A DNA stretch of 64,000 nucleotides from an uncultured Clostridia bacterium (GTDB taxonomy: Bacteria > Bacillota > Clostridia > Lachnospirales > CAG-274): NCBI GenBank assembly GCA_947628755.1, contig CANRBC010000014.1, positions 1 through 64,000 of the forward strand, read 5' to 3'. The notes under the pieces are model-generated. The model worked only from the letters and a program-made list of their open reading frames with translations. It did no database searches and was not told where the DNA came from. The translations under genes and the position numbers were made by a program. Positions 1-64,000 of this stretch are shown in pieces (the stretch's first letter is position 1; the number at the start of each line of letters is the position of its first letter).

Positions 1-717
1 GCGCTTGTCACCGCAAGCCCTGAGTTCTTCAAGAGCCGGAAGCGCGGCGAGGTCAGGGAGTATTTTGAACACGCGCTTCGATTCATTGAGAAGCATCAGC
101 CAAAAGAGACGATCATATCAGCCGTGGTGCATATGGACGAGAAAACGCCCCATATGCACCTTTCTTTTGTCCCGCTAACGGAGGATAAGCGGCTTTCCGC
201 GAAGGAGATTATCGGGAACAAGAAAAGGCTGACATGGTGGCAGGACGAGTTCTGGAAACACATGGTCAAGAAGTACCCGGAGTTGGAGCGCGGCGAAAGT
301 GCCAGCGAGACGGGACGGGATCATATTCCGCCGAGGATATACAAGGAGGCTGTCCATTTAAGCCGAATGAAAGAACAAATCATGGCGCTGATGGCAGACA
401 CGAATCTTCTTAACAAGAAAGCAAAGTCAGAGGAAATGGAAACCCTGTTGGATAAGTATATCCCTGCTGCGGAGGCTATGCGTACAAAGCTGAGAAAATA
501 CGACAGGGCTTATAAAGAGCTTTCGGATGAAAATGCCGCATTAGCTGCGGAGCTGCAAACCGTCAAAAATGCTGGTAAGGAGAAAATCTCCGACAAATTG
601 AAATACGGAAAAATGGAGCAGGAGCTTCGGGAGCTTCATGCGCTTGTGGATCACATTCCGCCCGAACTTTTAGATGCTTACAGGAGACGGTCTGTTGGAT
701 TGCAGAAGTCTCGCTGA
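1..717 (+). CDS. Mob/Pre-family plasmid relaxase (MobA/MobL-like), C-terminal part, 5' truncated by the window edge
   Basis: The reading frame is open from base 1 and ends with TGA at 715-717, giving 238 visible residues; the N-terminus lies upstream. The visible part contains H-x-D-E-x-T-P-H-x-H (codons 44-53), the metal-binding histidine motif of Mob/Pre relaxases. These enzymes nick the origin of transfer and lead single-stranded DNA into a recipient. A helical, coiled-coil-like tail rich in Glu, Lys and Leu follows (about residues 120-235). The first ATG in the frame (133) lies inside the motif and is not the true start. The downstream serine recombinase supports a mobilizable element. 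The family call is firm; the element type is not. Confidence 0.85.
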   Translation, partial: ALVTASPEFFKSRKRGEVREYFEHALRFIEKHQPKETIISAVVHMDEKTPHMHLSFVPLTEDKRLSAKEIIGNKKRLTWWQDEFWKHMVKKYPELERGESASETGRDHIPPRIYKEAVHLSRMKEQIMALMADTNLLNKKAKSEEMETLLDKYIPAAEAMRTKLRKYDRAYKELSDENAALAAELQTVKNAGKEKISDKLKYGKMEQELRELHALVDHIPPELLDAYRRRSVGLQKSR

Positions 718-727
718 GGAAGTGCCT

Positions 728-988
728 ATGAATAAGGAGCTGATGAATGATGAAAACTTCATCAGGTGTTCTACGATGATCGCTGAACTTCTTATGAAGT
801 ACAAGAATAAAGAATATGAGGAGAGCGAGGAGTCCAAAGCGGACTCCTCGCCTTATTTTTTTACCCTTATGGGGTTGATTTCTGCTGTGTCATCATTTAT
901 AATAGTGATATATAGATGTCTACTACTGACAAAATGGATTTTTGCGGTGTGGTTATCAAATCTGGAAGGAGGCCCTTACAATGGATAA
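728..988 (+). CDS. Small orphan protein between relaxase and recombinase, possibly degenerate
   Basis: An 86-aa frame starts at ATG 728 behind the Shine-Dalgarno-like AGGAAG and ends 8 bases inside the recombinase gene. The first ~25 residues (MNKELMNDENFIRCSTMIAELL) resemble the helical start of small SHOCT-like proteins that often precede serine recombinases in such elements; this is recognition by eye. The rest is unusual: an acidic stretch, then about 45 hydrophobic residues that could form one or two membrane segments. A perfect 11-bp hairpin followed by a T-run sits inside the frame (825-862). A shortened or decayed gene whose frame runs by chance through a terminator is as likely as a real membrane protein. 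Confidence 0.4.
   Translation: MNKELMNDENFIRCSTMIAELLMKYKNKEYEESEESKADSSPYFFTLMGLISAVSSFIIVIYRCLLLTKWIFAVWLSNLEGGPYNG
825..862 (+). terminator. Rho-independent terminator upstream of the recombinase
   Basis: The arms GCGAGGAGTCC (825-835) and GGACTCCTCGC (841-851) are perfectly complementary with a 5-base loop, and a T-rich tail (CTTATTTTTTT) follows. The shape is that of an intrinsic terminator for the relaxase transcript. It lies inside the small ORF at 728-988, which casts doubt on the second half of that ORF. Confidence 0.8.
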
Positions 989-2675
989 TGCTTACATCTA
1001 CACTCGCGTTTCAACGCTTATCCAAGTTGATGGTTTTTCTCTTGATGCCCAAGAGGAAGAAATCAGAGAATTTGCCAAAAGGCATGAGATCAATATTGTC
1101 GGCAAATATTCCGATGAGGGAAAATCCGGCAAGAACGCAGAGCATAGGCCAGCCTTTAATCAGATGATGGACGACATCCGAAGCAAAAAGGATAATATCA
1201 GATATGTTCTGGTGTTCAAGCTGTCGAGATTTGCGAGAAATACAAGCGATACCGCAAAATATCTTCAAGAGCTGGCAAGTTTTGGTATTGGCCTTTTAGG
1301 AGTAAAAGACGGCATTGATACTTCAACGGCTACCGGCAAAATGATTGCGAACATCATGGGCGCGGTTGCCGAAGTGGAGCTGGAGAATATTCATGAACAG
1401 ACGCTTGCGGGACGGCAGCAAAAGGCAAGGAGCGGCCTTTGGAACGGCGCACAGGCTCCCTTTGGGTATGCCATTGATAATAAATCGCTGGTGGTATGCC
1501 CGGAAGAAGCAGAGATAGTAAAGGAAATATTCCGCTTATATACCGAGGAAGGGCAGACAATCCGTTATATCACTAAGAAGCTGAATGATGAAGGCATGAA
1601 GCGTGAGCAGCGGGGCAATACCCGGTTTTCCGTTTTTACCGAAAGGACCGTGCGGTCGATTCTGAAAAACCCTATCTATGAAGGCAAGATAGCCTATGGC
1701 AGACGGCATACGGTCAAGGTCGAGGGGACAAATAATGAAACCAAAGTGGTGAAGCAGAAAGACGAGAGCAAAATTATTCTCGTCGAGGGCGTCCATGAGG
1801 CAATTATTTCACCTGAAATGTTTGAAAAAGCTGGAGCAAAACTGAGCGAGAACATTCGCCACAGAAAAACAAGGAGTGACAGCACCACGGTTTATCCTTT
1901 GACGGGACTAATCAAATGCCCAGACTGCGGTAAAAACATTTTTGGATATACAGCGCCCCCAAGACCGAGGAAGAATGGCAAAGAAGGGTTTTATCCGCGC
2001 TATATTTCTTATCGCTGCATATCCGGGAGAGAGCGAAATGGTGTCTCTTGTTCTCTGGCCAATAAGTATTACAGCGGTACGAAGCTGGAAAAGGAAGTCA
2101 GAGATGTTATCGCGTCTATGGTTACAATCCCTGAGTTTGTTGAGCTTGTTTCCAAGAAAGTGGATTGTGCAACGGATTTGAAAGCGCTGAAAAAGAAGCG
2201 GGATGCCGTTATATCTGAACAGAGCAAGTATAGCGGTAATCTGATTTCTACTGAAAAAAGGCTTACAGAATTGGACGCCAGCGATAAGCATTATGAAAAA
2301 CGAGTTGACAGCCTGAACCGTATTTTGGATGACCTTTATGAGAAGATCGACGAAGCTCAAAGCAGGCTTGATGAAATAAATAAAGAAATCTCCATGGCTG
2401 AAAAGTCGGCTATGACGAAGCAATCCATTTTTGAAATGCTGGACGGATTCAGTAAATATTATGATATAATGACGCCGGAGGATAAAAAAGCTCTTTTACA
2501 GGCTATGATTTCCTATATCGAGCTATATAGAGAGAAACGTGCTGACGGGCATTTTGTGAAATCCATCCACTTTACTTTCCCTGTGACCTATGACGGAGAA
2601 AGTGGCGCACTTTTTGTTAGAACTAATGAACAACAAGTTGAAACAGTGTGTTTGCTGACAAGACAAAATCATTAA
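981..2675 (+). CDS. Large serine recombinase (site-specific integrase/resolvase)
   Basis: This 564-aa protein catalyses excision and integration of the mobile element by serine-based strand exchange. The N-terminal resolvase domain begins YIYTRVST, with Ser11 as the expected nucleophile, followed by the conserved blocks VFKLSRFARN and GKMIANIMGAVAEVE. The middle is the large-recombinase domain (about residues 155-300). A zinc ribbon follows (C313-P-D-C316 paired with later cysteines near 355-367), then a long coiled coil (about 375-480) and a C-terminal tail. The ATG at 981 sits behind GGAAGGAGG; an in-frame TTG at 942 has no such site. The length is typical for the family, and I see no disruption of the catalytic domain. 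Confidence 0.95.
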   Translation: MDNAYIYTRVSTLIQVDGFSLDAQEEEIREFAKRHEINIVGKYSDEGKSGKNAEHRPAFNQMMDDIRSKKDNIRYVLVFKLSRFARNTSDTAKYLQELASFGIGLLGVKDGIDTSTATGKMIANIMGAVAEVELENIHEQTLAGRQQKARSGLWNGAQAPFGYAIDNKSLVVCPEEAEIVKEIFRLYTEEGQTIRYITKKLNDEGMKREQRGNTRFSVFTERTVRSILKNPIYEGKIAYGRRHTVKVEGTNNETKVVKQKDESKIILVEGVHEAIISPEMFEKAGAKLSENIRHRKTRSDSTTVYPLTGLIKCPDCGKNIFGYTAPPRPRKNGKEGFYPRYISYRCISGRERNGVSCSLANKYYSGTKLEKEVRDVIASMVTIPEFVELVSKKVDCATDLKALKKKRDAVISEQSKYSGNLISTEKRLTELDASDKHYEKRVDSLNRILDDLYEKIDEAQSRLDEINKEISMAEKSAMTKQSIFEMLDGFSKYYDIMTPEDKKALLQAMISYIELYREKRADGHFVKSIHFTFPVTYDGESGALFVRTNEQQVETVCLLTRQNH

Positions 2676-2687
2676 AACCTTATTAAT

Positions 2688-2730
2688 AAAGGGTTGTCAC
2701 AATAAAAACAGCATTTGTGACAACCCCTTT
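2688..2730. terminator. Bidirectional terminator between recombinase and hydrolase
   Basis: AAAGGGTTGTCACA (2688-2701) pairs with TGTGACAACCCCTTT (2716-2730) around a 14-base loop, with one unpaired base. It separates the convergent recombinase (plus) and hydrolase (minus) genes and is AT-rich on both sides, so it can serve both. It is also the nearest strong palindrome to the end of the mobile element. Confidence 0.7.
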
Positions 2731-2733
2731 GTC

Positions 2734-3964
2734 TTATTTCAAATTTTTATTAAAGAAATCTTCTATCTTATCAAAAGGTATTTTAGATACATCATCATAC
2801 AAATCAATATGCATTGCGCCGGGAACTACATATAATTCTTTAGGCTCAGCTGCTTTTTCGTAAATTTCTTCGCTTATGGAGCGAGAATGTGCTATATCAC
2901 CCGTTATCATAAGTACAGGACGAGGCGAAATGCTGTCTATGTGGTCGAGCAGCGAATAGTTAGAAAATGACTGCATACTTGAGTTTGTAAAACTGCCGCC
3001 TGCATTTGGGTGCCAGCCGCGTTTAAGTCCATAGAATGTCCACCATTCAACATCAACGCCTGTCAGGTTATCCGGTAATTCATCAAGAGGAGCATTTTCG
3101 GGATATGTACGCTTATAGGCAGGTTCTCCCGTTTCAAAGTCGCTCCAGCGTTGTTCGGATATGCCCTTCAGCATATTGTTTCTTGTTTCGTTATCCATGG
3201 AATTGCCCATTCCGCTTATATCATACATTGCCGATGTTACTACAGCTTTTATTCTTGTATCCTCTGCTGCTGCAGAAAGAGCAAAACCGCCGCTTCCGCA
3301 TATACCCAGCGCTCCTATTTTTTCTCTGTCAACATAATCCAATGAACCTAGAAAATCCACTCCTGCGCTGAAATCCTCCGTAAATATTTCGGGTGATGAA
3401 AGATGACGGGGTTCACCGCCGCTTTCTCCGTTGTACGAGGGGTCAAATGCTAGCGCGACAAATCCTCTCTGTGCAAGCTGATTAGCATAGACACCGGGTC
3501 CCTGCTCTTTTACACCACCGTATGGAGGTCCTATAACTATTGCGGGGTACTTGACATTTTTTATCCATATTTTGGGGAGTATACAAATCTCCTGCCAATT
3601 CAATGCCGTAACGATTTTTATAAGTGACGGACTGCCTTTTTACATTTTCGCTCAATTCAAAAATATAATAATCCTCACTTTCCTTAGCCGCATTTGGAAC
3701 GGCTATTTCATTGTCCTTTACTGTGAGCATTTTATTATCTCCGTTCCATTCAACATTCAATCCGAGATTTTCGGATATAAATCTTATAGGTACCATTGTC
3801 GTGCCATCTGTAATAACAGGCGGGTTTTCAAGCTGTGTTTCTTTTCCGTCCACTGTTGCCGTATCGTTTCCGATTTGCAATGTAACTTCCTTTGCATTTA
3901 CAGAGACAGCCAATGATGAAATAGTAACTATGCTTGCCATTGCCAATGTAATTGTTTTTTTCAT
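2734..3964 (-). pseudogene. Secreted alpha/beta hydrolase with N-terminal copper-amine-oxidase-like domain, frameshifted
   Basis: One gene is split between two frames. The first part (start ATG at 3964, behind AAGGAGGTC) encodes a signal peptide ending near VNAKE, then a copper-amine-oxidase-N-like stalk domain (motif MVPIRFISENLG), then the start of a hydrolase. It slips out of frame at an A6 run in the coding strand (plus-strand T6, 3557-3562). The other frame continues with KYPAIVIGPPYGG and runs to 2734. The hydrolase half is DLH/YcjY-like: DPSYNGESGGEPRH, nucleophile elbow GICGSGG, acid near ITGDIAHS, and His in GAMHID. One fewer A would give a continuous ~409-aa protein. This may be a real mutation, phase variation or a sequencing error. 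The LysR gene next door is divergent and may control it. Confidence 0.75.
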
Positions 3965-4056
3965 TTTATGACCTCCTTATAATATGGTTTCTTTATTTTT
4001 ATTTTACACCCAACCTATATTAATTACAAATATCTATTAAGAATAGTTAATTATAG

Positions 4057-4085
4057 TTGACAGGAATGATAAAAAACAATAAAAT
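4057..4085 (+). promoter_or_regulatory. Sigma-A-type promoter of the LysR gene
   Basis: TTGACA (4057-4062), a 17-base spacer and TAAAAT (4080-4085) precede the AAGGAGG ribosome binding site (4091-4097) of the LysR gene. The promoter lies in the intergenic region shared with the divergent hydrolase gene, where LysR-type proteins usually bind. I could not define an operator. Confidence 0.65.
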
Positions 4086-4106
4086 TATATAAGGAGGTGT
4101 ATTAAT

Positions 4107-4997
4107 TTGATAGAAACAAGGCATATTTATTATTTCCTTGCGGTAGCAAGAGAACAGAATATAACAAGAGCAGCGGAAGCCCTGCATTTAACCCAGCCAA
4201 CGCTTTCCAAGCAGCTGATGGAGCTTGAAGCTCAGCTTGGAAAACAGCTTTTTATAAGAGGAAAAAGAAAAATGACATTAACGGAAGACGGAGTTTTTTT
4301 TCGCAGCAAAGCCCAAGAAATAACAGACCTTATGGAAAAAACCGAGGCGGCTTTTTCAAGTACGGATAATACTGTAAGAGGAGATATTTATTTTGGTTGT
4401 GCCGAAACATACGCCATGGAATATATTACAGAAATAATGGCTGAAATTAAAAACAAATATCCCGATATAGTTTTTCATATACACAGCGGTGATGCCGGTA
4501 CCGTTTTGGAAAGGTTGGATAAAGGGCTTATTGATATAGGTTTGCTGCTTGGCGGAACAAGATTTGATAAATATAACTATACCGAACTTCCGATAAAAGA
4601 GGGTTTTGGCATACTTATGCCCGAAAATGCCCTACTTGCGCAAAAGGACAAAATAAACTTAGCTGATATAATAGAATTACCATTGATTATACCCGAACAA
4701 ACATTTTTTGACCACTATGAGGAAAATTTTTTCGGGAGCGATTATTCAAAAATAAATATTGCCGCAACCTATAACCTTATATATAATGCAATATTTATGG
4801 TCAAAAAAGGAATAGGGTATGCAATATGTCTTGACAAACTCATAGACCCCTGTTATGGAACCGGTCTTGTTTTTAAACCTATAATTACAAATTTTGCAGC
4901 TGATATATGTATAGTCACAAAAAAATATCAGACCTTTTCTCCTGCCGTAAAGGTTTTTATAGAATATTTGAATCACTATAAATATAAAAGTAAATAA
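4107..4997 (+). CDS. LysR-family transcriptional regulator
   Basis: This 296-aa protein has the LysR layout: an N-terminal winged helix-turn-helix (about residues 1-65, with AREQNITRAAEALHLTQPTL and LGKQLFIRG) and a periplasmic-binding-protein-like effector domain (about 90-290). The start is TTG at 4107, ten bases behind a perfect AAGGAGG. It is divergent from the hydrolase gene across a short shared promoter region. By LysR convention it probably regulates that gene and possibly itself. The effector cannot be told from sequence. A strong hairpin terminator follows about 130 bp downstream. Confidence 0.93.
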   Translation: MIETRHIYYFLAVAREQNITRAAEALHLTQPTLSKQLMELEAQLGKQLFIRGKRKMTLTEDGVFFRSKAQEITDLMEKTEAAFSSTDNTVRGDIYFGCAETYAMEYITEIMAEIKNKYPDIVFHIHSGDAGTVLERLDKGLIDIGLLLGGTRFDKYNYTELPIKEGFGILMPENALLAQKDKINLADIIELPLIIPEQTFFDHYEENFFGSDYSKINIAATYNLIYNAIFMVKKGIGYAICLDKLIDPCYGTGLVFKPIITNFAADICIVTKKYQTFSPAVKVFIEYLNHYKYKSK

Positions 4998-5130
4998 CAA
5001 AATAGAAAGCATTTTTACTACCGTAGTATGATATTTACGGCAAAAGGTTTGATTTCTGCCATTAAATATACGAAATTTATTTTGCGGTACGATTAATTGG
5101 CAATTTTACTCGCTAAATAAAATGTCTGAA

Positions 5131-5179
5131 ACACAGTAAATAAGGGCTTTTCGGATATGAAAGCCCTTATTTGCTGTGT
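5131..5179. terminator. Long palindromic terminator after the LysR gene
   Basis: AAATAAGGGCTTT (5138-5150) pairs with AAAGCCCTTATTT (5160-5172), extended by the outer arms ACACAG and CTGTGT. The stem sits between the convergent LysR and M20 genes and can terminate both. I see no gene in the remainder of 4998-5242. Confidence 0.8.
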
Positions 5180-5242
5180 CAATATAATCGACACGCTGAA
5201 AAATATATTCTTAAACGTTGACATAGGCGTCAAAAAAGTGCT

Positions 5243-6460
5243 CTATTGCTCTTTATTATCCTCAAGCCACCTCATAGCATTATATGCGTATACGGCGCTG
5301 CCGTAAGGCAAAGCGTCCTCGTCGAATTTTACCTTTGGGTGATGCTGCCCGTATATATAGCCCTTTTCCGCCTGTCCCGCTGCCAGAGCTATCATTATGG
5401 AAGGCACTTTTTGACTTATATAGGCAAAATCCTCAGAGCCTGACGAACCCTTTATGCCGTTTCCGCTCATAGCGTTGAGCTGAGCTACCGTAAATGTCTT
5501 TTGGTCGCCTAGTATTTCTCTCGTATACTTTTCGGCGCACTCGGAAACAGCCTTATCATTTACAAGTGTGGGACAGCCGCTTGTATACAGGACATCTGCC
5601 GAGCCTCTGAAAACAGCGGCGGTACCCTCTGCTATTTCGACTATTCTTTTCTTTACGAAATCCCTTGTTTCCTCGTTATATGTCCTTACAGTACCGCCCA
5701 TTGTCACACTGTCGGGAATAACATTTGAAGCCGTGCCGCCATTTACTCTGCCTATGGTTAAAGCAACAGGGTCGCTTGACGCCAGCTCTCTTGAATTTAT
5801 TTCCTGCAAAGCGGTTATAATATGAGCGGCTATGTTCACAGGGTCTACGCCCATATTTGGCATTGAGCCGTGACAACCCTTGCCCTGTATTTTTATTTCA
5901 AAATAATCTGCCGCAGGCGCACTTACACCCGGAGATGATATTACGGCAGTTCCCGCTTCAAAGGGCATACCTGCCATAACGTGTATCATAAGTGCTGCGT
6001 CTACATGAGGCGCTTCAAGAAGTCCGTCCTTTATCATATCCGCAGAGCCTTCAAATGTTTCCTCGGCAGGCTGAAACATCAGCTTGACTGTGCCTTTCAG
6101 TTCGCTTTCATGGTCCTTTAGCAGCTTAGCCGCACCTAAAAGCATGGCGGTATGCATATCATGTCCGCAGCCGTGCATATTGCCGTTTTGAGATTTGAAA
6201 TCCACATCAGCCTCTTCCTCTACGGGCAGGGCGTCCATATCCGCCCTTATCATAAATGTACTACCGCCCTTTCCTACCAAGGCAACAAGTCCGGATTTTC
6301 CGCAGTCCTTAGGCTCATATCCCATTTTAATAAGCTGCTGCTTTACATATTCCTTGGTATCCTTAAGAGCAAAGCCGACCTCGGGATTTGAGTGAATATG
6401 TCTTCTGTATTCAATTAATTTGTCTTTATAGCTTATGGCTTCATTAAGTAAATTTTTCAT
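5243..6460 (-). CDS. M20-family amidohydrolase (aminoacylase/hippurate hydrolase-like)
   Basis: This 405-aa cytosolic metal-dependent hydrolase belongs to peptidase family M20 (amidohydrolase subfamily), whose members remove N-acyl groups from amino acids or related amides. Visible hallmarks are HSNPEVGF near the N-terminus, MRADMDALPV, the metal-binding block MHGCGHDMHTAMLLG, PAEET, and late GSEDFAY and HHPKVKFDE. The ATG at 6460 has AAGGAGAAGG just upstream and gives the usual family start; an extended start at 6496 would lengthen the protein by 12 residues without a better site. It stands alone between two terminator-like hairpins. The substrate is not evident. Confidence 0.9.
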   Translation of the reverse strand: MKNLLNEAISYKDKLIEYRRHIHSNPEVGFALKDTKEYVKQQLIKMGYEPKDCGKSGLVALVGKGGSTFMIRADMDALPVEEEADVDFKSQNGNMHGCGHDMHTAMLLGAAKLLKDHESELKGTVKLMFQPAEETFEGSADMIKDGLLEAPHVDAALMIHVMAGMPFEAGTAVISSPGVSAPAADYFEIKIQGKGCHGSMPNMGVDPVNIAAHIITALQEINSRELASSDPVALTIGRVNGGTASNVIPDSVTMGGTVRTYNEETRDFVKKRIVEIAEGTAAVFRGSADVLYTSGCPTLVNDKAVSECAEKYTREILGDQKTFTVAQLNAMSGNGIKGSSGSEDFAYISQKVPSIMIALAAGQAEKGYIYGQHHPKVKFDEDALPYGSAVYAYNAMRWLEDNKEQ

Positions 6461-6480
6461 ATCCTTCTCCTTCAATTTCA

Positions 6481-6506
6481 AAAGGGAGCAGCGCACTACT
6501 CCCTTT
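6481..6506 (-). terminator. Hairpin between the groEL 3' region and the M20 gene
   Basis: AAAGGGAG (6481-6488) pairs with CTCCCTTT (6499-6506). Read on the minus strand it lies after the groEL-distal repeat and just before the amidohydrolase ribosome binding site. Only a short T-run follows, so it could be a weak groESL terminator or a leader hairpin of the M20 gene. Confidence 0.5.
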
Positions 6507-6523
6507 AATCAATTTACAACATG

Positions 6524-6853
6524 TTCGATAAAATACTTCGGTCTGAAAATTGGAGTAAGCTCCATTTTCATTCCTATCTATCTCAATGCTTTTGTTCAAC
6601 GCCTTCGGCTTTAAACATTATATGTTTTGAAATTGTACTTTCTACAATTTCAACAAAAGCATTTCGATAAAATACTTCGGTCTGAAAATTGGAGCAAGCT
6701 CCATTTTCATTCCTATCAATCTCAATGCTTTTGTTTATTGCCTTCGGCTTTAAACATTATATGTTTTGAAATTGTACTTCCTACAATTTCAACAAAAGCA
6801 TTTCGATAAAATACTTCGGTCTGAAAATCGGAGCAAGCTCCATTTTCATTCCC
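6524..6853. repeat. 139-bp tandem repeat, about 2.4 copies, downstream of groEL
   Basis: Copies start at 6524 and 6663 (full) and 6802 (partial, ending near 6853), each beginning TTCGATAAAATACTTCGG. The two full copies differ at only about half a dozen bases. Each unit holds nested palindromes: TGGAGC-AA-GCTCCA, GCC-TTC-GGC, TGAAATTGTA/TACAATTTCA, and outer arms AATGCTTTTGTT/AACAAAAGCATT. Short open frames across it repeat with the unit and carry no recognisable protein signal. It fills most of the 401-bp gap between the M20 gene and groEL. Confidence 0.92.
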
Positions 6854-6861
6854 TCAGTATT

Positions 6862-8484
<1,623 letters not shown>

Positions 8485-8496
8485 TCATTACCTCCA

Positions 8497-8781
8497 TTAT
8501 TCTACAACGGCGAGTATATCGCCCTGCTTTACTATTATATATTCCTCGCCATCATTCTTTACCTCAGTACCTGCGTACTTGGAATAAACGACCTTATCTC
8601 CTGCTTTTACGTCCATAGGTACGAGCTTGCCGTCTACAACAGCTCCCGGACCTACTGCTATAACCTCCGCCTCCTGTGGCTTTTCCTTTGACTGAGAGGT
8701 AAGAATTATGCCTCCAGCCGTAGTTTCCTCCGCTTCAAGCTGCTTTAATACAACTCTGTCGCCTAATGGTCTTAAACTCAT
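8497..8781 (-). CDS. groES: Co-chaperonin GroES (10 kDa)
   Basis: This 94-aa protein is the heptameric lid of the GroEL chamber. It begins with [12 protein letters not shown] and has the mobile loop around [10 protein letters not shown], which contacts GroEL. It also has the usual [12 protein letters not shown] strand. The start ATG (8781) is preceded by AAGGAGG. It is the first gene of the groESL operon, with a CIRCE element about 40 bp upstream, so HrcA repression relieved by heat or misfolding stress is expected. Confidence 0.98.
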
Positions 8782-8822
8782 ATTTCATATCCTCCTTAAA
8801 TAAAATACAAACTTTGTTTTTG

Positions 8823-8849
8823 TTAGCACTCTAATTGGTCGAGTGCTAA
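8823..8849 (-). promoter_or_regulatory. CIRCE operator (HrcA binding site) of groESL
   Basis: TTAGCACTC (8823-8831), a 9-base spacer, then GAGTGCTAA (8841-8849): an exact match to the CIRCE inverted repeat bound by the HrcA repressor. It lies between the groES promoter and ribosome binding site, overlapping the expected transcript start region. Confidence 0.98.
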
Positions 8850-8860
8850 CCTATAAACAT

Positions 8861-8889
8861 AATATACCACAGCAGTTAAACTTTGTCAA
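8861..8889 (-). promoter_or_regulatory. Sigma-A promoter of groESL
   Basis: On the minus strand the -35 is TTGACA (8884-8889), the spacer is 17 bases and the -10 is TATATT (8861-8866). It lies directly upstream of the CIRCE element and fits classical HrcA/CIRCE control. Confidence 0.9.
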
Positions 8890-8936
8890 TAGATTTTAAT
8901 AAAATTTTTTACAAGGTTTCCATATTTCAGTATGCC

Positions 8937-9638
8937 CTATTTTATTATATAATAAACGCCGTAATATATAACGGGAACAACTACCGCAGGCAGTAGATTT
9001 GCGACATTGAGCTTTCTCATGCCAAGCATATCTATACCAAGGGCGGTAATGAGTATTCCTCCCACCACGGAGAGCTCTCGCATAATATCTCCCGTAAGAT
9101 ACGGCTCTACAAAGCCTGCAAGCAATGTGATAGCTCCTTGATATATGAATACGGACAGAGCTGAAAATATAACGCCGTAACCCATTGTAGAAGCAAAAAT
9201 AATAGCATATACGCCGTCCAGCACGCTTTTTGTAAACAAAATAGTATAATTTCCGTATATACCGCTGTCTATAGAGCCTATTATAGCCATTGTTCCCGTG
9301 CAGTAAAGTATGCTGGCTGCAACAAAGCTCTTTGAAACAGAGCCTTCACCGCCTTTGCATTTGCTCTCTATCCAATCGCCAATGCCCTTCATTTTGCCTT
9401 CTATATTTATAAGAGTTCCCACAAGTCCGCCTATTACAAGGCTTACGACAAAAAGCACGGAATTGCAGGGCTCATTGAGCATTCTTTGGAATACTCCCGA
9501 CGCGCCTACAAATATTACCGCCAGACCCGTCGCCTGAGTAGTGATTTCCTGTAATTTTTCGCTGAAGCGTCCTTTAATTATAAGACCGACTATTGTGCCT
9601 ACTATTATAGCTATTACATTTACTATTGTGCCTGTCAT
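8937..9638 (-). CDS. DUF554-family integral membrane protein
   Basis: This 233-aa, very hydrophobic protein has six or seven predicted membrane segments, starting with GTIVNVIAIIVGTIVGLII. It has the glycine-rich helices and overall length of the DUF554 (YdfK-like) family, whose biochemical function is not established as far as I know. Its start ATG overlaps the stop of the upstream glycosylase gene by 4 bases (ATGA), so the two are translationally coupled. That coupling may reflect shared transcription rather than shared function. Confidence 0.85.
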   Translation of the reverse strand: MTGTIVNVIAIIVGTIVGLIIKGRFSEKLQEITTQATGLAVIFVGASGVFQRMLNEPCNSVLFVVSLVIGGLVGTLINIEGKMKGIGDWIESKCKGGEGSVSKSFVAASILYCTGTMAIIGSIDSGIYGNYTILFTKSVLDGVYAIIFASTMGYGVIFSALSVFIYQGAITLLAGFVEPYLTGDIMRELSVVGGILITALGIDMLGMRKLNVANLLPAVVVPVIYYGVYYIIK

Positions 9639-10516
9639 TTTGTTTTCTCCTTATCTGTTCCTATTTTAAGCGTCCTTGCATAGTAGAATAAATACTGCTG
9701 CGCATAGCCTGCAAGCTCTCCCCATTTATCCCGTGCAAAGGAATGTATGGTTTTTATATCCGTTTCCTCGCCGTTAAAGTAAAGCTGCTCCATTACTCTC
9801 TTTACCCATACATCGGTGGGAAATACCTCTCTTTTGCCCATTGAAAAAAGCATTGTACACTCGGCTACCTTCTGCCCTACTCCCTTTATTTTTGTAAGCT
9901 CACTCAAAAGCTCCTCGGCAGTAAGCCTATCAGTGTTTTCAATATCCACCTCTTTGGCTGTCAGCCTGTCAAGGCAATCTCTTATGTACTTGGCTCTGAA
10001 ACCCATACGCAGACCAAACAAATCCTCCTCTGTCGCAGCGTTCAGCTGTTCAAGAGTGGGGAAAGCATAGCCTTCTCCCAAATCGACGCCGTATTTTTCC
10101 GACATTCTTGATATTATGCCCTTTATTCTGGGTATGTTGTTGTTCTGTGATATTATAAAGCTCAGAAGACATTCGTAAGGCTGCTGCGCCAGTATCCTTA
10201 TGCCCTTGGCATATTCGCAGGCGCTCTGCATTATACTGTCGTTTTGGGATATGCGCCTTATTATTTCATCATAATCCCTGTCCATATCAAAATAGCTGCG
10301 CCATATATTCTCATAGTCCTCGGCGGTACAGGGGTACATTATGATTGTATCGTTTTCCTGCTTTATGTAAAGCACTCTGCCAAAGGCAATTATTTTATAG
10401 TGCATATCGCCGAGTTTTTCAAAACGAAAGCATTGACCGCACTCCAATATTTGCTCTATGTTAAAGTTATTTGTTTTTTCAAGAATTATAGTTGTATCGT
10501 TTTCTCTTAGGTTCAT
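9635..10516 (-). CDS. 8-oxoguanine DNA glycosylase/AP lyase (HhH-GPD superfamily)
   Basis: This base-excision repair enzyme of about 293 aa removes 8-oxoguanine. The N-terminal OGG-like domain (about residues 1-115, GQCFRFEKLG) is followed by the helix-hairpin-helix core. Visible in the core are the hairpin KGVGQKVAEC, in which the lysine is the expected catalytic nucleophile, and the later TDVWVKRVM, in which the aspartate is the expected acid. The ATG at 10516 has AAAGGAA upstream; a TTG at 10534 would add six residues without a better site. It is coupled to the DUF554 gene by a 4-base overlap. Confidence 0.9.
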   Translation of the reverse strand: MNLRENDTTIILEKTNNFNIEQILECGQCFRFEKLGDMHYKIIAFGRVLYIKQENDTIIMYPCTAEDYENIWRSYFDMDRDYDEIIRRISQNDSIMQSACEYAKGIRILAQQPYECLLSFIISQNNNIPRIKGIISRMSEKYGVDLGEGYAFPTLEQLNAATEEDLFGLRMGFRAKYIRDCLDRLTAKEVDIENTDRLTAEELLSELTKIKGVGQKVAECTMLFSMGKREVFPTDVWVKRVMEQLYFNGEETDIKTIHSFARDKWGELAGYAQQYLFYYARTLKIGTDKEKTK

Positions 10517-10631
10517 TATTCCATTCCTTTTCAAAAAATATATTTATGGATAAATATATCAGAAATTACCGATATTTGCAATACATTTTAAAACAAAAGG
10601 GAATGTTATTGCAAACAACATCCCCCATTGA

Positions 10632-11915
10632 TTATATATTTATAAGTCCTGCCTTGTACATTTTGTCCACAGCTGTAATAACGCCGATTTTGCCGTGAAA
10701 CCATGTAAGTCCACCCTGCATATATACGGTATAGGGCTCTTTCATAGGCGCATCGGCGCTTAGCTCAATAGAGCTGCCCTGTACAAAAGCTCCTGCCGCC
10801 ATTATCACCTGACAATCGTAGCCGGGCATATCCCATGGTTCGGGCTTAACATAGCTGTCCACAGCCGCCCCCGACTGTATTCCCTGACAGAATGTAATTA
10901 CGTTTTCGGGCGTCTTCATCTGTATAGCTTCCACTATATCGGGTCTGGGTTCATTTACCTTTGGCATACACTCGAATCCCAGCCTTTCAAATATTGCCGC
11001 AGCAAATAGAGCCGTTTTCAAGCCTGCGTTTACTACATTGGGCGCAAGAAAAAGTCCTTGTAGGAGAGATGACGTAACGCCAAGGCTTGGTCCTACCTCC
11101 TTGCCCATGCCGGGAGCTGTAAGTCTGTATGCGGCGTTTTCCACATACTCCTTTTTGCCTACAATATATCCGCCTACCGGCGCAAGTCCTCCGCCGGGAT
11201 TTTTTATAAGAGAGCCTACTGCCATATCCGCTCCTACGTCCGTAGGCTCAAGAACATCTGCAAATTCACAGTAGCAGTTGTCTACCATACATATAATATC
11301 CGAGGATATATTCTTTACAATATCAATTATTTTTTTTACAGCGTCGATGGTAAGGCTTGGTCTGTACTCATAGCCTTTTGAACGCTGTATCGTCACAAGC
11401 CTTGTTTTTTTACTTATTACAGAGGGTATGCCCTCATAGTCCACAGTACCGTCTTCAAGCAAGGGCAGCTCCTTATACAGTATTCCGTATTCGGTAAGAG
11501 AGCCCTTTACCTTTCTTTTTGCGCCTATTACTCCCTCAAGGGTGTCGTAGGGCGCGCCTGCTATGGACACAAGCTCGTCGCCGTACCTCAGATTGCCGGA
11601 AAGCGCCAAAGTAAGGGCGTGAGTGCCGGATATTATCTGTGCTCTTACAAGAGCTGACTCTGTATTGAAAACATCGGCGTATATATCCTCCAGCTTATCT
11701 CTGCCTATGTCGTTATAGCCGTATCCCGTTGTGCCTCCGAAGGCGGAATCGCTCAGATTATTTTTCTGCATGGCTCTTAGCACCTTATACTGATTCTGCT
11801 CACTTATTATATCTATATCGCCGAATCTCTCCTTTATATCCTCCTCCGCCTTAAGGCAAAAGTCCAGTACCTTCCCGTCTATTCCGAATTCCCTTGTAAT
11901 ATAATCCTTCAGCAT
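10632..11915 (-). CDS. PLP-dependent enzyme, methionine gamma-lyase/aluminium-resistance (YnbB) family
   Basis: This 427-aa protein has the fold-type-I PLP layout of the family named after an aluminium-resistance protein and often annotated as a methionine gamma-lyase family protein. Motifs include FGGTTGYGYNDIGRD near the N-terminus, the cofactor-contacting region ISGTHALTLALSG and VDNCYCEF, and the likely Schiff-base lysine in GSLIKNPGGG. The true substrate is not settled for this family. It overlaps the end of miaA by 7 bases; miaA next to ynbB is the known Firmicutes order. hfq and glnR, which sit nearby in Bacillus, are absent here. Confidence 0.9.
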   Translation of the reverse strand: MLKDYITREFGIDGKVLDFCLKAEEDIKERFGDIDIISEQNQYKVLRAMQKNNLSDSAFGGTTGYGYNDIGRDKLEDIYADVFNTESALVRAQIISGTHALTLALSGNLRYGDELVSIAGAPYDTLEGVIGAKRKVKGSLTEYGILYKELPLLEDGTVDYEGIPSVISKKTRLVTIQRSKGYEYRPSLTIDAVKKIIDIVKNISSDIICMVDNCYCEFADVLEPTDVGADMAVGSLIKNPGGGLAPVGGYIVGKKEYVENAAYRLTAPGMGKEVGPSLGVTSSLLQGLFLAPNVVNAGLKTALFAAAIFERLGFECMPKVNEPRPDIVEAIQMKTPENVITFCQGIQSGAAVDSYVKPEPWDMPGYDCQVIMAAGAFVQGSSIELSADAPMKEPYTVYMQGGLTWFHGKIGVITAVDKMYKAGLINI

Positions 11916-12853
11916 AGTATCTCCTTAGCATCGTTTTTTATAAATTCCGCAATTTCCTTTGGATTTCTGTATGCATTAACGTCTATCCATGTACCCTTGC
12001 TCTGATGTCTGAACCATGTAAGCTGACGTCTTGCAAAGTGTCTTGTATCCCTTTTAAGAATATACACCGCTTCTTCAAGAGAATATTCTCCCTTGAGGTA
12101 GCCTATTATCTCCTTATAGCCAAGTCCTTTCATGGAAACAAGAGAACGGTCGTATTTTTCCATAAGTCCTCTTACCTCGTCCACAAGTCCCTGCTCCAGC
12201 ATAATATCAACTCTCTTTTCTATACGGTCATAGAGCATATCCCTGTCCATATTGAGTATATAGTCCTTAACGGTATAGGCAGGCTCTCTCTGCTTTTCCC
12301 TTTTGTTGTACTCAGAAAACTTTTCTCCCGTATCACGACAATACTCTATTGCTCTTATTACCCTTTTGACATTATTGGGGTGTACCGTAAGGGCATACTC
12401 CAAATCAAGCTCCTTAAGTATATCGTGTACATATTCGCTGCCCTTTTCCCTTGCGGCGTTTTCAAGCTCAGCTCTGAGCTTATCATCTCTTTCGCCGGGG
12501 GTAAAGTCGTTGTCATATATAAGTCCGTTTACATAAAAGCCCGTACCGCCTACAAGTATGGGTATCCTGTTTTTTGAATATATTTCAGTCAGAGCCTTTT
12601 TGGCAAGCCTCTGGAATACGGCTATGGAAAACTCCTCGTCGGGAAAAAGCGCGTCTATAAGATAGTGCTTTACGCCCTGCTTTTCCTCCTCGGTTATTTT
12701 TGCCGTGCCTATATCCATACCCTTGTATACCTGCATGGAATCGGCTGATATTATTTCGCCGTCTATGAGCTTTGCCAGCTCTACGGATACTGCCGTCTTG
12801 CCGCAGGCTGTAGGTCCGGCTATTGTTATTAAAGGCGGTTTCACATAAATCAC
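11909..12853 (-). CDS. miaA: tRNA dimethylallyltransferase
   Basis: This 314-aa enzyme transfers a dimethylallyl group to A37 of tRNAs that read codons starting with U. It has the N-terminal P-loop AGPTACGKT, the signature DSMQVYKGMDIGTAK, the GGTGFY block, and the late VRAIEYCRDTGEKFS and RDTRHFARRQLTWFR, typical of MiaA. Length is normal. It has its own good promoter and is followed by the overlapping PLP-enzyme gene. It is divergent from mreB. Confidence 0.97.
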   Translation of the reverse strand: MIYVKPPLITIAGPTACGKTAVSVELAKLIDGEIISADSMQVYKGMDIGTAKITEEEKQGVKHYLIDALFPDEEFSIAVFQRLAKKALTEIYSKNRIPILVGGTGFYVNGLIYDNDFTPGERDDKLRAELENAAREKGSEYVHDILKELDLEYALTVHPNNVKRVIRAIEYCRDTGEKFSEYNKREKQREPAYTVKDYILNMDRDMLYDRIEKRVDIMLEQGLVDEVRGLMEKYDRSLVSMKGLGYKEIIGYLKGEYSLEEAVYILKRDTRHFARRQLTWFRHQSKGTWIDVNAYRNPKEIAEFIKNDAKEILC

Positions 12854-12869
12854 CTCGTTTCAAACACTT

Positions 12870-12898
12870 ATTATACTATTACATTATTTTTTTGTAAA
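12870..12898 (-). promoter_or_regulatory. Promoter of miaA
   Basis: On the minus strand TTTACA (12893-12898), a 17-base spacer and a perfect TATAAT (12870-12875) lie 17 bases before the miaA start. Confidence 0.7.
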
Positions 12899-12976
12899 TA
12901 TTTTTCACAAAATTTGCCTATACTATTTTTATTGATAAAAATGAGCCGAATTTATTTTATTGTAATAAAATTGTAA

Positions 12977-13005
12977 TTGTAAATAAGCGGAAAAGAGTGT
13001 ATTAT
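12977..13005 (+). promoter_or_regulatory. Promoter of the mreB operon
   Basis: TTGTAA (12977-12982), a 17-base spacer and TATTAT (13000-13005) precede mreB by about 40 bases, with TTGGAGG as ribosome binding site. It drives the shape/division genes that follow. Confidence 0.6.
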
Positions 13006-13046
13006 AGTATTATGGTTATTTTGTAATTTTTTGGAGGTAGAGCTGT

Positions 13047-14081
13047 ATGTTCGGAAAAGATATAGGAATAGATTTGGGAACAGCTAATACCCTTGTCTAT
13101 GTAAGAGGCAAAGGTATTATTATAAATGAGCCGTCGGTTGTTGCAATCGATACCGTTACAAAGGAGGTACTGGCTGTAGGCAACGAGGCTAAGGAAATGA
13201 TTGGCAGAACGCCGTACAACATAGTGGCGATAAGACCTATGAAAAACGGCGTTATTGCAGATTATGCTGTCACCGAAGCTATGCTCAGATATTTTGTAAA
13301 GAAGGTCTATCCCCAGAATTCATTTGCTCCCAAGCCAAGAATAGTTATATGCGTTCCCTCCGGCGTAACAGCCGTTGAAAAGCGTGCCGTAATAGAAGCG
13401 GCAACAGGAGCAGGCGCAAGAGAAAAGCACGTTTATGTAATCGCAGAGCCTATGGCGGCTGCCTTGGGTGCAAATCTGCGTGTGGAAGAGCCTGCAGGAA
13501 GCATGGTAGTTGACATAGGCGGAGGTACGAGCGAGGTCGCCGTTATATCTCTGGGCGGTATTGTTGCAAGCCGTTCGGTAAGAGTGGCAGGGGATCAGTT
13601 CGACACCAATATAATCAACTATGTAAGGAAGCAGTACAACATAGCTATCGGAGAAATAACTGCCGAAAAGATTAAAAAGACCGTAGGCTGTGCCTACATT
13701 GATATGGATACAAGTATAGAGGAAATAACCGTAAAGGGACGCGACCTTATGACAGGTCTGCCAAAAGCCCTTACAATTAATTCCTCGCAGGTACAGAAGG
13801 CTCTTGCCGAGCCTATCGATACCATAGTAGACGCTATAAAATGTACTCTTGAGGATACTCCTCCGGAGCTTGCTGCCGATATTATGGAGATAGGCATACA
13901 CCTTACAGGCGGCGGCGCTCTTTTAAGAGGACTGGACAAGCTCATAAATATAGAAACGGGTATGCCTGTGTATATAGCGGAAAATCCTCTGGAGTGCGTA
14001 GCGGCAGGAGCAGGTAAAATAATCGACGACATTGATATTATAAATAAGCTGTCCACAGCGGAAAAAAGAACTTTGAATTAA
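13047..14081 (+). CDS. mreB: Rod-shape-determining actin homologue MreB
   Basis: This 344-aa bacterial actin polymerises under the membrane and guides lateral cell-wall synthesis. It shows the actin-ATPase phosphate loops GIDLGTANT (residues 7-15) and DIGGGTSE, the conserved [13 protein letters not shown], and the adenosine-site GGGALLRGL near the C-terminus. Length is standard. It heads a run with mreC, mreD, pbp2, minD, minE and rodA, so wall elongation and division-site genes are co-located. No radC or maf gene precedes it. Confidence 0.97.
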
Positions 14082-14094
14082 GGGTTATGATATT

Positions 14095-14946
14095 GTGAAA
14101 AGTAAATATAAATTTGTTGTTATTACATTAGCTGTGGTATCTATAAGCTGCGCAGGCTTTTCCTACAACAGAAGCGCGCCTACGCCTGTGGATTCCGCCC
14201 TGGGATACGCTGCCGCCACAGCAGCCTCCCTCAATGTAAAGATAATAGACAAGCTGGAGAATGTAGCAGCCTATTTCAGAGGAATAAGCCGACTTAACGC
14301 CGAAAACGAAAAGCTCAGAGAAGAGCTTTTATCGGCAAGAGCGCAGCTTAACAGCCTTAAGCTGGTAGAGCAGGAAAATACACAGCTCAGCGCTTTGCTT
14401 AAAATGCAGGAGGAATATTCCGACTTTCCCACAATAGGCGCAAGAATAATAGCGAAGGATCCGGGCAACTGGTTCAACACATTTCTTATTGACAAAGGCG
14501 CAAATTACGGACTTAAAAAAAATATGGCTGTAATTACTGCCGACGGCTTGGTGGGAAAAATAAGCGAGTGCGGATATAACTACTCAAAGGTAGTTTCAAT
14601 AATAGACGACAGCGATGCTGTAAGCGCCCAAAGCGTAAGAACAAACAGCGTCGGCTATGTAACGGCTGATTTTTCCGAAGAGGCTCAATGCAGGATGCAG
14701 TATTCGGAAAATAACTCGGATATAATTGTCGGGGATGAAATAGTCACCTCCTATATAAGCGAAATATATCCCCGCGGCATAAGTATAGGTCATGTTAAAA
14801 AGCTGATTACCGACGAAAAAACATCATTAAAATACGCCATTATAGAACCGTCGGTGGATTTTTCAAGGCTTGACCATGTACTTGTTATAAACAAAAATAC
14901 CTCTTATGATTTTACAGAGGTCACAACAGTCGGGAGCGATGAATGA
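14095..14946 (+). CDS. mreC: Rod-shape-determining protein MreC
   Basis: This 283-aa membrane-anchored protein links MreB with the periplasm-facing elongation machinery. The start is GTG (14095), 13 bases after the mreB stop. An N-terminal membrane segment is followed by a coiled coil (about residues 60-100, rich in EN and EEL) and the beta-barrel MreC domain with VITADGLVGKI and the paired VSIIDDSDAVSAQ. Its stop overlaps the mreD start (ATGA). Confidence 0.93.
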   Translation: MKSKYKFVVITLAVVSISCAGFSYNRSAPTPVDSALGYAAATAASLNVKIIDKLENVAAYFRGISRLNAENEKLREELLSARAQLNSLKLVEQENTQLSALLKMQEEYSDFPTIGARIIAKDPGNWFNTFLIDKGANYGLKKNMAVITADGLVGKISECGYNYSKVVSIIDDSDAVSAQSVRTNSVGYVTADFSEEAQCRMQYSENNSDIIVGDEIVTSYISEIYPRGISIGHVKKLITDEKTSLKYAIIEPSVDFSRLDHVLVINKNTSYDFTEVTTVGSDE

Positions 14947-15449
14947 AAATGAAATATATAGCATATTTTCTTGTTTCACTTATTATTTTTCTGTTTCAGT
15001 CAACTCTCGGACAATATATTGCAATAGCAGGCATTGTACCCAATATGATGCTTGCTTTTGTAGTATGTACCGGCTATAAGAGCAATGCTGAAGACGGTCT
15101 TATTATAGGTATAATAATGGGACTGCTTCAGGATTGCTTCTTTGGTTATTATATAGGCTGCAATCTGTTTCTGTACGGTGTAATAGGCTATACAGTGGGC
15201 GTGCTTTCACGGGATTTGTACAAAAACAATTTTGCTACCCCTATTTTTTTTACATTTATAGCCGCCTTGTTTTACAACCTCGGCTTTTTTGTATTGAACA
15301 TATTGCTTAAGGGCTATACAGATATTACGGGATATATATTTTTGAAAATACTTCCGGAGCTTGTATACGACCCTCTTATAAGCATACCCATTTACTATAT
15401 GACTTCGGCTCTCAACAGAAAATTTTCGGAAAACAAAATCAAGATATAG
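14943..15449 (+). CDS. mreD: Rod-shape-determining protein MreD
   Basis: This 168-aa hydrophobic protein has five or so membrane segments and the family pattern: N-terminal FLFQSTLGQYIAIAGIVPN, then GLLQDCFFG. It is part of the MreBCD elongation complex. It overlaps mreC by four bases and is followed 15 bp later by the transpeptidase gene, as expected. Confidence 0.9.
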   Translation: MKMKYIAYFLVSLIIFLFQSTLGQYIAIAGIVPNMMLAFVVCTGYKSNAEDGLIIGIIMGLLQDCFFGYYIGCNLFLYGVIGYTVGVLSRDLYKNNFATPIFFTFIAALFYNLGFFVLNILLKGYTDITGYIFLKILPELVYDPLISIPIYYMTSALNRKFSENKIKI

Positions 15450-15464
15450 ACAGGTATTATAAAT

Positions 15465-17954
15465 ATGAAGGATTTTTTTCGTAATTTTATAAAAAGAGAA
15501 AACTTCAGATTGTATTTTATGTATATAGTGATAATAGCTCTGTTCTGCGTTATTGCAATAAGGCTGTTTTCGCTACAAATAACAAAGGGGGACTACTACA
15601 GCCGCGAGGTTATGGGAACGGCTGTGAGGAATGTCGAGGTGGAAGCTCCCAGAGGCACTATATACGACCGCTACGGCAGAGTGCTTGCCGTAAACAACAC
15701 CTCCTATGCCGTATGTCTTGACCCAAGCGTAGGCGTTGACAATCTGAACAGCGTACTGTATGAGCTTATACAGCTCCTTGAAAAAAACAACGAAAAAATT
15801 GCCGTTTCTCTTCCTATCACATCATCCCTTCCCCACGAATTCTTATTTGACGGAAGTATAAATCAAGAAAAAAGGTGGAAGGAGGACATGAACCTTGAGG
15901 AGGGACTGAACGCAGAACAATGCTTCAGCGAGCTGAGAGATAAATTTGAAATAGATAAAGAGCTTGACGATATTGAAGCGGGAAAGATAATGGCTCTTCG
16001 CTGCGAGCTTTACAAAAAAAGATTTTCCCGGTATATACCCATACCCATAGCCTACAACATTTCCGAAAAGACCCTTACCGCTCTTCAGGAAAACGGCTCT
16101 TCTTATCCCTGCGCCTATGTGGACAACCGTTCCCGCAGGGAATACCCCTACGGCAAGTATTTTTCACACATACTCGGCTATATAGGCACTATTTCGGAAG
16201 AGGAGCTAAAGGGACGTGAAAACGAATACAGCCTTAACGACCAAATAGGCAAGGACGGTATAGAGCAGGCTTTCGAGGGTTATTTAAAGGGCGTCGACGG
16301 AAGCCGATATATTGAAATAGACAGCTCCGGCAGAAGAATATCCACTATTGATAACGAGGGAACTGCGCCTGTTGACGGCAATAACGTATATCTTACAGTA
16401 GACGGCGATATACAGCAGACCGCATACAACGCCCTTGAAGACGCTCTTACGGCGGCGCAGCTTGACAGATTAAGCGGCGGAAAATTCGGCTATTCCTATT
16501 CGGACGTATTCAAGTCAATGATAGAAAGCAATACCGTAAGAATAAAGAATATAATGAACTCTGCCGAGGGTACTGCCCAAGGCGGCATTAAGAAATATAT
16601 TCTTTCCGTAGACAACTCATGCGCCAAGGATATGGCTCTTGCAACACAAACACTTTTAAAGGGCTATGAGAACAGAGCAATTTCCGCCTCTCAGCTTATG
16701 CTTGCCCTTTACGAGCAGGGGCAGATAACCGATAATGACGGTACTATATCCTCTCTTAAAAGAGGCGCAATGTCAGCCTCCTCGGTTCTTGTTGCAAAAA
16801 TGCGCTCACAGGAGATAACGCCTCAGATGACGGCAATGGATCCATGTACAGGCTCTGTCGTTGTAAACGATATACACAACGGCGGCATTATAGCAGCCGT
16901 ATCATATCCCTCCTACGACAACAACGAGCTTGTAAACAGCTTCAATAACGAATATTATCTCAGACTTCAGAACGACCCTACCACTCCTATGGTAAACAGA
17001 CCCTTTACAGAACCCAGAGCCCCGGGCTCTACGTTTAAAATGATAACGGCTCTTGCAGGTCTTCAAGAGGGTATTATAACTCCCTCTACCACCATATATG
17101 ACAAGGGAACTTTCACAGACGCAGGCAGACCCTTTGCTCGGTGCTGGATAGGCGGAGGAAACGGTTCTCACGGCGCTATAAACGTATCTACGGCTCTTGA
17201 GGTCAGCTGTAATTACTTTTTCTATACTCTGGGCTACAGAATGGGTATAGGCACTCTCAACAAATATATGGAGGCAGTCGGACTTAATTCTCCTACGGGA
17301 GTTGAAATATATGAGCTATATAATTCAAAGACTATGCTGGACTACCCCTCCAGAATGTCTTCTCCCGAATATAAGTCCTATGTAACAAAGCAGAGATATG
17401 AAGACCCTACGCCTGGCGATATGAAATGGTCTGCAGGAGATACCATAAGAACAGCCATAGGTCAGTCCTACAACAACTACACCTCCGCAACCCTGGCAAA
17501 ATATGTGGCTACCATAGCAAACGGTGGAACACGGTACAAAAGTCATTTTTTAGGCGAGGTATCCGATACTTTGGGCAATAATGTTATGAGCTATAAGCCT
17601 GTAGAGGAGGAAAAAATAGCTATAAAAAAAGAAAACCTCGACGCTATATTCAAGGGCATGAACCTTGTTACAAAAGGCGGCAGCGGTACTCTTACAAGGA
17701 GCTTTACGGGATATGACATAAATATAGGCGCTAAGTCGGGAACGGCTCAGGAATCCGAAAAGAGAAGCGAGCATACCGCTTTTGTGGCATTTGCTCCCTA
17801 CGAAAGTCCTCAAATCTCAATAGCCGTAATGATACCTTACGGAGATAACGCCAATACCGCCCCTGCGCCTACTGTGGCAAAGGCTGTAATAAGCAGATAT
17901 ATGCAGACAAATACAACTATTGAAAACAGAGGCTACAATACAATACTTAAATAA
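15465..17954 (+). CDS. mrdA: Penicillin-binding protein 2 (class B elongation transpeptidase)
   Basis: This 829-aa membrane-anchored D,D-transpeptidase cross-links lateral peptidoglycan. An N-terminal membrane helix (about residues 17-40) precedes the dimerisation domain (VEAPRGTIYDRYGRVLA). The transpeptidase domain has Ser522-T-F-Lys525 in PGSTFKM, the SxN-type motif SCNYFFY and Lys757-Ser-Gly-Thr in AKSGTAQ. It is longer than the roughly 630 aa of E. coli PBP2, largely through an insert between the dimerisation and catalytic domains (about 325-460). I believe such inserts are common in clostridial homologues. Its place between mreD and minD and before rodA supports an elongasome role. Confidence 0.93.
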   Translation: MKDFFRNFIKRENFRLYFMYIVIIALFCVIAIRLFSLQITKGDYYSREVMGTAVRNVEVEAPRGTIYDRYGRVLAVNNTSYAVCLDPSVGVDNLNSVLYELIQLLEKNNEKIAVSLPITSSLPHEFLFDGSINQEKRWKEDMNLEEGLNAEQCFSELRDKFEIDKELDDIEAGKIMALRCELYKKRFSRYIPIPIAYNISEKTLTALQENGSSYPCAYVDNRSRREYPYGKYFSHILGYIGTISEEELKGRENEYSLNDQIGKDGIEQAFEGYLKGVDGSRYIEIDSSGRRISTIDNEGTAPVDGNNVYLTVDGDIQQTAYNALEDALTAAQLDRLSGGKFGYSYSDVFKSMIESNTVRIKNIMNSAEGTAQGGIKKYILSVDNSCAKDMALATQTLLKGYENRAISASQLMLALYEQGQITDNDGTISSLKRGAMSASSVLVAKMRSQEITPQMTAMDPCTGSVVVNDIHNGGIIAAVSYPSYDNNELVNSFNNEYYLRLQNDPTTPMVNRPFTEPRAPGSTFKMITALAGLQEGIITPSTTIYDKGTFTDAGRPFARCWIGGGNGSHGAINVSTALEVSCNYFFYTLGYRMGIGTLNKYMEAVGLNSPTGVEIYELYNSKTMLDYPSRMSSPEYKSYVTKQRYEDPTPGDMKWSAGDTIRTAIGQSYNNYTSATLAKYVATIANGGTRYKSHFLGEVSDTLGNNVMSYKPVEEEKIAIKKENLDAIFKGMNLVTKGGSGTLTRSFTGYDINIGAKSGTAQESEKRSEHTAFVAFAPYESPQISIAVMIPYGDNANTAPAPTVAKAVISRYMQTNTTIENRGYNTILK

Positions 17955-18055
17955 TTTGCAGAAATTTGAAATAATTTTTCTGTTATGAAATTTGTAATAT
18001 TAACACTCATTGTGTTATCATAGACTTATATATATTTATACTTAGGAGGATAATA

Positions 18056-18865
18056 ATGAGTGAGGTACTTGTAATAACATCGGGCAAAGGCGGAGTGGGC
18101 AAAACCACTACCTCTGCCAACATAGGCACGGGTCTTGCCATAGCCGGCAAAACCGTTGTAATGATAGACGCAGATATAGGTCTAAGAAACCTTGACGTTG
18201 TAATGGGTCTTGAAAACAGAATAATATACGACCTTGTACACGTTATAGAAGGCACGTGCAGACTAAAGCAGGCTCTTGTAAGGGACAAGCGCTATGAAGG
18301 GTTGTATCTTCTGCCTGCGGCTCAGACAAGAGATAAAACTGCCGTAACTCCGGAGCAAATGGCAAAGCTCTGCGACAGCATAAGAGAGGAAGGCTTTGAT
18401 TATATTATAATCGACTGTCCCGCCGGTATAGAACAGGGCTTTAAAAATGCCATAGCCGGAGCAGACAAGGCAATAGTTGTGACTACGCCGGAAATTTCGG
18501 CAGTAAGGGACGCCGACAGGATAATAGGTATGCTTGAGGCAAACGGACTTGAACGCCCGTCTCTTATATTGAACAGAATAAGAGTGGATATGGTACAGCG
18601 AAATGAAATGATGTCCCTTGAGGACGTATCGGAAATACTTGCCATAGACACTCTTGGCATAATACCCGACGACGAAAGCATAGTGGTTGCTACAAACAAG
18701 GGAGAGCCTGCCGTGGCAAATGCCGATTCCGTTGCAGGAGAGGCATACAGAAATATTGTGCGCCGTATAATGGGCGAGGACGTTCCCCTTATGGAGCTTA
18801 TACCTCCTACACGCACCACTCTTTTTGAAAGAATCAGAAAATGGTTCGCAAGAGAAAAGGAGTGA
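18056..18865 (+). CDS. minD: Septum-site-determining ATPase MinD
   Basis: This 269-aa ParA/MinD-type ATPase positions division by membrane cycling. It has the deviant Walker A GKGGVGKTT, the switch motifs DADIGLRNLD and IIDCPAGIEQG, and a C-terminal amphipathic membrane-targeting helix (FERIRKWFAREKE). Start ATG 18056 follows AGGAGG. minE follows directly. minC, which usually precedes minD, is not present between pbp2 and minD. Confidence 0.97.
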   Translation: MSEVLVITSGKGGVGKTTTSANIGTGLAIAGKTVVMIDADIGLRNLDVVMGLENRIIYDLVHVIEGTCRLKQALVRDKRYEGLYLLPAAQTRDKTAVTPEQMAKLCDSIREEGFDYIIIDCPAGIEQGFKNAIAGADKAIVVTTPEISAVRDADRIIGMLEANGLERPSLILNRIRVDMVQRNEMMSLEDVSEILAIDTLGIIPDDESIVVATNKGEPAVANADSVAGEAYRNIVRRIMGEDVPLMELIPPTRTTLFERIRKWFAREKE

Positions 18866-18870
18866 TTGCC

Positions 18871-19107
18871 GTGGAGAATATAAGACACTCGTCAAGCATA
18901 GCCAAAAGCCGCCTTAAATATATGCTTTTGAACGACAGGGTGGCGTGTACGGCTGAAACTCTTTCAATGATAAGGAAGGACATATACAGAACTCTTTCCA
19001 ACTACATGGATATAGATGAGAATATAGAGCTTGTATTTGAGCAAGGCGATACCCCCGCATCATCATATCTGAACGCAAGAATACATATAAAAGAAATAAT
19101 ACGATAA
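18871..19107 (+). CDS. minE: Cell-division topological specificity factor MinE
   Basis: About 78 aa. MinE stimulates MinD ATPase activity and sets up pole-to-pole dynamics. The N-terminal MinD-contact helix and the C-terminal topological-specificity fold (YMDIDENIELVFEQ) are recognisable. I prefer GTG 18871, 8 bases behind AAAAGGAG at the end of minD; GTG 18862 is an alternative. The longer frame opening at 18841 overlaps minD and is unlikely. Confidence 0.9.
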   Translation: MENIRHSSSIAKSRLKYMLLNDRVACTAETLSMIRKDIYRTLSNYMDIDENIELVFEQGDTPASSYLNARIHIKEIIR

Positions 19108-19130
19108 AAATTTAACAGGAACGATGCAAT

Positions 19131-20246
19131 ATGAATAAAAATCCCCCGGCTTTTGATTTTGCCCTTATATTTACCGTAATAGTCCTTACCGTTTTCGGTA
19201 TAATAATAATCGGCAGCGCAACACGAATAAACATAAACGGCATAGAAGGCAGATTTATAAGTCAAATCCTTTGGTTTGTAACGGGCATTGCCCTTATGCT
19301 TATTTTTGCATTTATAGATTACCATAAGCTGTGCAGACTTTATATACCCATATATCTGCTTAATATTACCCTTCTCGTACTTGTCCTTGTAATGGGCGGA
19401 GAGGAGGATAATGTAAGGCGCTGGCTTTTCGGTATACAGCCTTCTGAATTTGCAAAAATATTTATGATAATTTATTTGTCAAAACTGGTTGACAAATCGG
19501 GCGAAAAGATTAATAATATAGGTAGGCTGTTTTTTATAATAATTACATCGGCAATACCCTTTGTACTCATTAAGATACAGCCGTCACTATCAGCCAGTCT
19601 TGTTATACTTGCCATACTTATTACGGAGTTGTTTCTGGGCAGAATATCAGGCAAGTACATCAAGTGGGCGCTTATTATAATAATACCTATAATAGCTTTA
19701 TTCTATATAGACATTACATCAAATGAACACAGGATACTCCATACATTTCTGACGGATTATCAGATAGGCAGGATAACTACTGCATTTACAGGGGATCTAT
19801 CTGACCCAAGAATGTATCAGACCAAGAATTCTATATGGGCGATAGGCTCGGGACAGCTCAGAGGCAAGGGGCTTTTCAACGGCACTATCAATCAGCTCAA
19901 CTACCTGCCCTATTCCTATAACGATTTCATTTTTTCCGTTGTAGGCGAGGAATTCGGTTTTATTGGCTGTATAGGCGTACTTCTGTTTATGTTCATTTTA
20001 ATAAGCCGCTGCATCAATGCCGCTGCAGACGCCGAGGATAATCTTGGCACGCTTATTGCCGGAGGCGTTGCGGGTATGCTGTTTTTTCAGACCTTTGTAA
20101 ATGTAGGTGTGGCAACGGGTCTGCTCCCCAACACCGGTATGGCGCTTCCCTTTTTCAGCTACGGCGGCAGCTCCATGTGGGCTAATATGATTGCAGTCGG
20201 AATGGTATTAAATGTGGGTAAGAAAAAAAAGAAAACTATTTTTTAG
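19131..20246 (+). CDS. rodA: Peptidoglycan glycosyltransferase RodA (SEDS family)
   Basis: This 371-aa polytopic membrane protein has about ten helices and polymerises lipid II for elongation together with PBP2. SEDS signatures are visible: RRWLFGIQPSEFAKI, the essential loop ending with NDFIFSVVGEEFGFIG, and the C-terminal LPFFSYGGSS. It lies downstream of pbp2 and minDE in the same direction, so the synthase pair is encoded in one run. mgsA follows after 12 bases. Confidence 0.95.
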   Translation: MNKNPPAFDFALIFTVIVLTVFGIIIIGSATRININGIEGRFISQILWFVTGIALMLIFAFIDYHKLCRLYIPIYLLNITLLVLVLVMGGEEDNVRRWLFGIQPSEFAKIFMIIYLSKLVDKSGEKINNIGRLFFIIITSAIPFVLIKIQPSLSASLVILAILITELFLGRISGKYIKWALIIIIPIIALFYIDITSNEHRILHTFLTDYQIGRITTAFTGDLSDPRMYQTKNSIWAIGSGQLRGKGLFNGTINQLNYLPYSYNDFIFSVVGEEFGFIGCIGVLLFMFILISRCINAAADAEDNLGTLIAGGVAGMLFFQTFVNVGVATGLLPNTGMALPFFSYGGSSMWANMIAVGMVLNVGKKKKKTIF

Positions 20247-20258
20247 GGGTGATTGAAA

Positions 20259-20663
20259 ATGAATATTGCACTTGTTGCCAACGACAACAAAAAAACTCTT
20301 ATGGAGAATCTGTGTATAGCCTACAGACACATTCTCATAAAGCACGATATTTTTGCAACGGGAACTACGGGCTCTCTTATTGAGGAGACCTCATCTCTGC
20401 CTGTACATAAGTACCTTGCCGGAGATTTGGGCGGAGAACAGCAGCTTGCATCTCAGGTATCGAACAATGAGATAGACCTTATTATTTTCCTCAGAGATTC
20501 CGACGCTACTTCAAAAATCGATTACAATACCGAGGCTGTGCTTCGTCTTGCCAACGACCACAACATTCCTCTTGCCACTAATCTGGCAACTGCCGAGGTA
20601 TTGCTTCTGGCTCTTGACCGTGGCGATTTGGATTGGAGAAATTTGGTAAAGGAAAGTATGTAA
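20259..20663 (+). CDS. mgsA: Methylglyoxal synthase
   Basis: This 134-aa cytosolic enzyme converts dihydroxyacetone phosphate to methylglyoxal and phosphate, a glycolysis bypass when phosphate is limiting. Family marks are IALVAND, the phosphate-binding ATGTTGSLIE, the GDLGGEQQL loop and FLRDSDAT, whose aspartates are catalytic. ATG 20259 has AGGGGTG at good spacing; TTG 20253 is too close to it. rodA followed by mgsA is seen in other Clostridia. The DUF1294 gene starts at its stop codon. Confidence 0.95.
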   Translation: MNIALVANDNKKTLMENLCIAYRHILIKHDIFATGTTGSLIEETSSLPVHKYLAGDLGGEQQLASQVSNNEIDLIIFLRDSDATSKIDYNTEAVLRLANDHNIPLATNLATAEVLLLALDRGDLDWRNLVKESM

Positions 20664-20935
20664 TGAAATATATAGCAGTATACTATGCTGTGATAAACAT
20701 ATATCTTTTTGTGCTTATGGGTATCGATAAGCATAAAGCCATTCATAAAAAATACAGAATAAAAGAAACCACCCTTTTCCTCTTTTCCGCTTTGGGCGGA
20801 GGCTTGGGTGGTCTTTTTGGTATGAAAATATTCAGACATAAAATTAATAAGCTGAAATTCCATGCAGTATATTGGTTCTTTACATTGCTGCACATTGCTT
20901 TGATGCTGTTTGTTTATTACAAGCTCAGCTGTTGA
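20663..20935 (+). CDS. DUF1294 small membrane protein
   Basis: This 90-aa protein has three hydrophobic segments and the DUF1294 signature: MGIDKHKA early, then RIKETTLFLFSALGGGLGG and FRHKINKLKF. Function unknown. Its ATG shares one base with the mgsA stop (TAATG), so it is translationally coupled and closes the mreB-to-mgsA run. Confidence 0.85.
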   Translation: MKYIAVYYAVINIYLFVLMGIDKHKAIHKKYRIKETTLFLFSALGGGLGGLFGMKIFRHKINKLKFHAVYWFFTLLHIALMLFVYYKLSC

Positions 20936-20982
20936 GCGTTACGCCTCAAATATAAACAAAAGGGTCAAATATTATATATATA

Positions 20983-22401
20983 TTATTCCTTTGCAAGCTC
21001 AAGTGTGAAATCAAAGCAAGTTCCCTTTCCTACTTGACTTTCAACCGTAATGCTCTGCTTATGCCATTCTATTATTTCCTTTACAATAGCAAGTCCCAGA
21101 CCTACGCCGCTTTTGTCCATTCCTCTTGAGGAATCCGCCTTATACAGTCTTTCAAACACCTGCTTTTGCTCCTCGTCGGTCATTCCTATTCCCGAATCGG
21201 AAACGCTTACATGAGCCGTTTTGTCCTTTACATAGCTCTTTACTGTAATTGAGCCCTTTTCCGTAAACTTAATTGAGTTGTCTATAAGATTGAATATGAC
21301 CCTTTGTATTTTTTCCTTGTCTGCTCTGACGAGTATTTGCTTTTCACCGTATTGGGCTATGAGCCTAAGTCCCTTTTCCGCCGCTCTTTCCTTAAGAGCC
21401 AGAATTACCTCGTTTATGACAATGTTAATATTGAAGTTTTCAAGTATAGTATTCTGATAAGGCGCAAAAAGAGTATTGAAATCCATTATGGAATTTGCCA
21501 GATTATTGAGCCTGTCCGCCTCGGAATATATTATCTTTAAATATCTGCCGTATCTCTCCGGAGGTATAGTACCGTCTGTCATAGCCTCCGCATAGCCCTT
21601 TATGGACGTAAGAGGCGAACGCAGGTCATGAGATATATTGGAGGTAAATTCGCTTCGCCTTTTATCCTGCTCGCTTAGACTTTCAGCCATATTGTTGAAG
21701 CTGTCGCAAAGCTGAGCTATTTCGTCATTTCCGCTGAAACTGATTCTCTCGTTAAAATTACCGCCTGCTATTCGTCTTGCCGCCTCGTTTACCTTCTTTA
21801 TAGGCAATAGGAATTCGTACATATAATAATATATGGCGGCATAGCCTATAAGCAGACCTATAACAAGAAATACAAATACATACAAATACAACTCCATTAT
21901 TTCTTTCTTAAGTCCGCTGGTATAGACGCCCTCAAATATTATGCCCCTTACCTTTCCGTCTAAAAGTATAGGGTAGCCTACATTGTATATCTCGTTGTTG
22001 AAAATATCGGAAATCATTTCAACAGACCATACGACATTTCCGTCCATAATACTTTTGAGCTTTTCCGTTTCCTCTATATACAGCTTATCATAAGGAGTTG
22101 ATATTCCGTCAGAAAGCGTTATTATATTCATATCATTATCGGTAACGACATAGTGATAGCTTGTATATCTGTTGAATATCTCCATATCGTTTACAAATTC
22201 ATCCCTGTTCCATTGTCCGTCATCCAGATAGTCGGATAAATAGGCGTCCGATATTTTTATAGCTATGTTGGCTATCTCATCTCTTTTGGTACTGTAGAAA
22301 TTCTGCTTTAAAGCCTGAGAAACAATTATAGCAAAAGCCATAAATATCAGCAGCATGATTATCGAAAAGGACAGTATGGATTTTGCCGTTATAGATCTCA
22401 T
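20983..22401 (-). CDS. Membrane sensor histidine kinase without an adjacent response regulator
   Basis: This 472-aa protein has two membrane helices (about residues 10-32 and 173-195) that bracket an extracellular sensing domain, then a HAMP linker, a HisKA domain with phospho-acceptor SHDLRSPLTS and a HATPase domain (NLIDNSIKF, DSGIGM, GVGLGLAIVKE). All catalytic boxes are present. Its start overlaps the stop of the upstream cupin gene by 4 bases. No response regulator gene lies on either side, so its partner is elsewhere. Convergent DUF1294 follows. Confidence 0.93.
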   Translation of the reverse strand: MRSITAKSILSFSIIMLLIFMAFAIIVSQALKQNFYSTKRDEIANIAIKISDAYLSDYLDDGQWNRDEFVNDMEIFNRYTSYHYVVTDNDMNIITLSDGISTPYDKLYIEETEKLKSIMDGNVVWSVEMISDIFNNEIYNVGYPILLDGKVRGIIFEGVYTSGLKKEIMELYLYVFVFLVIGLLIGYAAIYYYMYEFLLPIKKVNEAARRIAGGNFNERISFSGNDEIAQLCDSFNNMAESLSEQDKRRSEFTSNISHDLRSPLTSIKGYAEAMTDGTIPPERYGRYLKIIYSEADRLNNLANSIMDFNTLFAPYQNTILENFNINIVINEVILALKERAAEKGLRLIAQYGEKQILVRADKEKIQRVIFNLIDNSIKFTEKGSITVKSYVKDKTAHVSVSDSGIGMTDEEQKQVFERLYKADSSRGMDKSGVGLGLAIVKEIIEWHKQSITVESQVGKGTCFDFTLELAKE

Positions 22402-22736
22402 TGCTTAATAAAGTCCTCCCTCTGGGGCGTAAATATATCCAGCAGCTTGCCCTTTGGCGTAAGCACTTTGCAGCCGTGCTTTACATTGGGAGAAAAATAA
22501 ATAGTATCTCCCGCCTTTATTATTTTTGTTTCGTCCTCTATGGTAAATTCAAACTCACCCTCTATACAGTAGGTTGCCTGCTCGTGGGGATGGGTATGTA
22601 CTGCGCCTACGCCGCCGTTTTCAAAATATACCTCCACAAGCATCATATTTCCGCCATGGGCAAGCACCTTTCTGTAATTCTTGCCCTTTTCAAGCTCCTG
22701 AAGCTCAATATCCTTGTTATAAAAAAATCCTGACAT
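22398..22736 (-). CDS. Small single-domain cupin
   Basis: This 112-aa protein is one double-stranded beta-helix domain with metal-site residues H-T-H-P-H-E-Q in cupin motif 1 and FSPNVKHG in motif 2. Such proteins range from metal-dependent isomerases to ligand sensors, so I give no specific activity. It starts behind GGAGG (ATG 22736) and its stop overlaps the histidine kinase start, so both are made from one message. Confidence 0.88.
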   Translation of the reverse strand: MSGFFYNKDIELQELEKGKNYRKVLAHGGNMMLVEVYFENGGVGAVHTHPHEQATYCIEGEFEFTIEDETKIIKAGDTIYFSPNVKHGCKVLTPKGKLLDIFTPQREDFIKQ

Positions 22737-22840
22737 AATTATTACCTCCCTTATTTTTATTATCTTATATGTTCAGTATATAATAATAAAAGTTATATTT
22801 CAAGTATTCAATCATAAAATGTATATAAAGCGAAGGGTGT

Positions 22841-23122
22841 GTGGATATTTTGAAAAAATTCAGAAGCTCTGTATCCGAGGCAACGGGAATACCCGCTGAA
22901 ATCATATCCGATACTCCCAAGCTGGAAATTACCGGCAGAAAAATGATGTGTATTGAAAATCACAAGGGTATAAAGAGCTTTACAAGCACCTCTGTTGCCG
23001 TTAAGACCTCGTCGGGTATTATATATGCCGAGGGTCAGAATATAACCATAAAGGAAATAAATAAGGAATATATATTAATAAAGGGTCTGTTTGCCTCCTT
23101 AAGATTTGAAAAACTGGAGTGA
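22841..23122 (+). CDS. yqfC: YqfC-like sporulation-associated protein
   Basis: This 93-aa protein has the YqfC/YabP-type fold pattern: TGIPAEIISDTPKLEITGRK, then ITIKEINKEYILIKG. In sporulating Firmicutes yqfC sits directly before yqfD, as here (4-base overlap). The start may be GTG 22841 or TTG 22850; the weak AAGGG site does not decide. It heads the long run to recO and is divergent from the cupin gene. Confidence 0.85.
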   Translation: MDILKKFRSSVSEATGIPAEIISDTPKLEITGRKMMCIENHKGIKSFTSTSVAVKTSSGIIYAEGQNITIKEINKEYILIKGLFASLRFEKLE

Positions 23123-24321
23123 TTTATATAAGTAAGCTATGGAATTTCTGCAGAGGATATGTTATAATCTCATTATACGGCTTTAATGCCCACCGGCTCA
23201 TAGACAAGGCTATTGAAAGCAATATAGGTCTGTACAATATACAAAGGGACAACAGCCGCTATACTCTTGAGATAAAGCCTAAGGATTTCTTTTATTTCAG
23301 AATACTTGCCCGCAGGTACAAATGCAAGGTATCCATAGTGCATAAGGACGGATTGTTCCGTATAGGGCGCAGAGCCTTAAGAAATATATGCTATCCTCTG
23401 GGAATGGCGGCGGCGCTTATATTCATATACCTTATGACACAGAGAGTATGGCTTATAGACATAGAGGGGAACTCATCAATCGATTCCTATTACATACTGG
23501 AGTGCTGCGGCAAAAACAACCTTTACATAGGCTGCAATAAAAACAAGGTAAACAGCCGACAGCTTGCCGAAAATCTGAAAATAACATTCAAGGAAATATC
23601 ATGGGTGAATGTAAGTCTTAAAGGCTCAAGAGTGCATATAAAAATGTCCGAGGGCAGCGACAAGCAGGTAAACGGCGTAAATACCGCCCCCTGCGATATA
23701 GTGGCGGCAGCTGACTGCCGGATAGCCTCAATAGTCACCACAAGAGGCACTCCCCAGGTAAAGGCAAGGGACGTAGTGCTTTCGGGAGATGTGCTTATAG
23801 CCTCACGTCTTGTACAAAGCGGCACGGAGGAAAATCCCATTACGGATAAGGTTTCCGCCGCAGGTACTGTACGCGGCTATGTTACAAGGACATACGGCTT
23901 TACAGTGCCTTATAATATTTCCGCAAAGGAGTATACTAAAAATACATCGTCTGTATACAGTATAAGAATAATTAACAAATTGTTTTCAATAAAGTACAAG
24001 CCAAAATACGATAAATATGATAAAATAACTACAGTAACACAATTAAAAATAGGCGAAGGCTGTCCTCTTCCCGTAATTATATATAAGGATATATATAAGG
24101 AATATGAGCTTGCCGACAGGAAGCTCACCGAAAAGGAAGCAAAAAAGGAAGCCGACACCAAAATAACAAACTATATTATATCCCAGTACCCTACGGACAG
24201 CGATATAATATCCGTAAATACCAAATATAAGTCGGATAAAAACAAGCTAATGGTAAGCTCTGAAATAATATCGGAGGAAAATGTGGGAAGAGAAAGTCAC
24301 GTTCAGGAGGAAAGTCAGTAA
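23119..24321 (+). CDS. yqfD: Sporulation protein YqfD
   Basis: This 400-aa membrane-anchored protein belongs to the YqfD family, linked to sporulation. A cytosolic N-terminal part (about 90 aa) precedes a membrane segment (GMAAALIFIYLM), followed by an extracellular region with IDIEGNSSID and a POTRA-like stretch. GTG 23119 overlaps the yqfC stop (GTGA). phoH begins immediately after its stop. This is the conserved yqfC-yqfD-phoH order. Confidence 0.9.
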   Translation: MIYISKLWNFCRGYVIISLYGFNAHRLIDKAIESNIGLYNIQRDNSRYTLEIKPKDFFYFRILARRYKCKVSIVHKDGLFRIGRRALRNICYPLGMAAALIFIYLMTQRVWLIDIEGNSSIDSYYILECCGKNNLYIGCNKNKVNSRQLAENLKITFKEISWVNVSLKGSRVHIKMSEGSDKQVNGVNTAPCDIVAAADCRIASIVTTRGTPQVKARDVVLSGDVLIASRLVQSGTEENPITDKVSAAGTVRGYVTRTYGFTVPYNISAKEYTKNTSSVYSIRIINKLFSIKYKPKYDKYDKITTVTQLKIGEGCPLPVIIYKDIYKEYELADRKLTEKEAKKEADTKITNYIISQYPTDSDIISVNTKYKSDKNKLMVSSEIISEENVGRESHVQEESQ

Positions 24322-25290
24322 ATGGAACAAGAGAAAATACAGATACCGAGCAGCATGATATCAACAGTTTTTGGGAGCTTTGACGAAAATGTAAAAAAGA
24401 TTCAGAATGAATATTCCGTCACTATTATAAACAGAGGCGACGATATTCTCATAAGCGGAGAAAACGACAATGTCAAAAAATCCATACAGGTGATAAACTC
24501 CCTTATAAATGTTGTAAAATCGGGTCAGCCTATTGAGGAGCAGAATATAAACTACATTATCACCGAGGTAAACGAAAAGCACTCGGAGGAAATCGATAAG
24601 CTCAACGGCGATATTATCTGTATGACAGCAGGCGGCAAGGCATTAAGACCAAAAACACTGGGTCAGAAGCGCTATATAGACAGCATAAAGAACAACACCG
24701 TGGTATTCGGCATAGGTCCTGCAGGCACAGGCAAGACCTATCTCGCCATGGCTATGGCTATCACAGCCTTTAAAAACGGCGACGTAAACAGAATAATACT
24801 TACGCGTCCCGCCATAGAAGCAGGAGAAAACCTCGGCTTTTTGCCGGGAGATTTGCAGCAGAAGGTAGACCCCTATTTAAGACCGCTGTACGACGCTCTC
24901 TATGAAATAATGGGAGCAGATACCTATTTAAGAAATATGGAAAAGGGTCTTATAGAGGTTGCTCCTCTGGCATATATGCGCGGAAGAACTCTTGACAATT
25001 CCTTTATAGTCCTTGACGAGGCACAAAACACAACTCCCGAACAGATGAAAATGTTCCTTACAAGACTTGGCTACGGCTCAAAGGCAGTTATAACGGGAGA
25101 TATTACGCAAATCGATTTGCCGAGAGGCAAAAGCTCCGGACTTATAGAGGCTACAAGCATACTTGGCAGCGTAGAGGGAATAAGTATAAACAAGCTCACC
25201 AATAAAGACGTTGTAAGGCATCCTCTTGTACAGAGGATAATAAACGCCTACGAAATATACGAAAGCAAAAAGAACAAGGGTAAACGATAA
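24322..25290 (+). CDS. phoH: PhoH-family ATPase
   Basis: This 322-aa cytosolic P-loop ATPase has an RNA-associated N-terminal region, Walker A GPAGTGKTYLAM, the LTRPAIEAGENLGFLPGD block and Walker B FIVLDEAQN. In many bacteria it is encoded beside ybeY and is thought to act in RNA metabolism. Start and stop abut or overlap the neighbours (TAATG with ybeY). The 7TM-HD gene yqfF, which lies between phoH and ybeY in Bacillus, is missing here. Confidence 0.95.
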   Translation: MEQEKIQIPSSMISTVFGSFDENVKKIQNEYSVTIINRGDDILISGENDNVKKSIQVINSLINVVKSGQPIEEQNINYIITEVNEKHSEEIDKLNGDIICMTAGGKALRPKTLGQKRYIDSIKNNTVVFGIGPAGTGKTYLAMAMAITAFKNGDVNRIILTRPAIEAGENLGFLPGDLQQKVDPYLRPLYDALYEIMGADTYLRNMEKGLIEVAPLAYMRGRTLDNSFIVLDEAQNTTPEQMKMFLTRLGYGSKAVITGDITQIDLPRGKSSGLIEATSILGSVEGISINKLTNKDVVRHPLVQRIINAYEIYESKKNKGKR

Positions 25291-25742
25291 TGGATATTTT
25301 ATTTCAGAATAACACTGACACACACGTAAACTCACAGCTTATATCGGAGGTCATAAAAGCTGTGCTGGACTATGAGAACGTTACGGACAACTGTGAAATA
25401 AGCGTCACCATAACCGATAACAATGAAATACACGCTCTTAATTTAAGGTACAGGAAAATTGACAGACCTACCGATGTGCTTTCATTTCCGCTTATAGATT
25501 TTGACAAGGAAGGTCTTCCCGACGACGGCTCAAAGGCATATCTGGGAGATATTGTAATAAGCATTGAAAAGGCAGCTGAGCAGGCGGAGGAATACGGTCA
25601 TTCTCTTGACAGGGAATTGGGCTTTCTTACAGCTCACAGTATGCTTCACCTTCTCGGCTACGACCATATAAAACCGGATGAAGAAAAGGTTATGTTCGGC
25701 AAGCAGGAGGAAATACTGAAGAAAATAGGCTTAAGGAGATAG
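25290..25742 (+). CDS. ybeY: Endoribonuclease YbeY (rRNA maturation factor)
   Basis: This 150-aa zinc-dependent RNase acts in 16S rRNA maturation and ribosome quality control. The metal site H-S-M-L-H-L-L-G-Y-D-H is intact near the C-terminus, and the RPTDVLSFPL block is typical. It is translationally coupled to phoH (TAATG). Length is normal. Confidence 0.96.
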   Translation: MDILFQNNTDTHVNSQLISEVIKAVLDYENVTDNCEISVTITDNNEIHALNLRYRKIDRPTDVLSFPLIDFDKEGLPDDGSKAYLGDIVISIEKAAEQAEEYGHSLDRELGFLTAHSMLHLLGYDHIKPDEEKVMFGKQEEILKKIGLRR

Positions 25743-25744
25743 CT

Positions 25745-26131
25745 ATGGACGAAAACAGAAAACTATACGAAATCGCTCTTATGGCAAAGGAAAACGCTTA
25801 CGCTCCTTATTCGGGATTTAAGGTAGGCGCAGCTGTGCTTACTGCTGACGGAATCGTATACACAGGATGCAATGTGGAGAATTTCTCCTACGGCGCTACT
25901 GTATGCGCCGAAAGGACAGCTATATCAAAGGCAGTTTCCGAGGGCAGAAAAAATATAGTAAAGATAGCGATAGCTTCGGACAGCGGAGAATATACATACC
26001 CCTGCGGTATATGCAGACAGGTCATTTCCGAATTTATGCCCGAAGGCGAAATAATAGTAGGCAAGGATAAAGAAATAAAGGTATACAAGGCAAGCGAGCT
26101 TATGCCCCACGCCTTTGCTCCGGATAAATAA
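25745..26131 (+). CDS. cdd: Cytidine deaminase
   Basis: This 128-aa homotetrameric zinc enzyme deaminates cytidine and deoxycytidine for pyrimidine salvage. It shows the APYSGFKVGAAV N-terminus, the zinc/catalytic CAERTA (Cys and Glu) and PCGICRQ (two cysteines). It starts 2 bases after the ybeY stop. In Bacillus dgkA lies between ybeY and cdd; it is absent here. Confidence 0.96.
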   Translation: MDENRKLYEIALMAKENAYAPYSGFKVGAAVLTADGIVYTGCNVENFSYGATVCAERTAISKAVSEGRKNIVKIAIASDSGEYTYPCGICRQVISEFMPEGEIIVGKDKEIKVYKASELMPHAFAPDK

Positions 26132-26140
26132 GGTGATATT

Positions 26141-26710
26141 ATGACTTGGGATGAATTATATGCCGCCTGTAACAGCTGCAGACGCTGTCCTCTATGCGAA
26201 ACAAGGACAAATGTTGTTGTAGGCACAGGCAACAGAAACAGCTCAATACTTTTTGTAGGCGAAGGGCCGGGATATAACGAGGATATGCAGGGACTGCCCT
26301 TTGTAGGCGCTGCCGGTCAGCTTCTGGACAAAATGCTTGCAGCCATAGACCTTACAAGAGACCAAGTATATATTGCAAATATAGTAAAGTGCAGACCTCC
26401 CGGAAACAGAGACCCTCTGCCTATGGAAAAGGAGGCGTGCATTGTATATTTAAGGCAGCAGTTTCGCCTTATAAGACCTCATATTATAGTATGTCTTGGC
26501 AGAATCGCCGCCCAGTCTATCATATCGCCTGATTTCAGAATAACCAAGCAAAGAGGTATATGGTACAATAAAAAGGGTATCGATATTATAGCTACATATC
26601 ACCCCTCCGCCCTTCTCCGCGACGAGACCAAGCAGAAAAAAAGAGAGGCTTGGGAGGACTTTAAGGAAATAAGAGATAAATTAAAAGAGGTTACAGCAAA
26701 TGAACAATAA
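26141..26710 (+). CDS. Type-4 uracil-DNA glycosylase
   Basis: This 189-aa Fe-S uracil-DNA glycosylase removes uracil from DNA. The iron-sulfur cysteines (CNSCRRCPLC and later ones), the active-site GEGPGYNEDMQGLPFVG, the KCRPPGNRDP block and THPS-type TYHPSALLRD are present. It sits between cdd and era, an insertion relative to the Bacillus order, and overlaps era by 11 bases. Confidence 0.93.
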   Translation: MTWDELYAACNSCRRCPLCETRTNVVVGTGNRNSSILFVGEGPGYNEDMQGLPFVGAAGQLLDKMLAAIDLTRDQVYIANIVKCRPPGNRDPLPMEKEACIVYLRQQFRLIRPHIIVCLGRIAAQSIISPDFRITKQRGIWYNKKGIDIIATYHPSALLRDETKQKKREAWEDFKEIRDKLKEVTANEQ

Positions 26711-27605
26711 TTTCAAGTCGGGCTTCGTATCGCTTATAGGCAGACCAAACGTAGGTAAATCCACACTTATGAACAGCCTTATAGGTGAAAAGATTTCCAT
26801 AATATCAAGCAAGCCCCAGACCACAAGAAACAAAATACAGACAATACTTACCACAGACAGCTTTCAGATAGTGTTCATAGACACTCCCGGTATACACAAG
26901 CCTAAGTCAAAGCTGGGGGACTATATGGTAAAGAGCGCCGAAAATTCTCTCAACGATATAGACCTTGTGCTGTATCTTATAGAGCCTTATGATAAAATAA
27001 AGGACAGCGACAGAGCCATACTGGACAGACTTAAAAATGTAAAGACCCCTGTTTTCCTTATAATCAACAAAATAGATACCGTTGAAAAGGAACAGCTTCT
27101 TAAGGTAATAGACGCATACAGGCAGGAATACGACTTTAAGGAGATAATACCCATATCCGCTCTTAAGGAGCAGAACAAGGAGCTTCTCATGGATACCATA
27201 GAAAAGTATCTCCCCGAAGGTCCACAGTATTTTCCCGAAGATATGATAACAGACCAGCCTGAAAGACAGCTCGTTGCCGAGATAATAAGGGAAAAGGCTC
27301 TCTATCTTTTGCAGGACGAGATACCTCACGGCATAGCTGTGGAAATAAACTCAATGAAGTCCAGAAAAAACAAGGATATAGTTGATATTGAAGCAACTCT
27401 CTACTGCGAAAAGGATACCCATAAGGGTATCATAATAGGCAAGCAGGGAGCTATGCTCAAAAGGATAGGCTCTAATGCAAGACGTGACATTCAGCGGTTT
27501 TTAGGCTCTCAGATAAATCTACAGATATGGATAAAGGTCAAGAAGGATTGGCGCGACAGCGATTTTCTGCTTAAGAATTTCGGCTTTGATTCCAAAAACA
27601 TTTAA
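26700..27605 (+). CDS. era: GTPase Era
   Basis: This 301-aa GTPase binds 16S rRNA and helps assemble the 30S subunit. G motifs GRPNVGKST, DTPGIH and NKID are intact, as are the switch element KPQTTRNKI and a C-terminal KH domain (GKQGAMLKRIG). Length is normal. The small gene yqzL and then recO follow, as in Bacillus. Confidence 0.97.
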   Translation: MNNNFKSGFVSLIGRPNVGKSTLMNSLIGEKISIISSKPQTTRNKIQTILTTDSFQIVFIDTPGIHKPKSKLGDYMVKSAENSLNDIDLVLYLIEPYDKIKDSDRAILDRLKNVKTPVFLIINKIDTVEKEQLLKVIDAYRQEYDFKEIIPISALKEQNKELLMDTIEKYLPEGPQYFPEDMITDQPERQLVAEIIREKALYLLQDEIPHGIAVEINSMKSRKNKDIVDIEATLYCEKDTHKGIIIGKQGAMLKRIGSNARRDIQRFLGSQINLQIWIKVKKDWRDSDFLLKNFGFDSKNI

Positions 27606-27672
27606 CTTCCATTTTTTAAACAGAATATAATAAATTTATATACAGAAAATATTATCATAAGGAGGAATTCTT

Positions 27673-27813
27673 ATGAACGATTTTTTCTGGAATATATTTA
27701 AGACAAGCGGTAATATAGAGGCATTTATGGCATACAAGGACTATACAAAGGGTGAAAACAATGGCGACGGAGAAAATAAGAGGACTGATAATTCGGGAGA
27801 ATTTTTCGGGTGA
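27673..27813 (+). CDS. yqzL: YqzL-like small protein between era and recO
   Basis: This 46-codon ORF starts at ATG 27673 behind a strong AAGGAGG and reads MNDFFWNIFKTSGNIEAFMAY followed by a hydrophilic tail. The short W-x-x-F-x-x-T-G-x(3)-A-[FY]-x-x-Y pattern and the position between era and recO match the YqzL family, of unknown function. Its last ~53 bases overlap the start of recO in another reading frame. Confidence 0.8.
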   Translation: MNDFFWNIFKTSGNIEAFMAYKDYTKGENNGDGENKRTDNSGEFFG

Positions 27814-28414
27814 AGCCGACAAGTTCATAACCGTATTTGCCAAGGATAAAGGCAAAATATCTGTTTTCTGCAAGGGCGCAAGAAATACCAAAAGCAAATT
27901 TCTTGCCGCCGCTTCCCTTTTTACATACGGTGATTTTATAATACGCACCGCTTCAAAAACGCCTACGCTTATTTCCGCCGATGTTATAGACAACTTCTAC
28001 GGACTGAGAGAGGACTATGACAAAACGGTATTCGCTTCATATTTTACGGAGCTTATAGACAAGTCCTTTCTTGAGGGCGTGGAGGACAACAATATACTGC
28101 TGCTTACGGTAAAGACGCTTAAGAAAATGTGTAGCAAGGGCTGCGATACAAGGCTGACAGCCTGCGCATATCTGCTTAAGCTCATGGAATATCTCGGCTA
28201 TCAGCCCGATACTGAGGACGGCGGTATCGCCAAGCTCAGCGAGCCTGTAAGATACGCTATAAACTATGTGCAGCACAAGGACATAAACGGTATATTTTCA
28301 TTTGCTCTTGAGGACAGATATATAAAAGAGCTTGGGCAGTTTCTTTACAGCTATATAGATTTTCACACAGAGCTTAAATTAAAAAGCGCCAAATTATTGA
28401 AAAATATGTATTGA
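27761..28414 (+). CDS. recO: DNA repair protein RecO, short form
   Basis: RecO helps load RecA at gaps with RecR. This copy is 217 aa from ATG 27761 (MATEKIRGLIIRE). It has the N-terminal OB fold (ITVFAKDKGKISVFCKGAR) and the alpha-helical C-terminal region (LLKLMEYLGYQPD). The usual ~240-250-aa proteins carry a four-cysteine zinc site after the LGYxP motif; here that insert is absent. GTG 27752 is an alternative start. It overlaps yqzL out of frame and is followed by the riboflavin-operon promoter. Confidence 0.9.
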   Translation: MATEKIRGLIIRENFSGEADKFITVFAKDKGKISVFCKGARNTKSKFLAAASLFTYGDFIIRTASKTPTLISADVIDNFYGLREDYDKTVFASYFTELIDKSFLEGVEDNNILLLTVKTLKKMCSKGCDTRLTACAYLLKLMEYLGYQPDTEDGGIAKLSEPVRYAINYVQHKDINGIFSFALEDRYIKELGQFLYSYIDFHTELKLKSAKLLKNMY

Positions 28415-28438
28415 CTTATGGCGCAACAGTGCTATACT
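28411..28438 (+). promoter_or_regulatory. Promoter of the riboflavin operon
   Basis: TTGACT (28411-28416), a 16-base spacer and an extended -10 TG-C-TATACT (TATACT at 28433-28438) overlap the recO stop codon. It lies about 20 bases before the FMN riboswitch. Confidence 0.75.
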
Positions 28439-28457
28439 TATATTAACAAATAAATAT

Positions 28458-28569
28458 TATTCTTCGGGGATTGGTGAAATTCCATACCGGTGGTAAAGCC
28501 CACGAGCCTTATGGCATGATCCGTTGTAATTACGGAGCCGACAGTAAAGTCTGGATGAAAGAAGAAATA
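28458..28569 (+). ncRNA. FMN riboswitch aptamer (RFN element)
   Basis: All hallmark strings of the RFN element are present in order: GGTGAAATTCC, ACCGGTGGTAAAGCCC, CGAGCC, GGAGCCGACAGTAAAGTC and TGGATGAAAGAAG. P1 forms from TTCTTC (28460-28465) and GAAGAA (28561-28566). It precedes the ribD-ribE-ribBA-ribH operon, so FMN should switch off riboflavin synthesis. The downstream expression platform contains two terminator-like hairpins. Confidence 0.98.
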
Positions 28570-28576
28570 TAAATTC

Positions 28577-28607
28577 CTGAGCTTTTTTGGCTCAGTTTTT
28601 TATTTTT
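28577..28607 (+). terminator. First terminator of the FMN expression platform
   Basis: CTGAGC (28577-28582) pairs with GCTCAG (28590-28595), followed by TTTTTTATTTTT. It lies directly behind the FMN aptamer and is a conventional intrinsic terminator. Confidence 0.8.
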
Positions 28608-28635
28608 AATCCCCGAAATTATAGGGGATTTTTTT
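28608..28635 (+). terminator. Second terminator-like hairpin, abutting ribD, with alternative pairing to the aptamer
   Basis: AATCCCC (28608-28614) pairs with GGGGATT (28624-28630), followed by a T-run (28631-28635) ending just before the ribD region. AATCCCCGAA (28608-28617) is also perfectly complementary to TTCGGGGATT (28463-28472) in the aptamer 5' strand. The hairpin could therefore be allowed or blocked depending on aptamer folding. Confidence 0.6.
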
Positions 28636-28653
28636 ATGGAAAGAGGTATGCTT

Positions 28654-29736
28654 ATGAAATTTATGGAAAGAGCCATTGAGCTGGCAAAAAAAGGCGCAGG
28701 CTATGTATCCACAAACCCGATGGTCGGCGCAGTCATAGTAAAAAACGGCAGTATAATAGGCGAAGGCTATCACAAGGGATACGGTCTGGCTCATGCAGAG
28801 GTAAACGCCTTTGAAAACTGCAGGGAAAGTCCCGTGGGAGCTGAAATGTACGTTACACTTGAGCCCTGCTCTCACTACGGCAAGACGCCTCCCTGCGCCG
28901 AAAGAATCGTAAAGGAGGGTATCGCCAAAGTATATGTGGGCACATTGGATACAAACCCGAAAGTATCGGGCAAAGGCATAGAAATACTCAGAAATGCCGG
29001 TATCGAGGTCATAACAGGCGTAATGGAAAAGGAATGTCGTGATATAAACCCTATATTTTTTAAATATATAGAACAGCGTATGCCCTATGTAGTGCTTAAA
29101 TCCGCCATGACCCTTGACGGTAAAATTGCTTCATACACAGGAGATTCCAAGTGGGTGACGAGAGAGGATTCGCGCCGAGCAGTACAAACTATGCGTCATC
29201 AGCTCAAGGGCATAATGGCAGGAATAGGTACTGTGCTTGCCGACGACCCTTTTCTTAACTGCCGTATAGAGGGCGGTATTGACCCCATAAAAATAATAGT
29301 CGATTCAAGGCTTCGCATACCTCTTGAAGCAAATGTACTTAAGGGAGAGTGTATAATAGCCACAGCCGAAGGTTGTCCCGAAAGCAAAAAAGAGCAGCTC
29401 ATAAAAATGGGTGTGACCGTTATCGAAACAAAGGGCAGGGAGCATGTTGACCTGAAAGAGCTTATGAAAAGGCTTGGGGAAATGAAAATAGACAGCATAC
29501 TTCTGGAGGGCGGAGGTACGCTGAACAGCTCTATGCTTTCGGCAGGACTTGTAGACAAGGCGGTATTTTTTATAGCGCCAAAGATAATAGGCGGAGAAAA
29601 CGCCAAAACTCCCGTGGAGGGTAAGGGCATAAGACTTATGCGTAACGCCTTGCCCCTTGAAAACACAGTGTTCAAAAAAATCGGCGAAGATATTATGATA
29701 TACGGAGATGTAAGCTATGTTCACAGGGATAATTGA
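28654..29736 (+). CDS. ribD: Bifunctional riboflavin deaminase/reductase
   Basis: This 360-aa cytosolic enzyme catalyses the deamination and reduction steps after GTP cyclohydrolase II. The N-terminal deaminase zinc site is intact (HAEVNAFENC and PCSHYGKTPPC). The C-terminal reductase domain begins at VLKSAMTLDGKIAS and includes LLEGGGTLN. ATG 28654 has AAGAGG 7 bases upstream; ATG 28636 and 28648 lack a spaced site. It is the first gene of the FMN-controlled operon and overlaps ribE by 20 bases. Confidence 0.96.
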   Translation: MKFMERAIELAKKGAGYVSTNPMVGAVIVKNGSIIGEGYHKGYGLAHAEVNAFENCRESPVGAEMYVTLEPCSHYGKTPPCAERIVKEGIAKVYVGTLDTNPKVSGKGIEILRNAGIEVITGVMEKECRDINPIFFKYIEQRMPYVVLKSAMTLDGKIASYTGDSKWVTREDSRRAVQTMRHQLKGIMAGIGTVLADDPFLNCRIEGGIDPIKIIVDSRLRIPLEANVLKGECIIATAEGCPESKKEQLIKMGVTVIETKGREHVDLKELMKRLGEMKIDSILLEGGGTLNSSMLSAGLVDKAVFFIAPKIIGGENAKTPVEGKGIRLMRNALPLENTVFKKIGEDIMIYGDVSYVHRDN

Positions 29737-30343
29737 GGAAATCGGAAAAATAGTATACAAAAGCCCCTCCTCTCTTAAGATAGAGGCTCACGGAATAACC
29801 GAGGATATTCATAGAGGAGACAGCGTAGCAGTAAACGGAGTATGTCTTACAGTCACCGATTACACGGAAAATACAATAACTCTCGACGTTATGAATGAAA
29901 CCCTCAGACGTACTCAGCTGGGACTTCTGAACAGAGGAAGCGTTGTGAATCTGGAAAGAGCTATGTCTGCCGCAGGCCGCTTCGGAGGTCATATCGTAAG
30001 CGGTCATATAGACGGAACAGGGAAAATAACAGACATAAGGAAGGACGGTATCGCAGTTTGGTTTACAATATCTGCTGACAGTGAAATTTTAAGGGGAATA
30101 GTTATGAAAGGCTCTGTTGCCCTAGACGGTGTAAGCCTTACTGTTGCAGAGGTAAACAACAGCAGCTTCAAGGTTTCCGTTATACCCCATACTCAACGCG
30201 CAACTATACTGCCCAATAAAAAAATCGGCGATACCGTAAATATTGAAACGGATATAATAGGAAAATATGTTGAAAGATTCTTAAGTCAAAAATCGGATAA
30301 AAAGGAAATCGATATAAATTTCTTTACGGAAAACGGCTTTTAA
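29717..30343 (+). CDS. ribE: Riboflavin synthase alpha subunit
   Basis: This 208-aa enzyme dismutates two 6,7-dimethyl-8-ribityllumazine molecules to riboflavin. The internal duplication is visible: MFTGIIEEIG with VNGVCLTV in the first half and GHIDGTGKI with LDGVSLTV in the second. The MFTGI start at 29717 lies inside the end of ribD. ribBA follows after 13 bases. Confidence 0.96.
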   Translation: MFTGIIEEIGKIVYKSPSSLKIEAHGITEDIHRGDSVAVNGVCLTVTDYTENTITLDVMNETLRRTQLGLLNRGSVVNLERAMSAAGRFGGHIVSGHIDGTGKITDIRKDGIAVWFTISADSEILRGIVMKGSVALDGVSLTVAEVNNSSFKVSVIPHTQRATILPNKKIGDTVNIETDIIGKYVERFLSQKSDKKEIDINFFTENGF

Positions 30344-30356
30344 AGGAGGCTTGAAA

Positions 30357-31577
30357 ATGATAAATATAAATACGGTGGAGGAAGCTATAAAGGATATAAG
30401 GCAGGGAAAAATAATCATTGTAGCAGACGACGAGGACAGGGAAAACGAGTGCGATTTTATTGCCTCTGCTCAGCTTTGCACGGCAGAAACCATTAATTTT
30501 ATGGCAGTTCACGGCAGAGGTCTTATATGTCTGCCCTCTGATGAAAGCATTATTAATAAGCTGGAGCTTCCCCAAATGGCAGAAAACAATACGGACAATC
30601 ACTGTACCGCATTTACAGTATCCGTTGACCATATTTCCGCCACAACGGGAATTTCTGCGGCGGAAAGGGCGCAAACGGCAGTCAGATTTGCAGACGAAAG
30701 CTCAAAGCCCTCGGATTTCAGACGCCCCGGTCATTTATTCCCACTTAGGGCAAGACCCAAAGGAGTTCTTGAAAGAAACGGACATACAGAGGCGACAGTG
30801 GATTTGTGCAGACTGGCAGGACTTAGTCCCTGCGGTCTTTGCTGCGAAATAATGAACGACGACGGTTCTATGGCAAGGCTTAAGGATATAGGCACTCTTC
30901 AGCAAAAATACAATCTTAAGCTGATTACCGTAGCCGACCTTATTGACTATATCAAAAAAAAGACGCTTAAGGCGGAAATATCCACAATGCTTTACACAAA
31001 GTACGGCGAATTTCATATAACCGCATATTCCGACGCCATAAGCGGAAAGGAGCATATAGCTTTGCATACAGGAGATATAGCAGACGGCAGACCCGTGCTG
31101 TGCCGTATCCATTCCGAATGTCTTACAGGCGATGCTCTCGGCTCTGTAAAATGCGACTGCGGTCAGCAGTACGACGAGGCTATGAAGCGAATCGCCAATG
31201 AGGGCAGAGGCATATTGATATATATGCGCCAGGAGGGACGCGGCATAGGACTAATAAACAAGCTAAAGGCTTATGAACTCCAAAGGCAGGGAATGGATAC
31301 CGTCGAGGCAAATATAGCTCTTGGTTTCCCTGATGATATGAGAAAATATGACAGAGCGGCTGAAATATTAAGGGATTTGGGAGTGAACAGAATACAGCTT
31401 ATGACCAACAATCCCGATAAAGTTAATAAGCTAAAGGCTCTGGGAATAGAAATAACCGAAAGAATACCTATAATTGTAAAGCACAGCCATGAGGCTGACT
31501 TCTATATGTATACAAAGCAAGAAAAAATGGGACATATATTAAATATTCGGGAGGTAAAACAAAATGAAAAAAATTGA
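30357..31577 (+). CDS. ribBA: Bifunctional DHBP synthase/GTP cyclohydrolase II
   Basis: This 406-aa protein supplies both precursors of the lumazine. The N-terminal DHBP synthase half has [11 protein letters not shown] and the [10 protein letters not shown] block. The C-terminal GTP cyclohydrolase II half has the three zinc cysteines in [20 protein letters not shown] and the RQEGRGIGL loop. ATG 30357 is 7 bases behind AAAGGAGG; the TTG at 30351 is too close. Both domains look complete. Its end overlaps ribH by 14 bases. Confidence 0.96.
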
Positions 31578-32031
31578 AGGAAATTTACTTGGAAGCGGTA
31601 AAAAATTTGCCCTGGTTGCATCACGATTTAACGAATTTATAGTAAGCAGGCTTGTGGCGGGAGCGGAGGACGCTTTTTTAAGACACGGCGTAGAGGAGGA
31701 CGATATTTCCCTTGCATGGGTACCGGGAGCCTTTGAAATACCTATTATGGCTCAGAAGCTGGCTCAAAGCGGCAAATACGACGCCGTAGTGTGCTTAGGC
31801 GCTGTAATAAGAGGAGCTACAAGCCATTACGACTATGTGTGCGCAGAGGTTTCCAAGGGTATTGCAAGCGTAGGGCTCAGCACAGGAGTACCCGTTATAT
31901 TCGGCATAGTCACAACGGATAATATTGAGCAGGCTGTGGAAAGAGCCGGCACAAAGGCGGGAAATAAAGGCTTTGACGCCGCTGTTTCCGCTATTGAAAT
32001 GGCAAATCTTTTTGATAAGGCGGATAAGTAG
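31564..32031 (+). CDS. ribH: 6,7-dimethyl-8-ribityllumazine synthase
   Basis: This 155-aa subunit forms pentamers or capsids and condenses the pyrimidinedione with DHBP. It shows [18 protein letters not shown], the [15 protein letters not shown] loop with the catalytic histidine, and [12 protein letters not shown]. It is the last gene of the operon ribD-ribE-ribBA-ribH. A palindromic intergenic element follows. Confidence 0.97.
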
Positions 32032-32080
32032 TATACTATTTTCGATATGCTAATTTTTTTGTTTACGTCAATAGAATTTT

Positions 32081-32460
32081 CGACCCTTCCACCGGCAAAG
32101 CCGGTCCCCCTCCCCAGCACTTTTGCTTCGCAAAAGCAAACCTACGATTTATCGGATAGCTTTCCGATGCAAACCTTCGACGCCCTGACGGGCTAGGGGA
32201 GGCAAAAGGTTGGGAGGCAGTACCGATAGTTTTTCAAGGTAAATAAGCAACCTAAAAAAAACAAAAGCATCCTTTCAGCGAAGGTTCAGCACTTTTGCCT
32301 TCAGCAAAAGCAAGCCTTCGACTCGTAGGATAACTTCTTCCGTTGAAGCTCCAGCCCTCCTCACAATTCCAGCCTCCCCTAGCCTTGCAATAAAACGCAA
32401 CGTGTTTTATTGCAAGCGTCGGAGGGGAGGGGGACCATGCGAAGCATGGTGGAAGGGTCG
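32081..32460. repeat. Palindromic intergenic element 1, MITE-like, 380 bp
   Basis: The ends are inverted repeats: CGACCCTTCCACC at the left and GGTGGAAGGGTCG at the right. On each side there is a small hairpin and then a second pair of arms, GGTCCCCCTCCCC and GGGGAGGGGGACC. The interior is a string of further hairpins, including TTGCAATAAAAC/GTTTTATTGCAA. No open frame of note lies inside. It fills most of the 492-bp convergent gap between ribH and the amidase gene. Flanking AT-rich sequence to the right also recurs at element 3. Confidence 0.9.
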
Positions 32461-32523
32461 TTATAATACAAAAATAATGTCATACTCACTTAAGCAACAT
32501 ACAACGCTTCAACCCATAATATT

Positions 32524-34056
32524 TTATCTCACAGGGGGATATTCGTTAAACAGCTTTGTAATGCCGTCATAAACGGCTTGCCCTACTGTGTCTATATTGT
32601 TGTTCATCATAGCAGCTTCATCTTCGTTGCTTATAAAGCCTATCTCTATAAGAGTAGCAGGAACAACGGACTGTCTTAATACTATCCAGTTTTCGCTCTT
32701 TACCTTTCTGTTTACCGTTTCCAGCTTTGTGAGAAGCTGATTCAGCATTTCCTCTGCAAGAGTATAGCTTGTAAGTCCGTTGCCCAAATCGTTGGGATAA
32801 AGACTGTATGTCTCAGTACCCGTAGCGGTTGTATTTCTGGCGGAATTTATATGTATAGATACAAATGCGTCGCCAACCTCGTTGGCAAGGTTTGTCCTGT
32901 CGTCAAAGCTGGGATACACATCCGTAGCTCTTGTTACATAGCACTTTATTTTACCGTCATAGTCAAATTTTTTCTTAGCGCTTAAGAGCATTTTAAGAGT
33001 AAGCTCCTTTTCCACAAGACCGTTTGCTTCAGCGCCGACGTCCTTACCGCCATGACCTGCATCCAACACTATTATCTTGTCATATTTTTCCTTTGGGAAT
33101 ACGGGAGTAAAATACACATAGCCGTTTTCCTGAGTTACATTCATGGCAAGTATCATATTTTCGTCAAATGAAACGGTTGTTTTCTGCGGAGTTACGGTAA
33201 CGGTACACTTGCTTATTTTCTCCGACTGTGGGTTAAAGGTTTCGTTATTGAGCAATGAAGTCAGATTTACCGGTATCTCACAGGTATAATTGAGGTCGTA
33301 ATAATCGTCATAGTGTACTATGCCGGAGGTGTTTATAGCGCCTGATGTATTCTTAATAAACAGGCGGTCGTTTTCATAGTCGTATCCGAAATTGCCGTTT
33401 ACAACAGCGGCGGAAGGTCCGTCAGATATATTGGACGCCGCCTTTTGGGTAGTCGTTTCGGTTTTCTTTTCCGTAACGGCAGCCGTAGTCCTTTCTGTCG
33501 TCGCCTCTGTTGTGGTGGTAGCCTTTGTTGTAGTTGTGGTAGTAGCGACAGTAGTGGTCTGCGGAGAAGCTTTGCCTGTAATAATATTGGCAATTCTTGT
33601 GTCCTTATTCCAGTCTATGTCAAAGCCAAGAGCCGTTGATACGAACCTCAGAGGTATCATAGTCTTGTTGTTTATTATTTTGGCTTCCGTCTGCATGGTA
33701 TGGGCATCGCCGTTTACATAAGCCTTTACAGAGCCTATGGGTATCATTACCTTGTTGCTTCCGTAGGTCACATATACCTGCTCTACCTCCTTTTGCCATA
33801 CTACCTTTGCGCCAAGACCCTCGAACACCTCTCTTGCAGGCACAAGAGAATAGCCGTTGAGTATAATAGGCGGCATAGGCAGATCGGTTAGCTTTTTTCC
33901 GTCTATTGCCACAAATACCTCCTCGGCATTATAATAATGGTCCTGATAGTCATATCTCAGATTAAGAGTTATATATCTGTTGTTGGAGGCAAATACTGTA
34001 TTGGGCATAACAAGGGCAATACACAGAAAAAAAGCCATTATTCTTTTTAACCTCAT
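32524..34056 (-). CDS. Secreted N-acetylmuramoyl-L-alanine amidase with stalk domain
   Basis: This 510-aa exported cell-wall hydrolase cleaves the amide between MurNAc and L-Ala. A signal peptide (IMAFFLCIALVMPNTVFA) leads to a copper-amine-oxidase-N-like domain (about residues 40-160, TMIPLRFVSTALGFDIDWN), a Thr-rich linker, an AMIN-like beta region and a C-terminal Amidase_3 domain. The zinc ligands appear in DAGHGGKD, the Glu of NGLVEKE and SIHINS, with the catalytic Glu in ATLIEIGF. ATG 34056 follows AAAGGGAG; the longer frame to 34200 reads through the promoter. It is convergent with ribH. Confidence 0.92.
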   Translation of the reverse strand: MRLKRIMAFFLCIALVMPNTVFASNNRYITLNLRYDYQDHYYNAEEVFVAIDGKKLTDLPMPPIILNGYSLVPAREVFEGLGAKVVWQKEVEQVYVTYGSNKVMIPIGSVKAYVNGDAHTMQTEAKIINNKTMIPLRFVSTALGFDIDWNKDTRIANIITGKASPQTTTVATTTTTTKATTTTEATTERTTAAVTEKKTETTTQKAASNISDGPSAAVVNGNFGYDYENDRLFIKNTSGAINTSGIVHYDDYYDLNYTCEIPVNLTSLLNNETFNPQSEKISKCTVTVTPQKTTVSFDENMILAMNVTQENGYVYFTPVFPKEKYDKIIVLDAGHGGKDVGAEANGLVEKELTLKMLLSAKKKFDYDGKIKCYVTRATDVYPSFDDRTNLANEVGDAFVSIHINSARNTTATGTETYSLYPNDLGNGLTSYTLAEEMLNQLLTKLETVNRKVKSENWIVLRQSVVPATLIEIGFISNEDEAAMMNNNIDTVGQAVYDGITKLFNEYPPVR

Positions 34057-34084
34057 TTTATCACTCTCCCTTTTAATTAACAGT

Positions 34085-34090
34085 ATTATA
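34085..34090 (-). promoter_or_regulatory. Extended -10 of the amidase gene
   Basis: On the minus strand a TATAAT hexamer preceded by TG at the extended position lies about 30 bases upstream of the amidase start. No good -35 hexamer is seen, which fits an extended -10 promoter. Confidence 0.55.
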
Positions 34091-34194
34091 TCATACTTTA
34101 CTATAAAAAGGAATTGATTTAACAAATATGTAAGATAAAAGTAACACTTTTGAAATAAAGGCATATTGTCTTTTTTAAATCGTGATTTTGACCC

Positions 34195-34223
34195 TTGCAA
34201 TTAAATTGACCTTATCTTATAAT
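34195..34223 (+). promoter_or_regulatory. Promoter of the ABC exporter gene
   Basis: TTGCAA (34195-34200), a 17-base spacer and a perfect TATAAT (34218-34223) lie about 70 bases upstream of the ABC exporter start. Confidence 0.7.
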
Positions 34224-34290
34224 CATTTTAGGAAACTTCATGAAAATGCAGTCTGCTTTAAATAATGATAAAACAAAAGGAGGAGTAAAT

Positions 34291-36069
34291 ATGGCTAGAA
34301 ACAGCAATGATACGAGCCTTCCCTCTGTAAGAACCATGCCTACGGGTCTGCTTATAAAAAATTTCATACCCTATTACAGAAAGCATATAGGCGTACTGCT
34401 TTTCGATTTGTGCTGCGCCGCCTTTACGTCCATAGGCGAGCTTATACTTCCCCTTATAGTAAGAGGTATCACAAGCAGAGCCGAAGCAGGCACGCTTACG
34501 GCAAAATTTATACTGAATTTTGGAATAATATACGTTTTACTCAGGATAATAGACACAGCGGCTCAGTATTTTATGAATAACAGAGGTCATGTTATGGGCG
34601 CTGCCATAGAAACCGATATGCGCCACGACCTTTTTGAACATCTGCAGCGTCTGAGCTTTAGCTTTTACGACGAAACTAAAATAGGTCAGATAATGGCAAG
34701 GCTGACAAGCGATTTGTTTGATATAACGGAATTTTCACATCACTGTCCCGAGGAGTTCTTTATTGCGGGACTTAAAATAGCCATATCCTTTGTAATACTC
34801 ATAAGGATAAATGTGCTGCTTACCGTGATTATGTTTATGCAGATTCCTCTTATGATAGTCTGCACTATATATTTCAGAATACGTATGCGAAAAGCCGCCA
34901 AAATGTCGCGCTATCAGATAGGCGAGATAAATTCAAGAGCAGAGGACAGTCTTCTTGGCATAAGAATAGTAAAGAGCTTCGGCAACGAAGACGTGGAAAA
35001 GAAAAAATTTGAAAAGGACAACAATTATTTCTATACAGTAAAGCAGCTGCAGTACCGTTACATGGCAGGCTTTCATGCAATGGTAAGGCTTTTCGACGCC
35101 CTTATGTATATAAGCATAGTGCTTGCAGGCGGTTTTCTTGTGCTCAACGGCAAAATACAGATAAGCGACCTTACAGCCTATGTACTCTATGCCGGTACGC
35201 TTTTGCAGACAATAAAGCGAATAGCCGAATTTGCCGAGCAATTCCAGAGAGGAATGACGGGTATAGAAAGATTTCTTGAAATAATGAACGTCGAGGAGGA
35301 TATAAAGGATAACGAAAACGCCGTAAATATTCAAAAGGCAAAGGGTGATGTGCGCTTTGAAAACGTATCTTTCAAATATCACGATAATAAGGAAAATGTA
35401 CTTGAAAATATCAATTTGGATATTAAGGCAGGAGAAAGCGTAGCCTTCGTAGGACCTTCCGGCGGAGGAAAAACAACTCTGTGCAGCCTTATTCCGCGTT
35501 TTTACGACGTGGATTCTGGCAGAATAACCCTTGACGGAACAGATGTAAGAAACATAAGTCTTAAATCCTTAAGGCAGAATATAGGCGTCGTTCAGCAGGA
35601 GGTCTATTTATTCTCCGGCACGGTATATGAAAATATAGAATACGGAAAACCGGGAGCGTCAAAGGAGGAAATAATAGAAGCCGCAAAGAAAGCAGGCGCT
35701 CACGAGTTTATAACAGAGCTGCCTCATGGCTATAATTCCTATGTGGGAGAACGCGGACTTAAGCTGTCCGGCGGACAAAAGCAGAGAATAAGCATTGCAA
35801 GAGTTTTCCTTAAAAATCCTCCCGTTATAATACTTGACGAAGCTACATCTGCTCTTGACAACGAAAGCGAAAGACTTGTACAGAATTCTCTGGATGCTCT
35901 TGCCGTAGGCAGAACAACTCTTACCGTTGCTCATAGGCTCACCACGGTAAAAAACGCCGACTATATAATAGTGCTTACAGACGACGGCATAGCCGAAAGG
36001 GGCAGCCACAAGGAGCTTATTGAAAAAGGCGGTCTGTATGCCAAAATGTACAATATGTATACCGAGTAG
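34291..36069 (+). CDS. ABC-type multidrug/lipid exporter, fused membrane and ATPase domains
   Basis: This 592-aa half-transporter should work as a homodimer. Six membrane helices span about residues 25-320 (ABC type-1 exporter fold), followed by an ATPase with Walker A GPSGGGKTT, the Q-loop region VVQQEVYLF, signature LSGGQKQR, Walker B VIILDEATSALD and the H-loop TVAHRLTT. ATG 34291 follows AAAGGAGGAG; the frame continuing back to 34240 has no site. It stands alone with its own promoter and a terminator downstream. The substrate cannot be read from sequence. Confidence 0.94.
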   Translation: MARNSNDTSLPSVRTMPTGLLIKNFIPYYRKHIGVLLFDLCCAAFTSIGELILPLIVRGITSRAEAGTLTAKFILNFGIIYVLLRIIDTAAQYFMNNRGHVMGAAIETDMRHDLFEHLQRLSFSFYDETKIGQIMARLTSDLFDITEFSHHCPEEFFIAGLKIAISFVILIRINVLLTVIMFMQIPLMIVCTIYFRIRMRKAAKMSRYQIGEINSRAEDSLLGIRIVKSFGNEDVEKKKFEKDNNYFYTVKQLQYRYMAGFHAMVRLFDALMYISIVLAGGFLVLNGKIQISDLTAYVLYAGTLLQTIKRIAEFAEQFQRGMTGIERFLEIMNVEEDIKDNENAVNIQKAKGDVRFENVSFKYHDNKENVLENINLDIKAGESVAFVGPSGGGKTTLCSLIPRFYDVDSGRITLDGTDVRNISLKSLRQNIGVVQQEVYLFSGTVYENIEYGKPGASKEEIIEAAKKAGAHEFITELPHGYNSYVGERGLKLSGGQKQRISIARVFLKNPPVIILDEATSALDNESERLVQNSLDALAVGRTTLTVAHRLTTVKNADYIIVLTDDGIAERGSHKELIEKGGLYAKMYNMYTE

Positions 36070-36099
36070 GACTGTATGTATTTATCACAGCAGTAAAAC

Positions 36100-36126
36100 A
36101 AGCCGAGGAGTTCAATTCCTCGGCTT
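36100..36126. terminator. Bidirectional terminator between the ABC exporter and metK
   Basis: AAGCCGAGGA (36100-36109) pairs with TCCTCGGCTT (36117-36126) around a 7-base loop, between convergent genes. Confidence 0.85.
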
Positions 36127-36136
36127 TAGTGTATTA

Positions 36137-37309
36137 TCAGTATGCCTTTTTAAACACATCTGTTTTGTCTGTCTTTTCCCATGGTACGTCTATGTCGCTT
36201 CTGCCAAAGTGACCATAAGCCGCAGTCTGCTTATATATAGGTCTTCTCAAATCAAAGTTCTTAATAATAGCGGCAGGTCTCAAATCAAAGTTTTCCTTTA
36301 CAAGCTCAACTATCTTATCATCTGTAATTTTACCTGTACCGTAGGTATTTACCCATATTGAAAGAGGCTTTGCAACGCCTATGGCATAGGCGAGCTGTAT
36401 TTCGCATTTTTTGGCAATACCGCTTGCTACTATATTCTTTGCCACATATCTTGCGGCATAAGCTGCGGAACGGTCTACCTTTGTCGGGTCTTTGCCGCTG
36501 AAGGCTCCGCCGCCGTGACTTGCATAGCCGCCGTAGGTATCTACAATTATTTTTCTGCCCGTAAGTCCGCAGTCGCCCTGTGGACCGCCTATTACGAAAC
36601 GGCCTGTGGGATTTACATAATATTTTGTATTTTCGTCCAGAAGCTCGGCAGGTATCACCGTCTTTATTACCTGCTCTATAATATCCTTTTCTATCTGCTC
36701 ATGCTCTACTTCGGGACTGTGCTGTGTGGATATTACAACATTATCTATCCTTACTGCCTTGTCATCGTCGTATTCCACAGTCACCTGACTTTTTCCGTCG
36801 GGTCTTAAATAAGGAAGAGAGCCGTTCTTTCTGACCTCGCTCAGCTTTTTCGCGAGCTTATGCGCATAATATATGGGCATAGGCATATAGTCCTCTGTCT
36901 CGTCACAGGCAAAGCCGAACATCATTCCCTGGTCTCCCGCTCCCGTATCGTCGGAATCGGCATTGCCCTCTCTTGCTTCGAGAGAGGAATTAACTCCTTG
37001 GGCAATATCGGGACTTTGTCCCTTAAGAGATGTAAGTACCGCGCAGCTGTCGCAGTCAAAGCCGTACTTGGCTCTGTCATAGCCTATTTCCCTTACGGTC
37101 TCTCTGGCAATCTCATCAATGTCTACGTAACAGCTTGTTGTTACCTCTCCCGCTACCATTATAAGGCCTGTTGTCGCCATTGTTTCGCAGGCTACTCTTG
37201 CCATAGGGTCTTTTGCAAGTATGGCGTCAAGCACTGCATCCGAGATTTGGTCGCACATTTTATCCGGATGTCCCTCGGTAACAGATTCTGATGTGAAAAA
37301 TCTTTTCAT
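36137..37309 (-). CDS. metK: S-adenosylmethionine synthase
   Basis: This 390-aa tetrameric enzyme makes SAM from methionine and ATP. It begins [18 protein letters not shown] and contains the P-loop-like [10 protein letters not shown] and [22 protein letters not shown] 37309 follows AGGAGG; an earlier in-frame start at 37342 lacks a site. It is preceded by a SAM-I riboswitch and terminator, so its product feeds back on its own transcription. Confidence 0.98.
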
Positions 37310-37368
37310 CTGAATTCCTCCTGTTTTATTTACCTTTATCATAATATCGTTATTCTTGTAAATGTAAT

Positions 37369-37392
37369 AAAAAAAGCCTCTGAAAAAGGCTT
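37369..37392 (-). terminator. Terminator of the SAM-I riboswitch expression platform
   Basis: On the minus strand AAGCCT (37387-37392) pairs with AGGCTT (37374-37379) and is followed by seven U residues (37369-37375). It lies directly after the SAM-I aptamer and before metK. Confidence 0.85.
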
Positions 37393-37401
37393 ATTCTAAA
37401 G

Positions 37402-37497
37402 CTCATCTATCGGAATAAACCGCAGGAATTGGCACCGATGTCATTACGACCGGTTGTCGGGCTTCATAGGGCCTGTCCCTCCACCTCTCTTGATAAG
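37402..37497 (-). ncRNA. SAM-I riboswitch (S box) upstream of metK
   Basis: Read on the minus strand it begins CTTATCAAGAGAGG, continues GGTGGAGGGAC, then GAAGCCCGACAACC, the GGTGCCAATTCCTGC block, and closes with GATGAG: the full S-box consensus in order. With the following terminator it should stop metK transcription when SAM is abundant. Confidence 0.98.
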
Positions 37498-37520
37498 GCA
37501 ATATTTTGTTTACAAGTAAT

Positions 37521-37549
37521 AGCATAGCATTAATGAGAGTATTTGTCAA
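37521..37549 (-). promoter_or_regulatory. Promoter of the metK leader
   Basis: On the minus strand TTGACA (37544-37549), 17 bases, then TG-C-TATGCT (-10 at 37521-37526), about 25 bases before the S box. Confidence 0.8.
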
Positions 37550-37560
37550 TAGGCTTATAG

Positions 37561-37920
37561 CTAAAATTCGTATCCCGCCTTCTTTAATACCTCCATAGCT
37601 CTTTTTAAATTGTGTTCCTTTACGAAAATATAGTCGGTATTATAGGTGGAAACGGCAAAAATACCTATTTTGTTCTGCGCCAGCACTGCTGAAAGCTCGG
37701 AAAGTATGCCTGTAAGCGAAAAGTCCAGAATACCTTCTATGCGAAAGCCTCTCCAGTCCGTATCTATATCCGTATATTCGGAGGGTATGTTTTCCTTCGG
37801 ACACAGTATGGATATTTCTTCGTCAGTCACAGCTGTAAATGTATATTTGGCTTTGGGTATATCCTTAATATCTCTTATTTTACATATCGTAAAGCTGTCT
37901 TCAAGAACCTTTAGCTTCAT
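37561..37920 (-). CDS. ACT-domain protein
   Basis: A protein of about 119 aa that looks like two tandem ACT folds (small-molecule-binding regulatory domains): FTICKIRDI and the second half GILDFSLTGILSELSAVLAQNKIGIFAVS, cut here by the expected beta-alpha pattern rather than by any catalytic motif. ATG 37920 is 8 bases behind GGGGAGG; ATG 37926 is only 2 bases from it. It lies just upstream of the metK promoter in the same direction and is divergent from the aldolase gene. It may bind an amino acid, but the ligand is unknown. Confidence 0.82.
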   Translation of the reverse strand: MKLKVLEDSFTICKIRDIKDIPKAKYTFTAVTDEEISILCPKENIPSEYTDIDTDWRGFRIEGILDFSLTGILSELSAVLAQNKIGIFAVSTYNTDYIFVKEHNLKRAMEVLKKAGYEF

Positions 37921-37982
37921 TTTCATCGCCTCCCCTATGATTATAGCATTGTTTATTTCCTATGTAAATAAGCATTTTATTA

Positions 37983-38011
37983 TTGAAGGCTGTGCAAAAA
38001 TATGTTATACT
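37983..38011 (+). promoter_or_regulatory. Promoter of the aldolase-like gene
   Basis: TTGAAG (37983-37988), a 17-base spacer and an extended -10 TG-T-TATACT (TATACT at 38006-38011) lie just before the AAGGAGG at 38027. Confidence 0.75.
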
Positions 38012-38041
38012 TATGAAAATTACGTTAAGGAGGAATATAAA

Positions 38042-39016
38042 TTGGGAAAAAAAGGTAACCTTATGTCTGTAAGACACGATATAAGGGTAGTAGACGCAAC
38101 AATAAGAGACGGCGGACTTGTAAATAATTTCTATTTTGACGATGAATTTATAAGAGATTTGTATAAGGCGAATATAGACGCAGGCATAGACTATATGGAG
38201 TTTGGCTATAAGGCTTCAAAGGAGCTTTTTGATGAGAAAAAATTCGGCAAGTGGAAGTTCTGCGACGAGGAAGCTATAAGAAGTATAGTCGGAGATAATG
38301 ACACAGAGCTTAAAATTTCTGTAATGGCAGATGTAGGCAGGACAAACTACAAGAGAGATTTTCTGCCTAAGTCAGAAAGCGTTATAGATATGGTCAGAGT
38401 TGCCACATATATAAACACTATTCCCGCCGCAATAGAGATTGCCGAGCATTGCCATAAGCTGGGCTATGAAACAACCGTAAATATTATGGCTATCTCAAAT
38501 GCAAAGGAAAGCGATATGAAGCAGATGCTGGAGCTTCTTGGGGAAAGCAATGTAAACGCTATATATCTTGTGGACAGCTATGGCGCTCTTTATCCTGAGC
38601 AGATAAGAGAGCTGGCGGATTTGTATCTGGAATACGGAGAGAAATATGGCAAGAGCATAGGCATACACGCCCACAATAATCAGCAGCTTGCCTTTGCCAA
38701 CACAATAGAGGCTCTGGGTCAGGGCGCAAGCTATCTTGACGCCACTATGTCAAGCCTTGGCAGAGGAGCGGGAAACTGCCCTATGGAGCTGCTTTTGGGT
38801 TTCCTGCAGAATCCCAAGTATAATATTGTTCCCGTACTCAGATTTATAGAGAAAAATATAATAAAGCTCAGGGAAGAGGGTCTTATGTGGGGCTACGATA
38901 TTCAGTATCTCCTTACGGGACGTTTTAATCAGCACCCCTCTTCTGCTATTGCCTTTACAAAGGCTAAGAGAACGGATTACGCAGCTTTCTACAGCGAGCT
39001 GCTGGATAAGGAATAA
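38042..39016 (+). CDS. HMGL/DRE-TIM metallolyase-family aldolase
   Basis: This 324-aa TIM-barrel enzyme is of the type that includes HMG-CoA lyase, isopropylmalate synthase and 4-hydroxy-2-oxovalerate aldolase. The catalytic metal-site motif DATIRDGG stands near the N-terminus, and the second metal-binding histidines are in GIHAHNN. LGRGAGN follows. I chose TTG 38042, eight bases behind AAGGAGG. The frame stays open back to 37646, but that part is antisense to the ACT gene and upstream of the promoter. The substrate is unknown; no pathway partners lie next to it. Confidence 0.88.
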   Translation: MGKKGNLMSVRHDIRVVDATIRDGGLVNNFYFDDEFIRDLYKANIDAGIDYMEFGYKASKELFDEKKFGKWKFCDEEAIRSIVGDNDTELKISVMADVGRTNYKRDFLPKSESVIDMVRVATYINTIPAAIEIAEHCHKLGYETTVNIMAISNAKESDMKQMLELLGESNVNAIYLVDSYGALYPEQIRELADLYLEYGEKYGKSIGIHAHNNQQLAFANTIEALGQGASYLDATMSSLGRGAGNCPMELLLGFLQNPKYNIVPVLRFIEKNIIKLREEGLMWGYDIQYLLTGRFNQHPSSAIAFTKAKRTDYAAFYSELLDKE

Positions 39017-39028
39017 ATTTTGTATAAG

Positions 39029-39073
39029 AAGCTGCCGCATTATGATGTAAAAACGGTCATAGTGCGACAGCTT
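39029..39073 (+). terminator. Hairpin after the aldolase-like gene
   Basis: AAGCTGCCGCATTATGA (39029-39045) pairs with TCATAGTGCGACAGCTT (39057-39073), with one mismatch and one wobble. No U-run follows, so it may protect the 3' end rather than terminate. A very similar hairpin follows carB at 47184-47230. Confidence 0.55.
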
Positions 39074-39114
39074 CATTGCACAGAAGAATTATCTGACAGC
39101 CCGACCACTACAAG

Positions 39115-39408
39115 GTCGACCCTTCCGGCAGCCTTATGGCTGCCACCTCCCCTTCTCGTAAGGGGAGGCTGGGGTTGTGGGAAGGGCTGGCTTTTGCCGC
39201 AGGCAAAAGTGCTGAACTTCTCTGAAGGGACGCCTTTCGTATATATACCTCTCGTTTGCTAATTTTGTGAAAAATATTGACTTTTTAACATCATTAAAGC
39301 TTTTGGAGAACGAACAACTAAGCTTCCCCTTCAGAGAAGGGGAAGTGGCAGCCCAACCATTTCTATGAGTTAAAAATACCTTTGCATTGGGCTGCCGATA
39401 GGGTCGAC
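39115..39408. repeat. Palindromic intergenic element 2, MITE-like, 294 bp
   Basis: The ends are near-perfect inverted repeats of 20 bases: GTCGACCCTTCCGGCAGCC on the left and GGCTGCCGATAGGGTCGAC on the right. Inside each end a second hairpin of the form CTCCCCTT-n-AAGGGGAG or CTTCCCCTTC-n-GAAGGGGAAG follows. The architecture matches elements 1 and 3. It lies upstream of the pyrimidine-operon promoter, and I see no gene between 39017 and 39541. Confidence 0.88.
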
Positions 39409-39481
39409 TTTATTGCAATAAACAAAAATTCAACACGACAATCCTTTACCGAAAAAATATATGAATTTTCACTTAAAGCTG

Positions 39482-39510
39482 TTGACAAAATATAATAATA
39501 ATGTTAAAAT
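39482..39510 (+). promoter_or_regulatory. Promoter of the pyrimidine operon
   Basis: TTGACA (39482-39487), a 17-base spacer and TAAAAT (39505-39510). It lies about 30 bases before the leader ORF, whose ribosome binding site is AAGGAGGGA. Confidence 0.85.
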
Positions 39511-39541
39511 TTCTAGGATATATAAAATAAGGAGGGATAGT

Positions 39542-39643
39542 ATGTTATACATAGGCATATTTAAGAGTATATGGCATAAGTATTTAATTCCCTTACTTGT
39601 TTGTGAACGCAGTTTTGAAAGACAGTTAAAGGTTTTGTTTTAA
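39542..39643 (+). CDS. Leader peptide ORF upstream of pyrB (33 aa)
   Basis: This ORF starts at ATG 39542 behind a near-perfect AAGGAGG and reads MLYIGIFKSIWHKYLIPLLV followed by a mixed tail ending KVLF. It has no recognisable domain. Its stop codon TAA (39641-39643) falls in the loop of an intrinsic terminator, so a ribosome finishing translation would cover the hairpin's left arm. This is the arrangement expected of a translation-coupled attenuator leader. A function in trans cannot be excluded. Confidence 0.65.
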   Translation: MLYIGIFKSIWHKYLIPLLVCERSFERQLKVLF

Positions 39644-39666
39644 TTCCTTTTATTGTCTTTTTTTTT
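39618..39666 (+). terminator. Attenuator terminator before pyrB
   Basis: AAAGACAGTTAAAGG (39618-39632) pairs with CCTTTTATTGTCTTT (39646-39660) with one GU and one mismatch, followed by a T-run to 39666. It lies between the operon promoter and pyrB and overlaps the end of the leader ORF. Confidence 0.75.
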
Positions 39667-39696
39667 GAGTAAATTTTATAGAAATGGAGGAAAGCT

Positions 39697-40623
39697 ATGT
39701 ACAACAGGAAAGACCTGCTGGGATTAAGAGAGCTGAGCGCAGACGAAATAATGACCATTCTTAATACGGCAAGGGAAATGAAGGCGAGAATAGACGACCC
39801 ATCTCTTAGGGATAAAAGTCTTGAAAAAAGCAGCATTGTAACTCTTTTCTATGAAAACAGCACCAGAACCAAAATGTCCTTTATGCTGGCGGGAGAATAT
39901 CAAGGCGCAATAGTAAAGGATTTGGGTGTGGCGACAAGCAGCGTATCCAAAGGCGAAAGCCTTATAGATACAGGAGTAACACTGGATCAGATGGGTACTA
40001 ATATAATGATAATACGTCATCAGCTTACGGGAGCTGCCCATATACTTGCCAAAAATGTAAAGGCAAGCGTTATAAACGCAGGAGACGGCTCTAACGAGCA
40101 TCCTACACAGGCGCTTTTGGACCTCTATACCATATATGAGAAGAAAGGCGGCTTTGAAGGACTTAAGGTAGTAATACTTGGAGATATATCCCACTCAAGA
40201 GTTGCAAGAAGCAACGCCTTTGGTCTTACGAAGCTGGGCGCAAAGGTAACTCTTGCAGGACCGTCCACCCTTGTGAGCAGCTCTATGAAAAGTCTGGGCG
40301 TACAGGTAAGCACGGATATACCCTCGGCTATAAGAGATGCCGACGTTGTAATGGGTCTGAGGATACAGTTTGAAAGACAGAGAAATATGCCCTTCCCTAA
40401 CCTCAGAGAGTATTCAAGCCTTTTCGGTGTAAACAGCAGTATGCTTGAGTATGCCAAAAAGGACGTGCTAGTAATGCACCCCGGTCCTGTAAACAGAGGC
40501 GTTGAGCTGAGTACAGATGTAATAGACGGCAGAAATTCCGTAATAACTATACAGGTAAAGAACGGCGTAGCCGTAAGAATGGCTATACTTAAGCTGCTTA
40601 CGGAGTGCAATTCAAGGATATAG
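39697..40623 (+). CDS. pyrB: Aspartate carbamoyltransferase catalytic subunit
   Basis: This 308-aa enzyme condenses carbamoyl phosphate with aspartate, the first committed pyrimidine step. The carbamoyl-phosphate site STRTKMSF (the usual form is STRTRxSF), the GDGSNEHPTQALLD block, the GDISHSRVARSN block and HPGPVNRGVE are visible. No pyrI regulatory subunit follows. It is the first enzyme gene of pyrB-pyrC-pyrF-carA-carB, behind the attenuator-like leader. Confidence 0.97.
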   Translation: MYNRKDLLGLRELSADEIMTILNTAREMKARIDDPSLRDKSLEKSSIVTLFYENSTRTKMSFMLAGEYQGAIVKDLGVATSSVSKGESLIDTGVTLDQMGTNIMIIRHQLTGAAHILAKNVKASVINAGDGSNEHPTQALLDLYTIYEKKGGFEGLKVVILGDISHSRVARSNAFGLTKLGAKVTLAGPSTLVSSSMKSLGVQVSTDIPSAIRDADVVMGLRIQFERQRNMPFPNLREYSSLFGVNSSMLEYAKKDVLVMHPGPVNRGVELSTDVIDGRNSVITIQVKNGVAVRMAILKLLTECNSRI

Positions 40624-40632
40624 GAGGTTGTT

Positions 40633-41928
40633 ATGAGCAGTATACTTATAAAAAGAGGCAGAGTAATAGACCCCCTCAACAATATCGACTCTGTTATGGA
40701 TATACTTGTGAGGGACGGTAAAATAGCCAAGGCTGAGGAAAATATCGCAGACAGCGCCGACAAGGTAATAGACGCAGAGGGTATGTGGGTAATGCCGGGA
40801 CTTATCGACCTTCATGTGCATTTCAGAGAGCCGGGCTATGAAAATAAGGAAACAATAGCAACAGGCTCAAGAGCGGCGGCTGTGGGCGGATTTACAACGG
40901 TGTGTACTATGCCCAACACAAATCCCGTAATGGACAACGCCGTGCTTATAGAATATACCCTCAGTCCTAAGAGAAACGCAGTTATAAATGTACTTCCCAT
41001 AGGCGCTATCACAAAGGGACAGCTTGGAGAAGAGCTTGCGGACATAGGCACAATGGCAGCGGCAGGCGCCTGCGCCATATCCGAGGACGGAAAATCCGTA
41101 GACGACCCTTCCCTTATGAAAAACGCCATGAGATATGCAGGAATGTTCAAGCTGCCCGTATTTGACCATTGCGAGGAAATAAGACTTGCAAAGGGTTCTA
41201 TGAATGCAGGAGACAGAGCTTCCATACTTGGACTTAAGGGCATAGGCAACGACTCCGAGGAGGTTATGGTGGCAAGAGACATTATACTTGCAGGAGCCAC
41301 AGGCTGTCAGCTCCACCTTTGTCACATGAGTACAAGGGGAAGCGTACAGCTTATAAAGGAAGGCAAGGAAAAGGGCGTAAACCTTACGGCTGAAACAGCG
41401 CCTCATTATTTCACACTATGCGACGAGGATATTACAGACTACGACGCCAACTTTAAAATGAATCCTCCTCTCAGAAGCAAGGAGGACAGAGACGCCATAA
41501 GACAGGCTCTTAAGGACAATATAATAGATGTAATCGCCACTGACCATGCACCTCACCACATAGACGACAAAAACTGTGAGTTTGAAAAGGCGGCAAACGG
41601 CATAACGGGTCTTGAAACCTCCTTTGCCCTCAGCTATTCTGAGCTTGTGGACAAGGGTTGGCTCACACCTACGGAGCTTGTTGAAAAAATGAGCTGCAAT
41701 CCTGCAAGGATATTGCACAGCGACAAAGGAAGTCTTGGTATAGGCGCAGCTGCGGATATAACCATAGCCGATGTAAACTGCGAATATGCAATAGATGTAA
41801 ACAAAATGGTGTCCAAAGCAAAGAATATGCCCTATAACGGCAGAAAGGTAAAGGGAAAAGTCCTTTATACAATATGCGGCGGCAACATAATAGTGGAAAA
41901 CGGCGAGCTTACGGAAAAATACAGATAA
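40633..41928 (+). CDS. pyrC: Dihydroorotase (type I)
   Basis: This 431-aa zinc amidohydrolase closes carbamoyl aspartate to dihydroorotate. It has the metal-site DLHVHFREPG, the MPNTNPVMDN block, later metal-ligand regions around FDHCEE and LHLCHMST, and the ATDHAPHH motif. The length is that of the type I (Firmicutes) enzymes. It starts 9 bases after pyrB. Confidence 0.97.
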   Translation: MSSILIKRGRVIDPLNNIDSVMDILVRDGKIAKAEENIADSADKVIDAEGMWVMPGLIDLHVHFREPGYENKETIATGSRAAAVGGFTTVCTMPNTNPVMDNAVLIEYTLSPKRNAVINVLPIGAITKGQLGEELADIGTMAAAGACAISEDGKSVDDPSLMKNAMRYAGMFKLPVFDHCEEIRLAKGSMNAGDRASILGLKGIGNDSEEVMVARDIILAGATGCQLHLCHMSTRGSVQLIKEGKEKGVNLTAETAPHYFTLCDEDITDYDANFKMNPPLRSKEDRDAIRQALKDNIIDVIATDHAPHHIDDKNCEFEKAANGITGLETSFALSYSELVDKGWLTPTELVEKMSCNPARILHSDKGSLGIGAAADITIADVNCEYAIDVNKMVSKAKNMPYNGRKVKGKVLYTICGGNIIVENGELTEKYR

Positions 41929-41940
41929 GGAGATGAATAT

Positions 41941-42876
41941 ATGATAATAGACAGACTTATAGACAGAATAAAGGAAACGGGAAATCCCACAGTAGTGGGA
42001 CTTGACCCAAGATTAAGCTATATACCTTCATTTATAACCGACAAATACTATGGCAAATACGGACATACGCCAAAGGCTGCCGCAAAGTCTATGTATAAAT
42101 TCAACAAATACATTATAGACGCGGTATACGATATTGTTCCTGCGGTAAAGCCTCAGATAGCCATGTATGAAAGATACGGTATCGAGGGTCTTAAGGCTTA
42201 TGTAAAGACCTGCGAATACGCCAAGCTCAAAGGACTTATAGTAATAGGCGATATAAAGAGAAGCGATATAGCCTCAACAGCCGAAGCCTATTCAGACGGA
42301 CATATAGGCAGAGTGACAATAGTGGATACGGAATATGAGGGATTTCCACAGGACTTTATAACCCTTAATCCCTATCTCGGCTCTGATTCTATAACTCCCT
42401 TCCTTAAGGACTGCGCAGCTTATGAAAAGGGACTTTTCGTACTTGCAAAGACATCAAATCCCAACAGCGGGGAAATACAGGATCTTTTGGTTGACGGAGT
42501 TCCTATTTACGAAAAGGTAGGCTCTCTTATAGAAAAATGGGGCAGCGAGCTTATAGGACAGTACGGCTTCAGCAGCGTAGGCGCCGTTGTAGGCGCTACC
42601 CACCCCGAACAGGCAAAGAGACTGAGAGAGGTAATGCCTCACACCTTCTTCCTTGTACCCGGCTACGGCGCACAAGGCGGAAAGGCAGAGGATTTGGCAG
42701 TATGCTTTAACTCAGAGGGTCTGGGCGCAATAGTAAACTCATCAAGAGGTATTATAGCCGCTCATACCAAGGAGGAATATAAGCACTGCTTCAATGACGA
42801 CAGAAACTTTGCGCAAGCGGCAAGACAGGCGTGCATAGATATGAAAAATGATTTAAGGAGATGTATACAGCCATGA
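41941..42876 (+). CDS. pyrF: Orotidine-5'-phosphate decarboxylase (subfamily 2)
   Basis: This 311-aa enzyme decarboxylates OMP to UMP. The catalytic Lys/Asp array is in VIGDIKRSDIAST, with VGLDPRLSY at the N-terminus and the phosphate-binding end PGYGAQGG. The ~310-aa length is typical of subfamily 2 and longer than Bacillus PyrF. Its stop overlaps the carA start (ATGA). Confidence 0.96.
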   Translation: MIIDRLIDRIKETGNPTVVGLDPRLSYIPSFITDKYYGKYGHTPKAAAKSMYKFNKYIIDAVYDIVPAVKPQIAMYERYGIEGLKAYVKTCEYAKLKGLIVIGDIKRSDIASTAEAYSDGHIGRVTIVDTEYEGFPQDFITLNPYLGSDSITPFLKDCAAYEKGLFVLAKTSNPNSGEIQDLLVDGVPIYEKVGSLIEKWGSELIGQYGFSSVGAVVGATHPEQAKRLREVMPHTFFLVPGYGAQGGKAEDLAVCFNSEGLGAIVNSSRGIIAAHTKEEYKHCFNDDRNFAQAARQACIDMKNDLRRCIQP

Positions 42877-43967
42877 AAAAGACTGTGAAAGCAGAGCTTA
42901 TACTTGAAAACGGTGTGCGCTTCAAGGGAAACGCCTTCGGCTATATTAAAGAGACCGTAGGCGAGGTAGTGTTCACAACAGGTATGACAGGCTATCAGGA
43001 AACTCTTACCGACCCGTCCTTTGCAGGACAGATAGTTACAATGACTTATCCCCTTATAGGCAACTACGGTATCAATCTGGAGGATATGGAGAGCAGAAGA
43101 CCGTTTTTAAAGGGCTTTGTAGTAAGGGAAAAGTGTGATGTTCCCAATAACTGGCGCTGTGAAATGGATATTGACAACTTCCTCTATCAGAACAAAATAA
43201 TGGGTCTTGAAAATATCGATACAAGAGCCTTGACAAGAGTATTAAGGGACAACGGTACTATGAGGGGAATAATCACCACAAGAGTCGGCGACCTTACCCC
43301 CAGTCAGATAAAGCAGAAATTCGACACATATACAAACGCTTATGCCGTTAAGGAAACTACCATAGACGAGCCCTATGTAATAAGCGGAAGAGGCACTCAT
43401 CTGGCTGTGCTGGACTGCGGCATAAAGCAGGGTATATTAAGAGACCTTGCCAAGAGAGGCTGTAAGCTCAGCGTATTTCCCGCATTTACATCTGCCGAGG
43501 ATATACTTGCGGTAAAGCCCGACGCTATTTTCTTAGGCAACGGTCCGGGAGACCCCAAGGATATTCCCGATGTTGTGGAAACCGTGAGACAGCTTATAGA
43601 TACGGGTATGCCCGTTTTAGGTATATGCCTCGGTCATCAGCTTATAAGCCTTGCATTAGGCTGCAACACTACAAGGCTTAAGTTCGGTCACCATGGCGGA
43701 AATCATCCCGTTAAGGATTTAAAGACAGGCAGAGTATATATTACAAGCCAGAATCACGAGTTTGTAGTAAGCGACCTTTCAGATGATGTTGAAGCCACGT
43801 TTATAAATGTAAACGACGGCAGTATAGAGGGTATAAGGCATAAGACAAAGCCTGTTTATTCGGTACAGTTCCATCCCGAGGCAAGTCCCGGACCTCTCGA
43901 TACCCAGGAAATGTTTGACAGATTCATAAAAATGATAGAGGAGGTGAAGTCCCATGCCAAGAGATAA
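42873..43967 (+). CDS. carA: Carbamoyl-phosphate synthase small (glutaminase) subunit
   Basis: This 364-aa subunit releases ammonia from glutamine for CarB. The N-terminal [13 protein letters not shown] and [11 protein letters not shown] are typical, and the class I glutaminase triad is seen in GICLGHQL (Cys) and FHPEAS (His, Glu). ATG 42873 makes a clean ATGA overlap with pyrF; the ATG at 42861 would touch the ribosome binding site. It overlaps carB by 14 bases. Confidence 0.96.
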
Positions 43968-46900
43968 TTCCATTAAAAAGGTACTGGTAATAGGTTCAGG
44001 CCCTATTGTTATCGGACAAGCAGCGGAGTTTGACTATTCCGGCACACAGGCGTGCCAGTCCATAAAGGAAGAGGGTATAGACGTTGTGCTTGTCAACTCA
44101 AATCCCGCCACTATAATGACTGACTTAGGCATGGCACACTACACCTATATAGAACCCCTTACAATAGATTTTCTTGAAAAGGTAATAGAAAAGGAACGCC
44201 CCGACAGCATTATAGCGGGAATGGGCGGTCAGACAGGCCTTAACTTAAGCTGCGAGCTTTACGACAGAGGCATACTGGACAAGTATCATGTAAAGGTCAT
44301 AGGCACATCCATAGAATCCATTAAGGAGGGCGAGGACAGAGACAGCTTCAAACGCCTTATGGAGAGAACAAATCAGCCTATTGTAGAAAGCGACATTGTA
44401 ACAGATGTGGATTCCGCCATAGAGTTTGCCCAGAGCATAGGCTATCCCGTAATAGTGCGTCCCGCTTATACATTAGGCGGTACAGGCGGCGGTATTGCCC
44501 ACGACGAGGCAGAGCTGAGAGAAATATGCACACAGGGACTTCACCTTTCAAGAGTAGGTCAGGTGCTTATAGAAAAAAGTATAGCAGGCTGGAAGGAAAT
44601 AGAGTTTGAGGTAATGAGAGACGGCGCAGGCAACTGTATAACAGTCTGCAGCATGGAAAATGTTGACCCTGTTGGCGTACATACAGGCGACAGTATAGTT
44701 GTTGCTCCTGCTCAGACACTTTCAGACAGAGAATATCAGATGCTGAGAAGCGCCGCTATAAATATTATTAATTCCATAGAGATAAAGGGCGGCTGTAATG
44801 TACAGTTTGCTCTTGACCCCAACAGTTATAATTACGCCGTTATAGAAATAAATCCCAGAGTGAGCCGTTCGTCTGCCCTTGCTTCCAAGGCGACAGGCTA
44901 TCCTATTGCCAAGGTTGGCGCAAAAATAGCTCTCGGCTATAATCTGGACGAAATAAAGAACGCCGTTACAGGCAAGACATTTGCCTGCTTCGAGCCTACC
45001 ATAGACTATGTCGTGCTTAAATTCCCCAGATGGCCTTTCGACAAGTTCTTCGGCGCTAAGAGAACACTTGGCACAAAGATGATGGCAACAGGCGAGATAA
45101 TGTCCATAGGAAAGAGCTTTGAAGCAGCTCTTTTAAAGGGCGTGCGTTCTCTTGAAATAGGTCAGTACGGGCTTGAGAGAAAGTCCTCATCAGCAAGAGA
45201 CCTTGAAACGCTTAAAAAGAGAGTAGTAACTCCCGATGACGAAAGACTTTTCGATATGGCTGAAATGATAAGACGAGGCTATAAGGTAGAAAAGATATGT
45301 CAAATCACGGGTATGGACCTTTTCTTTGTTCACAAGATAGCTAACCTTGTGGAAATGGAGGAGGAATTAAAGACAATGAGCCTTGATGACTTTACTGAGG
45401 AAAACCTTACCTATTTCAAGGAAAAGGGATTTTCCGACAAGGCAATAAGCCGCTTTGTAGGCTGTACTCCTCCCGACATATATGCTCTCAGAAAGAAATG
45501 GAATATAATGCCTGTATTTAAAATGGTAGATACCTGCGCAGGCGAGTTCGAGGCAGTAACGCCCTACTACTATTCCAGCTACGACAGCGAAAACGAGGTA
45601 GTTGTAAGCAACAAAAAGAAGGTTATGGTAATTGGCTCAGGTCCTATAAGAATAGGTCAGGGCATAGAATTTGACTATTGCTCAGTTCACTGTATAATGG
45701 CTCTTAAGAAGGCAGGCATTGAAACCATAATAGTAAACAACAATCCCGAAACGGTATCCACAGACTTTGATACGGCGGACAAGCTGTACTTCGAGCCTCT
45801 TACAGAGGAGGATGTTCTCAATGTTGTAGAGCTTGAAAAGCCCGACGGTGTTATACTCCAGTTCGGCGGACAAACTGCCATAAAGCTGGCAAACTTCTTC
45901 GACGAAATGCACATACCTATATTGGGTACTCTTCCCGAACAGATAGACGAGGCAGAGGACAGAGAGAAATTCGACGCCGTACTTGAAACACTTGGTATTT
46001 CAAGACCCAAGGGCAAGGGCGTATGGTCTGTGGCAGAGGGTATAGAAACAGCGGAAAAGCTGGGCTTCCCCGTGCTTGTAAGACCAAGCTATGTATTGGG
46101 CGGTCAAGGTATGGAAATCACATACAACGACGACCAGCTTAAAATGTACCTTTCAGATGCCTTTGAAAAGGACAGCAAGAATCCTGTGCTTATAGACAGA
46201 TACCTTTGCGGCAGGGAAATAGAGGTAGACGCTATATGCGATGGTACAGATGTGTATATCCCGGGTATAATGGAGCATCTGGAAAGAGCAGGCGTTCATT
46301 CCGGCGACAGTATATCAATATATCCGCCTCAGAACATTTCTGATGATATGAAGCGCCAGATAATGGATGTCACAAAGAAAATATCCGTTGCCCTTAAGGT
46401 CATAGGTATGATAAATATTCAGTTTATAGACTTCAAGGGTGAGCTGAACATAATAGAGGTAAATCCTCGTTCCTCCAGAACTGTGCCTTATATCACGAAG
46501 GTAACGGGAGTTCCCGTTATAGATATAGCTACAAGAGTAATGCTTGGCGAAAAGCTCGCAGACATGGGCTACGGCACGGGTATATGCGACGAGCCAAATG
46601 TAGTTGCTGTTAAAGTGCCTGTATTCTCTACGGAGAAGCTGCCCCAGGTGGAGGTCAGCTTAGGACCGGAAATGAGGTCTACCGGCGAGGTACTTGGCGT
46701 AGGCTATAATCTTGAAAATGCCTTGTACAAGGGCTTTATTGCCGCAGGTATGACTGTACCCAAGGCAGGCAGCACCATTATTGCAACTGTCGGCAGCAAG
46801 GACCACGAAGCCTTTGTGGAGATCGCCAAGAGATGCAAGGGGCTTGGCTGCAACTTCATAGCTACCAAGGGCACGGCAAGAGCCCTTAAGGAAGCGGGCA

Positions 46901-47172
46901 TAGACTGTAAGCTGGTCAAGAAAATAAGCGAAGGCGTGCCTAACATTATAGACACCATAAGAAGCGGCGTTGTAGACCTTATTGTGGATATTCCCAAAAA
47001 GGCAAACAATAAAAAGAGCGACGGCTTCAAAATAAGAAGAACAGCAGTAGAAAGCTCCGTAACTCTTATAACCGCTATGGATACATTCGACGCTATGGTC
47101 AATGTTATGGAAAAGCACATTGACGAAAGTAAGCTGGATATATTCGATATAAACAGAGATATGAGGAAATAA
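43954..47172 (+). CDS. carB: Carbamoyl-phosphate synthase large subunit
   Basis: This 1072-aa synthetase makes carbamoyl phosphate from bicarbonate, ammonia and two ATP. The two homologous ATP-grasp halves are visible: [19 protein letters not shown] at the start and [18 protein letters not shown] near residue 555, each with an NxNPRxSRSSAL- or [11 protein letters not shown]-type motif. A C-terminal MGS-like allosteric domain follows (about 930-1072). Full length. It is the last gene of the operon and is followed by a strong hairpin. Confidence 0.98.
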
Positions 47173-47183
47173 TAGCGTGAAAG

Positions 47184-47230
47184 AAGCTGTCCCGTTATGA
47201 TTTGCGAAAAAAATCATAATGGGACAGCTT
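47184..47230 (+). terminator. Terminator after carB
   Basis: AAGCTGTCCCGTTATGAT (47184-47201) pairs with ATCATAATGGGACAGCTT (47213-47230) across an 11-base A-rich loop, followed by TATTG. It ends the pyrimidine operon and resembles the hairpin after the aldolase-like gene (39029-39073). Confidence 0.75.
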
Positions 47231-47267
47231 TATTGATTTATGACTAAATTTTTGTTTATATGAGTAT

Positions 47268-47632
47268 CGACCCTTCAGTCAGGCACGTTCAAAAATATCT
47301 TAATTTGGAATTTTTGACGTGCCTGACAGCTCCCCTTCACGTAAGGGGAGCCTTAGGTGTACGCTGCCCAAAGTCGCTTATTTACTTTGAAAGACGATAC
47401 CTGAGCCGTTGCCAACACCCCTGCCTCCCCTAGCCTTGCAATAAAACGCAACGTGTTTTATTGCAGGCGTCGGAGGTTTGCATCGGAAAGCTATCCGACA
47501 AACCGTAGGTTTGCTTTTGCGTAGCAAAAGTGCTGGGGAGGGGGACTTTGCACCGAAAGATTTATCGGACAGCCGCAGGCTGGCTTTGCCGTAGGCAAAG
47601 TGCTGACCATGCGAAGCATGGTGGAAGGGTCG
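47268..47632. repeat. Palindromic intergenic element 3, MITE-like, 365 bp
   Basis: The element starts CGACCCTTC (47268) and ends with the inverted GGTGGAAGGGTCG (47632). Interior hairpins include a long one with arms GTCAGGCACGT/ACGTGCCTGAC and CTCCCCTT/AAGGGGAG. Its right half is the reverse complement of about 120 bp of the left half of element 1, including the run CACTTTTGC and the TTTCCGAT/ATCGGAAA parts. It shares the TTGCAATAAAAC hairpin and a stretch beyond the right end with element 1. No gene is seen in 47173-47794. Confidence 0.88.
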
Positions 47633-47713
47633 TTATAATATCAAAAATAATGTTATACTAAGATAAACAAAAATTTAACGCAACATTCTCCTTAAGCCTA
47701 TAAAATTACATAC

Positions 47714-47747
47714 AACAAGCCGAGACCATACATGGGCTCGGCTTGTT
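47714..47747. terminator. Bidirectional terminator in the carB / small-peptide gap
   Basis: AACAAGCCGAG (47714-47724) pairs with CTCGGCTTGTT (47737-47747), followed by TTATT. It can end the minus-strand secreted-protein/peptide transcript and any read-through from the pyr operon. Confidence 0.8.
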
Positions 47748-47794
47748 TTATTGATAATATAACAGTCTAAGTCATAAAGTAAACACAGACTTTT

Positions 47795-47926
47795 TTAGAA
47801 TTTTGTTACTTCATTTCTGCCTTTTTGAAATGAAAAAACGCTGGGTCTGAAACCGCTTACCGTCATAACATCGTCGGACTTAATTTCGGTTATTGTAATA
47901 TATGGCTTAGTATATATTTTTTTCAT
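47795..47926 (-). CDS. Small peptide A, 43 aa, next to a secreted protein gene
   Basis: It starts at ATG 47926 behind AAGGAGGAAA, 18 bases after the stop of the 512-aa secreted-protein gene, and reads MKKIYTKPYITITEIKSDDV, then M-T-V-S-G and a basic, aromatic tail. It has no signal peptide and no cysteines. It aligns almost residue for residue with peptide B at 51994-52152: M-K-x(1,2)-Y-x-K-P-x-[IM]-T-[IV]-[TS]-x-[IF]-[KR]-[SA]-[DE]-D-[VI]-[IM]-T-[AV]-S-G. I cannot name a characterised family. Possible roles are a leader-type precursor, a secreted tag or a chaperone-like partner of the preceding protein; none is shown by the sequence. Confidence 0.8.
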   Translation of the reverse strand: MKKIYTKPYITITEIKSDDVMTVSGFRPSVFSFQKGRNEVTKF

Positions 47927-47944
47927 AAAATTTCCTCCTTAATG

Positions 47945-49483
47945 TTACTTTGTATATTTTACAGCATTTGATATAATTTCTGTTCTACTAATATTTGGCG
48001 CAAAATCGTCTGCTCCGCTTTCCGGTGTTTCATATTTTGCATGAGCCTGAATTTTAACGCTGGTTTCCGGTATAAAGTCATTTTTATTTTCGTCAACAAA
48101 GTATGCCTTAAATGAAACAGTGCCGTCCTTATTATCAAGATATGTTACCGGATTGGGACCCTTCCATGTAGCAGCTTCAGGGGTTTCCTGAGGTGAAGTG
48201 GCTTCTAACCATATTTCGGATATTTCAAAAGCGTTTCCGCTGAAATTGTTAAATTTGCCTGTAACGGTAAGGGCATTTCCTTCTACCACAGGGGTATCAA
48301 GTGTCAGATACGGAGTTGTATAATAATCGCCGTATGTAAGAATTTCTATATTCTTTATATCTGTGTTCTGGGCAGGCTTCATTGTTCCGTCAGCCTCTCT
48401 CGGCTTTACATATACGGCATAGGTCACCGTTTCGGCGTTTTCGCTACCGGGAATATTAAATACAAGATTTGTTCCTGTATTTCCTACGGCAGTACCCACA
48501 CCTATTTGTGTAAATTCGCCGTCCTTATATGTTCCCAGATAAACGTCTCTTGTAGTATCAGCACCACTGGATGCCGCTACAACTCTTATTTTAAAGCTAT
48601 CTTCGGAGCTATATTCAAATGTAATAAAGCCGTTGTTTTCTATATTGGCTTCCGTTGCATGAAGGTCTGAATAAGCGTCTTCACCCAATCTTATTCTTTC
48701 GGAATTCATAACGCCGTTGTGATTTACCGTGTTGAACTGTGTATTCAAATCTCTTACATTGTTTGCGTTATTTGCATTTGTAATATGATATACAAATCCA
48801 TCCTCTGCGGAGGGATATGCCGTTGTTGTAGAAGGCGTTGCGGGAATGGCAGGCGCCCAATACTGAACAGGACCGTCTCCGTCATCTACTATAAGCTCAT
48901 AAATACTGAAGGAACCGTCCGGAGAATAAATGTAGTATGTACCTGCAGCGCCAAGCTGTACTGTTTCCTTACGGGCAACACCTACTGTACGTCCCTGGTA
49001 GGTCTCCGTATTTGTGCCTTGACACAGACCCTCTTCCATAAAACCGGAAGGGCCTTCAACAGTCATGCTTCTGTTTGCGTTCTCCGGAGCGCTTGAGCCG
49101 TTTACCGCATATATAACAAGTGTGGCGTTGTCGGTAGCTGTGGTGAAAGAAACAGCCCTTCTAGTCGCATTGCCTGTACCCGTTGTCTTAAGTCTGAAAT
49201 TAAAGGCTTCATCTACGGGCAGCTTTGTTACACGGCTGCCTTCGGGAAGCGTTTTGTCATAAATATATTCTCTTCTGTATGTCTGGTCTACCTGCAATGT
49301 ATTTCCGCCTGTTATTACGGTAAAATAATCGCCTGTACCCAAATATGTATCGCTGTATATTACCTGACCTTCGATAGAATCTGTCAGCTTATATTCCGCA
49401 GCGGAAGCCGCAACGACGCCGATACCCACGGCTGTAGCCACAGCAGATGCAAAAACAACTATTTTTGCCATAAGTTTCTTCAT
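47945..49483 (-). CDS. Secreted beta-rich protein with CBM-like modules (512 aa)
   Basis: A signal peptide (residues 1 to about 28, ending AASAAEY) leads to two similar beta-rich modules. Each has a FxFRLKTTG- or SFKIRVVAAS-like strand, a TLVIYAVNGS- or DVYLGTYKDG-like strand, and a final strand resembling AGTYYIYSPDG followed by SIYELIV, or KNIEILTYGD. This pattern resembles the small-metabolite- or glycan-binding modules seen beside pectate lyases in gut Ruminococcaceae, judged by eye. A third, Ig-like domain closes the protein. No catalytic motif is seen. ATG 49483 follows AAGGAGGATAAG; the frame reaching 49546 crosses the promoter. Peptide A follows at 18 bases. Confidence 0.75.
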   Translation of the reverse strand: MKKLMAKIVVFASAVATAVGIGVVAASAAEYKLTDSIEGQVIYSDTYLGTGDYFTVITGGNTLQVDQTYRREYIYDKTLPEGSRVTKLPVDEAFNFRLKTTGTGNATRRAVSFTTATDNATLVIYAVNGSSAPENANRSMTVEGPSGFMEEGLCQGTNTETYQGRTVGVARKETVQLGAAGTYYIYSPDGSFSIYELIVDDGDGPVQYWAPAIPATPSTTTAYPSAEDGFVYHITNANNANNVRDLNTQFNTVNHNGVMNSERIRLGEDAYSDLHATEANIENNGFITFEYSSEDSFKIRVVAASSGADTTRDVYLGTYKDGEFTQIGVGTAVGNTGTNLVFNIPGSENAETVTYAVYVKPREADGTMKPAQNTDIKNIEILTYGDYYTTPYLTLDTPVVEGNALTVTGKFNNFSGNAFEISEIWLEATSPQETPEAATWKGPNPVTYLDNKDGTVSFKAYFVDENKNDFIPETSVKIQAHAKYETPESGADDFAPNISRTEIISNAVKYTK

Positions 49484-49517
49484 GGTCTTATCCTCCTTAA
49501 ATAATTTCCTATTGTAT

Positions 49518-49546
49518 ATAATAGCATAAATATTCATTATATTCAA
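49518..49546 (-). promoter_or_regulatory. Promoter of the 512-aa secreted protein gene
   Basis: On the minus strand TTGAAT (49541-49546), 17 bases, then TATTAT with an upstream TG (-10 at 49518-49523). It lies about 35 bases before the start codon. Confidence 0.7.
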
Positions 49547-49573
49547 GTCCGTTAAATTAAAATTTATTGAATA

Positions 49574-50755
49574 TTATTGGTCTGTGTCGGGTATTTCACG
49601 GATATTTTCCTCATCAAGGACGGAAACGGCATTAAGCCTTTTCTGTATGGCTCTCGTCCTTACGCCGACCAGCTTTTCAAGATCGTTGTTGGCATTTTCC
49701 AGCTTTTTGCGGGTATCGTCAAGTATTTTTTCAAATTTGTCGAACTCCGTCTTTACAGAGGACAGCACCTCCCACACCTCAGAGCTGCGCTTTTGTATAG
49801 CAAGAGTTTTAAAGCCCATTTGCAGAGAATTGAGCATTGCCGCCATTGTGCTTGGTCCTGCTATATTCACCTTATATTCTCTTTGAAGTCTTTCCATAAG
49901 CCCTCTGTTCACTACCTCTGCGTACAGTCCCTCAAAGGGCAGGAACATTATGGCAAATTCGGTAGTATAGGGAGGCTCAATATACTTTGAGCTTATATCC
50001 TTTGCCTCAGAAAGTATAGTCCTTTCAAGAGCCTTTGCGCATATATCTGCTTTTGCCTTATCTCCCTCGTTGTAGGCGTCTACAAGAGCCGAATATGTAT
50101 CTCCGGGGAACTTGGAGTCTATTGGCAGCCATACCGTACTGTCCTTACCCGGCAGCTTTACGGCAAACTCCACCACCTCTTTGGAATTTGGCTTGACTGC
50201 TACATTTTCGGCATACTGCTCTCTCGAAAGTATTTCGCCGAGTATAGCTCCCAGCTGTATCTCCCCTACTATACCTCTTGTCTTTACATTGGAAAGCACC
50301 TTTTTAAGGTCGCCTACGCCGTTTGCAAGATTTTTCATTTCTCCAAGTCCCTCGTATACCTGCTTAAGCCTTTCGCTTACTACTTTGAAGGACTGGTCCA
50401 TTTTATCCTCAAGAGTTTTTTGGAGCTTTTCATCTACTATGCCTTTTATCTCGTCAAGCCTTTTGTCGTTATCGTTTTGTATTGAGTTAAGGCTTTCGGA
50501 TACGGTTTTTCTGAGCGCTTCCTGCTGTGTGTTTATATTTTTGTCCAGAGTTGTTATTTTTTCGCTTATAAGCTGATTTACAAGAGCCTGATTGCTGTTT
50601 ATTACCTCCGCCATATTCTTTACCGCCTCGTTTGTATCCCTCTGCACAAGGTCGGCAATATCGTTGGAATTGATTTTATTGCCCGTGACTACATTTACTA
50701 TAATAGCGGCAACAACAAGTATTATTATAACTACAAGCAATATTTCAATAAGCAT
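49574..50755 (-). CDS. rmuC: DNA recombination protein RmuC
   Basis: This 393-aa protein has an N-terminal membrane helix (IEILLVVIIILVVAAIIV), a long coiled coil (about residues 30-150) and a C-terminal nuclease-like domain with VWLPIDSKFPGDTY and EFAIMFLPFEGLYAE, the RmuC signatures. It is thought to limit DNA inversions at repeats. ATG 50755 has AAGAGGAG at good spacing; ATG 50761 is too close. It overlaps the end of deoC. Confidence 0.92.
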   Translation of the reverse strand: MLIEILLVVIIILVVAAIIVNVVTGNKINSNDIADLVQRDTNEAVKNMAEVINSNQALVNQLISEKITTLDKNINTQQEALRKTVSESLNSIQNDNDKRLDEIKGIVDEKLQKTLEDKMDQSFKVVSERLKQVYEGLGEMKNLANGVGDLKKVLSNVKTRGIVGEIQLGAILGEILSREQYAENVAVKPNSKEVVEFAVKLPGKDSTVWLPIDSKFPGDTYSALVDAYNEGDKAKADICAKALERTILSEAKDISSKYIEPPYTTEFAIMFLPFEGLYAEVVNRGLMERLQREYKVNIAGPSTMAAMLNSLQMGFKTLAIQKRSSEVWEVLSSVKTEFDKFEKILDDTRKKLENANNDLEKLVGVRTRAIQKRLNAVSVLDEENIREIPDTDQ

Positions 50756-51413
50756 CGCCATTCTCCTCTTTCTTGACTAATTTAACAATACGGCTGGTGC
50801 CGAGCCTGTCTGCCCCCAGCTCTATGAATTTACAGGCGTCGTCTAAAGAGCTTATGCCGCCTGCCGCCTTTATTTTCACGTTATTCCCTATGTGCTTTTT
50901 GAAAAGAGCTATATCGTCAAATGTAGCTCCGCCGCCGCCAAAGCCCGTGCTTGTTTTTATAAAGTCTGCGCCGCTTTCCGTAACTATTTCGCACATTTTT
51001 ATTTTTTCATCTTCACTCAGCATACAGGTCTCTATTATTACCTTAAGTATTTTGTCTTTACATATATTTTTAAGAGTATAAATTTCCGTCTTTATGCTGT
51101 CGTACCTCTTATCCTTGAGATTTCCTATATTTATGACCATATCTATCTCGTCTGCGCCGTCGTTAAGCGCAGCAGAGGCTTCATACGCCTTTACGGAAGA
51201 GGTGTTGTAGCCATTGGGAAAGCCTATAACAGTACATATTTTTACTCTGTCCCGAACATATTCCCTTGCCCTTTTAACGTATGAGGGAGGTATACATACG
51301 CTTGCGGTATTATATTTAATACCGTCGTCACATATACGGCTTATATCATCCCATGTTGCCGCAGGAGCAAGCAACGTGTGGTCTACCTTGGAAAGAATTT
51401 CTTTTATATCCAT
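50745..51413 (-). CDS. deoC: Deoxyribose-phosphate aldolase
   Basis: This 222-aa TIM-barrel enzyme cleaves 2-deoxyribose-5-phosphate to acetaldehyde and glyceraldehyde-3-phosphate. The Schiff-base lysine lies in FIKTSTGFG. Other conserved stretches are VDHTLLAPAAT, VIGFPNG, DEIDMVINIG and KAAGGISS. It heads a two-gene overlap with rmuC. Start ATG 51413 follows AAAGGAGA. Confidence 0.97.
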   Translation of the reverse strand: MDIKEILSKVDHTLLAPAATWDDISRICDDGIKYNTASVCIPPSYVKRAREYVRDRVKICTVIGFPNGYNTSSVKAYEASAALNDGADEIDMVINIGNLKDKRYDSIKTEIYTLKNICKDKILKVIIETCMLSEDEKIKMCEIVTESGADFIKTSTGFGGGGATFDDIALFKKHIGNNVKIKAAGGISSLDDACKFIELGADRLGTSRIVKLVKKEENGDAY

Positions 51414-51532
51414 ATAAATTCTCCTTTTTCAATTATAGTTCATGTAATACAACAGGCGCAGCTCCCCTACATTCAATGGCATAAAACTATCCCTATATGC
51501 AGGGAAGCGCAAAACGCCGTTTCCATCTTATC

Positions 51533-51910
51533 CTATAAATTTATTTTAATATTTTTGCTGTCCTCTGTCAAGATGTCCTCCAGTATATCGCAGGCGTCTG
51601 CAATGATATTGCTGCACTCGTTATCGCGTATCAGACAGCCGCAGTTGACAGAACAGAATTTACTGTTGAAGCGCTCTGTCATATACAGTCGTCGGCAGCT
51701 TACATCTACGCCCGAAAGTCCTATGACCATAATACAACCTATAAGTACGCTGCACACACTCCCTATACCAAATCCGTTATATATACCTTCGCAGCATTCA
51801 TAGCATTCCTGCGGTATCGTCAGTCCATATTCCTCCTCGGCTGCCTTTAAAATACACTGAGAACAATTACAACCGGTTTTATAATAGCGCAATGCCCTTT
51901 CCTTTAACAT
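51533..51910 (-). CDS. C_GCAxxG_C_C-family-like cysteine-rich protein, variant
   Basis: This 125-aa protein has eleven or so cysteines: CNCSQC near the N-terminus, CYECCEG, GSVCSVLIGC, then SCRR, FCSVNCGCL and later ones. The layout (NCSQ start, GFGIG turn, hydrophobic helix GCIMVIGLSG, late C-x-C) follows the C_GCAxxG_C_C putative redox family, but the namesake block reads VCSVLIGC here. Function unknown. Its GGAGG ribosome binding site is buried in the hairpin at 51919-51951. Confidence 0.75.
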   Translation of the reverse strand: MLKERALRYYKTGCNCSQCILKAAEEEYGLTIPQECYECCEGIYNGFGIGSVCSVLIGCIMVIGLSGVDVSCRRLYMTERFNSKFCSVNCGCLIRDNECSNIIADACDILEDILTEDSKNIKINL

Positions 51911-51918
51911 AAAAAATA

Positions 51919-51951
51919 CCTCCTCTTACTATTTTATCCCGTAAGAGGAGG
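51919..51951 (-). promoter_or_regulatory. Hairpin that holds the ribosome binding site of the downstream gene and resembles a terminator
   Basis: CCTCCTCTTAC (51919-51929) and GTAAGAGGAGG (51941-51951) are perfectly complementary. On the minus strand the second arm contains AGAGGAGG, the ribosome binding site of the cysteine-rich protein gene, directly followed by TATTTTTT and ATG. The structure follows the end of the M60/peptide-B transcript. It can therefore end that transcript or, in read-through RNA, close the ribosome binding site. Confidence 0.75.
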
Positions 51952-51993
51952 CAATGTTACTTATAATGTTTTATATATGACGCATTTTGTTTA

Positions 51994-52152
51994 TTATTTA
52001 TCGCTGAACATATTGCCGTAACTGTCAGTCATAGGCTGACCCTCTGCGCCGCCGTCTACAAGAGTATTGGGTGACGGAGTTCCGCTGGCAGTAATAATAT
52101 CCTCTGCTCTGAATAATGAAACTGTCATTTCGGGCTTAATATAATTCTTCAT
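51994..52152 (-). CDS. Small peptide B, 52 aa, next to the giant M60 protein gene
   Basis: It starts at ATG 52152 behind AAGGAGGCGG, 12 bases after the stop of the 2099-aa gene, and reads MKNYIKPEMTVSLFRAEDII, then T-A-S-G and a Gly/Ser/Pro/Asp-rich tail ending FSDK. The first 24 residues match peptide A (47795-47926) in spacing and character; the tails are unrelated. There is no signal peptide and no cysteine. The conserved head with a variable tail behind T-x-S-G looks like a leader/core layout, but no modifying enzyme or transporter is encoded nearby. Confidence 0.8.
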   Translation of the reverse strand: MKNYIKPEMTVSLFRAEDIITASGTPSPNTLVDGGAEGQPMTDSYGNMFSDK

Positions 52153-52164
52153 TATACCGCCTCC

Positions 52165-55100
52165 TTACTGTATTGTACTCAGACTGAATGTCTTGGAGTC
52201 TGAAAGCACTGTCTTGCCGTCTGTCTTAACAACATAAGGCGTTACCTTTATCTGAGCGTCGGCAGGAACATCGGTTATTGTAAAGGCATATTCGTACTTC
52301 TTGGCAATATCGCCGGGCTTTACTGCTGAGCCTGCAATAGAGGCGAATACCTTATTATTGCTTTCTCCTGCCTTTGCAACAGCCTTCTTTACTTCCTTAT
52401 TGCCTGAGCTGAATATAAAGCCTGCCTCGGCATAGTTAAGACTGCTTACGCCTGCTACAAAGTTAATGCTGCTGCCGTTCTTTTCAGCCTTTACATCGGA
52501 CTTATCCGGGTCAGCGGAAGGCTGTACTTCCGTTATTGTAGTTGTTTCTGATGATGACTCGGATACGGTAGCTGTCGTAGTCTCTGATGATGACTCGGAT
52601 ACGGTAGCTGTCGTAGTCTCTGATGATGACTCGGATACGGTTTCATCTATCTCCACACCGGCTCTGAGACTGGTGATACCATTTATTTCTGCCCAGTGGA
52701 GAACTGTAAAGTCATCATGAAGACTTACTGTCTGACCCTGTTCAACGGTTACAAGAATATCTCTTGCTTCATTCTCGTCCTCAAGGCTGAGAGTACCTAC
52801 CACAAGGTTTCCAAAGTCAAGAAGGTCGCTGTCTGCTACTACATAAATGTTGAGCTTGCCGTTTGCATAACGGTATTCCTTAAGGAGAGCTCTTTCATTT
52901 ACTACCTCTGACCATTGGAAAACAGCCTTGGCACTTGGGTCTGCAATGTTGAATTCTGTCTGGAAGGCTATTGTATTAATAGCTTCGTCCTCGAGCTTAA
53001 GCTCCATTTCAGCCTGTCTGCCGTCTTCGCTTCTGTGGAATGCAAAACCGTAGTCGTACTGATCCTCTGCAGGAAGACCGCCCTCGGTATCGTCTGTTTC
53101 CTCAGTACCTGCCATAAGGTTGGAGCTTTCGCTGCCTGCAGGAACATAAGCAGAATAATTCTCAACAGCGGCAGTATCGCCATCTGAGAATGCCACAAGG
53201 TTTTCAGCTGAACCGTTTAACGGAGCTGCCTCAATTTTGATAGGCGGCAATTTGCTAAACGCAGGAACTTCTACATTAAGAGTATTACTTACCATTCTTT
53301 CGCCGTCAAGAGTAAGAGCATCGTCTACTCTGTAAAGCTCAGCGCTTATTACGGAAGGAATACTGCTGTAATTTTCATCCTTTGGCTCTATCCAGTAAAT
53401 CCATGTACCGTCTGATACTTCGCCAAGCTCGCCGTTTACAGGAGGAGTGGCAAGTATTATCTGATAGCCGTCTACTATGGTCTTTTCGTTTCTCTTTTCG
53501 CCCTCTAAGAGCTTAACTACATTGTATGCGGGACTTCCCTTATACTGTCCTGTGAATATTACGGAATCCTTTGGTATCTTGTATGTTTCGGGGTTGGAAG
53601 TATCGTATACATAATCCTCCTCAAGTTTACCGATACCCTTTGGCACAAGCTCTACATCGTCGCTTGTAGGTCCTAATATATTCACGCTGCTTACAGTAGC
53701 CGCAGTACCCTCGTATACGACCTTAACGTAAGCTGCATTGTATATATACATATATCCTGGCTCGTCGGGATTGTTAAAGTAGAACTTCTCCTCTTCGCCG
53801 CCCTTATAGTCTATATCCTTTGCCTTTGTCCAGTCGGAATTGTTCTCGCTTACATATACTGCAAACTTAGCGGCTTCGCCCTTGTACTTAATAGCGGTTA
53901 CCTGCTCTTCATGTCCAAGGTCGATAATGAACTCTGCATTGGCTTTATTGCCCTCTGAATCAGCAGGAACTTCACCTGTATAGCTTTCGGCAGTACCCTG
54001 ACCGATTATTGAAGGAATAGAGGAAATATAAGTATCCTCACAGTATTCGCTGTCACCGTCTGCCTTTATTTCCTTATCCGTTTTAGACTTCATATTGGTT
54101 TCTATGGTCCAGTTATCTCTGCCTATTGTACCGTCATGCTTTACCTTAACAGGAGCAATATCAACTGCATCTGTAGTATTGAGCAGCTTATCGTAGCCTA
54201 TTATCTTATATTCATAGACCATATTGTTGCCTGTGGTTATAACATCTGTATAAGAAGTCTTGTCGGCAGTTACAAATGCTACGGGAACATCATTTCTTAT
54301 GATTTCATAGCCAAGCATATCATCTCCGCCGTTGTTTCCGAGAGCAAACTTTATTTCGTTTGAAGAAACAACATTATCGGGATGCTCTGTGGTCATTGAA
54401 GCGGTTATCTTTGTGCCGGAAGGCATACCTGTACCGCCCTTGAGCTTGTATTCTCTTGCGTCGTTGTTGAAATACTGTATCTTCTTGTCTTCAAGTGGGA
54501 ACTGTGATACATAAGCCTGAGTATCAGTATCACAAGTGAAGCCCCATGCCTCAAAGAACGGTATAAGGTTCTTCTGAGCAGCTGCTGAAGCAAGTCTTAT
54601 AAGATTATCGCTTGTGCTCTTAGTCATTACAAGAGGTATTGAACTGCTGCCGGAGGTCTCGCCCTCTCCGGTAGTTTCCTCCACAGCCTCTTCAACATTA
54701 GGATTAGGCGCAAGAGCAGGATTTCTGCTATATGCGTCCATACGCGCATAGAAATTATTTGCAAGCTGATCGTCTATATTGTCAAACATCTTGTAATCAT
54801 AGTAGTCGTCAAAATAGGAGTGGAGCTGCCAGTACATACCTAATGTCTTGCCCTTGGGAACAGCGCCTATACTGCCTCTTGTTACTACCTGATATACATC
54901 GTCAAAGTTAATTCTGTCTATTGACTGAGTTGCAAGAAGTGAGAAGAAGTTATTTGTAACCTCTGCCACTACATAATTTTTGTTGTTTATAACGTGACCC
55001 ATTTCATGAGCGATACCCCAGCCGGAAAGCTGACCGGAGGTCTTATTACCCTTGTCGTCCGCCTCTACGGGAACAAGAGAAGCAAGCTCGGGAACGCTGT

Positions 55101-58100
55101 CGTATTCAATGCCTATATGCTTGCCGCTTGCGTACATAAAAGCGCCTGCAAACATTGCATGATAACGTATATTGAGTCTTTGCATAGGGTATCTGTTAGT
55201 GCTTGTGGTAACAAGATTGCCCTTTTCATCATAGTTTTCTTTCTTGTTAAGACCCTTGTACTGATAGAACAAATCGATTTGCTGCTCCATAGCTTCAATA
55301 GCCGTTTCGAGCTTTGAAGCGCCGCCGTTGCCGATACCCTTAAGTATCTGTGAAGCGGGAACAGAATACATCATATTGTCCATAACTATTTCTGTTAAGT
55401 TGGCAACACAATTTCTCTCGTCATATTCTATACTTTGAGTGTGGTTTGCTTTATGCTCCTCGTTAAGTCTGCCAACGTGAGCTTTAAGCTCTTCGACATA
55501 TTTTTCAACAGCCGCTTTTCTTTCAGCGCCTGTTATGCCTGCTACGTTAAGCACGGGTATCTTAGTGCCGCCGCTTACTCTTAATGTATAATCGCGGTTA
55601 TTTTCGCCTATCCATTGAACATAGAGTGAGCCGCCGTTTTCACGGTTTGCATAAGAAGCCAGCTTGGGAACCTTTATTACGTTTCGTCCAACCTTAAGGG
55701 AGGTTATTTCCTTGCACCAGTTAAATGAAGAATCATTGTGCATCTGTGTAGCTACCAGCTTAAGGCTTGTGTTTACTCCTCTTGCATCTGTAGCAGAGCC
55801 TAAGTATATAACAAGCTCCTCGTCTGCCTCTGCCGCAACGCCTATGGGCTGAAGGTCTGTAAGAGGCATAGCGAAATCGTCAAAGCCGTTGTCAAGTTTA
55901 GCGGATACTCTTGTATCTACATGAACTATATCGTCAAGATCCTTATCCTTAAGGAGCTGCTCGGCATATTCAACCTCCAAAAGAAGATTGTCATGCTCCG
56001 GGTGAAGCTCGCCGCTTTCATCGTCTACCTCCTCAAGCTCTGCCTTGAAGTTATCTATGGTATCCTGAGTTACTTCGTCAGTGAGCTTGATATGCATATC
56101 GTCTGCATACATAGCGTTTATTCTTGAAGCAAGGTCTTCATATTCATAGAAACGCATTTCTGCTATCGTTACCATTCTGCCGCCCCAGGTTTCAAGACAG
56201 AGCTGGAATGTATCTGATTCTATGGGAGACTCTGCAATAAGAGTATAGAAGGCGTTGTTGTCCTTATCAGTTTTCTTTGTAAGGCTGCCTCTTATTTTCT
56301 GCCAATTGCCCTTTTCGTCCTTATATCTTATAGCGCCTGCGGCATAGCTTGACGGCTGGCTGCCGCTTGCTGAGAAGCGTATAGTATCAATAGTGTATTT
56401 CTTGTCAAGCGTAATTATAGGATTGGCAAAGAAGCCGTATGTACTTCCTGTATCCCAGTCTGCAACTGCCGTGTATGTATCCTGGCTGTTGTCCACGGGA
56501 GCGTTAATATCGCCTACAAGAGAACACCTTTCGTCCTCAGTGCTGTATTCTACCTTGCTTATATGCGTCATAAGCTGTCCCTTGCCGTTTGACCTGTTGA
56601 TAACCTTACGCATAGGCATTTTAACGTCGTTTGAAGCCTTGGGAGTAGCTTTCATAAGGTCATATTCAGAGCTTGCGCCGTATGTATTATGACCCAATAC
56701 ATATATCTCATATTCAACATCGGGCTTAAGATTGATTATAGTATAGCTTGTAGAAGCTATGTTCTCAACCGTTGTATAATCTCCTGTGCTGCCCTCTCTG
56801 TAATGAACGCTGTAATACTGGCTGTGCATAGTTGCCTTCCAGCTTACGGCTATGGATTCAATTCCTGCCTCCGCCTTGGCATTTTCAGTCTTAGGCGGCT
56901 TATCGCCCATAGAATCCATTTCTATGGTCTCGGCTGTTGACCACGGGCTCTTCCAGTCGCCGTTTACTGAGCGTACACGGAAGGTATACGGAACGTATTG
57001 CTTAAGGTCTGAGCCGTTAAGAGCGCTTACGGTCATTTTTGTATCATTGGTCTGTATTATCTGCTGACTTCCGCCCTGGCTTATATTTACTTCATAAGCC
57101 GAAACGCCTGTCTGCTTTGTCCAGCTAAACTCAAACTTAGGATAAAGACCTCTGTCCGTCTGCTTAATAGAATCCTTTACTATTTCGGGGATATTAAGCT
57201 CAGGCTCAGGGATTCTGTCCTCCATGTTGTTTACAAACTCGACCTCAGCTATATCCACCAGCTTTGTACTTGAGCCTGTAACCTTAATTGTAACCTTCTT
57301 TATGGCAATCTGAGTGCCTATATTTACAACTACTGTACCGTCGCTTTCGACCTTGGCTATACTGTCGGGTGAAGCAAAAAGGTCTGCAACTATGGGAGCA
57401 ATAATAGGACTTACGGCTTCGTCCTTTACGGGAATCTCAAAATCCTCTATTATTACCTCGCCTGTATTCGGGTCGGTTATCTCATTGCCGCTTTCGTCAA
57501 GTCTTGCACCCTGTACAAGTATAGTACCTGCGGTGATCCTGTTTTCTGAGCCTGCAGGCGGCTTAATAACGATGCCGGCTGCCTGCTTTGCCTCAACAGG
57601 AGCATTTTCATTTATATTAAGAGCTACCTCTATGGGATTGCTTTCAGAAATTTCCGCTTCGGCATTTGCAGGGGCAAGCTGAACGGGAGTTCCCTTGCTC
57701 TGTACTATGTCGCTTACTTCTCCGCCTACTACCTGAGTACCCTGAGATACCTCCGGCTGTATATTCTCGGCTGAGATTATGCTGAGTGTAGGTGCTGTAA
57801 CTGCCTTGCCATGATTAAGGGTAACATAAGCAAGGTCGGCAATATTAACTGTCTGGTCGCCATTAAGGTCATAGTGCATATCTGTCGTATTGTTGTCAAT
57901 GGCATCCATCATGGACTGTTCATCCTTATCGTCTACAACGCCGTCGGGAGTACCGTCTTCGTTTCCCGCAATATCGCCAATAGGCATAACGGCGTGTAAA
58001 GCTGTAGGATTAGGTCCTAAAAGGTCGTTTTTCTTTTTGCTGTTATTAAGCTCGACCTTTGTGGTAAGACCCTTTTTGATAGTAACATCCTGAGTGTATG

Positions 58101-58464
58101 AAGCATAACCGTCGGCTGTTACCGTAAGGGTGTAGTCCTTTGAATGAGGCGCTTCTACGGAAACGGGAATGTTGTCTATAACGCCCGAAGCCATAGTTCC
58201 CTCGGCATTTGTTACTATGTCTACGCTGTGATTAGTGTTACTGTCCTTATCCGATAAGGCAACATGGAAGCTATCGCCCGGTGACGGAAGGTCAAGGTTG
58301 ATGTCGATTCCAAAACTGCTGACATCAGAAACACTTTCCAAATCTCCCGTTTCAGAATCTTCAAAAGAAAAATCTGCAGCGGGTATAGCTGCGCTCTGAA
58401 TCAGAAGAGCTGATGCCAGAAAGCCGGCACTTACTTTCTTGAATAGATTTTTTCTGAATTTCAT
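52165..58464 (-). CDS. Giant secreted dockerin/FN3/M60-metallopeptidase protein (2099 aa)
   Basis: A signal peptide (to about residue 30) leads to a carboxypeptidase-regulatory-like beta domain (60-140) and a dockerin-like module (162-220, DGVVDDKD and DLNGDQTVNIADL). Two FN3 domains follow (about 430-600), then an F5/8C-like domain (about 610-780). The M60/enhancin-type peptidase region has H1153-E-M-G-H1157 with Glu1168 ten residues on, the M60 zinc pattern. A further FN3-like part and an F5/8C-like domain (about 1450-1595) follow, then a cohesin-like beta region (about 1760-1935), a Ser/Thr repeat linker (about 1937-1972) and a C-terminal beta domain. M60 proteins act on O-glycosylated proteins such as mucins; this role is inferred. 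ATG 58464 follows AAAGGAG. Peptide B is coupled downstream. Confidence 0.88.
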   Translation of the reverse strand: MKFRKNLFKKVSAGFLASALLIQSAAIPAADFSFEDSETGDLESVSDVSSFGIDINLDLPSPGDSFHVALSDKDSNTNHSVDIVTNAEGTMASGVIDNIPVSVEAPHSKDYTLTVTADGYASYTQDVTIKKGLTTKVELNNSKKKNDLLGPNPTALHAVMPIGDIAGNEDGTPDGVVDDKDEQSMMDAIDNNTTDMHYDLNGDQTVNIADLAYVTLNHGKAVTAPTLSIISAENIQPEVSQGTQVVGGEVSDIVQSKGTPVQLAPANAEAEISESNPIEVALNINENAPVEAKQAAGIVIKPPAGSENRITAGTILVQGARLDESGNEITDPNTGEVIIEDFEIPVKDEAVSPIIAPIVADLFASPDSIAKVESDGTVVVNIGTQIAIKKVTIKVTGSSTKLVDIAEVEFVNNMEDRIPEPELNIPEIVKDSIKQTDRGLYPKFEFSWTKQTGVSAYEVNISQGGSQQIIQTNDTKMTVSALNGSDLKQYVPYTFRVRSVNGDWKSPWSTAETIEMDSMGDKPPKTENAKAEAGIESIAVSWKATMHSQYYSVHYREGSTGDYTTVENIASTSYTIINLKPDVEYEIYVLGHNTYGASSEYDLMKATPKASNDVKMPMRKVINRSNGKGQLMTHISKVEYSTEDERCSLVGDINAPVDNSQDTYTAVADWDTGSTYGFFANPIITLDKKYTIDTIRFSASGSQPSSYAAGAIRYKDEKGNWQKIRGSLTKKTDKDNNAFYTLIAESPIESDTFQLCLETWGGRMVTIAEMRFYEYEDLASRINAMYADDMHIKLTDEVTQDTIDNFKAELEEVDDESGELHPEHDNLLLEVEYAEQLLKDKDLDDIVHVDTRVSAKLDNGFDDFAMPLTDLQPIGVAAEADEELVIYLGSATDARGVNTSLKLVATQMHNDSSFNWCKEITSLKVGRNVIKVPKLASYANRENGGSLYVQWIGENNRDYTLRVSGGTKIPVLNVAGITGAERKAAVEKYVEELKAHVGRLNEEHKANHTQSIEYDERNCVANLTEIVMDNMMYSVPASQILKGIGNGGASKLETAIEAMEQQIDLFYQYKGLNKKENYDEKGNLVTTSTNRYPMQRLNIRYHAMFAGAFMYASGKHIGIEYDSVPELASLVPVEADDKGNKTSGQLSGWGIAHEMGHVINNKNYVVAEVTNNFFSLLATQSIDRINFDDVYQVVTRGSIGAVPKGKTLGMYWQLHSYFDDYYDYKMFDNIDDQLANNFYARMDAYSRNPALAPNPNVEEAVEETTGEGETSGSSSIPLVMTKSTSDNLIRLASAAAQKNLIPFFEAWGFTCDTDTQAYVSQFPLEDKKIQYFNNDAREYKLKGGTGMPSGTKITASMTTEHPDNVVSSNEIKFALGNNGGDDMLGYEIIRNDVPVAFVTADKTSYTDVITTGNNMVYEYKIIGYDKLLNTTDAVDIAPVKVKHDGTIGRDNWTIETNMKSKTDKEIKADGDSEYCEDTYISSIPSIIGQGTAESYTGEVPADSEGNKANAEFIIDLGHEEQVTAIKYKGEAAKFAVYVSENNSDWTKAKDIDYKGGEEEKFYFNNPDEPGYMYIYNAAYVKVVYEGTAATVSSVNILGPTSDDVELVPKGIGKLEEDYVYDTSNPETYKIPKDSVIFTGQYKGSPAYNVVKLLEGEKRNEKTIVDGYQIILATPPVNGELGEVSDGTWIYWIEPKDENYSSIPSVISAELYRVDDALTLDGERMVSNTLNVEVPAFSKLPPIKIEAAPLNGSAENLVAFSDGDTAAVENYSAYVPAGSESSNLMAGTEETDDTEGGLPAEDQYDYGFAFHRSEDGRQAEMELKLEDEAINTIAFQTEFNIADPSAKAVFQWSEVVNERALLKEYRYANGKLNIYVVADSDLLDFGNLVVGTLSLEDENEARDILVTVEQGQTVSLHDDFTVLHWAEINGITSLRAGVEIDETVSESSSETTTATVSESSSETTTATVSESSSETTTITEVQPSADPDKSDVKAEKNGSSINFVAGVSSLNYAEAGFIFSSGNKEVKKAVAKAGESNNKVFASIAGSAVKPGDIAKKYEYAFTITDVPADAQIKVTPYVVKTDGKTVLSDSKTFSLSTIQ
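52541..52640 (-). repeat. 36-bp in-frame tandem repeat (Ser/Thr/Glu linker)
   Basis: Units begin at 52549, 52585 and 52621, the last partial. They are near-identical and encode the 12-residue repeat VSESSSETTTAT in the giant M60 protein. Near-identity at the DNA level points to recent slippage expansion. The product is a flexible, potentially O-glycosylated linker before the last domain. Confidence 0.93.
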
Positions 58465-58496
58465 AAAGTGCTCCTTTCATTTTATTGTTTAAAAGA

Positions 58497-58568
58497 CTCC
58501 GAGCTTGTATTGTACCCACAGTACCTTATGCGGAGCTTTGGCTTACGCATAACTACTGTCTGCACAGT
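58497..58568 (-). promoter_or_regulatory. Structured 5' leader of the giant M60 gene
   Basis: In the ~120-base 5' UTR (minus strand) three short stems can form: ACTGT/ACAGT (58555-58559 with 58564-58568), TTATGCG/CGCATAA (58546-58552 with 58526-58532), and CTCCG/CGGAG (58531-58535 with 58497-58501). The last two share bases 58531-58532 and so exclude each other. I do not recognise a known riboswitch class. The rest of the 311-bp gap holds the promoter and the pnp terminator. Confidence 0.5.
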
Positions 58569-58594
58569 CAACGCCTGTTTGTCTTATTGTTAAA

Positions 58595-58623
58595 ATTATA
58601 ACAGTTTTTAATCAAAGGGTCAA
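58595..58623 (-). promoter_or_regulatory. Promoter of the giant M60 gene
   Basis: On the minus strand TTGACC (58618-58623), a 17-base spacer and a perfect TATAAT (58595-58600). It predicts a 5' UTR of about 120 bases. Confidence 0.85.
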
Positions 58624-58691
58624 GAAATTTTAATAAATTCTTAACTTGACTTCACCAAGTTAAATCGAATATTTCTTTAACAAATTAAACG

Positions 58692-58718
58692 AGCCGAGGG
58701 CAGTACATTCCCTCGGCT
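58692..58718 (-). terminator. Terminator after pnp
   Basis: AGCCGAGGG (58692-58700) pairs with CCCTCGGCT (58710-58718). On the minus strand the T-rich CGTTTAATTTGTT follows. It ends the rpsO-pnp transcript before the M60 gene. Confidence 0.75.
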
Positions 58719-58775
58719 TGGTGTAATAATATTCAGACGGTTTATACGGCGTTGCAGTACGCCTCAAACAGTCGT

Positions 58776-60908
58776 TTATTCTTCGGTTTTTCTTTCGGGT
58801 CTTGGCAGGCAGGCCTTTCTGGAAAGATTTATTCTTCCCTGGTCGTCTATATCCGTTACCTTGACCTCTATTACGTCGCCCTCCTTAACAACGTCTTCAA
58901 CTCTGTTTACTCTCTCGTGAGCCAGCTTTGAGATATGGACAAGACCCTCTGTTTCAAAGCCTATCTCCACAAATGCGCCGAAGCTCATGATTCTTGTGAC
59001 AGTACCCTCGTAAACTCTGCCTACCTCCGGTCCCTTGTCTATCATCTTTATCATTTCAACGGCTTTTGCAATAGCCTCTGCGTCGGGACTGGATACATAT
59101 ATCTTGCCCTCGTCCTCGGTATCTATCTTGTCAACGCCTGAAAGCTCTATTATCTTATTGATAGTCTTGCCCTTAGAGCCTATTACTTCAGCCATCTTAT
59201 CGGGGCTTATCTGTATAAACTCGATTTTAGGCGCATACTTTGAAAGCTCCGGTCTTGGCTCAGGTATAGCCTTGAGCATTACCTCGTCGAGAATATAGTT
59301 TCTTGCGGTATGGGTGTTTTCAATAGCGCCCTTTATTATCTCAGGAGTAAGACCCTGTATCTTCATATCCATCTGTATAGCCGTGATACCCTTATGAGTA
59401 CCCGCTACCTTAAAGTCCATATCGCCGAAGAAGTCCTCTATACCCTGTATATCCGTAAGGAGTATAAAGTCGTCGTCGGTCTCGCCTGTAACAAGACCGC
59501 AGGAAATACCTGCAACCGGTCTCTTGATAGGTACGCCTGCTGCCATAAGTGAAAGAGTTGAACCGCATACGCTTGCCTGTGAGGTAGAGCCGTTTGAGCT
59601 TAATACCTCGGATACAAGTCTTATGGCATAGGGGAATTCCTCCTCGCTTGGTATTACGGGAAGAAGCGCTCTTTCAGCCAATGCGCCGTGACCTATTTCT
59701 CTACGTCCGGGACTTCTGGAGGGCTTAGCCTCGCCTACGGAAAAGCCCGGGAAGTTGTAGTGATGTATATATCTCTTTGATACTTCGCTTGTATCAAGAC
59801 CGTCCAGCTTCTGTACATCAGCCATAGAGCCAAGAGTAGTAACTGTCATTACCTGAGTCTGACCTCTCTTGAATATAGCTGAACCGTGAGTTCTTGGAAG
59901 GAAGTCTACCTCGGCTGAAAGAGGTCTTATTTCGTTGAGAGCTCTGCCGTCGGGACGCTTGTGTTCTCTTAATATCATACGTCTTACGGTTTCCTTCTCA
60001 TACTTGTATATAGCCTCGCCAACAGCCTCTGCAAAGGCTTCCTCGTCCTCGTTGCCGAATTGCTCAAAGAGCTTTTCTCCGACCTCTGCTTCTATCTCGG
60101 CTATCTTTTCGTCTCTTATCTGCTTCATATCCGTGAAAACGGCTTCTTCCATTCTCTCAGCAGGAATAAGCTCCTTTATCGCCTCATAGAAGTCGTGGTC
60201 TACAACGTGCTCCTCATAGGAGTGCTTTTCCTTGCCCTGCTCTGCTACGATACCGTCGATAAACTTACATATTTCAACATTCTGCTTATGACCGAACATA
60301 ATAGCGTTGAACATTTCATCATCTGTTACCTCGTCAGCGCCTGCTTCTATCATCATTACCTTTTCCTTTGTAGAAGAAACGGTAAGGTTCATTCTGCTGA
60401 GCTTCTTCTGCTCTGCCGTAGGATTGATAATATACTCTCCGTCTATCATACCTACGGATACAGAGGCAGTCGGTCCGTAGAAGGGAATGTCTGAAATTGA
60501 AAGAGCAACAGATGAGCCTATCATAGCGCATATTTCAGGTGAACAATCCTGGTCTACACACATAACAAGTGCATTTATGGAAACGTCGTTTCTATAATCC
60601 TTTGGGAAAAGGGGTCTTATAGGTCTGTCTATAACTCTGGCTGTAAGTATAGCCTTTTCGGAGGGTCTGCCCTCTCTCTTTGTAAATCCGCCCGGTATCT
60701 TGCCTACGGAATACATTTTCTCCTCATAGTCTATTGAAAGAGGGAAAAAGTCGATTCCTGCCCTTGGCTTCTCGGAAGCCGTAGCCGTTACAAGTACCAT
60801 AGTGTCGCCGTATCTTACGATACACTCTCCGTTGGCAAGCTCGGCAACCTTGCCTATTTCAAGGCTCAATTCTCTGCCTGCCAGTTCCATCTTATAAGTT
60901 TTGCTCAT
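58776..60908 (-). CDS. pnp: Polyribonucleotide nucleotidyltransferase (PNPase)
   Basis: This 710-aa trimeric phosphorolytic exoribonuclease has two RNase PH domains (about 1-140 and 310-540; FFPLSIDYEEKMYSVGKIPGGF shortened to its family pattern, and RRREIGHG-like GRREIGHG), a KH domain (VIGSKGKTINKI) and an S1 domain (EGTVTRIMSFGAFVEI). ATG 60908 has AAGGAGG; the frame extending to 60941 has no site. It follows rpsO with a structured 168-bp gap, as in many bacteria where the two are co-regulated. Confidence 0.97.
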   Translation of the reverse strand: MSKTYKMELAGRELSLEIGKVAELANGECIVRYGDTMVLVTATASEKPRAGIDFFPLSIDYEEKMYSVGKIPGGFTKREGRPSEKAILTARVIDRPIRPLFPKDYRNDVSINALVMCVDQDCSPEICAMIGSSVALSISDIPFYGPTASVSVGMIDGEYIINPTAEQKKLSRMNLTVSSTKEKVMMIEAGADEVTDDEMFNAIMFGHKQNVEICKFIDGIVAEQGKEKHSYEEHVVDHDFYEAIKELIPAERMEEAVFTDMKQIRDEKIAEIEAEVGEKLFEQFGNEDEEAFAEAVGEAIYKYEKETVRRMILREHKRPDGRALNEIRPLSAEVDFLPRTHGSAIFKRGQTQVMTVTTLGSMADVQKLDGLDTSEVSKRYIHHYNFPGFSVGEAKPSRSPGRREIGHGALAERALLPVIPSEEEFPYAIRLVSEVLSSNGSTSQASVCGSTLSLMAAGVPIKRPVAGISCGLVTGETDDDFILLTDIQGIEDFFGDMDFKVAGTHKGITAIQMDMKIQGLTPEIIKGAIENTHTARNYILDEVMLKAIPEPRPELSKYAPKIEFIQISPDKMAEVIGSKGKTINKIIELSGVDKIDTEDEGKIYVSSPDAEAIAKAVEMIKMIDKGPEVGRVYEGTVTRIMSFGAFVEIGFETEGLVHISKLAHERVNRVEDVVKEGDVIEVKVTDIDDQGRINLSRKACLPRPERKTEE

Positions 60909-60936
60909 GAAATAATCCTCCTTGATAAAAATATTC

Positions 60937-61027
60937 ATCAAAGTGACCTCGGCAATTTTTAGCTTAAAAATTCATTTATGCCCATAAACAAATTTTTAAA
61001 CTAAAAATATTACCCTGTCACTTTGAT
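60937..61027 (-). promoter_or_regulatory. Multi-hairpin leader between rpsO and pnp
   Basis: ATCAAAGTGAC (60937-60947) and GTCACTTTGAT (61017-61027) are perfectly complementary over 11 bp. They enclose three smaller palindromes: ATTTTTAG-CTTAAAAAT, TTTATG-CC-CATAAA and ATTTTTAAACTAAAAAT. The layout is that of a closed multi-branch RNA directly upstream of the pnp ribosome binding site. An RNase-cleaved or PNPase-controlled leader, as in E. coli, is a reasonable inference. Confidence 0.6.
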
Positions 61028-61038
61028 TTGTAAAATTC

Positions 61039-61066
61039 AAGGCGTGGTGAGTCAACACCACGCCTT
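61039..61066 (-). terminator. Terminator or processing hairpin after rpsO
   Basis: AAGGCGTGGTG (61039-61049) pairs perfectly with CACCACGCCTT (61056-61066) around a 6-base loop, 10 bases after the rpsO stop. It should protect or end the rpsO message and partly uncouple it from pnp. Confidence 0.85.
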
Positions 61067-61076
61067 AATTTAAAAA

Positions 61077-61331
61077 TTACTTTCTTAAACCTAATGCAGC
61101 AATAAGCTCACGGTATGCAACAACGTCCTTAGACTTGATATAATTTAAAAGGCCCTTTCTCTGACCTACCATCTTAAGAAGACCTCTTCTTGAATGATGG
61201 TCCTTCTTGTGCTCCTTTAAATGCTCTGTAAGGTGATTGATTCTCTCTGTAAGCAAAGCAACCTGTACTTCGGGAGAACCCGTGTCGTTTTCGCTTCTGC
61301 CGTACTTGGCAATAATAGCTTTCTTGTCCAT
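61077..61331 (-). CDS. rpsO: 30S ribosomal protein S15
   Basis: This 84-aa primary 16S rRNA-binding protein bridges to the large subunit. The core is typical: [36 protein letters not shown] and LNYIKSKD. It is slightly shorter than the usual 88-89 aa at the N-terminus. It lies upstream of pnp and downstream of ribF, the canonical order, with AAGGAGG before ATG 61331. Confidence 0.97.
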
Positions 61332-61449
61332 ATTGATTTCCTCCTTATTATTATTTTACTCCGGATGCTAAGGAACGGTCGGAGAGTCCTGAACCTGAAC
61401 ATCGGATACACACAAGCATTATACTATCATATATTGGTATAAAATGCAA
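61332..61449 (-). promoter_or_regulatory. rpsO promoter and leader
   Basis: On the minus strand a perfect TATAAT (61418-61423) lies about 85 bases before rpsO; a TTGCAT (61444-61449) is 20 bases upstream of it, so the -35 is uncertain. The leader contains GC-richer complementary stretches (CTCCGA and the later TCCGGAG region) and may fold as an S15-binding leader. This is unproven. Confidence 0.45.
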
Positions 61450-61481
61450 GTGTTTTTTTACTTTTTAATATTTCTGAAATA

Positions 61482-62423
61482 TCAAAGCCTGTATTTAAGC
61501 GCATCAAGGCTGCCTATACAGTCCATACACTCTTTTCTGTCCCTTTTAAGCTGCTCTGTCAGCTTATTTTTATCCTCAAACTTTATTTCGTTTCTTATTT
61601 TTTTGTAGAATGTAATAATAATATCTCTGCCGTATACATTTTTATCAAAATCGAATATGTTTGTTTCTATTTTTCTCTTTTCGCCGTCAAAGGTAGGATT
61701 TTTGCCTATGTTGGACATACCGTAGTATTCTTTGCCATCTATTATGACTGTGGAAAAATACACGCCGTCGGGAGGCAGCAGCTTTTTATCGGGCGGCTCT
61801 ATATTGACTGTGGGAAAGCTCATGGCTCTTCCTCTTTCATAGCCCTTTACTACCCTGCCCATGGCAAAGTACGGCTTATTGAGAAGCCTTGCGGTATACT
61901 CCATATTTCCGTCGGCAATAAGTCCCCTTATTTCAGTGCTGCTTACTCTTATTCCGTCTACCTTAACACGGGGTATTCCTATTACCTTGATTCCTCTCTG
62001 CTCGCCAAGCTCTTTAAGCGTATCTATATTGCCTGATCTGTTCTTGCCGAAATAATAATTTTCGCCTACCACAAGGACACGGCAGTTTGTTCTGCTGTAT
62101 AAAAGCTCCATAAACTCCTGTGGAGAAAGAGAAGCAAAGCCGTAGTCAAAGGGATACTGTATAAGAATATCCACGCCTGTTTTTTCAGCTACATACTTCT
62201 TTTCCCTAACGGAAAGAATAGTTCTGAAATCCTCAACTCTTCCGAAAAAATCAACGGGATGGGGGTCAAATGAAAATATCGCAGCCTTATAGCCGCAGCT
62301 CTCCCTGTAGGAAAGCACAGTCTTTATAAGCTCCTGATGTCCTATATGGATACCGTCGAAATTTCCTATTGCAACGGCGCTTTCCTCTTTAATATTAAAT
62401 TCTCCCGTTTCATATATTTTCAT
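61482..62423 (-). CDS. ribF: Bifunctional riboflavin kinase/FAD synthetase
   Basis: This 313-aa enzyme makes FMN and FAD from riboflavin. The N-terminal adenylyltransferase half has IGNFDGIHIGHQ and FDPHPVDFF. The C-terminal kinase half has GRAMSFPTVNI and GVYFSTVIIDG followed by SNIGKNPTF. It lies between truB and rpsO as usual. Together with the ribD operon it completes flavin cofactor synthesis within this window. Confidence 0.97.
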   Translation of the reverse strand: MKIYETGEFNIKEESAVAIGNFDGIHIGHQELIKTVLSYRESCGYKAAIFSFDPHPVDFFGRVEDFRTILSVREKKYVAEKTGVDILIQYPFDYGFASLSPQEFMELLYSRTNCRVLVVGENYYFGKNRSGNIDTLKELGEQRGIKVIGIPRVKVDGIRVSSTEIRGLIADGNMEYTARLLNKPYFAMGRVVKGYERGRAMSFPTVNIEPPDKKLLPPDGVYFSTVIIDGKEYYGMSNIGKNPTFDGEKRKIETNIFDFDKNVYGRDIIITFYKKIRNEIKFEDKNKLTEQLKRDRKECMDCIGSLDALKYRL

Positions 62424-62432
62424 ACTATCACC

Positions 62433-63329
62433 TTATATCAGCATGGTAACAGGCTTTGCATATTCTCCCGTTACCTTGTATATTCCTGCCAGCCTGCCAT
62501 GGCTGTCATATACTCTGAGCATTTCTCCCTCTTCCGCGGGACTGTCCAGAAAGCCTACGCTTATTTTATTGCCGTTCTGTATATATTTATCGGCGTTTTC
62601 ACTTGCTGTTACCTTTCTGTAATCCTGCAAAACAGAGTCCATGCTTATAATAATCTTTTCTATATCTCCAGCTTCGGCAAGGCGTCTGAATTCATCTATT
62701 TTTATGCTGTCCTCTATATAAAAGCTTCCGCTTCTCGTTCTTGTGAGAGAAGACATACAGCCTCCGCAGCCAAGCCTTTTGCCTATATCGCTACAAAGAG
62801 TTCTGATATATGTGCCTTTTGAGCAAAGCACGCTGAATACAAATCTGCCGTCGCCTGTTTTTTCAATATCCTTTATTTCATATATATGGATAAGCCTTGT
62901 TTTTCTTTCTATTTCCTTACCCTCTCTTGCAAGCTCATAGAGCTTTCTGCCGTTTACCTTTACGGCTGAATACATAGGCGGCTTCTGGGCATACTCGCCC
63001 TCAAAGCTCTTTATGGCGGCTATTATATCACTGTCGGAAAGCTCCGCCTCTTTTCTTTCAAGCACCTCTCCCCATATATCCTCAGTGGTGGTTGTTATAC
63101 CCAAGGTGATTTCCGCCCTGTATTCCTTTATATTGGCGGAAACATAGTCTGCCAGCTTAGTGGCTTTGCCTATACACAGAGGAAGAACGCCTTCGGCGTC
63201 GGGGTCGAGAGTACCCGTATGTCCTGTTTTAGTCTTATTGAGCTTGTTTCTGACTATATTTACAACATCGTGAGAGGTAAAGCCCTTTTCCTTATAGATA
63301 TTTATAAAGCCCGATAAATCCCTACGCAT
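62433..63329 (-). CDS. truB: tRNA pseudouridine-55 synthase
   Basis: This 298-aa enzyme makes pseudouridine 55 in the T-loop of tRNAs. It begins GFINIYKEKGFTSHDVV, with GHTGTLDPDAEGVLPLC carrying the catalytic aspartate, and later YAQKPPMYSAVKVNG and CSKGTYIRTLCSDIG. A short C-terminal PUA-like tail is present. It overlaps the nrnA stop by 8 bases and is followed 9 bases later by ribF. Confidence 0.97.
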   Translation of the reverse strand: MRRDLSGFINIYKEKGFTSHDVVNIVRNKLNKTKTGHTGTLDPDAEGVLPLCIGKATKLADYVSANIKEYRAEITLGITTTTEDIWGEVLERKEAELSDSDIIAAIKSFEGEYAQKPPMYSAVKVNGRKLYELAREGKEIERKTRLIHIYEIKDIEKTGDGRFVFSVLCSKGTYIRTLCSDIGKRLGCGGCMSSLTRTRSGSFYIEDSIKIDEFRRLAEAGDIEKIIISMDSVLQDYRKVTASENADKYIQNGNKISVGFLDSPAEEGEMLRVYDSHGRLAGIYKVTGEYAKPVTMLI

Positions 63330-64000
63330 TTTTTATTTTATCCTTCATTACCTTAAGAGCGGCAGCCATAACGTCCTCTATATTTCCATGTACGGAAGCA
63401 CCTGACGCCAGCTTGTGTCCGCCGCCGCCAAAGCCTACGGCAATTTCATTCACATCTATTTCGTTGGAGCGGAAGCTCAGCTTTACAACGCCGTTGTCTC
63501 TTTCCGAGCCGAAAAGAGCAAGCTCCGCGTCGCCTGTATTCAGAAGATAGGCAACTATGCCGTCAAGGTCGTTTACAGTAGCGCCTACGGAAGCCATATC
63601 CGCCTTTGTAATATATGTATAGGCAATCCTGTCCTCAAGCGCCATTCTGCCCATGGCAACGGCACATATCTTAGCTTCTGCAAGGGAATGCTCATACATA
63701 AATCTGGAATGTATCCTTCCCGTATCGACTCCTGCTACTACGAGCTTTCCCGCTATTATATGGGTGCGCTCTGAGGTGCAGCTGTGCTTAAAGCCCCTTG
63801 TATCCGTAAGTATACCGGAATAAAGCGCCGTGGCAATATCCTTATCTACCTCCACAAAGCGGCTTATAAGCTCATACACTATCTCGGAAACAGAAGAAGC
63901 GTCGCCGTTTACAATATTGTTCTGAGCAAAATAAGTATTGCTTATATGGTGGTCTATATTATATGTTACATTGGCTCTTTTGAACACCGCTTTGGCTTTT
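63322..64000 (-). CDS. nrnA: DHH/DHHA1-family oligoribonuclease NrnA, N-terminus beyond the window
   Basis: The frame is open to the window edge; 226 residues are visible. They begin inside the DHH domain, with NIDHHISNT (DHH motif III). DTRGFKHSCT follows, and the C-terminal DHHA1 substrate domain ends with VGFGGGGHKLASGA, the GGGH motif. NrnA degrades nanoRNA and dephosphorylates pAp. Its position directly before truB and ribF is the standard nusA-infB-rbfA-nrnA-truB-ribF order. Confidence 0.94.
   Translation of the reverse strand, partial: KAKAVFKRANVTYNIDHHISNTYFAQNNIVNGDASSVSEIVYELISRFVEVDKDIATALYSGILTDTRGFKHSCTSERTHIIAGKLVVAGVDTGRIHSRFMYEHSLAEAKICAVAMGRMALEDRIAYTYITKADMASVGATVNDLDGIVAYLLNTGDAELALFGSERDNGVVKLSFRSNEIDVNEIAVGFGGGGHKLASGASVHGNIEDVMAAALKVMKDKIKNA

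Follow-up and report, generated by a model that had tools for sequence, protein, structure and literature searches.

The pyrBCF-carAB operon described here is preceded by a short leader, with a promoter, a small ORF and an intrinsic terminator. The window, meaning the whole stretch of DNA that was analysed (64,000 nucleotides), lies in contig C14 of a 2.5 Mb draft genome (98% complete, 51 contigs). Its pyrB is closest to that of MAGs named uncultured Clostridia. Candidatus Gallispira, listed by NCBI as Clostridia incertae sedis, matches at 90%. The features of the locus are as follows.

39482 to 39510, + strand: promoter TTGACA-17-TAAAAT, with 11 of 12 consensus matches and TG before the -10 element
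39525 to 39537, + strand: Shine-Dalgarno (SD) side of a predicted SD:anti-SD helix (fold prediction)
39530 to 39536, + strand: leader-ORF SD, AGGAGGG (sequence reading and duplex energy)
39542 to 39643, + strand: leader ORF, 33 codons and TAA, peptide MLYIGIFKSIWHKYLIPLLVCERSFERQLKVLF; frame kept in relatives
39581 to 39616, + strand: U-rich tract before the stem; contains TTGTTT (39597 to 39602)
39589 to 39602, + strand: putative anti-SD strand inside the U-rich tract (fold and pairing tests)
39618 to 39666, + strand: intrinsic terminator, stem-loop 39618 to 39660 and nine T at 39658 to 39666; conserved in relatives
39697 to 40623, + strand: pyrB, aspartate carbamoyltransferase catalytic subunit (NCBIfam), with its own SD
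40633 to 41928, + strand: pyrC, dihydroorotase (NCBIfam)
41941 to 42876, + strand: pyrF, orotidine-5'-phosphate decarboxylase (NCBIfam)
42861 to 43967, + strand: carA, carbamoyl phosphate synthase small subunit (NCBIfam)
43954 to 47172, + strand: carB, carbamoyl phosphate synthase large subunit (NCBIfam)

A leader ORF ends within the terminator

The original prediction described a consensus promoter, a 33-codon ORF with a strong ribosome binding site, and a stop codon in the loop of a terminator before pyrB. All three are present in the sequence, the promoter being near-consensus, and the predicted fold agrees on the position of the stop codon. Similarly, NCBIfam confirms all five genes of the operon that had been named. 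The ORF starts with ATG at 39542-39544 and its TAA, at 39641-39643, is inside the terminator loop. Leader transcription would begin near 39516-39518. The duplex between the leader SD and the anti-SD of 16S rRNA has an energy of about -12 kcal/mol. Note that, for the window leader alone, the chance of an ORF staying open up to the hairpin is about 0.14. The significance of the open frame comes from relatives and not from this single leader.

The 61-nucleotide terminator stretch has a predicted folding energy of -16.3 kcal/mol, with a z of -5.6, and no shuffled version was equally good. In the predicted fold of the window's leader, no other strand competes for pairing with the terminator stem. 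A simple terminator scan does not report this hairpin, because the loop limit is 8 and the actual loop is about 13 nucleotides.

Elsewhere in the operon, reading frames overlap by 16 nucleotides at pyrF/carA (42861-42876) and by 14 at carA/carB (43954-43967), which suggests translational coupling. No comparable attenuator was seen before pyrE or pyrKD of this genome. A palindromic GC-rich element, CTTCCCCTTCAGAGAAGGGGAAG, is found at 39323-39345, upstream of the pyrB promoter. The genome has a similar element, CCTCCCCTTCTATGAAGGGGAGG, ahead of pyrKD (locus L165, about 500 nucleotides after the reverse-strand start, upstream of pyrK); these are perhaps a dispersed repeat family. The window also has an FMN riboswitch (28456-28570, + strand) and a SAM riboswitch (37400-37499, - strand), the latter upstream of a metK-like gene (36137-37342).

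The ORF and hairpin are conserved together

We examined 48 genomes of the window's family. A pyrB of this type is present in 46 and, in 43 of these, the full leader was recognised before the gene by eye or script, with its promoter and SD, a short ORF, the tract and a terminator. In the same 43, the ORF is led by an SD and runs into the terminator or ends just before it. Among the remainder, L154 has Ns across the ORF start, and L009 and L011, both of genus g11, have no recognisable leader before pyrB. A stem-like remnant, AAGACAGCGGAAGGAGAG, sits about 450 nucleotides upstream of pyrB in L011, perhaps owing to an insertion between leader and gene. Hence, ORF and hairpin are conserved together across the family, as expected from the original prediction. 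Promoters of a similar kind, with TTGACA, also precede the leaders of relatives. In genus g9, 6S RNA genes lie around half a kilobase from pyrB (769-958 in L005, 881-1070 in L100 and 867-1056 in L006; minus strand, locus coordinates).

Statistics were calculated for a separate set of 43 leaders: 39 from the family and four from relatives, including Candidatus Neoanaerotignum. Near-duplicates were left out of the 39, as were two leaders with hairpins that the script missed. Start sites were chosen by SD strength alone, except in L156, where the start was set by hand. The terminators fold much better than shuffled sequences (mean z -5.4). The ORF frame is free of stops over 886 codons, while the two other frames contain 58 and 60; the count runs to 22 nucleotides before the stem, a limit chosen after seeing three ORFs that end 9-21 nucleotides before it. 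The stop codon falls between -21 and +23 nucleotides from the stem base in 42 of the 43. Within a group, a frame would stay open by chance with a probability of 0.07-0.45; multiplied across 12 groups, this comes to about 1e-8. Note that, since the species are related, these counts are not independent.

While frame and position are conserved, the leader peptides vary between genera. Pairwise substitutions in genus g1 number 60, 39 and 78 at the three codon positions, consistent with, at most, weak constraint on the peptide. In-frame length differences within genera were tried as proof of frame conservation and set aside; the distribution by remainder modulo 3 (27/28/14) is uninformative, as anchors and stops shift. 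Phenylalanine is enriched in the peptides (22%). An amino acid attenuator of the trp or his type was rejected, given the variable peptides and a terminator stem lacking a competing partner.

PyrR is absent from the family

Firmicutes pyr operons classically use PyrR. We searched for the gene with NCBIfam model NF003549; B. subtilis and other controls gave matches, and none of the 48 genomes of the family did. The phosphoribosyltransferases of the genome itself are Hpt, Upp, PyrE and Xpt (NCBIfam), with PRPP synthetase, PurF and ComFC recognised by inspection. The Rfam PyrR site (RF00515) was not detected in the window at the gathering threshold, and a scan of 20 family loci at E<=1 was equally negative. 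Likewise, no riboswitch or other Rfam element was found in the leader of the window or in the leaders of the family loci. Thus, the earlier failure to see a PyrR-binding consensus is upheld by Rfam, and the suggested search for pyrR elsewhere in the genome gave a negative result for this genome and its family. Since gene and site were both tested, and both are absent, we conclude that the leader is not a PyrR attenuator.

The position in the operon is nonetheless shared with PyrR-dependent attenuators, and PyrR-bearing relatives have a similar terminator (for example, GGCAATGAAAAG..CTTTTTATTGCC). NF003549 is present in six genomes from other families of the same order. We read the leaders of five (L135-L138 and L140) and, in each, a hairpin resembling a PyrR site (CAGAGAGGCC or similar) overlaps the SD of a leader ORF, and this ORF likewise runs into the terminator. 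Two such leaders, L136 and L023, score with RF00515, under its gathering threshold. The ORFs of L135, L136, L138 and L140 start M-x-x-I-x-A (MRDIGA, MRSISA, MGSIRA) directly past the PyrR-like site, towards the terminator. Among six Cellulosilyticum-type leaders, only some have an ORF. PyrR was not found in the four Neoanaerotignum-like genomes. In more distant clostridial pyrB loci (L025-L082), the scan used gave no PyrR motif and, in most of them, no terminator, so that they offered no comparable leader.

The proposal for the pyr leader of Thermus ZO5 is, reportedly, that a translating ribosome prevents terminator formation, with no antiterminator, and that PyrR controls translation of the leader. 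The leaders of L135-L138 and L140 look closer to this proposal, and those of L135, L136, L138 and L140 possibly have PyrR-gated translation of the Thermus type. The same arrangement was ruled out for the window, since PyrR is absent from its family. Given the PyrR-like sites on the SDs of comparable ORFs in PyrR-bearing relatives, and the lack of PyrR throughout the window's family, a PyrR-gated leader ORF is probably ancestral, and the family has probably lost PyrR and kept the ORF.

A U-rich tract precedes the terminator

The 45 nucleotides before the stem have a mean T content of 56%, compared to a locus background of 29% and 42% in PyrR-lineage leaders. T content reaches at least the 95th percentile of the respective locus in 38 of the 43 leaders. 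The window's own leader, at 42% (97th percentile of its locus), belongs to the genus with the weakest tract in the family (42-56% T). Its U-rich tract is a possible pause region. T is the final base of 85% of the two-fold codons within the tract, compared to 57% in pyrB. Hence, the bias acts at the level of RNA.

The TTNTTT motif of the window's leader sits 21 nucleotides before the stem. The NusG of this genome contains an RNT segment, which we take to be at residues 81-82, matching N81/T82 of B. subtilis NusG. Those B. subtilis residues are reported to read a T-rich pause motif (PMC12288461). Enrichment of TTNTTT was considered as proof of NusG pausing and found unconvincing (128 motifs, compared to 109 +/- 11 in shuffled leaders).

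Logically, such leaders would react to any shift in the race between polymerase and ribosome, and the role of UTP is one that we infer. They could therefore act as sensors of coupling in general, or as a basal brake, responding to translation capacity or growth state rather than UTP. We regard this as improbable, however, given the strong U bias at the RNA level, the location before a pyrimidine operon and the apparent replacement of PyrR.

The tract is predicted to pair with the leader SD

The original prediction saw no second hairpin. This needs correction; the leader SD is predicted to pair with the tract in a helix of 13 pairs with one bulge (39525-39537 with 39589-39602). We compared SD:tract pairing with that of shuffled tracts, giving a genus mean z of -1.87 (t-test, p 1e-5). 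In a swap test, from which one control segment was dropped because its energies were meaningless, each SD paired at -13.3 kcal/mol with its own tract and at -11.1 +/- 0.4 kcal/mol with those of other genera (p<5e-5). The difference disappeared if tracts were shuffled, or if segments from the pyrB start replaced the SD. Genera g2, g7 and g10 show weak pairing and, of eight PyrR-lineage leaders tested, only L023 has it strongly.

Such a helix could be a by-product, arising because the SD is rich in purines and the tract opposite it in pyrimidines. The leader would then be a plain ribosome/polymerase race of the pyrBI type, for which ORF, U-rich tract and terminator are enough in the published E. 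coli model (PMC5021804). Consistent with this, predicted SD-tract pairing, 0.82 in the family, is already 0.64 with shuffled tracts. However, the pairing is genus-specific and, on average, stronger than with dinucleotide-shuffled tracts in all 12 groups. We consider the by-product explanation rather unlikely.

The leader without its terminator folds somewhat better than chance (mean z -1.96). A protein or ligand might bind, for instance at the SD:tract helix, with the ORF being incidental. The PyrR lineages make protein control of such leaders plausible. Against this, only SD, tract and terminator are conserved, the stretch between SD and tract differs among genera and Rfam gives no match; an incidental ORF would also not stay free of stops over so many codons. 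We view this explanation as very improbable.

A model for UTP-responsive attenuation

Taken together, sequence comparisons support a frame that runs into the terminator, a U-rich tract, an SD:tract helix and loss of PyrR. The pyrBI-like reading first put forward is thus strengthened comparatively, by joint conservation of ORF and hairpin and by absence of both the PyrR gene and an Rfam PyrR site. We think it probable, on balance, that the leader is a PyrR-independent, translation-coupled and UTP-responsive attenuator of a pyrBI-like kind, with an added lock on the SD.

We infer UTP as the signal, polymerase pausing in the tract and the order of events, which would be as follows. If UTP is ample, polymerase would cross the U-rich tract ahead of ribosomes. 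Once emerged, the tract would pair with the leader SD and keep ribosomes from loading; the terminator would form, leaving the operon off. If UTP is scarce, polymerase would dwell in the tract, perhaps aided by NusG at TTNTTT. A ribosome could then load before the lock strand emerges, translate into the stem and block the hairpin, turning the operon on. Polymerase running ahead would be the default off state, and polymerase slowing the on switch. A more specific form of this model is a kinetic gate on ribosome access, which would be an NTP-sensing switch of a new kind. Here, the tract would both set polymerase speed and carry the anti-SD, the UTP level would determine if ribosome loading precedes closing of the lock, and the arrangement would have arisen after PyrR loss from leaders with PyrR over the same SD. 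We offer this version tentatively, as a reasonable possibility.

The main doubt concerning the mechanism comes from B. subtilis, where transcription reportedly runs ahead of translation (PMC7858274). In addition, three terminators after genes in the window are 4-12 nucleotides past the stop codon. Hence, an ORF that reaches the terminator need not block termination in such bacteria. Further points against the model are the weak tract in the window's genus, a TTNTTT frequency barely above that of shuffled leaders, the two family members lacking a leader, and the weak SD:tract pairing in three genera. In E. coli, there is close coupling across pyrL, and the following ribosome prevents terminator formation (PMC5021804).

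As in E. coli pyrBI (pyrLBI), a short ORF with a strong SD lies near the promoter, a pyrimidine-rich tract is within the ORF, the ORF overlaps a terminator before pyrB and no PyrR-type regulator is needed. The likeness assessed is one of anatomy (an SD-led ORF overlapping the terminator, with a U-rich tract just upstream that is weaker in the window's genus), and the leader probably functions as the enterobacterial attenuator does. We used MG1655 pyrL as the yardstick, and there are differences. Unlike the window ORF, pyrL reads through the terminator, with its stop 42 nucleotides past the stem base. Unlike the family, it has 31% T in the 45 nucleotides before the stem and SD:tract pairing no better than shuffled sequences (z -0.1). 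We saw no sequence similarity between the clostridial leader and pyrL. Since PyrR-bearing relatives have similar leaders, convergence with the enterobacterial leader is more likely; the clostridial form apparently derives from the PyrR-gated leaders of relatives, not the enterobacterial system. The leader also differs from tlrB of B. subtilis, where the signal is antibiotic-stalled ribosomes (PMC12288461), whereas UTP supply is proposed here.

What looks new is the lock on the SD and the way leaders grade from PyrR-gated to PyrR-free; none of the open-access papers searched treats pyrBI, PyrR, Firmicutes and leader together. Coupled attenuation is usually tied to bacteria with ribosomes close behind polymerase. 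If our model is true, a race between polymerase and ribosome can serve as a sensor in Clostridia, with off as the default state. Predictions for start codon, tract and lock mutants are directly testable in a laboratory Firmicute. Furthermore, these leaders would make readable how the control of a single operon evolved, step by step, from protein-gated to protein-free.
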